The notes under the pieces: model-generated
What the model was told of the DNA's origin: nothing
What the model saw: only the letters and a program-made list of their open reading frames with translations
Databases searched by the model: none
Virus record (IMG/VR): IMGVR_UViG_3300020465_000992
Location: 1 to 23,919 of that record
Direction: 5' to 3' (one strand)
Length of the DNA stretch: 23,919 bases
Origin: a virus
In this document: positions 1 to 23,919 of the stretch, in pieces
How positions within the stretch are numbered: position 1 is the stretch's first letter
Layout: each line of letters starts with the position of its first letter
Translations under genes and position numbers: made by a program

Positions 1-104
1 ATCTTAATATTTTGTAACCTTTGCTTTGCTTGACGCAAGGCCTGTGGTTTGAGAGTTCGTTTCCTCTCCTTCTTACTATGGTGTTGCCAATTAGGAACCT
101 TCAT
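1..104 (-). CDS. Partial basic hypothetical protein (3' end outside window)
   Basis: An open frame begins with ATG at 104 and runs off the left edge of the window without a stop, giving 34 visible residues that start MKVPNWQHHSKKERKRTLKP. The visible part is strongly basic (many Lys, Arg and His), which would suit a nucleic-acid-binding or ribosome-associated role, but I do not recognise the family. No good Shine-Dalgarno sequence precedes the ATG. It lies 37 nt downstream of the sulfotransferase stop, in the same orientation as everything else. Because only a fragment is visible, it could be a chance open frame. Confidence 0.4.
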   Translation of the reverse strand, partial: MKVPNWQHHSKKERKRTLKPQALRQAKQRLQNIK

Positions 105-126
105 CGGTCTGCACGGTATCCAGAAT

Positions 127-147
127 ATTTAGTATATCACACTAAAT
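127..147. repeat. 7-bp AT-rich inverted repeat at the sulfotransferase stop
   Basis: Positions 127-133 (atttagt) and 141-147 (actaaat) are perfect inverted repeats around a 7-nt spacer and include the stop codon of the sulfotransferase gene. The stem is AT-rich and no U-tract follows on the minus strand, so it is not a convincing terminator. It might protect a transcript 3' end, or be chance in AT-rich DNA. Confidence 0.3.
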
Positions 148-774
148 GCCATTAGGATAAAATCGTTTAAAATCTTCATAATAGTAATTTCGTATATTCT
201 CTTTAAGTCTTTCACTAACAACCAACTTATCTCCTTCATCTATTCCTTTTAATCTTGGATATGGAACATCCTTTATTTCAAATGGAATCTCCAAGACATT
301 AGAAACCCAATTTCCAAAAGCATCACCAAACCCATCTTCAAATTTCCAAACATAGGTTTCATCTGTAATATAATCGCTTTGTGGTCTAAACCAATTGACT
401 GCACCATCAACTTCCCGATCAGAAAGAACATCTTCCAAGTCATGATCTACCCAATATGTATCAACTATCATATTAAAGTCATCAGGATTTTCCATAATAA
501 TACCAACAGCATCCCCATACTTTCGTTTTAAAAACATAGAGGATGAAACAAACCTATCAATTGGATTTCTAACAACTGCAATATATGGTATACCTTTAAC
601 ATTTAAATGCTCTTCATATAACTCTTTATGATAATGGGATTCAACTATACCATACGTTCCTTCTGGCGTAAATTTATTTGATTTAAAAAGAGCATCAACA
701 AATCTTCCTGCAGTTCTAGGAATATGAATTACTAATGTTCTTTTATTATTAAATAAATGTCTATAAGTCGGCAT
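142..774 (-). CDS. Sulfotransferase-family protein
   Basis: This 210-residue protein probably transfers sulfate from PAPS to a carbohydrate or other hydroxyl or amine acceptor. The N-terminal motif HIPRTAGRF (residues 17-25) matches the 5'-phosphosulfate loop of carbohydrate sulfotransferases (usually HIPKTAGTS). The segment AVVRNPIDRFVSSS (residues 66-79) matches the 3'-phosphate-binding motif, with Arg69, Arg74 and Ser77. It is short for the family but includes both cofactor-binding regions. There is no signal peptide or membrane segment, so it should be cytoplasmic. Its start overlaps the end of the epimerase gene by 14 nt, which places it last in a sugar-modification group of three. The acceptor cannot be read from sequence; phage or host surface glycan is an inference. 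Confidence 0.75.
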   Translation of the reverse strand: MPTYRHLFNNKRTLVIHIPRTAGRFVDALFKSNKFTPEGTYGIVESHYHKELYEEHLNVKGIPYIAVVRNPIDRFVSSSMFLKRKYGDAVGIIMENPDDFNMIVDTYWVDHDLEDVLSDREVDGAVNWFRPQSDYITDETYVWKFEDGFGDAFGNWVSNVLEIPFEIKDVPYPRLKGIDEGDKLVVSERLKENIRNYYYEDFKRFYPNGI

Positions 775-1504
775 CTACTGTATCTAAGATATTAATCCTT
801 GGCATCCATCCAGTGCTAGCCATAATAGAAATATCTGCAACATTATCATCCACTTCACCAGGAGTATATTCTTTAACTGGTAAATCACCTCTACCGAATG
901 CTTCTGCTAGTTTTCTTACTGGAATAGATTCTCCATATCCAACAGGAACAGGGCCACAAATAGTGCTAGGAGCAAGATAACGAATAGCATTACAAACATC
1001 TTTAACATGAATCCAATCACGTTTATGATTAGTTACATACGGTGCTGTTCCATCCTTTAACATGCCATACATCATATTATCCCGACTATCTGGGCCATAA
1101 ACGGTTGTGAACCTCATTCCTGCACTGTTAGGAGGTGCCATTTGTTCATTAACCCATTTACTCATAGCATAAGGGTTCTCCCAATAATTACCATCTACAG
1201 CACTTGATGAAGCATATAGTAATCTTGTATTAGTCTCTCCACACCAATCAAACAATCGTTTTGCTTTTTCTACATTATTCTCATAATACTCTTTAGGTTT
1301 CTCCATACTCTCACGAATGTCTGCCCATGCTGCAAGATGAATAACTAATCCATAATCACCAGCTTTCATGTTGCCACTTATATTAAAGTCACCCACATCG
1401 TCTGGATGATCTATACCATGAACTTGATATCCAAGTTCTTTTCTCCAATCGGCAAAAACATACCGACCAATAAAACCTCTATGCCCTGTAATTAATACTT
1501 TCAT
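761..1504 (-). CDS. NAD-dependent nucleotide-sugar epimerase/dehydratase
   Basis: This is an extended short-chain dehydrogenase of about 247 residues that probably epimerises or dehydrates a nucleotide sugar. The N-terminal TGHRGFIG (residues 6-13) is the NAD(P)-binding Rossmann loop. The catalytic set is visible as Ser99-Ser101 in YASSS and Tyr112/Lys116 in NPYAMSKW. HLAAWAD (residues 56-62) fits the usual strand after the cofactor site. I chose the ATG at 1504 rather than the in-frame ATG at 1516: it gives the canonical MKVLITG start and a 4-nt ATGA overlap with the upstream dehydrogenase stop. At about 247 residues it is shorter than the 310-340 typical of GalE/RmlB/GDP-mannose dehydratase relatives, so the substrate-binding C-terminal part is reduced. 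The exact sugar is unknown. Confidence 0.82.
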   Translation of the reverse strand: MKVLITGHRGFIGRYVFADWRKELGYQVHGIDHPDDVGDFNISGNMKAGDYGLVIHLAAWADIRESMEKPKEYYENNVEKAKRLFDWCGETNTRLLYASSSAVDGNYWENPYAMSKWVNEQMAPPNSAGMRFTTVYGPDSRDNMMYGMLKDGTAPYVTNHKRDWIHVKDVCNAIRYLAPSTICGPVPVGYGESIPVRKLAEAFGRGDLPVKEYTPGEVDDNVADISIMASTGWMPRINILDTVDADL

Positions 1505-2304
1505 GTAACTGGCCAATCAATAACTGTTCTTATTTGTTCGTTATACTTCCACACTTCTTTTAGCATGTCAGCATTAACGTTATGAGATTCCATTTGAACT
1601 ATTAATGAATTCAAATCTTTAGGGAAACATGTTCCACCAAATCCTCGATCATTATCGATACCAGGAACCCTAGTGTGAGATTTACCTATTCTACTATCTC
1701 CTGTAACACCCTCACATACTTTATCATACCGCATTCCTACCGATTCGCACAAGTCATATATCTTATTAAAGTATGCTACCTTATATGCAAGAAATGTATT
1801 AGAGAAATATTTAATTGCTTCACTCTCATCAGAGGAAACCATTACACTAGGAATCTTAGGGAAACATGCTTCAAAGAAACATATAAAATCAGTACATAAT
1901 TCTTTATCTCCACCAACAACATTTCTTTCTGCTTTAGCATAATCTTCTACAGCATTTCTTGCAGTAAGAAACTCTGGATTATGAATTACATTATGCCTTT
2001 CAATATATTTTTTTGTTGTGCCTATAGGAACAGTAGATTTAATAATAAAAGTTCCTGTCAGATTATCAGGTAACTCCTCAAAGAAATTGTCAAGAATAGA
2101 CAAGTCACAACTTCCATCCATTCTCATAGGAGTTGGAAGACAAACAAAAATAAAATCTTGTTGTATAACTTCTTCTAGTGGATTAAGACATCGGTTCTTA
2201 TCCACATCATAAATCTTTGTCTTTACTTTATCTCTTAAATTTTGATAAACGGCATTACCTACAAATCCATTACCAACAATTCCCACATTAACATTGTTCA
2301 TCAT
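1501..2304 (-). CDS. UDP-glucose/GDP-mannose dehydrogenase-family protein, short form
   Basis: This 267-residue protein belongs to the nucleotide-sugar 6-dehydrogenase family, which oxidises UDP-glucose (or a related sugar) to the uronate with two NAD+. The Rossmann motif GNGFVG is at residues 11-16, FVCLPTP at 53-59 and STVPIGTT at 90-97. The catalytic cysteine motif GFGGTCFPKD is at 221-230, with Cys226 as the nucleophile. The usual family length is roughly 390-450 residues. This protein stops just after the central dimerisation helix and lacks the C-terminal UDP-binding domain. Its start overlaps the gp46 stop (TGA at 2303-2301), so it appears translationally coupled to gp46. A second ATG at 2301 is equally possible. 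Activity without the C-terminal domain is uncertain. Confidence 0.85.
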   Translation of the reverse strand: MMNNVNVGIVGNGFVGNAVYQNLRDKVKTKIYDVDKNRCLNPLEEVIQQDFIFVCLPTPMRMDGSCDLSILDNFFEELPDNLTGTFIIKSTVPIGTTKKYIERHNVIHNPEFLTARNAVEDYAKAERNVVGGDKELCTDFICFFEACFPKIPSVMVSSDESEAIKYFSNTFLAYKVAYFNKIYDLCESVGMRYDKVCEGVTGDSRIGKSHTRVPGIDNDRGFGGTCFPKDLNSLIVQMESHNVNADMLKEVWKYNEQIRTVIDWPVT

Positions 2305-4016
2305 GATACCATCCTACTGAATCCTTTAAGTTTTTCAAATTTTATAACTTTCTCAAAACGATCATCCATACCTGACTTGTGAGAAATAACAAATATATTA
2401 GCATCCTCAATAACATATCGAATGATCTTTAAGAATTCTTCTGTTCCTTGCCCATCTAGTGAACTATCAAATACTTCATCTAATACCATTAAGTTAGTTG
2501 AAACTGAATTCTTAAACTTAGCCACTTCCCTCCAAGTGAAGAGAAGTGCTAAGTCAATTCTCTGTTTTTCACCTTCACTAAATGAAGAATAAGAAAAATC
2601 CTCATGTATTGGGGATTGAATAGTTTCATTAAACTCCTCATCAAGAGTAAAGTTTATGTAAAAATCCATCATCTGTAGATAACGGTTTACTTGCTGATTT
2701 ATCAGTGGTAGATACTTCTTGATGATTTTAGTCTTAACTCCACCATCTTTCAATAATCCATATGTGAAGTTATAGTATTTGATTTTATCTTTATGAGAAA
2801 CTAAGTGATCATAAGTCTCCTGTAGGTTCTCCTTAAATGTTACTAACTTGTCATGCTCAACACTTCGATTTTCAAGTTGTTCGGTAGCTGTTTGAATTTC
2901 CGATTCCAAATCCCTGATCTGTCGTTGACATCCAGAAATTCTAGTATTGTTTTTAGAAATGCCATGCGTTAGTTTAGTAATCTCCTTCGATAGGTGGGTA
3001 AAGTGACGCTCTCGCTCTTGTTCTTCTTTAATTGCTTTTTCTAGTTCTTGATAACCAGTTTGCAACTCCTGTGCTTTAGTTTGAGCATCGTCGATTTTAT
3101 TTATTCTAAAGTCTTCATCTATAGATTGTGTACAGGTAGGGCAAACTGTATTTTGTGTGAAGAACTTATGCTCTTTAGTAATAGACGCTACCTTTTGAGA
3201 TATCTTACCTCTAAAATTATTAAGTTCTACTAACTTTTCTCCCGAACCAGAAACCTCTTGCTGTTCTTTTGTAAATTCATCAACAGCAACTTGTATATGT
3301 TCATTCTCTTCCATATGAGTATCAACTTCAATATTTAAAATTTTAATTTTACCTTCCTTATCTGTTATTCTTTGCTTACCACGGCTCTCTATTTCATCAA
3401 TAAACTTCTGTTGCATATCAACTTTATCATTAAGAGATTCTTTCTTTAAATCTAAAGTTCTAACATCCTCTTTAACTACACGAATTTTATCCTTAATGAT
3501 ATTATTCATTGCAGTAAAGATACGAATATCAAGAAGATCCTCTATCACATCTCTTCTATTAGGTGCAGTCAATTGCATAAAAGGAATGAAAGTGCTGCTA
3601 CCAAGAATTACAATCTGAGTAAAAGACTTGTAATTCATCTTAACAACATTTTGCTCTAACCATTTCTGCTGATCATTAGCAGATGATGATTGATCCAATA
3701 ACTTATCATCTCGCCATATTTCAAATATATTTGGTTTTATTCCTCTAATTATTTTCCAACTAGTAGTTCCTATTGAAAACTCTAACTCTACTCTACAATC
3801 CTTTTCATTAACTGTATTAACTAATTGAGATTTACTAATCTTACGATATGGTTTATTAAACAAACTAAATGTCAATGCATCCAATACAGTGCTTTTACCA
3901 CTGCCATTAGAGCCAATGATTAAAGTTGTCTGATCATTAGTATTGAGATTAATCTCAGAAAATTGATTCCCAGTGCTTAAGAAATTTTTCCATCGTATAT
4001 TTTCAAATAAAATCAT
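2301..4016 (-). CDS. gp46: gp46 recombination endonuclease subunit (Rad50/SbcC-like)
   Basis: The T4 gp46 homologue is an SMC-type ATPase that works with gp47 to resect DNA ends for recombination-dependent replication and host DNA breakdown. The Walker A motif GSNGSGKST is at residues 35-43. A long coiled coil follows, broken at about residue 290 by a CPTC zinc hook that dimerises two molecules. A second coiled coil leads to the ABC signature FSEGEKQRIDLA (about 479-490) and Walker B NLMVLDEVFD (from about 508; acidic pair D513/E514). The switch histidine is probably in VISHKSG near the C terminus. At 571 residues it is close to T4 gp46 (560). Its start lies 14 nt inside the preceding DUF3110 gene and its stop overlaps the dehydrogenase start. 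Confidence 0.95.
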   Translation of the reverse strand: MILFENIRWKNFLSTGNQFSEINLNTNDQTTLIIGSNGSGKSTVLDALTFSLFNKPYRKISKSQLVNTVNEKDCRVELEFSIGTTSWKIIRGIKPNIFEIWRDDKLLDQSSSANDQQKWLEQNVVKMNYKSFTQIVILGSSTFIPFMQLTAPNRRDVIEDLLDIRIFTAMNNIIKDKIRVVKEDVRTLDLKKESLNDKVDMQQKFIDEIESRGKQRITDKEGKIKILNIEVDTHMEENEHIQVAVDEFTKEQQEVSGSGEKLVELNNFRGKISQKVASITKEHKFFTQNTVCPTCTQSIDEDFRINKIDDAQTKAQELQTGYQELEKAIKEEQERERHFTHLSKEITKLTHGISKNNTRISGCQRQIRDLESEIQTATEQLENRSVEHDKLVTFKENLQETYDHLVSHKDKIKYYNFTYGLLKDGGVKTKIIKKYLPLINQQVNRYLQMMDFYINFTLDEEFNETIQSPIHEDFSYSSFSEGEKQRIDLALLFTWREVAKFKNSVSTNLMVLDEVFDSSLDGQGTEEFLKIIRYVIEDANIFVISHKSGMDDRFEKVIKFEKLKGFSRMVS

Positions 4017-4278
4017 GGTGATTAGACTTCGGAGGAATTACAATGTCATTGGGAGTAATAACAGTATACTCATATCCATGAGATTCGCAAACCCCTACCA
4101 TCATATCAGGGTCAACTTCAAGCACATGCATTTCAGGATACTCATCTTGTTCTAGCATCATAGCATATCTAGAGGCATCATCTTCCTGTTCAAACAAATA
4201 AAGAACATGATGACCATGCTCATTTTGAACAGAATATGCACCTTCTTCTTCTTTACCATGAACTGTCAAGATATACAT
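4003..4278 (-). CDS. DUF3110-like small protein
   Basis: This 91-residue protein resembles DUF3110, a small family of cyanobacteria and their phages with no assigned function. The pattern visible here is an N-terminal strand (MYILTVHG), then LYLFEQEDDASRYAMMLEQDEYPEMHVLEVD, then VCESHGYEYTVITP. That is the family's arrangement of an FEDEDDA-type segment, a helix, and a closing GYE segment. It is inserted between gp47 and gp46 and overlaps both: TAATG with gp47 upstream and 14 nt with gp46 downstream. It is therefore co-translated with the two nuclease subunits. Whether it contacts them is unknown. The predicted protein is acidic and soluble. Confidence 0.7.
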   Translation of the reverse strand: MYILTVHGKEEEGAYSVQNEHGHHVLYLFEQEDDASRYAMMLEQDEYPEMHVLEVDPDMMVGVCESHGYEYTVITPNDIVIPPKSNHHDFI

Positions 4279-5318
4279 TATACCATCTCACATGCTTCCC
4301 TGTAAACACCCTGAAGAACCTCCTGTACTCTTGACTTTTCAAGATCAATTTCAGATTCCTCTACATACCTATTCAATATTGAAAGAGTATCTTCAGACTC
4401 AAATGCTTCAAAATCTTCATTCTCTTCTAGTTGAAAATTTTCAATAACTTTAAGCTCATGCACATTTGAATTATATAACTTATCAATAAATTTCTCAAAT
4501 TTCTTAAGATCAGTTTTCTGACGAACAATTACCTTTACAATTTTATCTTCATATTCACGACTATCAAATGTTTGATAATTAGTATCCTCATAGTAAATGT
4601 TATAGAACATTCGATAAGGATTATCTACAGGAGTATGCTCTAAAGTCTTTGTATCAAAAAGATGAAAACCTCTAGTATCACCTATATCATTCCAATACAT
4701 CTCATAAGGATTTCCTAGATAGAAAATTTTTCCATCATCAGATCTAGTATGATAATGACCAGAATAAACTTTCTTAAACTTATCAAATACTTTTATATCA
4801 GTTCCTTGTTCCATAACATATCCACGATGAATTCTAAAACCCTTACACTCAAGATGGCCCATACAAACAGGAGAACTTGTTTTATTAATCATCGCCATAG
4901 TTCTTTCTTCATTCTCACTGTTTATCCAAGGAACAAGAAGAATACTTAAACCTCCTACCTCTATAGGAGTTGTTTCTGAATATATGTGTACATTATCATA
5001 CTCACGAAGTAATAAATCGATTGCATTCACTTCATTAGTATTCTTATAATATGCTGTATGATTTCCAACAATGGTATGAATTTCACATCCCAAATCTCTT
5101 AAACGATCAAAATAATTTACTTTAGACCATGCAAGAGCAGAAAAATCTATTCCCTTTCTACTATCAAAGGTATCACCCATATCAATAATAGTAGTAATAC
5201 CTTCCTTTATTATAGTAGGAAAGAAAACATCTTCATAAAATTTTAAAAAATAATCATGAAAATGTTTTGAATTTTTTCTAGATCCAAAATGCTGATCAGT
5301 TATTATTGCTACCTTCAT
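4278..5318 (-). CDS. gp47: gp47 recombination endonuclease subunit (Mre11/SbcD-like)
   Basis: The T4 gp47 homologue is a metallophosphoesterase nuclease and the partner of gp46. The metal-binding motifs appear in order: ITDQHFG (Asp8, His10), IIDMGDTFDSR (GD motif), VGNHTAYYKN (GNH motif), GHLECKG, and the C-terminal YSGHYHTRSD (GHxH). The third motif reads GNHT rather than the textbook GNH[DE]. The length of 346 residues matches T4 gp47 (339). The start codon overlaps the stop of the small 59-aa gene by 4 nt (ATGA at 5318-5315), and the stop overlaps the DUF3110 start (TAATG). The tight packing suggests coupled translation at a fixed ratio with gp46. Confidence 0.95.
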   Translation of the reverse strand: MKVAIITDQHFGSRKNSKHFHDYFLKFYEDVFFPTIIKEGITTIIDMGDTFDSRKGIDFSALAWSKVNYFDRLRDLGCEIHTIVGNHTAYYKNTNEVNAIDLLLREYDNVHIYSETTPIEVGGLSILLVPWINSENEERTMAMINKTSSPVCMGHLECKGFRIHRGYVMEQGTDIKVFDKFKKVYSGHYHTRSDDGKIFYLGNPYEMYWNDIGDTRGFHLFDTKTLEHTPVDNPYRMFYNIYYEDTNYQTFDSREYEDKIVKVIVRQKTDLKKFEKFIDKLYNSNVHELKVIENFQLEENEDFEAFESEDTLSILNRYVEESEIDLEKSRVQEVLQGVYREACEMV

Positions 5319-5494
5319 CTCTTAGTTGTGTTACTACGTGTTCTATTGATGATAGAAATAAACTTATCACCAGCAAAGTGGCCACCAAGACAAACATCTA
5401 TCTCGTCACCATCTTTCCAGTTAGTTTCACCATTCATTTTAGTATGGGTCATTGCTAACTGGATCTTTTCAATTACATCTTGTGTTAATCTCAT
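5315..5494 (-). CDS. Small conserved-looking protein (59 aa) between gp55 and gp47
   Basis: A 59-residue frame starts at ATG 5494 and ends at TGA 5315. Translating the minus strand gives MRLTQDVIEKIQ..., then NGETNWKDGDEIDV, then CLGGHFAGDKFISIINR. The evidence that it is real is positional: its ATG sits in a TAATG overlap with the gp55 stop and its TGA in an ATGA overlap with the gp47 start, so it exactly fills the space between two known genes. A leading amphipathic helix and a compact Gly-rich second half suggest a folded domain, but I cannot assign a function. Co-expression with gp55 and gp47 suggests a role in replication or the transcription switch (inference). Confidence 0.75.
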   Translation of the reverse strand: MRLTQDVIEKIQLAMTHTKMNGETNWKDGDEIDVCLGGHFAGDKFISIINRTRSNTTKR

Positions 5495-6024
5495 TAATTT
5501 CTAAGTTTAGAATGAACGGCATCTTTAATTTGATTATAATCAGAAGCTTCACCACCGTCATCCCCATAAAAGACCTCATCATATCCAGATCTTTCAAGAA
5601 TCTTATTTTTAATTTCTAACTGACGTTTCTCTCTTTGTATTCTGCGGAGAAATGCGTAATGTATAATTTGCGTAAAGTAAGCAAAAGGATTTTTGGATTT
5701 CTCAGGATCAAAGTTATGTATGTATTGAACGCAATTTTCGATTCCATCTGAAATCATATCCTCCTTGAACATGTAGTTAACAAAATTTGGTTTAAACGAT
5801 AAATGATTTGCAATCTTTAAAAAACAATCACCAATGTAACGAGGAATAACTGGTTTAGTATCCCATGAAGATGCTCTACCTGCCTTATCTGGTGGTTCAC
5901 CAAATTTCCTAATATAAGTAATCTCTACATCTTCACGATATCGAATCAATGCAGCAAGAAATTCTTTATTGTTAACATAGTGTTCAGACCTTTTTCGTTT
6001 AGCCATAGGTTTTATAATTGCCAT
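5494..6024 (-). CDS. gp55: gp55 sigma factor for late transcription
   Basis: This is the T4 gp55 homologue, the small sigma-like factor that directs host RNA polymerase to phage late promoters (TATAAATA-type -10 boxes), normally with gp33 and the gp45 sliding clamp. The region NFDPEKSKNPFAYFTQIIHYAFLRRIQREKRQ (about residues 108-139) is the recognisable sigma region 2-like core. RSEHYVNNKEF near the N terminus is typical of cyanophage versions. The length is 176 residues from ATG 6024; an in-frame ATG at 6006 would give a start MAKRKRSEH and is a credible alternative. Upstream lies a sigma70-type promoter (-35 at 6073-6078, -10 at 6050-6055). Candidate gp55 target boxes occur before many structural genes in this window. 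Confidence 0.92.
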   Translation of the reverse strand: MAIIKPMAKRKRSEHYVNNKEFLAALIRYREDVEITYIRKFGEPPDKAGRASSWDTKPVIPRYIGDCFLKIANHLSFKPNFVNYMFKEDMISDGIENCVQYIHNFDPEKSKNPFAYFTQIIHYAFLRRIQREKRQLEIKNKILERSGYDEVFYGDDGGEASDYNQIKDAVHSKLRN

Positions 6025-6049
6025 AAGTCATTATCACTATTATGTAGAT

Positions 6050-6078
6050 AGTATAACATTTATATTACGACTTGACAA
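6050..6078 (-). promoter_or_regulatory. Sigma70-type promoter for the gp55-47-46 operon
   Basis: On the minus strand TTGTCA (6078-6073) is followed by a 17-nt spacer and TATACT (6055-6050). That is 5 of 6 matches to each sigma70 consensus box at the optimal spacing. Transcription would start near 6043, leaving a leader of about 20 nt before the gp55 ATG at 6024. It would make gp55 and the recombination genes independent of the late programme. The call rests on pattern only. Confidence 0.6.
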
Positions 6079-6080
6079 GT
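6070..6080. repeat. 11-bp palindrome overlapping the -35 elements
   Basis: acttg-a-caagt is a perfect 5-bp inverted repeat around one central base. It contains the -35 hexamer of the minus-strand promoter (6078-6073) and, on the plus strand, a perfect TTGACA (6072-6077). It could be an operator-like site or simply the shared -35 of two divergent promoters. Confidence 0.45.
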
Positions 6081-6099
6081 TTCAAAAACCGAGTAGAAT
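6072..6099 (+). promoter_or_regulatory. Candidate plus-strand sigma70 promoter, antisense to the gene order
   Basis: TTGACA (6072-6077, exact consensus), a 16-nt spacer, and TAGAAT (6094-6099, 5 of 6). A transcript would start near 6106 and run antisense into the 137-aa gene and uvsW. No plus-strand gene lies downstream, so the product would be a non-coding or antisense RNA. By hexamer match it is better than the sense promoter beside it, but AT-rich phage DNA produces chance matches. Confidence 0.4.
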
Positions 6100-6127
6100 A
6101 ACCTTTGTGGAGGTTCAAGGAAAGGTA

Positions 6128-6541
6128 TTAGCTATTTTTACTATTCTTATTAGGATTAAATTTATATAATTTTTCTAAAATATCTTTAGCATCATGAACA
6201 TTTGATATATATCCCATCTTTTTAGTTATCTTTGGTTGACCATTTCTTTGTCTAGCTGAATCTTGAACAAATTGTTGATACATATTAATCATAGTAAGAT
6301 CAGAAGATTCTGACAAGGTTAATACATCTGAAAGATTAATAATAAACATATCTTCATGAGTAGTTTTTAACCAGGGTTCTACTTTATAACCCACTATACC
6401 ACCTCTTGATTTAAGTTCAACAATAGTAATAGGATTAGAAATTATTAACATAGTTCTATCTTCTTCTTCAGACGCTGCTACTTTTGCAAATACCTCTTCA
6501 CCATTTTTGAATTTAATTGTTGCGTAGAAATCGTCTTCCAT
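6128..6541 (-). CDS. Conserved-looking hypothetical protein (137 aa) between uvsW and gp55
   Basis: This is a soluble 137-residue protein of unknown function. The N-terminal half alternates short hydrophobic strands and polar turns (FYATIKFKNGEEVFAKVAAS, TMLIISNPITIVELKSRG, FIINLSDVLTLSESSD). The pattern is reminiscent of a small Sm-like beta barrel, but that is inference from spacing, not a recognised motif. The C-terminal part is helical and ends in an Asn/Lys-rich tail (NPNKNSKNS). Its ATG at 6541 sits in a TAATG overlap with the uvsW stop, so it is translationally coupled to uvsW. It is the last gene before the non-coding interval with the gp55 promoter. A role alongside UvsW in nucleic-acid handling is plausible but not shown. 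Confidence 0.75.
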   Translation of the reverse strand: MEDDFYATIKFKNGEEVFAKVAASEEEDRTMLIISNPITIVELKSRGGIVGYKVEPWLKTTHEDMFIINLSDVLTLSESSDLTMINMYQQFVQDSARQRNGQPKITKKMGYISNVHDAKDILEKLYKFNPNKNSKNS

Positions 6542-8022
6542 TATTTGTCTCCTTTAAGTTGTATTGTAATAATTTCATAATTAAAATTCTCTTCGTTGTA
6601 TATTTTAATACGTTCTATAAGATGATTTAATGTATAATTTTTTCTAGACTTTTGAGAACAATCATCGGCAATATCATATAGAATGGCTTTAATCTTATTT
6701 GAACTTTTTCTAAGAACTCGGCCAATTGATTGAAGATTTCTAATTCGTGATTTTGAAGGAGAAGCAAAAATGATATTATGGAGGTTCTTAATATTGATTC
6801 CTGTACTGAAAGTACCATATGAAGCAACAATAATTGCATTTCTTTCTTGCTCCGTGATTTCACGAACCAATTCTCTTTCTTCAGCATCTACTCCACCATG
6901 AATGAAGAAGACTTTTCTATCACCTTGTTTATTAGTATTTATTAAATCGTATAGTATCGCACCGTGGGTTTCTACTCTACTATACAATATAAGACTATTT
7001 CCTTTTAAATCTAATGCAAGGTTAGTAATAAATCTATTCCTTTGCTCATGACTTATTAAATATTCAATTTCATTTTGATATGTTTCAAATTTTTGAGGAG
7101 GATGTTTTAGTATAAGACATTGAATATCTAATTGAGAAAGATGCCCTTGTCTCATTAACTCTTCTGTTTTTGTGACTTTATATGAAGGGCCAAATAATCC
7201 TTCTAAGACCCATTTATGCGTCTGTGTGCCGTCTAAAGTTCCAGTAAATCCAAATCTATACTTAGCATGATGTAACTTTGTCATTATAGATATTAATGAC
7301 TTACTTTTAAATAGGTGAGCTTCATCTCCTATAATTACATTATAGTCTTCAAAAAATTGTTTTTCTAATTTATAAACAGATTGCCATGTAGTAATGGTAA
7401 CTGGAAGTTGATTATTTTTTTCTTTACCTGAATATATGCGGTGGCAAAATGACTCAGAATCCCAACCATAATCCTGAAAATCCTTATACATCTGCTCTAC
7501 GAGAGATGTCGTCGGAACAACTAGAAGTATTTTTTGCTGCTGCTCTATGTAATACCTTACAAGAGAATAAATCATCAATGATTTTCCTGACGCAGTTGGT
7601 GATATCAATAGTCTTCTATTGTGCTTTAGAGCATCGCATACTCCCTCAACTTGGTATTTCCTGGGAGAAATTGAGCAAATAGATTTCATATAATCTTTTA
7701 CACCTTCATATGAAATCCCTCCATTTTCCTCATAAGGGGTTCCATAATATTCATTGTCTATAAATTTATAACTATAATCATGCCTATTACAAAAAGAAAT
7801 AATTCTATCTAATAGTCCAACATATATCCTCTTTGATCTAAGATCAAATAAATGTATCTCTCCGTTCCAATTGCGATTTCTGTATTGAGGCATAAACTTT
7901 GCCCCTTCAACTTGAAAAGTAAAATGATCCCTCAGTTCATACTCAATATGAGGTTCAGCATTTACTTTTAAAAATACTTCATTAGCTTTGGATATAACAA
8001 CATTGGCAGTTGTATCAATCAC
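6541..8022 (-). CDS. uvsW: UvsW DNA/RNA helicase
   Basis: This is the T4 UvsW homologue (493 residues against 503), a superfamily 2 helicase that unwinds R-loops and branch-migrates recombination intermediates. In T4 it shuts off origin-dependent replication late in infection. After an N-terminal DNA-binding domain (residues 1-100, including HFTFQVEGAKFMPQYRNRNWNG) come Walker A SPTASGKS (141-148), motif Ia VVPTTSLVEQM, the DEAH box (233-236), motif III GFTGTLDG, and motif VI QSIGRVLRKS. The start at 8022 is GTG, not ATG; no in-frame ATG lies near a plausible start. An AATAAATA late-type box at 8044-8051 lies 22 nt upstream, consistent with uvsW being a late gene in T4. Confidence 0.95.
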   Translation of the reverse strand: MIDTTANVVISKANEVFLKVNAEPHIEYELRDHFTFQVEGAKFMPQYRNRNWNGEIHLFDLRSKRIYVGLLDRIISFCNRHDYSYKFIDNEYYGTPYEENGGISYEGVKDYMKSICSISPRKYQVEGVCDALKHNRRLLISPTASGKSLMIYSLVRYYIEQQQKILLVVPTTSLVEQMYKDFQDYGWDSESFCHRIYSGKEKNNQLPVTITTWQSVYKLEKQFFEDYNVIIGDEAHLFKSKSLISIMTKLHHAKYRFGFTGTLDGTQTHKWVLEGLFGPSYKVTKTEELMRQGHLSQLDIQCLILKHPPQKFETYQNEIEYLISHEQRNRFITNLALDLKGNSLILYSRVETHGAILYDLINTNKQGDRKVFFIHGGVDAEERELVREITEQERNAIIVASYGTFSTGINIKNLHNIIFASPSKSRIRNLQSIGRVLRKSSNKIKAILYDIADDCSQKSRKNYTLNHLIERIKIYNEENFNYEIITIQLKGDK

Positions 8023-8043
8023 CTAATCCCATACATCTACAGG

Positions 8044-8051
8044 TATTTATT
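8044..8051 (-). promoter_or_regulatory. Late-type promoter box AATAAATA before uvsW
   Basis: The minus strand reads AATAAATA in the uvsY-uvsW gap, 7 of 8 matches to the T4 late consensus TATAAATA and 22 nt before the GTG start. T4 uvsW is transcribed from a late promoter, so the placement makes sense. Confidence 0.5.
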
Positions 8052-8059
8052 AAGGTATG

Positions 8060-8497
8060 TCAACCCAATCCTGACTGGAATCTCATAAACTCAATTGCAT
8101 TCTTAATCTGATATGTTCTATTCTGTATTACTTTTAATATACTTTCAATATAAGTAAGCATTGTATCATAGTATTCTATCTTAAGAGATGAGTTTGCAAG
8201 CTTCTCATCTGCATCAAGATACTTTTGCATTGTATCTTTATCTCTTATCTTCTTTGGAAATGGATTCTTAATATAAACTTCTGGATCTGACTTGCCACTA
8301 AAATACTCATACCGTTCATGACGGATGTTTTTTCTTTGCTGTTCTGCTTTCTTTCTTAATAAAAAGATTGTATTATATAAGTCAAAGTATTTTGCATGTA
8401 GAGAGGGGATATTCAACGATTCTTCATGTAGATTATCTCTATCGATCTTTGCGTCTTTTTCCCACATCTCTTGAATAGATTCAAGATTTACACTCAT
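8060..8497 (-). CDS. uvsY: UvsY recombination mediator
   Basis: This is the T4 UvsY homologue (145 residues against 137). It helps the UvsX recombinase replace the single-strand binding protein gp32 on ssDNA. The family pattern is clear: an N-terminal helix (MWEKDAKIDRDNLHEESLNIPSLHAKYFDLYN), then YEYFSGKSDPEVYIKNPFPKKIRDKDTMQKYLDADEKLA, and the C-terminal IQNRTYQIKNAIEFMRFQSGLG, which is the best conserved part in T4-like phages. It is highly charged and mostly helical, as expected for an oligomeric mediator. The start overlaps the stop of the tail-tube-like gene by 4 nt (ATGA), so it is translated from the same message. uvsW follows after 37 nt. Confidence 0.93.
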   Translation of the reverse strand: MSVNLESIQEMWEKDAKIDRDNLHEESLNIPSLHAKYFDLYNTIFLLRKKAEQQRKNIRHERYEYFSGKSDPEVYIKNPFPKKIRDKDTMQKYLDADEKLANSSLKIEYYDTMLTYIESILKVIQNRTYQIKNAIEFMRFQSGLG

Positions 8498-9054
8498 ATA
8501 GCATTATTAGAAGTATCAGTTAGGTTGTACATAGTATACTTGAAACTTACGTCTGCTGTAAAGTATTCTATATCTGTATCTGTAGCATCAAAACTTAAAG
8601 TTGTCAAGGAGTAAGGCCATAACTCTTTAAAGTTTACATTAAATTTTGCAACCATATTGCTGCTTAAAATTTGAAGAGTTCCATCAGAATAAATTTGATC
8701 TCCAAAATTTTTATATCTTTGTGGAAGAGTTCCTCTTCCAGTCTTTTCAAGTTCTTCAAATTGACCTATACTCTCTGGATAACCCAAACCTCTCATCCAG
8801 TTTTGAATTTCCATATAATTTGTTAAATCTTCATCAACAAGAAATCTTAAATTCAAATCACCAAATTCCATTTTATCACCAGGTGTTGGAATATCTCTAA
8901 GTGGGTTTGGTTGTATTGCTACACCAAGAGATATATCTGGAATATTGGCTTGATTGCAAAAATATGCAACACCTGGCGATCTTTGTAAGTTAAATTTAAA
9001 ACCTACAGGTGCAAGATAATTCCTATTCTCTATTTGTGATCCTCTAGTTGCCAT
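8494..9054 (-). CDS. gp19-like tail-tube-fold virion structural protein
   Basis: This 186-residue protein appears to be a paralogue of the tail tube protein gp19 at 16899-17492. Side by side, GFKFNLQ...YFCNQANIP...TPGDKMEFGDLNLRFLVDED...QNWMRGL corresponds to LFEVELT...FMCKAAQLP...VAGDRTIDNWSVTIINDED...ENWTQQI in gp19. The C-terminal KELWPYSLTTLSFDATDTDIEYFTADVSF corresponds to QNIFPINVSAIDLSYDTGDTIEEFTVEFA. T4 uses gp19-fold proteins (gp48, gp54) to start the tube on the baseplate, so a tube-initiator, baseplate-hub or tail-terminus role is plausible. It has its own CTAAATA late box at 9078-9084 and an AAGGAGA sequence, although the latter is rather far from the ATG. It overlaps uvsY downstream. 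Confidence 0.68.
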   Translation of the reverse strand: MATRGSQIENRNYLAPVGFKFNLQRSPGVAYFCNQANIPDISLGVAIQPNPLRDIPTPGDKMEFGDLNLRFLVDEDLTNYMEIQNWMRGLGYPESIGQFEELEKTGRGTLPQRYKNFGDQIYSDGTLQILSSNMVAKFNVNFKELWPYSLTTLSFDATDTDIEYFTADVSFKYTMYNLTDTSNNAI

Positions 9055-9077
9055 TAGTTCTTGCAGGTCTCCTTATA

Positions 9078-9084
9078 TATTTAG
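9078..9084 (-). promoter_or_regulatory. Late-type promoter box CTAAATA before the tail-tube-like gene
   Basis: CTAAATA lies 24 nt before the ATG at 9054 and contains the TAA stop of the deformylase gene (9083-9081). An AAGGAGA sequence follows directly. Confidence 0.4.
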
Positions 9085-9518
9085 GTTCTTTGAGTAAAAT
9101 CAATACCTTCCATATGATCATACTCATGTTGGAATATTCTTGATGCCATTCCATTTAATTTAATTTTATGATTTTTCTTACTTTCATCTTCATATTTAAC
9201 AACAACAGAACTTGGTCTTGAAATTTTTAAATATAAATCTGGATAAGATAAACATCCTTCTTCCATTACTGTTTGATCTTTTGATTCTTTTAAAATCTTT
9301 GGATTAAAACAAGTAATAGTTTCTTGATTTTCTAGGTCACTTATCATTACAAAAGCTCTTTCCCAAATACCAATTTGATTTGCAGAAAGACCTATACCAT
9401 TATAGTGATACATATTTTCGTGCAAAATATATGATAATTTTGAACGATCTAAATTATAACTGCATTTATCAATTCTTTCATGCAGTAATTGTTCAGAAAT
9501 AACTAATGGTTTTAGCAT
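9081..9518 (-). CDS. def: Peptide deformylase (phage minimal form)
   Basis: This is a metalloenzyme that removes the formyl group from the N-terminal methionine of new proteins. All three family motifs are present: GIGLSANQ (residues 41-48), EGCLS (87-91, metal ligand Cys89), and QHEYDH (130-135, ligands His131 and His135, catalytic Glu132). At 145 residues it ends 10 residues after the third motif, so it lacks the C-terminal helix of bacterial enzymes (about 165-190 residues). That is typical of marine phage deformylases, which in studied cyanophages act on photosystem II D1 and other plastid-type proteins. It begins 8 nt after the halogenase stop and lies in the same tRNA-led unit. Confidence 0.92.
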   Translation of the reverse strand: MLKPLVISEQLLHERIDKCSYNLDRSKLSYILHENMYHYNGIGLSANQIGIWERAFVMISDLENQETITCFNPKILKESKDQTVMEEGCLSYPDLYLKISRPSSVVVKYEDESKKNHKIKLNGMASRIFQHEYDHMEGIDFTQRT

Positions 9519-9526
9519 TTAAATAT

Positions 9527-10654
9527 TTAGTTCATACCATCATACCATGTCTTAAATGAGTATGCTGGCCATTGACCATATAATTTTGGTTGAGTGCATC
9601 CACCATATAACTGAGGTAATACATCATCCCAGTTTTTTGTCTTAGCATGATTTAAAAACATATTAAAGTCTTCATCCTCAAAAGTAAGTGTTTTTGCATA
9701 ATCCCAAAAAGGTGTATCATATTTTGATCCAAACTGATAATGCCAAAGAACAAAATTTTGTAGTTGTTTAATATACTTTCTAATATCACCAACAACATAA
9801 TCACGATTAAATTTACCTGGCATCAAATAATCAAATACTGCTCTAACTAATTCAATATAAACTTGTGTTGATGAAGATTCTAATGGTTCTAAGAAAAATA
9901 ATCTATTACCATTAAGAACTATTCTATCATCAACAATTGGATTCTTGGCAACATAATTTTTATAAGAAATATACTTTGTTACTTCAACATCAAACATATT
10001 CTTTAAATTAAGTTCTGCTTCATCCTTAGATGTTATATCACTATTATAACAATATCCAACACAATAGTCATGTGATGGTGATTTATAATTTGTAGGAATT
10101 ACAAATGCCCATCCATCAGGAGTTGCAACATGTCTGCTCCATGAATTTTTTGCAGTATACCAATTAGGTTTTGCCAATATACATGCATTTGTTGGATTTT
10201 TTAATTCTTCATAATCTTTATAGTCACTTGGTTTACCTCTACAATCAAAAATATAATCAGAATCAATTTTATCAACATCTAGAACATCATCATATTTTAC
10301 TTTAAAACGACCAGATGTTAATATACTTGCTTGCATTTCCCAAGGGCAGTAATGCATAGCCATTCTATCTGGAGGAAATGAATGGAATAATTTATCATTT
10401 ACTTTACCCCATCCTTCATATAATATTCCACTTTTAAAAGTAGCATTAATTTTATTATCATACCAATTAAATCCAGTACCAGCCCATAACAAACCAGGTG
10501 GTTCTACAACTGTTGCTTGACCAACTCTTTCTGGAGGTATATCTGGATTATATACTAATTCAACTTCATATTCTGATTGTCTTCCATACCAAGCACAATA
10601 CAATGCTGTAAAACATCCTGCATTACCACCACCAACTACTGTAATTTTTTTCAT
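9527..10654 (-). CDS. Flavin-dependent (tryptophan-type) halogenase
   Basis: This FAD-dependent halogenase-family protein probably uses FADH2, O2 and halide to make HOX, which is delivered to the substrate by a lysine. The FAD-binding loop GGGNAG is at residues 8-13. VGQATVVEPP (44-53) fits the GEATVP segment. Lys74 in ATFKSGILYEGW lines up with the catalytic Lys of PrnA/RebH (GAFKAAIKFVNW). The diagnostic WxWxIP motif is present as GWAFVIP (181-187; second Trp replaced by Phe), and EPLESSS (256-262) supplies the expected Glu259. At 375 residues it is much shorter than PrnA (about 540), so the substrate cap is reduced. The start at 10654 (MKKITVVGGG) was chosen over an in-frame ATG at 10711 that lies inside the tRNA gene. 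The substrate is unknown. Confidence 0.85.
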   Translation of the reverse strand: MKKITVVGGGNAGCFTALYCAWYGRQSEYEVELVYNPDIPPERVGQATVVEPPGLLWAGTGFNWYDNKINATFKSGILYEGWGKVNDKLFHSFPPDRMAMHYCPWEMQASILTSGRFKVKYDDVLDVDKIDSDYIFDCRGKPSDYKDYEELKNPTNACILAKPNWYTAKNSWSRHVATPDGWAFVIPTNYKSPSHDYCVGYCYNSDITSKDEAELNLKNMFDVEVTKYISYKNYVAKNPIVDDRIVLNGNRLFFLEPLESSSTQVYIELVRAVFDYLMPGKFNRDYVVGDIRKYIKQLQNFVLWHYQFGSKYDTPFWDYAKTLTFEDEDFNMFLNHAKTKNWDDVLPQLYGGCTQPKLYGQWPAYSFKTWYDGMN

Positions 10655-10658
10655 AATA

Positions 10659-10732
10659 CGGGGTATACGGGACTTGAACCCGTGATCTCTGCCGTGACAG
10701 GGCAGCGTCATAAACCACTAGACCAATACCCC
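10659..10732 (-). tRNA. tRNA-Asp (anticodon GTC)
   Basis: The minus strand folds into a full cloverleaf: acceptor stem GGGGTAT/ATACCCC; D-stem GTC/GAC; anticodon stem CTGCC/GGCAG with the 7-base loop CTGTCAC (anticodon GTC); T-stem ACGGG/CCCGT with loop TTCAAGT. The base after the acceptor stem is G, the discriminator G73 expected for tRNA-Asp. CCA is not encoded. Only 4 nt separate the tRNA from the halogenase ATG. Confidence 0.96.
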
Positions 10733-10750
10733 AAGTCAGGTAACTTTGAT

Positions 10751-10759
10751 ATTATAGCA
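10751..10759 (-). promoter_or_regulatory. Extended -10 promoter for the tRNA-Asp/halogenase unit
   Basis: The minus strand reads TGC-TATAAT (10759-10751), an exact TATAAT preceded by the TGn extension. The -35 region at 17-nt spacing is TTGCAG (3 of 6), lying inside the gp23 terminator. The start would be near 10744, about a dozen nt before the tRNA 5' end. Confidence 0.55.
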
Positions 10760-10760
10760 T

Positions 10761-10793
10761 AAAAAAAGACCCCCTGCAAGAGGAGGTCTTTGA
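10761..10793 (-). terminator. Rho-independent terminator after gp23
   Basis: The minus strand forms a 9-bp GC-rich stem, AAGACCTCC paired with GGGGGTCTT (one G-U pair), around a 7-nt loop TCTTGCA, followed by a run of seven T. It sits about 20 nt after the gp23 stop. It would end the late head-tail transcript before the tRNA. Confidence 0.9.
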
Positions 10794-10812
10794 AGATATA
10801 TAAGCGTCTCGC

Positions 10813-12243
10813 TTACATGAGGTTCTTGACAGCAACACGCCTGTAGTAGCGGTTCTGGTTGGCAAGAAGAGCACCTGCACCTTGAGTAGTTCCTTCTGCA
10901 AATGGATTGGCAACAAGACCATAACGAGTCTTGAATCCAATTTTTGGTTGGAAGGAGTTTTCTCCAACTGCACGAACCATCTGTAGTGGAACGTAAGGGC
11001 AGTAGAATAATCCAGCATCATATGGTGAGGATCCTTTGTATCCTACAACATAGTACTGATTACCACCTGTTGGAGCACCGTTTGTAGCGGTAAGGTTAGC
11101 AGAATAAGGATCGATGTATACACGATACTTACCTTGTAGAACACCAGCGAAGGTGTTACCTGTGTCATCAACGTTAAGATTAGCGTTAAGTGCAGGAGTG
11201 TAATCAAGAACACCAGCCATGGTTAGTGCAGAAGCAACGTCTGCTGAACACATGATGATGTTGCCCTTTCCACGACGAGTTCTTTGTGCGATTGCGTTTG
11301 CATCACGCTCGATCTGGAATAAGAGACCCTTGAACTTCTCAACTGACCAACGACCATTACTGTCGATGTCTAAGTCGAATACACCTGAAGTAGCAACGTT
11401 CTGAACAGCACCTTGCTCTGCAACCTTGTAGATACTTCTGATAACTTCTCTGTTAATTTCAGCGAGGATCTCAGTAGAAAGGATGTTAGCAAGTTCTGCT
11501 TCTGCGTTAAGACCGTGGATTGCTTTCAAGTCTTGAGCGAGTTCTAGTGAATACTCAGCTTTTAAAGCACGAGACTTAGCAGTAACAGTGACCTTCTCGA
11601 TAGAGAAGTTCATCTGTGCGAAAGCATCGTTACCATCTAGTAATGATTCTGCATTACCAGTGGTCATACCTGGAGACACGTTATACTGAGGTGTTCCAGT
11701 AGTAGCAGCAGTTCCAACTGGGTTGAGAACTGAAGGGTTGTTACCTGTCTGTGTAGCAGTACCAAAACCAGCTGGGGTGTCTGTCCAACCTGCGGTTTGT
11801 GCCTTATTCTGATCGTTTGCAGAATGTGTAGTGTCTGCTTCGTTGTAGAATGCTTCGGTACCTGTTGTACGGTTAGTTCCGTAACGTGATCTCATTGCAA
11901 AGATCAATCCAGTAGGACCAGACATTGGTTGAACGCCAGCAAGGTCATATGCGACCAAGTTAGGCATTGAACGTCTGATAAGACTGATAAGAACGGGATC
12001 AAAACCAGCAACTGGGCCAGTAGATGTAGCACCACCACCAAATCCACCTGTTCCAGATGAGTTAGTTGGTTGCTCCATCAAGTTTAAACCTGATGAGAAT
12101 GCTTGTTCTTCTTTTAAAAATTTTTCTTGGTTTTCGAGCAGGACGGCAGTAACTGCTTTACGATGACTGTCTTTGATTTCATCAAGACCTTCATACTCTA
12201 GAAGCGGCTTCCACTTTTCCTGCAACTGTTCTGATTGGAACAT
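10813..12243 (-). CDS. gp23: gp23 major capsid protein
   Basis: This is the T4 gp23 homologue (476 residues; T4 521), the HK97-fold protein that forms the hexamers of the prohead and mature head. The N-terminal segment (about residues 1-57) is charged and helical like the propeptide that the gp21 protease removes. LME at 55-57 fits the (I/L)xE cleavage pattern of this protease family, predicting a mature start near Gln58. The body shows typical gp23 segments such as DPVLISLIRRSMPNLVAYDLAGVQPMSGPTGLIFAMRSRYG and, near the C terminus, PYVPLQMVRAVGENSFQPKIGFKTRYGL. The gene is visibly less AT-rich than its neighbours, with more C-ending codons, as expected for a highly expressed gene. A strong terminator follows it. 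No late box is seen in the 47-nt gap upstream. Confidence 0.97.
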   Translation of the reverse strand: MFQSEQLQEKWKPLLEYEGLDEIKDSHRKAVTAVLLENQEKFLKEEQAFSSGLNLMEQPTNSSGTGGFGGGATSTGPVAGFDPVLISLIRRSMPNLVAYDLAGVQPMSGPTGLIFAMRSRYGTNRTTGTEAFYNEADTTHSANDQNKAQTAGWTDTPAGFGTATQTGNNPSVLNPVGTAATTGTPQYNVSPGMTTGNAESLLDGNDAFAQMNFSIEKVTVTAKSRALKAEYSLELAQDLKAIHGLNAEAELANILSTEILAEINREVIRSIYKVAEQGAVQNVATSGVFDLDIDSNGRWSVEKFKGLLFQIERDANAIAQRTRRGKGNIIMCSADVASALTMAGVLDYTPALNANLNVDDTGNTFAGVLQGKYRVYIDPYSANLTATNGAPTGGNQYYVVGYKGSSPYDAGLFYCPYVPLQMVRAVGENSFQPKIGFKTRYGLVANPFAEGTTQGAGALLANQNRYYRRVAVKNLM

Positions 12244-12290
12244 TGAGGTTTACCTATAAAGTTTACGTTTGACTTAATATTAAATTCAGT

Positions 12291-13385
12291 TTATTGCTTA
12301 AATGCTGAAAGCGATTTCAGATAAGCAGCCATTTGATTAGAATGTGCTTCTACACCTTCTGCACTATCGACTCCTTCTGAAAGAGTTTCGGCTTTAGCTG
12401 ATGGAGAACTACCTTTTGAAGCGAAATAAGATTCCTTCAAAGTCTCCAACTTTTCACGATAAGATTCTTCACTTTCAAACTCTACACTTTCGGCAAGTGA
12501 AGCGAGCTTTTCTTTCTGAGTAGACGCTAATCCTTCAGAAACGCTAGAAACGATTGCATCAGCAACTGACTCACCGAGTCGGCCGTTTAAACTAATGTTC
12601 TTCTCTATTTGCTCATTGAGTTTTGACTCCATGTCATCTAGTTTTTCTACCATGCTCTCAAGCACATCATATTTGTCTTCAGGGATTGATACATAATGTT
12701 CTTCAAAGAGACTGTGCATTCCACTAAGGAATGATTCAGTCATATCTGTTTTAAGTCCTTGCTCAACTGCAAGGGCATTTTCCGTGAACCACTCATCTGC
12801 AACATACTCAAGATAGTTATCAACACGCTCAGAAAGTGCGGCTTTTTCTGCCTCAATCTTTTCTTCAAGTGTCTCTTGGTATTTTGCTTCTAAAGCTTCT
12901 TTAACTTCAGCAACTTTAGAATTCAAAGCGGTCTCGAAAACAAGCTTTGCTTTCTCTCTAAATTCTTCAGAGAGTTCTTCTCCACCAAGGAGGGCATTAA
13001 CATCATCTTCGATGTTAACTTCAACTACTTCTTCTTCAGTAGTTTCTTCTTCAGCAACTACTTCATCAGTAGTTACCTCTTCTTCTTCTATCACTTCGTC
13101 AGAAGCTTCTATCTCTTCAGCTTTCATAGCACCTGTTTTTCCTTTACGGTTAGTAACTACGTCGCTAACTTGCTTAAGTGTAGCACCAGGTGTTTTTAGC
13201 TTATTGCTATCATCATCTGGTTTTGAGTTAAATGGGGTTGGACCACCTAAATCCTCCACATTACCAGCAACCGACGTATCGATTGGCATACCTGGTTTAG
13301 CGTTGGCATTCACAGCAGTCTTGGATTGCTTAAGACCAGCATCCGCTTTAGACTCTTCCATTTCTTGTTTTGTACCACGAGACAT
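12291..13385 (-). CDS. gp22: gp22 prohead core (scaffold) protein
   Basis: This is the main scaffold of the prohead core, on which gp23 assembles and which gp21 degrades during maturation. It is recognised by position between gp21 and gp23 and by composition: 364 residues, highly acidic, nearly all helical. A Glu/Val/Thr-rich stretch spans about residues 90-125, followed by long heptad-like helices (KLVFETALNSKVAEVKEALEAK and beyond). The C terminus SNQMAAYLKSLSAFKQ resembles gp22 tails of other T4-like phages. It is longer than T4 gp22 (269). The N-terminal 80 residues are Pro/Gly/Lys-rich and may be disordered. A CTAAATA late box at 13424-13430 lies 39 nt before its ATG. Confidence 0.9.
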   Translation of the reverse strand: MSRGTKQEMEESKADAGLKQSKTAVNANAKPGMPIDTSVAGNVEDLGGPTPFNSKPDDDSNKLKTPGATLKQVSDVVTNRKGKTGAMKAEEIEASDEVIEEEEVTTDEVVAEEETTEEEVVEVNIEDDVNALLGGEELSEEFREKAKLVFETALNSKVAEVKEALEAKYQETLEEKIEAEKAALSERVDNYLEYVADEWFTENALAVEQGLKTDMTESFLSGMHSLFEEHYVSIPEDKYDVLESMVEKLDDMESKLNEQIEKNISLNGRLGESVADAIVSSVSEGLASTQKEKLASLAESVEFESEESYREKLETLKESYFASKGSSPSAKAETLSEGVDSAEGVEAHSNQMAAYLKSLSAFKQ

Positions 13386-13423
13386 TTTTACAGCTCCGAC
13401 TTTTTTTAATTAAAATCTATATT

Positions 13424-13430
13424 TATTTAG
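13424..13430 (-). promoter_or_regulatory. Late-type promoter box CTAAATA before gp22
   Basis: The minus strand reads CTAAATAAATA from 13430 down, so CTAAATA overlaps a second ATAAATA in the gp21-gp22 gap. The first box is 39 nt before the gp22 ATG. This would boost scaffold and capsid expression over the rest of the head genes. Confidence 0.5.
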
Positions 13431-13435
13431 AAGTT

Positions 13436-14086
13436 TTACAAATTTGATAAGAAATCATTAAATAAAGCAAGTTTTTGCTCATCTAATTTTTTCTGATCAA
13501 CCAATGTATTAATGTGTTTGTATGTTTTTTCTGCATACCTCTCACGAAGTACACCTCCATCCCAAACCCAGTCTTTTCCTTCCATAATTCCTGAAACAAA
13601 TGCATCAGGAGCTGAAGGATCGGCAACGATATCAGCAGCAGTTGCTAACATGAAATCTTCACCAACAACAGAGTATCCTTCTTTAGTTTGTTGGAGTGAA
13701 CCAACACCACGAGAAGATACACCAAGTTTAACACCTTCTTCAATTAATGAAGATGCAATTTTACCCATTGGTGTAGAAAGAATCTTTGCTTTACCAATGA
13801 AGTTAGAACCGCTTTCTCTAAGAGAAACGATTTTATGAGATACCCTATCTAAGTTAACAGTAGGGCCTTCTGGATGACCAAGTTCTCCAAGTGCTCTTCC
13901 TGAAGTAATGTGATTTTCGCTATAGCGATTCACTTCCCTACGAAGAGTTTCCATCGGATACATCCGACCATTGCGGTTTTTAATGTTTCCTTGTAAGAAA
14001 ACACCTTCGATATACATAGACTTCTTGCCGTTTTTATTTTCGACTAGAAATTCTACTGATTCGATTTCTTCTCTAATCAGTTTCAT
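13436..14086 (-). CDS. gp21: gp21 prohead core protease
   Basis: This is the T4 gp21 homologue (216 residues against 212), the serine protease packaged in the prohead that cleaves gp22, gp23 and itself after (I/L)xE sites. It belongs to the herpesvirus assemblin-like protease fold. The catalytic residues are visible as His71 in GELGHPEGP and a serine in the GVSSRG motif (Ser124 or Ser125). Other family marks are EGVFLQGNIKNRNGRMYP near the N terminus and DIVADPSAPDAFVSGIMEG in the C-terminal third. The start is in a TAATG overlap with the 191-aa gene, so the two are translationally coupled. No late box is seen directly before it. Confidence 0.95.
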   Translation of the reverse strand: MKLIREEIESVEFLVENKNGKKSMYIEGVFLQGNIKNRNGRMYPMETLRREVNRYSENHITSGRALGELGHPEGPTVNLDRVSHKIVSLRESGSNFIGKAKILSTPMGKIASSLIEEGVKLGVSSRGVGSLQQTKEGYSVVGEDFMLATAADIVADPSAPDAFVSGIMEGKDWVWDGGVLRERYAEKTYKHINTLVDQKKLDEQKLALFNDFLSNL

Positions 14087-14661
14087 TATGCGTCCCCGCT
14101 AATTTGAACTTGTTGAATGTAAACTGCACCCTTTTGACCACCAGTTGAAATACCAGATACTTTAGTTGATAAAACTAAGGAATTTCCTTTTAATGACCCT
14201 TTATAGTCAGTAGAAATACCACTAGTATTTACATTACCGAGTGTTAATCTAGTGCCATAATATCCACTAGATCCTGCAGTAGTATCAACTGCAGTAACTT
14301 CAGCATGACTGATTAAAGTGGTCCAATTAGAATCGTTATCATTAACATCAACTAAAGTTACACGATCTTGAACTGTAAAAGGCATTTGCATACCTTCTGG
14401 GCAATCTATGACACAAGGATTTGTCGAAGATATATCCTCGATTGCAATTGATCCCTTAGTTAACCCAAGAGTAGCTTCTGTATTTGCGGGAATATAATAA
14501 TCTGTATTAGTGGCAATTGGATCAGTTCCAATCGCAACAAATGCTGGAGCATCTGTAGTTACTAATCGCAAAACACTAGATTGAATATTAAAAGCAGATG
14601 ACGTTGCTGCCACTCCTGCTGTTGCAAAAGATTGTCCCGTTCCAACTGGTCTATGTGCCAT
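14086..14661 (-). CDS. Putative virion-associated protein (191 aa)
   Basis: I do not recognise this 191-residue protein by motif. It is rich in Thr, Ser, Val and Gly, with short beta-strand-like segments and few charged residues (MAHRPVGTGQSFATAGVAATSS..., FVAIGTDPIATNTDYYIP, LVLSTKVSGISTGG, ending VYIQQVQISGDA). This composition resembles small beta-barrel head-decoration or fibre-associated proteins. It sits between the gp67-like core gene and the gp21 protease, the place where T4 has gene 68, but it does not look like the helical, charged gp68. It has a CTAAATA box 26 nt before its ATG and is coupled to gp21 by a TAATG overlap. A head-associated structural role is the best inference. Confidence 0.7.
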   Translation of the reverse strand: MAHRPVGTGQSFATAGVAATSSAFNIQSSVLRLVTTDAPAFVAIGTDPIATNTDYYIPANTEATLGLTKGSIAIEDISSTNPCVIDCPEGMQMPFTVQDRVTLVDVNDNDSNWTTLISHAEVTAVDTTAGSSGYYGTRLTLGNVNTSGISTDYKGSLKGNSLVLSTKVSGISTGGQKGAVYIQQVQISGDA

Positions 14662-14686
14662 TATACTAATAGGTCCATTTACTACT

Positions 14687-14693
14687 TATTTAG
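14687..14693 (-). promoter_or_regulatory. Late-type promoter box CTAAATA before the 191-aa gene
   Basis: CTAAATA is 26 nt before the ATG at 14661. The TAA inside the box is the stop codon of the gp67-like gene (14692-14690). Confidence 0.5.
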
Positions 14694-14965
14694 AAAAGTT
14701 TTGCAGTAGGTTCTGCAGGCTCATCTTCAACTTCAGTATCTGCTTCTGCTTCTACTTCTGTATCTGTTTCTGCTTCTACTTCATCCTCTTCTTCTGGTTG
14801 ATCATCATTAAACAAACTATTTGCTACATTTGGTTTAAATGCATCAACTCTTTCTGCTGATTTTGAAAACAGCATATCTTTAATCTTGTCGCTAATTTCT
14901 GAAGGAGACTCATTTTTAGTAATCATATCCATCAGTTCAGCTTGAACATCATTCATATCAGGCAT
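14690..14965 (-). CDS. gp67: gp67-like prohead core protein
   Basis: This is a small acidic protein of 91 residues (T4 gp67: 80) in the T4 gene order portal - core - protease. The N-terminal half is helical (MPDMNDVQAELMDMITKNESPSEISDKIKDMLFSKSAERVDAF). The C-terminal 38 or so residues are almost entirely Glu, Asp, Thr, Ala and Val in an imperfect repeat (TDTEVEAE / ADTEVEDE). T4 gp67 helps form the prohead core and shape the head. Assignment rests on size, acidity and position rather than on a motif. A perfect TATAAATA late box at 15002-15009 lies 37 nt upstream, but there is no clear Shine-Dalgarno. An ATG at 14956 is an alternative start. Confidence 0.72.
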   Translation of the reverse strand: MPDMNDVQAELMDMITKNESPSEISDKIKDMLFSKSAERVDAFKPNVANSLFNDDQPEEEDEVEAETDTEVEAEADTEVEDEPAEPTAKLF

Positions 14966-15001
14966 AGTAATAATAGTTTGTTTTATAAATTAGTCAATTA
15001 G

Positions 15002-15009
15002 TATTTATA
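15002..15009 (-). promoter_or_regulatory. Perfect T4-type late promoter box TATAAATA before gp67
   Basis: The minus strand reads exactly TATAAATA in the 46-nt gap between the 65-aa gene and the gp67-like gene, 37 nt before the ATG at 14965. It is the only 8/8 match to the T4 late consensus that I found in the window. Confidence 0.65.
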
Positions 15010-15011
15010 AA

Positions 15012-15209
15012 CTATTGACTGTGGAAGCTGCTTTCCAGCATCATTGAATAAAAAGCTGTCTTTATTCTAAGTAAATTTTTATATTCATCATCTTCTTGAT
15101 TGCCATTTTGAAGATAGAAATTAATTGCATTATATACTTGACGTATATCCTTTAAAGTAAAATCTGCTTTAATAAAAGATCTTCCTTCAGAATCTTCATT
15201 AACCTCCAT
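15012..15209 (-). CDS. Small hypothetical protein (65 aa) after the portal gene
   Basis: This is a 65-residue unknown. It starts MEVNEDSEGRSFIKADFTLKD and continues as two amphipathic helices (IRQVYNAINFYLQNGN and EDDEYKNLLRIKTAFYSMMLES). Its ATG is in a TAATG overlap with the gp20 stop, which supports translation coupled to the portal protein. The position between gp20 and gp67 suggests a minor head-assembly factor, but no motif supports a specific function. No Shine-Dalgarno is required if ribosomes re-initiate after gp20. Confidence 0.7.
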   Translation of the reverse strand: MEVNEDSEGRSFIKADFTLKDIRQVYNAINFYLQNGNQEDDEYKNLLRIKTAFYSMMLESSFHSQ

Positions 15210-16864
15210 TATATTTCACCACCTTTTGGTAGTTCTGGTGCTTCAGCTGCAGTTCCATCAATATCAGGTTCCATAACTGGAGCTCCAAGATCCATTCCTG
15301 CAGCATCTAATGGCATACCTGTTTCTGGATCTACAGGAGCCATAGGATCGGCAATAATACCATCCTCAATCTCCTGCTTCATAATCTTATCCTGTTCAAT
15401 AATTTCCTCATCTGTCTGACGAAGAATCTTACGTCTCACATAATCTTGTGAGAAGTATCTACCAATATATGGTTCTGCAGTAGCAGCAACATTTACTCTC
15501 TCATTAAACAGTTCTGTTTCCTTCAATTCTGAGAAATGATTATCATATAAGAAGTCATATTGTATGTGTTCACTCATCGTTTCCCAATCTTCTGGAGTGA
15601 TTACATTCTTCAATAATAACTGAGTTTTCAGCATATCATCAAACATTCTTGAGAATCTTTTTCTCAATCTACCAACAAATTTAGTGAATTTTAACTCATC
15701 TCTTAATATCTCTGAGGATCTTCCCAAGTTGAATCCTCCCTCTCCGTCCATTCTTGATGGGGGTACATTGAGCGACCTATATAATTTCTTTTTGAAGTAC
15801 TCAATATCCGTGATTTCACCAAGGTTTTGGCCTCCAGGAAGAGTAGAAATTTCAGTTCCACGCCCTCCTTCTCTCCGAGGGAGCCAGAAATCTTCAAGCA
15901 TTGCCATGTATTTTTTGTCATCACGGATCTCTCCTGTGTTAGCGTCGTAAACAAGCTTGTTCCGATATCGCATCATCACATCTCTGAGATATTGCTCTGC
16001 TTTGATCTTAGGTAAGTTACCTACATCTATGTAGAATATTCTACGTTCTGGAGCACGAGATAATCTGTAGATTACAAGAGCATCTTCAATCATCCTAAGT
16101 TGGTTGATTGACTTAATTGCTTTATGCAAATATGAAAGAGTTGATCCTTTATTTCTATCTACTAATCCAGAAGTACAATAAACAACTGAATCTCTAGTCA
16201 TTTTAATACCCTGACTTGCACCAGTAGCATTAATATTACCTGTTGGGTATCCTCCTTTTGGATTGTAAATAAAATACTCTTCTAATTCAGGGAATTCATA
16301 ATCCATTGGATCACTTGAATTCAATTTTACCTGATACTTTTCTCCCTGCTTTTTCTTTTGCTGTCTAACATAACGCATTTTCATTGCGTCAATATATCTT
16401 AATTCTTGAATACCTTCTTCTGGTTTCTTTAAATCTATAATTTTATGATAATATATTCTACCATCAATATACCAATTTCTATAAATTTCGTGTGCTTTTT
16501 TATCAAAATCTAATAGATCTATTATATGTTTAAATTCTGCTCTAACTTTTTTCTTTATACCATCACTTGCGTTTAAATTATCTAAGTTAATTTGTATAGG
16601 GGTATCATTTGTATCTGATACAATTGCTTCATTCACAATATCTTCAATGGCACTATCAGCTTCTGGATGAAGTGCCATCTCACGATATCTTTTTAATAAG
16701 TCAAATTCAGTTCTATAAATTCCTTCAATATCAACATAAGAACCAAAAAAACCACTACTCATATAATGGTCATTCCCGTCCTCGTTATTTGGAGGAACGG
16801 GAGAAACCGTCGTAGGAGATAGTGGTTCGGTGTCCTCTATCGAGAACCCAAATAACTTAGCCAT
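15209..16864 (-). CDS. gp20: gp20 portal vertex protein
   Basis: This is the T4 gp20 homologue (551 residues against 524). It forms the dodecameric portal at one head vertex, nucleates prohead assembly, docks the terminase and is the channel for DNA. Characteristic segments include YREMALHPEADSAIEDIVNEAIVSD (about residues 62-86), FKHIIDLLDFDKKAHEIYRNWYIDGRIYYH, DALVIYRLSRAPERRIFYIDVGNLPKIKAEQYLRDVM, and the crown/clip-proximal FWLPRREGGRGTEISTLPGGQNLGEI. The C-terminal 60 residues are acidic and Pro/Gly/Met-rich, probably disordered. A CTAAATA box at 16889-16895 lies 25 nt before the ATG. The stop overlaps the next small gene. Confidence 0.97.
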   Translation of the reverse strand: MAKLFGFSIEDTEPLSPTTVSPVPPNNEDGNDHYMSSGFFGSYVDIEGIYRTEFDLLKRYREMALHPEADSAIEDIVNEAIVSDTNDTPIQINLDNLNASDGIKKKVRAEFKHIIDLLDFDKKAHEIYRNWYIDGRIYYHKIIDLKKPEEGIQELRYIDAMKMRYVRQQKKKQGEKYQVKLNSSDPMDYEFPELEEYFIYNPKGGYPTGNINATGASQGIKMTRDSVVYCTSGLVDRNKGSTLSYLHKAIKSINQLRMIEDALVIYRLSRAPERRIFYIDVGNLPKIKAEQYLRDVMMRYRNKLVYDANTGEIRDDKKYMAMLEDFWLPRREGGRGTEISTLPGGQNLGEITDIEYFKKKLYRSLNVPPSRMDGEGGFNLGRSSEILRDELKFTKFVGRLRKRFSRMFDDMLKTQLLLKNVITPEDWETMSEHIQYDFLYDNHFSELKETELFNERVNVAATAEPYIGRYFSQDYVRRKILRQTDEEIIEQDKIMKQEIEDGIIADPMAPVDPETGMPLDAAGMDLGAPVMEPDIDGTAAEAPELPKGGEI

Positions 16865-16888
16865 GATTTAATTTTATCTTTATACTAC

Positions 16889-16895
16889 TATTTAG
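16889..16895 (-). promoter_or_regulatory. Late-type promoter box CTAAATA before gp20
   Basis: CTAAATA lies between the gp19 stop (16899) and the gp20 start, 25 nt before the ATG at 16864. Confidence 0.5.
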
Positions 16896-16898
16896 TCT

Positions 16899-17492
16899 CT
16901 AATTGGGATTGCCAGCTCCAGCCAAACTAAGTGACTGAACAGCAAACTCAACAGTAAACTCCTCTATAGTATCGCCTGTATCGTAAGATAAGTCAATAGC
17001 TGATACGTTAATTGGAAATATATTCTGGAAAGTATATTGTTTTAAAACAACATTTTCTGTTCCACCATTATTAGCAGAACTGACTTGAGATCCTCTACCT
17101 AATTGATAGACAGTCGCATTAGTCATATAAGAATTAGGATCAGTTGCACCCATGTTATCATCTAAATTGGCAATTTGTTGTGTCCAATTTTCAAATGCAT
17201 TTCTGAATCTAAAATCTTCATCGTTGATAATAGTAACACTCCAGTTGTCGATAGTTCTGTCTCCAGCAACTTTAAAAATACGACCTCTGAATGGAACATC
17301 GATATTCGCAATATTTTGTGGTGGTAATTGAGCCGCTTTACACATAAAGTTAAAAACGTCTGAATCCCAATTCGCTACCACATTAGCTGGAAGAGTAGTC
17401 AATTCTACCTCAAATAAATTCGGTCTTGCACCGCCACCTATCAGTTTTGACTTAAACTGTGAAATATTTCTGTTTGGTCTGGATGTCGCCAT
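16899..17492 (-). CDS. gp19: gp19 tail tube protein
   Basis: This is the T4 gp19 homologue (197 residues against 163). It stacks as hexameric rings to form the inner tube through which DNA passes. Family marks are NLFEVELTTLPANV, FMCKAAQLPPQNIANIDVPFRGR (about residues 50-72), GDRTIDNWSVTIINDEDFRFRNAFENWTQQI, and the C-terminal strands from FQNIFPINVSAIDLSYD. It has the best Shine-Dalgarno in the window (AAGGAGG, 11 nt before the ATG) and a CTAAATA late box, consistent with a protein needed in many copies. It follows gp18 and precedes gp20, the T4 order. A second protein with the same fold pattern is encoded at 8494-9054. Confidence 0.96.
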   Translation of the reverse strand: MATSRPNRNISQFKSKLIGGGARPNLFEVELTTLPANVVANWDSDVFNFMCKAAQLPPQNIANIDVPFRGRIFKVAGDRTIDNWSVTIINDEDFRFRNAFENWTQQIANLDDNMGATDPNSYMTNATVYQLGRGSQVSSANNGGTENVVLKQYTFQNIFPINVSAIDLSYDTGDTIEEFTVEFAVQSLSLAGAGNPN

Positions 17493-17513
17493 AATTGATT
17501 TAGCCTCCTTAGT

Positions 17514-17520
17514 TATTTAG
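17514..17520 (-). promoter_or_regulatory. Late-type promoter box CTAAATA before gp19
   Basis: CTAAATA is 22 nt before the gp19 ATG (17492) and is followed almost at once by AAGGAGG, so a late transcript starting about 6 nt after the box would begin right at the ribosome binding site. Confidence 0.5.
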
Positions 17521-17528
17521 ATAGATGA

Positions 17529-19775
17529 TTAAACTCGACCAGCGACTTCTTCAAAACTGATTCCAGTTCTAGTAGCAACAAACGTAAGTGTTACGTAGTT
17601 GATAGACTTGGATGGTTTTAAGAAGATATCAGCCCTGAATTCGTTATTGTCTATAACGTCAGGAGTATTGTTTGTTGTATCGCAAACAACTAGGAATCCG
17701 TAGATACCACGTTTTGCTTCAACATCCCTTAAATAAGGTTCAACAATGTTTCTGAAGTTTGCTCTTGTTAATTCGTCATTCAATTCGAAGAGTTGAGCTT
17801 CAGCAGATCTTTCTAATGCTTGCTCGACTGTTAAGAACAATCTACGAACATTAATTCTATCGAAGGCAGATGCATAACCCAGAGCAGTCTTATCACCAAA
17901 GAGCATAGTACCAACGCCAGGTTTTGTAATAATAGCGTTAACTCTTTGTGGATAAAGTTGATCTCTTTGATCCTTAGTTGGATTATATGCTAGTTTAATA
18001 GCATTATTAATCATACCTCTTTGCTGACCAGCAGGAGAGAACCAAGGATAAGCAACGATATTTGTGCGACACATTAGACCAGCAACGTCAGCGTTAGTTG
18101 GAATGTATCTAAATTCGTTATTAAATCTGTCGTAGGTATACTTGTAACCACTATCAAAGATTCCGTAAGAGGAAGAAGTTAGTGGACTAAAGTAATCTAT
18201 TAGATTAGTTGTCTGAGTTGTTGAGTTTGTAATATTTACAATGTCTGCCCTATGAGGACCAACACAAGCAACACAATCTTTTCTGGCACCAGCAATTGCA
18301 ATTAGTTTATTTGCCTTTGTCTGGGATAGATCCTTAGCTCCAAGGCCAGGGCCCATAATCAGATAATCAACTTGAATCTCATCTTTATTAGAGAACTCAT
18401 TATATGATGTAATTAAATCACCCAATTCTGCTCTCATTCCACCATTATCACCTGCAAGTGGAATTCCTGCTTGATAATCTTCACCACCACCGAATGTGTA
18501 AGTTACATTTCCGATTGAAGAGAAATTAGTGTCTTGTGCTTTACTACCCCAAAGACCTTCAGAGGTTGTGTATGGAGTAAAGTTAGTGGAGAATCCAATT
18601 GCTCTTGGTTCTGTCTTCCACTGATTATCTCTCGCATTAGATGGATTGTATCCAGCATAAGCATAATCTGAGAAATCTGCAATATACTGTTTGTAGTAAT
18701 TCTTTTGAGGAGAATTTACAGAAGATACTGCATCAATTGCCTTAGAAAGACCTACATGCTTCTCAATAACATTACCTTTAATACCAGTAACTGTTCCATA
18801 ATCATCAACAATAGCAACATGAAGTCCATCACCTTCACCATTTCTATCTGTTACATAAACGTTAGAAGTTGGTTTTGGTGCAAGAGATTTCCAATATATT
18901 GTTGCATTCTCTAACCCTAGAGTTTGTGCATTATACCAATCAGCAGTGCTTACAACTGCTGATGATGCTGCTACAATGTTACCTCCTTTTGTACTGGTAG
19001 TTATACCTGTTGGATTCATAAACCAAAGAGTATCTGATGTAGCAAATGCAGCATATCTTGCACCCTCTTTATAATCAATCTTATCTCTAGCATAAGATCC
19101 AGTTCCACCAGCACCAGTTACACGGTGAGTAACCTTAACTTGGAAAGTTGATGCTGAATCGGTTGAGTCTGTTGATACTCCAGTAACAACACCTTGTAAA
19201 TATCCAGTAAATGATGAAGTTGTTCCTGCTCCAGGAATAACAACAGCTGAAAGAGGTGCAGTAACAGCATAACCAACAATACAACCTGCTTTATAAAGGT
19301 TATCAGTTGTAATTCCTAGTGTTTGGTCTGCCATGTCATCAATGACACAGATTTTTAAACCATTTGCCCAAGAACCAGGTGTCTTTGCTGCCCATGAGTA
19401 ATCGGCAGAAGACGTCCAATTTGCTTGATAGTCGTCGTAATTCTTAATTTTTGTCGTTGTTTCCGATGCAACACCAACACCAGCATTTGCTGAATTTAAA
19501 TGTTCACTATCTGTTCTACAAACTTTTAAAACTCCCCCGTAGGAAAGGTAAGATGCTGCACTCATCCAATACTCATATTGAGCATCCGTTGAAAGCGGCT
19601 TACCGAAAGTGCTAATTAGGTTTTCTTCAGTTGAAATATCAATTGGGTCGTCGATTGGGCCTATTCTAAATGGGCCTGCTATTGCACCGATGTTATCCAA
19701 TACATTATCAGCTCTTCCTACTGTTAAATCAACCTCCCTGGTTAATACTCCAGGAGACAATTGAGGAGTAGCCAT
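17529..19775 (-). CDS. gp18: gp18 contractile tail sheath protein
   Basis: This is the T4 gp18 homologue (748 residues; T4 659) that forms the contractile sheath. The N-terminal QLSPGVLTREVDLT is the usual sheath start, which reaches the neighbouring subunit. The C-terminal third is the best conserved: the block from FRYIPTNADVAGLMCRTNIVAYPWFSPAG through NAIKLAYNPTKDQRDQLYPQRVNAIITKPGVGTMLFGDKT, then RINVRRLFLTVEQAL and the last strands FVATRTGISFEEVAG. The middle part (about residues 100-480) is Gly/Ser/Thr-rich, variable between phages and exposed on the sheath surface, and accounts for the extra length. It has a GGAG sequence about 9 nt before the ATG and an AATAAATA late box at 19812-19819. 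Confidence 0.97.
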   Translation of the reverse strand: MATPQLSPGVLTREVDLTVGRADNVLDNIGAIAGPFRIGPIDDPIDISTEENLISTFGKPLSTDAQYEYWMSAASYLSYGGVLKVCRTDSEHLNSANAGVGVASETTTKIKNYDDYQANWTSSADYSWAAKTPGSWANGLKICVIDDMADQTLGITTDNLYKAGCIVGYAVTAPLSAVVIPGAGTTSSFTGYLQGVVTGVSTDSTDSASTFQVKVTHRVTGAGGTGSYARDKIDYKEGARYAAFATSDTLWFMNPTGITTSTKGGNIVAASSAVVSTADWYNAQTLGLENATIYWKSLAPKPTSNVYVTDRNGEGDGLHVAIVDDYGTVTGIKGNVIEKHVGLSKAIDAVSSVNSPQKNYYKQYIADFSDYAYAGYNPSNARDNQWKTEPRAIGFSTNFTPYTTSEGLWGSKAQDTNFSSIGNVTYTFGGGEDYQAGIPLAGDNGGMRAELGDLITSYNEFSNKDEIQVDYLIMGPGLGAKDLSQTKANKLIAIAGARKDCVACVGPHRADIVNITNSTTQTTNLIDYFSPLTSSSYGIFDSGYKYTYDRFNNEFRYIPTNADVAGLMCRTNIVAYPWFSPAGQQRGMINNAIKLAYNPTKDQRDQLYPQRVNAIITKPGVGTMLFGDKTALGYASAFDRINVRRLFLTVEQALERSAEAQLFELNDELTRANFRNIVEPYLRDVEAKRGIYGFLVVCDTTNNTPDVIDNNEFRADIFLKPSKSINYVTLTFVATRTGISFEEVAGRV

Positions 19776-19811
19776 GCTTTTTTTCTCCGATTCTCAGATT
19801 TATCTAAAAAT

Positions 19812-19819
19812 TATTTATT
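19812..19819 (-). promoter_or_regulatory. Late-type promoter box AATAAATA before gp18
   Basis: AATAAATA lies in the 56-nt gp17-gp18 gap, 37 nt before the gp18 ATG; 7 of 8 matches to TATAAATA. A weaker GATAAAT follows it. Confidence 0.5.
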
Positions 19820-19831
19820 AAAATATAGGCT

Positions 19832-21487
19832 TTACCTATACTCCCACATAAACGCACGATCACCATATTCATCTGTATGCCACCTATCTCCTTCCGAATC
19901 AACAAAACTATCTTCACCTAATCCATCATCCATAAACCCAAATGGAGCCATATCTTGTTCTATCTGATTTTTCTGTTCTTCATATAATCTTTTACGAACA
20001 TCCTGATCCGTAAGTTCTTTAAAGTAATCATTTTGAACTAACCATGCATATATTACTAAACACATAGCAAGGTCATCATTACATCCTTCTTCTGCCTCGA
20101 ATGAATTATGCTTCTGAATAAATGTTGTTAATTCGGATATAATCTCATAATCTTTAAATATAATTTTATCTGCTTCAATAAGAGTCTTTAAGTTAAGAGA
20201 TCCAACCTTTTTAACAGTCTTAGACATCTTAACTCCCATTTGAGTCTTTTTACCAGAAAAACCTTGACCAATAATTTGACCTGCTCTTCCTCTCATTGAT
20301 GCCATAAGAAGATTTTCATATTCAAGATCATAGTGAATAATAGATGCTACTTGATCTCCAATATCATTTACTTCACATAAAATAAATGCGTTATTATATT
20401 TTTTTGCAATTTCCCAAATAACATTAGGAAATAGCATTGGTTTAATCTCATTATTTCTAAACTTACCAACAATTCTATGAGGAAACTCTGTAATATCTAC
20501 CAATATAAAAGCAGAGTAATCTGCATTAACTCCTCTGGCAACATCAACGGTCATTAAGTAATCATGACCTTTTATAGGATCTTCGTATATATCCAATCCA
20601 GCACTTCTAGCTATTGGATTTTCATATACAAGAGTTCTTAATTTACTAGGAGCAATAAGAGTATCAACAGATCCTAAGAATTCACATTCAAACTCAATCT
20701 TAAATTGCTGTTCGGATGTGTTAGCAATTGTCTGTTCTCTCCACTTATCATCCCTACCAGGAACTTCAGACCAATGAACTTCTGTAGGAACATATTCATT
20801 CTTTCCTCTTTCTGCATCGTGCCAATATCTATAGAAATGGTTCATCCCGTGAGGGGTAGATACCATTATGACTTTCGTGCTTTTACCAGAAGTAATAGTA
20901 GGATAAACAGAGGCAAAAAACGAATCAGCAATATGATTTGGAACGAATGCAAACTCGTCCAAAAACAAGATATTGAAAGACATTCCTCGAACAGCTGAGG
21001 CAGAAGTTGACGCAGCCAAGATTCTGGAACCATTTTCTAACTCCAAACTACCTTTATTCCAGGATATAATACCCTGTTGCATCCATTTAGGTAAATTTTC
21101 ATATGCAGTTTGCAATCTACCTAGCAAATCTCTAGCAGTTGCTGCTTTGTTTGCAAGAATACCTATATTAACATTATCATTAAACACCGCATAATGCAAG
21201 AGATAAGATACAGACGTAGTAGACTTACCAGTCTGACGAGGCATCTTACATATATTAAATCTATTATCATGGAAGTTTTTAATTAACTTCTCTTGAAAAT
21301 CATATGGTTGAAAAGGAACAAGACCTTCATCCAAACTTACAATCTTGACATGTTGTTTTGCAAAATATACAGGATCTGCCTTACAGGCCATGAATTCAAG
21401 AATTTGTTCCTGAGTAAATTCCTGCTGAACATTGGCCTTCTTAAGAAGGGGATTACCAAGATAAACATCGTCAGTGATTATAGGCAT
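19832..21487 (-). CDS. gp17: gp17 terminase large subunit
   Basis: This is the DNA packaging motor and nuclease, homologous to T4 gp17 (551 residues here, T4 610). The N-terminal ATPase shows Walker A MPRQTGKST (residues 82-90), Walker B ILFLDEFAF (173-181, with Asp177 and Glu178), and coupling motif MVSTPHG (208-214). The C-terminal RNase H-fold nuclease starts with TVDVARGVNADYSAF (catalytic Asp315); ILCEVNDIG and NDDLAMCLVIYAW carry the remaining acidic residues. The start at 21487 is 2 nt after the stop of the small coiled-coil ORF. The extreme C terminus is acidic (FMDDGLGEDSFVDSEGD). It probably interacts with gp20 and a small terminase that is not recognisable in this window. Confidence 0.97.
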   Translation of the reverse strand: MPIITDDVYLGNPLLKKANVQQEFTQEQILEFMACKADPVYFAKQHVKIVSLDEGLVPFQPYDFQEKLIKNFHDNRFNICKMPRQTGKSTTSVSYLLHYAVFNDNVNIGILANKAATARDLLGRLQTAYENLPKWMQQGIISWNKGSLELENGSRILAASTSASAVRGMSFNILFLDEFAFVPNHIADSFFASVYPTITSGKSTKVIMVSTPHGMNHFYRYWHDAERGKNEYVPTEVHWSEVPGRDDKWREQTIANTSEQQFKIEFECEFLGSVDTLIAPSKLRTLVYENPIARSAGLDIYEDPIKGHDYLMTVDVARGVNADYSAFILVDITEFPHRIVGKFRNNEIKPMLFPNVIWEIAKKYNNAFILCEVNDIGDQVASIIHYDLEYENLLMASMRGRAGQIIGQGFSGKKTQMGVKMSKTVKKVGSLNLKTLIEADKIIFKDYEIISELTTFIQKHNSFEAEEGCNDDLAMCLVIYAWLVQNDYFKELTDQDVRKRLYEEQKNQIEQDMAPFGFMDDGLGEDSFVDSEGDRWHTDEYGDRAFMWEYR

Positions 21488-21489
21488 AA

Positions 21490-21645
21490 TTAAATCATTT
21501 CATATTTTCCAAATTTTTGAGTTTTCCTATCGTGTTCTATTGTTTTTTGTTGTAGGTCTAAAATTTTTTTTAAGTTTTCTACTTGCTTCTTTAATTCTTC
21601 GGTTTTATGTTCCTCCGACTTGGAGGATTGGTTCTCCAGGTTCAT
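21490..21645 (-). CDS. Small coiled-coil ORF immediately before gp17
   Basis: A frame of about 51 residues (MNLENQSSKSEEHK...) ends at TAA 21490, just 2 nt before the gp17 ATG. Its first 14 codons or so overlap the end of the upstream 129-aa gene. The rest is almost pure charged helix with heptad spacing (EELKKQVENLKKILDLQQKTIEHD), a likely coiled coil. The tight junction with gp17 suggests that ribosomes finishing here re-initiate on gp17. An upstream ATG at 21678 would give 62 residues but more overlap. Neither start has a good Shine-Dalgarno. Small terminases are helical oligomers, but this peptide is too short for me to call it gp16. Confidence 0.5.
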   Translation of the reverse strand: MNLENQSSKSEEHKTEELKKQVENLKKILDLQQKTIEHDRKTQKFGKYEMI

Positions 21646-21994
21646 GTTCCGATACTTGGTAGTTCCAGAGTTTAGCACCAGGATAGACTTTTCTCATTTG
21701 ATCCTGAACTTCTCTGCGTGAGGGTTTTTTGACTGAAGGGAAAAACATTTTTATCATGTAGTTACTTCCTCTCCATGCCAGATAACAATCTATTATATTT
21801 CCTACTTTATTGTAGTTTGGAAGTTTAGTTGCTTCCTTTAATGGATCTTCGTATTGTATATTTGATTTAGGTGAATGGATTGGTTCGGGTTTTACTATAT
21901 CAATGAACTCAAATTCACGAAATTTAATATCTCCATTGAAGTCTTGAACTTCAATGCCACAATTTTCTAAAGCAGCAATTTGTGCTGGGCCCAT
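21605..21994 (-). CDS. Hypothetical protein (129 aa) in the gp16 position
   Basis: This is a 129-residue unknown that lies where T4 has the small terminase gp16, but it shows none of the helical, charged character of gp16. The N-terminal half holds IAALENCGIEVQDFNGDIKFREFEFID and a linker with PEPIHSPKS. The C-terminal half looks like a compact alpha/beta domain: GNIIDCYLAWRGSNYMIKMFFPSVKKPSRREVQDQMRKVYPGAKLWNYQVSEHEPGEPILQV. The sequence RREVQDQMRKVYPG is a helix followed by a turn, and the end is beta-like. It has a GATAAATA box overlapping the stop of the previous gene (22018-22025). I would not name it gp16 on position alone. Confidence 0.75.
   Translation of the reverse strand: MGPAQIAALENCGIEVQDFNGDIKFREFEFIDIVKPEPIHSPKSNIQYEDPLKEATKLPNYNKVGNIIDCYLAWRGSNYMIKMFFPSVKKPSRREVQDQMRKVYPGAKLWNYQVSEHEPGEPILQVGGT
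21611..21627 (-). repeat. 6-bp hairpin pairing a GGAGGA with TCCTCC
   Basis: The minus strand has TCCTCC, a 5-nt loop AAGTC, and GGAGGA just before the stop of the 129-aa gene. The GGAGGA is a perfect Shine-Dalgarno-like sequence that the hairpin would hide. No ATG lies at the proper distance after it, so its role is unclear; it may affect re-initiation toward gp17. Confidence 0.35.
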
Positions 21995-22016
21995 TGAAAA
22001 ACATACAAATACCTAG

Positions 22017-22553
22017 TTATTTATCTTCCTGACATTCTTTAGCAAGATCTTCAGCCATCTGACCACCAATCTCTGCTCCTTGATCCATTCCAATCATTGT
22101 AGCAGCACCAGCAAGAACCCATCCAATTATAGGAATAGATGCTATACCAGTTTGAGTAACTACAGCAGCTCCAGCAGCACCACCTACCATTCTTCCTGTT
22201 CCTTCTCCACCACCTTTCTTCTTAATACAAGCAATATTTTTAGGATCTAATCCACTATCTTTACTCTGTGATGGTGCCAGATAATACTGCTCATGCTTAG
22301 ATATTTTTGCTTTACCTAATCCCAATAATCCAGCAGGCCTGTCAACTCCTTCAGACTTAACTAGTACTCTAGGATCATGTGCTCTATAGTTTATAGAGTA
22401 TCCATCTTTATTTGCTATTACATTATAAGAAGTATATTCACCGATAGGCAAATTTAACTTAGGGAATGATTCCTTTCTGGCAATCATCCCTATCATTCCT
22501 ATATGGGATATACCTAAGAGTGTTCCTAGACTAATACCTATCCATTTTTTCAT
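22017..22553 (-). CDS. Glycine-zipper membrane protein of unknown function
   Basis: This is a 178-residue protein with an N-terminal hydrophobic segment (KKWIGISLGTLLGISHIGMIGMI, about residues 2-24) that could be a signal anchor or uncleaved signal peptide. A soluble middle region follows (YNVIANKDGYSINYRAHDPRVLVKSEG), then a C-terminal Gly/Ala-rich region (GGGEGTGRMVGGAAGAAVV...IPIIGWVLAGAATMIGMDQGAEIGGQ, about 114-165). That region has GxxxG and GxxxA spacing like a glycine zipper, which packs helices in membranes. The protein is probably membrane-associated. It could disturb or modify the host envelope, or act as a holin-like or lysis-associated factor, but no motif proves that. It has no strong Shine-Dalgarno and lies between the DUF1257 gene and the 129-aa gene. 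Confidence 0.72.
   Translation of the reverse strand: MKKWIGISLGTLLGISHIGMIGMIARKESFPKLNLPIGEYTSYNVIANKDGYSINYRAHDPRVLVKSEGVDRPAGLLGLGKAKISKHEQYYLAPSQSKDSGLDPKNIACIKKKGGGEGTGRMVGGAAGAAVVTQTGIASIPIIGWVLAGAATMIGMDQGAEIGGQMAEDLAKECQEDK
22018..22025 (-). promoter_or_regulatory. Late-type promoter box GATAAATA before the 129-aa gene
   Basis: GATAAATA, 7 of 8 to TATAAATA, lies 24 nt before the ATG at 21994 and overlaps the stop region of the glycine-zipper gene. Part of it encodes that gene's last Asp and Lys codons, so it is weaker evidence than the intergenic boxes. Confidence 0.35.
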
Positions 22554-22572
22554 AATAACAACTCACTAGTTT

Positions 22573-22578
22573 ATTATA
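22573..22578 (-). promoter_or_regulatory. Possible -10 element TATAAT before the glycine-zipper gene
   Basis: An exact TATAAT lies in the 46-nt gap, 20 nt before the ATG at 22553. No matching -35 hexamer is present at 16-18 nt, so in AT-rich DNA it could be chance. It would resemble the -10-only promoters common in cyanobacteria. Confidence 0.3.
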
Positions 22579-22599
22579 TAGAATTTAATATATCTTAAC

Positions 22600-22980
22600 C
22601 TATTCCCAACGTGTAACAATCAATTCTATGGAGTTATCATCCATCTCCCATTCTTCTTCAACTTGAAATCCCATTTCCTTTATTGTATTATGCACAGTCA
22701 TTCGAGCATATTGTTGTGTAACTTTTTCAACAAACCTCTTTGGTGGAACTGGATCTTTCCAGGTTTGTATATCTGCTACCAATTCATACTCGCCATTATT
22801 ATTCAAACGGAATCCAATATCATTACCTATAGAAATATCTACTTTTACTTTTTCATGATGATGATTGATAGGATTAATCAATTCTTGATCCTCCTGAACA
22901 TCATACTGAAGAAGTTCTAGTGCTTCAATCAATTGTGGTTTGTGTTTGATCTTGGTTTTGATCGTGCTGAAGTGCGACAT
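22600..22980 (-). CDS. DUF1257 (Ycf35-like) protein
   Basis: This 126-residue protein starts MSHFSTIKTKIKHKPQLIEALELLQYDV, the hallmark N terminus of the DUF1257/Ycf35 family found in cyanobacteria, plastids and cyanophages. The C-terminal VHNTIKEMGFQVEEEWEMDDNSIELIVTRW also follows the family pattern. The biochemical function is not established. In cyanobacterial genomes the family is found beside DUF2997, exactly as here: the start of this gene lies 56 nt inside the DUF2997 gene. The His-rich loop NHHHE (about residues 39-43) is noticeable. No signal or membrane segment is present. This gene is one of the clearest signs that the host is a cyanobacterium. Confidence 0.88.
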   Translation of the reverse strand: MSHFSTIKTKIKHKPQLIEALELLQYDVQEDQELINPINHHHEKVKVDISIGNDIGFRLNNNGEYELVADIQTWKDPVPPKRFVEKVTQQYARMTVHNTIKEMGFQVEEEWEMDDNSIELIVTRWE

Positions 22981-23146
22981 TGTTAGAATAAAATTCGGGT
23001 TTAAATTGACGGGTTTCTAAAGTTCCAAGTTTTTCCTCTATTTCTTTAGTGAGTTCTACACATTGATGTGAAGTAAAACCAGTGGCTTCTTCAGTTACAT
23101 GACCATCTTGTCTAATAGTAAATTTGAGAGTTTGTTTTTGACTCAT
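22925..23146 (-). CDS. DUF2997 protein
   Basis: This small protein of 73 residues matches the DUF2997 pattern. A first strand (KFTIRQDGHVTEEATGFTSHQC) is followed by a helix (VELTKEIEEKLGTLETRQFKPEFYSN). Family members are about 50-60 residues. The Gln/Asp-rich tail after residue 56 (ALQHDQNQDQTQTTID) is extra and is encoded in the 56-nt overlap with the downstream DUF1257 gene. The DUF2997-DUF1257 pair also occurs in cyanobacteria, which suggests that the pair was acquired together and works together. The reaction or partner is unknown. It begins 3 nt after the stop of the HID-repeat gene. Confidence 0.82.
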   Translation of the reverse strand: MSQKQTLKFTIRQDGHVTEEATGFTSHQCVELTKEIEEKLGTLETRQFKPEFYSNNVALQHDQNQDQTQTTID

Positions 23147-23148
23147 AA

Positions 23149-23349
23149 TTAGAAATTCTTAGGGTGGGTAATAACATCACCATGTATCTCACCAATATCA
23201 TCTATATGAGTATGATCAATGGCATCAATGTGATCAACATGATCTATATGTTCAATATGACCATGATCAATATTGATATGGGCTCCATTTTCTAAAACTG
23301 CAGCAATTCTTTCAAGAGCATCAGCAATTCTATCATCAGTTGTGGTCAT
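23149..23349 (-). CDS. His/Ile/Asp triplet-repeat small protein
   Basis: This 66-residue protein has two parts. Residues 4-22 form an amphipathic helix or short coiled coil (DDRIADALERIAAVLE). Residues 24-57 are a run in which Ile or Val recurs every third residue (32, 35, 38, 41, 44, then 49, 52, 55), separated by His and Asp (HIEHIDHVDHIDAIDH). Ten His and many Asp could bind metal ions. A period-3 hydrophobic pattern could also wind as a thin trimeric beta-structure, as in phage needles. The coding DNA here is a degenerate 9-bp repeat. It overlaps the 2OG-oxygenase gene by 14 nt upstream. I do not recognise a named family. Confidence 0.7.
   Translation of the reverse strand: MTTTDDRIADALERIAAVLENGAHINIDHGHIEHIDHVDHIDAIDHTHIDDIGEIHGDVITHPKNF
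23212..23265. repeat. Degenerate 9-bp tandem repeat inside the HID-protein gene
   Basis: Six imperfect units, atgatcaat, ggcatcaat, gtgatcaac, atgatctat, atgttcaat and atgaccatg, encode the His-Ile-Asp triplets on the minus strand. The divergence between units shows that it is not a recent expansion. Confidence 0.7.
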
Positions 23350-23830
23350 AATAATTTAAATTCATAACTACCCTGCGTTTTTGATTAGTGCAGGTTGTAC
23401 CAGTATGATGTAATCTAGATGGAAAAGTTACCAACCGATTTTCAACACTCTCGATTCTATCACCATTTTCAAACTCTGTAAACCCATCGTTACTGTTAAT
23501 GTAATATATTGCAGTTGTGCAATCAACCGATTGATCTATATGCAATCCATATTTTATAATCTTAGCATTTCTTGGATTACAATTCACTTTTGCTCGAATA
23601 AGTTTCCCACTATTAACTTTATTAAGAATAGGAAATAGAAGTTGAGCAGCATCAGATTTAACTTCATTATCTTCATAAATCAAATGATAAAACTGATAAT
23701 TATCTAAATCATCAACTCCAGTTTTTGATTTGTTATCGCACCAACGCCAAGTAATATCAAATCCTAAAAAGAAATCTTTTATTGGTTTAAATTCAGATTC
23801 ACTCAAAAAATCATCATATACTTCAACCAT
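23336..23830 (-). CDS. 2OG-Fe(II) oxygenase-like protein
   Basis: This 164-residue protein has the layout of the 2-oxoglutarate/Fe(II) dioxygenase (prolyl-4-hydroxylase-like) double-stranded beta-helix that is abundant in cyanophages. The iron ligands are visible as HID (His97, Asp99) in YGLHIDQS and a distal His in RLHHTGTTC (His141 or His142). Arg152 or Arg153 in KRRVVMNLNYY is in the right place to bind 2-oxoglutarate. TTAIYYINSNDGFTEFENG and RIESVENRLVTFPSRLHH complete the core strands. The substrate is unknown; such phage enzymes may hydroxylate proteins, nucleotides or sugars. The ATG overlaps the stop of the DUF192 gene (TAATG), and its own stop overlaps the HID-protein start. Confidence 0.85.
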   Translation of the reverse strand: MVEVYDDFLSESEFKPIKDFFLGFDITWRWCDNKSKTGVDDLDNYQFYHLIYEDNEVKSDAAQLLFPILNKVNSGKLIRAKVNCNPRNAKIIKYGLHIDQSVDCTTAIYYINSNDGFTEFENGDRIESVENRLVTFPSRLHHTGTTCTNQKRRVVMNLNYYDHN

Positions 23831-23919
23831 TATATAATTTTGTCTCCTATTTTAATATTATTTTTTTCAAACCAACCACGATTAACTTCTAATGCATATA
23901 GAACTTCAGAATCTGAAGA
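23830..23919 (-). CDS. Partial DUF192 protein (C-terminal end only)
   Basis: The last 90 bases are open on the minus strand and end in TAA at 23832-23830. They give 29 residues, SSDSEVLYALEVNRGWFEKNNIKIGDKII. The pattern VLYALEVNRGWFEKNNIKIGDK matches the C-terminal signature of DUF192 (commonly LEVNAGWAxxxGIxxGD), a small family often secreted and of uncertain function. The start is outside the window. The stop overlaps the oxygenase ATG in TAATG, so it belongs to the same operon. Confidence 0.75.
   Translation of the reverse strand, partial: SSDSEVLYALEVNRGWFEKNNIKIGDKII

Follow-up and report, generated by a model that had tools for sequence, protein, structure and literature searches.

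The 103-nt gap upstream of gp55 (positions 6025-6127 by direct sequence reading) in the window, as we call the whole 23,919-nt stretch of viral DNA that was analysed, contains two σ70-type promoter elements facing away from each other, one reading into gp55 and the other in the opposite direction. Both elements are very probably real promoters, as judged from the sequence comparisons presented below. Since almost all of the relatives checked retain the wrong-way (plus-strand) promoter, it is very likely to be functional rather than a chance occurrence. The coordinates of the features discussed below are collected in Table 1.

Table 1. Annotated and predicted features of the gp55-uvsW region (positions are those of the window).
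Feature	Positions	Strand	Basis and remarks
gp55, late σ factor, 176 aa	5494..6024	-	PHROG 234, E=1e-63
Predicted sense (gp55) σ70-type promoter	6050..6078	-	Direct reading, consensus scan; predicted start near 6043
ACTTGACAAGT, inverted repeat containing both -35 boxes	6070..6080	.	Direct reading
Predicted antisense promoter	6072..6099	+	Direct reading, consensus scan; predicted start near 6105-6107
AACCTTTGTGGAGGTT, element conserved at the start site of the antisense promoter	6100..6115	+	Column conservation
137-aa protein of the "methylamine utilization" family; first of the two genes that the antisense promoter would read against	6128..6541	-	PHROG 471
uvsW helicase; second of the genes that the antisense promoter would read against	6541..8022	-	PHROG 16, E=1e-114
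ATAAATA, motif resembling a late promoter, directly before uvsW	8044..8050	-	Motif match

The sense promoter consists of a TTGTCA -35 element (6078-6073) and a TATACT -10 element (6055-6050) separated by a 17-nt spacer on the minus strand; its -10 element is of the extended type, with a TG one base ahead (TGtTATACT). On the plus strand, a TTGACA -35 element (6072-6077) is followed, after a 16-nt spacer, by a TAGAAT -10 element (6094-6099). The inverted repeat that holds both -35 boxes is composed of two 5-bp arms flanking one central base. Direct reading revealed no MotA box (TGCTT-type) at -30, where the TTGTCA and TTGACA boxes are found instead. The plus-strand site ranked first in the consensus scan of the window, with 11 of 12 matches. 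Since the total number of promoter-like sites (99) is close to that expected from shuffled sequences (86 ± 8.5), i.e., near chance, the evidence that can be drawn from this single sequence is weak. The divergent pair of σ70-type promoters had been proposed in the initial annotation of the window, and both the reading of the sequence and conservation across Kyanoviridae confirmed it. The listing of open reading frames also agrees with the earlier statement that every gene of the window is on the minus strand, which carries all gene-like frames, including uvsY, identified by its PHROG match. As had been suggested, an RNA made from the plus-strand promoter would run antisense to both the 137-aa gene and uvsW, and this fits the strands and the order of the neighboring genes.

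For the comparison, 178 loci of IMG/VR and of phage records were read across the gap and then reduced to 96 non-redundant cyanophage loci. Because the loci were picked by similarity to the gp55 and 137-aa proteins of the window, with a spread of isolates added, the percentages describe the sampled loci. A strict plus-strand pattern, TTGACA-N16/17-TAnAAT, was found in 84 of the 96 non-redundant relatives and a relaxed one in 95, while dinucleotide shuffles yielded such promoters in 0.04% (strict) and 0.5% (relaxed) of cases. The sense promoter was present in 90/96 relatives, and both promoters were kept in six further isolates (S-CAM1, P-SSM4, P-HM1, S-RSM4, Syn30 and P-RSM1). When the relatives were checked for loss of the plus-strand boxes with retention of the minus-strand promoter, only S-H34, which has a very long gp55 branch, was without a clear plus-strand promoter, and one further locus (L018) had a weaker plus-strand -10 element. 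The pair was absent from the non-cyanobacterial relatives compared, Caulobacter phage Cr30 and the T4 relative RB3. In eight complete genomes, the strict pattern occurs 2-11 times per genome on the gene strand; on the reverse strand it occurs once in seven of them and twice in S-SM2, and the reverse-strand site common to all eight is the one in the gp55 gap.

In most loci, the -35 boxes of the two promoters overlap as TTGTCAA, so that the sense box reads TTGTCA and the plus-strand box is a perfect TTGACA. The sense -35 element was TTGTCA in 76/76 of the shared cases, and it is therefore that the plus strand gets a perfect TTGACA in them. The full 11-bp palindrome was perfect in 29/96 relatives only, the recurring part being the 7-bp core TTGTCAA. 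Thus, the earlier claim that both -35 boxes sit in one 11-bp palindrome holds for the window but not as a conserved feature. Nor is a shared palindromic -35 element, as proposed at the time, essential, since in many lineages the promoters are 7-19 bp apart or interleaved. Separate -35 boxes were found in 23 out of 103 loci, among them those of S-PM2, S-RSM4, S-WAM2, S-RIM2, S-RIM8, S-RIM12, S-RIM50, ACG-2014a and ACG-2014d as well as several IMG/VR loci nested inside groups that otherwise share the boxes. In such loci, the plus-strand promoter retains TTGACA and the 16-17-nt spacing, and almost all of them have a distinct sense -35 element (TTGACA, TTGCCA, TTGGCA, TTGACG or TTGTCA) 16-17 nt from the sense -10 element. 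On the gp55 tree, the shared palindromic -35 was repeatedly lost or gained, with at least 7 (counting well-supported branches) to 10 changes between the shared and separate states, through which the plus-strand promoter persists. The comparison of loci shows that the two predicted promoters are independent of each other, and that the shared palindrome is a common arrangement and no requirement.

Column conservation runs on past the plus-strand -10 element (AACC..TTGT..GGTT). The AACCTTTGTnGAGGTT-like element located there, directly after the -10 hexamer, is an imperfect inverted repeat, AACCT-N6-AGGTT, with an HMM score of 46 bits in the window. The same element is present at some forward-strand promoters, e.g., in S-SM2 (43249), S-PM2 (162737), S-RIM12 (13780 and 48952) and SynMITS9220M01 (36828), and what follows these promoters are small genes of unknown function or a CpeT-like gene. 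Among the IMG/VR matches listed, the full element was matched exactly 80 times: 59 times in the gp55 gap, in antisense orientation, and 21 times elsewhere. In 19 of the latter, again among the matches listed, a same-direction open frame begins within 160 nt, and many of these frames resemble phrog_1653 or are small genes beside a thyX-like frame. Because the start-site element elsewhere mostly sits just upstream of genes, the plus-strand promoter is, by its sequence, a member of a cyanophage promoter class that expresses genes elsewhere. Early σ70-like promoters of cyanophages have the same TTGACA-N16/17-TAnAAT form, and one subset carries the same start-site element, ACCTTTGTnGAGGTT; elsewhere, however, they are mostly located directly upstream of genes and directed toward them, unlike the plus-strand promoter of the gap. 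From the σ70 form of the latter, and because these phages do not modify polymerase in the manner of T4 (PMC2984593), we infer that it is early in timing. A terminator or an RNA hairpin in the conserved start-site block could not be established, the stem being short and imperfect in variants (mean of 3.42 versus 3.20 with shuffled partners, a small excess). In nine loci (L243, L247, L259, L262, L273, L287, L289, L290 and L315), a promoter of the same class is located ahead of a small gene (MDKEKLKL...), which adjoins a thyX-like frame (MKPEVKLISVTPDAEKHMAYCARVSNP) in several of them.

The initial annotation treated uvsW as a late gene. A late-promoter motif was found upstream of uvsW in 86/102 loci, compared to 0 in a control window inside uvsW, and on this basis uvsW indeed looks like a late gene. 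A late motif (TATAAATA-like -10 element) was found in the gp55 gap in 13/102 loci only; as the motif is not conserved, a late promoter for gp55 was rejected. All seven ATAAATA matches of the window are on the minus strand, and such motifs are also found at gene junctions (13420, 15002, 19812 and 22018). In four loci (L006, L007, L034 and L081), a 10-bp hairpin (ACTCATAGC...GCTATGAGT) directly follows the uvsW late-promoter motif, ca. 1.88 kb downstream of the antisense -10 element and just before uvsW. In T4, the start regions of some late genes are hidden in read-through RNA by a hairpin, and the hairpin before uvsW could likewise mask the uvsW start region in such RNA.

In T4, a late promoter drives uvsW, and the helicase unwinds origin R-loops from which early replication is primed (PMC3016281), which makes it reasonable that uvsW should be silent early. 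In the model that fits the comparisons best, a timing device of the kind proposed in the initial annotation, the minus-strand early promoter would drive gp55, such that the late σ factor is made ahead of late transcription, and the plus-strand promoter would give rise to an antisense transcript running through the 137-aa gene into uvsW. During the phase of infection served by the host-type polymerase, this transcript would limit leaky expression of the late uvsW and 137-aa genes, either by collision or by RNA pairing, and the two promoters, with their overlapping or nearly overlapping -35 regions, would compete for polymerase. Once gp55 takes over, both early promoters would fall silent and uvsW would be transcribed from its late promoter. 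We infer here the production of the antisense RNA, its timing, the repression of uvsW and the competition between promoters; the model as a whole, with early antisense transcription set against late uvsW and promoter competition, has in our estimate about an even chance of being correct.

The predicted RNA was searched for features of its own. No plus-strand terminator was found between positions 6000 and 8100 of the window, nor was one conserved in relatives, and the antisense RNA is therefore without a defined end. Over the initial ~400 nt facing the 137-aa gene, synonymous conservation showed no excess, and so no specific RNA structure is indicated. A small plus-strand gene or leader near the start site was ruled out, since there is no conserved ATG: 83/102 loci have none within 12-70 nt, and the frames in the others are of 15 codons or fewer. 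If the RNA is made, its effect probably comes from simple complementarity or from the process of transcription itself.

Several other explanations of the conserved plus-strand promoter have to be weighed against the timing model. The plus-strand boxes could be an accidental by-product of a palindromic -35 element in AT-rich sequence, and the near-chance number of promoter-like sites in the AT-rich window would agree with this; yet their conservation in 95/96 relatives, the class-wide start-site element and the usually single strict reverse-strand site per genome make such an origin hardly credible. That the boxes merely echo the palindromic sense -35 element is excluded, because they are separate in 23/103 loci and the promoter persists through the 7-10 changes of state on the gp55 tree. 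Alternatively, both promoters may be active and the antisense RNA may be without effect on its target, the plus-strand promoter affecting gp55 through polymerase competition or supercoiling. The -35 boxes of the pair are never more than ~19 bp apart, even when separate, which is close enough for interference between polymerases, and there is no sign of constraint on the RNA. However, conservation reaches the start-site region, as it does at promoters upstream of genes elsewhere, and since it thus extends beyond the core promoter, productive initiation is suggested to matter; we view a role mainly for gp55 itself as possible but rather doubtful.

It is also unlikely that the antisense RNA protects the mRNA of the 137-aa gene and uvsW, e.g., from RNase E of the host, a mechanism suggested for an unrelated cyanophage. 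While the mechanism has been put forward for cyanophages, and antisense transcription has been seen in Kyanoviridae according to a passage of PMC10976474 that cites Stazic 2016, uvsW is apparently late and the antisense promoter is of the early type, and therefore there would be little time during which both RNAs are present. The divergent pair could, furthermore, be a replication origin, with R-loops priming leading strands both ways beside the gene of an R-loop helicase. T4 oriF and oriG do use promoter-derived R-loops that are removed by UvsW (PMC3016281), and there is one conserved reverse-strand promoter per genome, but the detrended cumulative GC skew of five genomes has no extremum at the site, a weak test when genes are nearly all on one strand. 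The skew minima are 14-21 kb from the site in four genomes and much further in S-PM2. We consider an origin at this position very unlikely. A combination of the two ideas, with the pair serving Kyanoviridae as a timing switch and at the same time as a bidirectional R-loop origin, where early transcription would prime replication and silence uvsW until gp55 is made, appears highly improbable.

Back-to-back divergent promoters with overlapping -35 regions are known in bacterial and phage regulation. The pair in the gp55 gap resembles them in that two σ70-type promoters face apart and are near enough to compete; it differs in that one of the two promoters does not face a gene of its own orientation and the shared palindromic -35 is optional. 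Phage antisense RNAs, like overlapping divergent promoters, are an already known kind. Antisense RNA CfrI of S-PM2, from the psbA/homing endonuclease region, likewise is an RNA of a lytic Kyanoviridae phage that opposes the phage's own genes (PMC2984593), and a promoter opposite to annotated genes is present here as well. However, CfrI comes from a different locus and was detected as RNA, whereas here it is a promoter that is shown, one conserved family-wide at the gp55-uvsW junction. T4 likewise combines a late helicase, with UvsW made from a late promoter (PMC3016281), and a late σ factor, the product of gene 55, that is needed early, but in its relative RB3 gp55 is in another gene context and there is no promoter pair. 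Cyanomyoviruses are, moreover, without the T4 polymerase-modifying genes and MotA, i.e., the MotA/Asi functions of T4 are lacking (PMC2984593). None of the papers searched deals with antisense transcription of cyanophage uvsW or with the gp55/uvsW promoter pair, and an earlier description is possible. In these phages, which abound in the ocean, early and late transcription are ordered without the polymerase-modifying proteins of T4, and an antisense promoter kept throughout the family between the genes of the late σ factor and the late helicase is a concrete candidate for a regulatory element. The promoter class with its conserved start-site element also opens a way into the early gene control of cyanophages.

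Opposite uvsW codons 114-191, the plus strand contains an open frame of 77 codons (7449-7682 of the window). The frame is open in 101 of 127 distinct relatives, with the ATG kept in 93%, and uvsW synonymous sites across it show about twice the conservation of those in the rest of uvsW (0.35 versus 0.17, p~0.001 uncorrected). Its stop codon is not conserved, many sense third positions vary freely, and it has no PHROG match. The conservation in this interval is probably driven by helicase motifs, and a hidden element there is still conceivable. The search of the window for known RNA families retrieved a tRNA only. The tRNA gene (10659-10732, minus strand) overlaps the 5′ end of the open reading frame at 9527-10711, and a strong 11-bp terminator-like hairpin (10765-10791, minus strand) is located just upstream of it.
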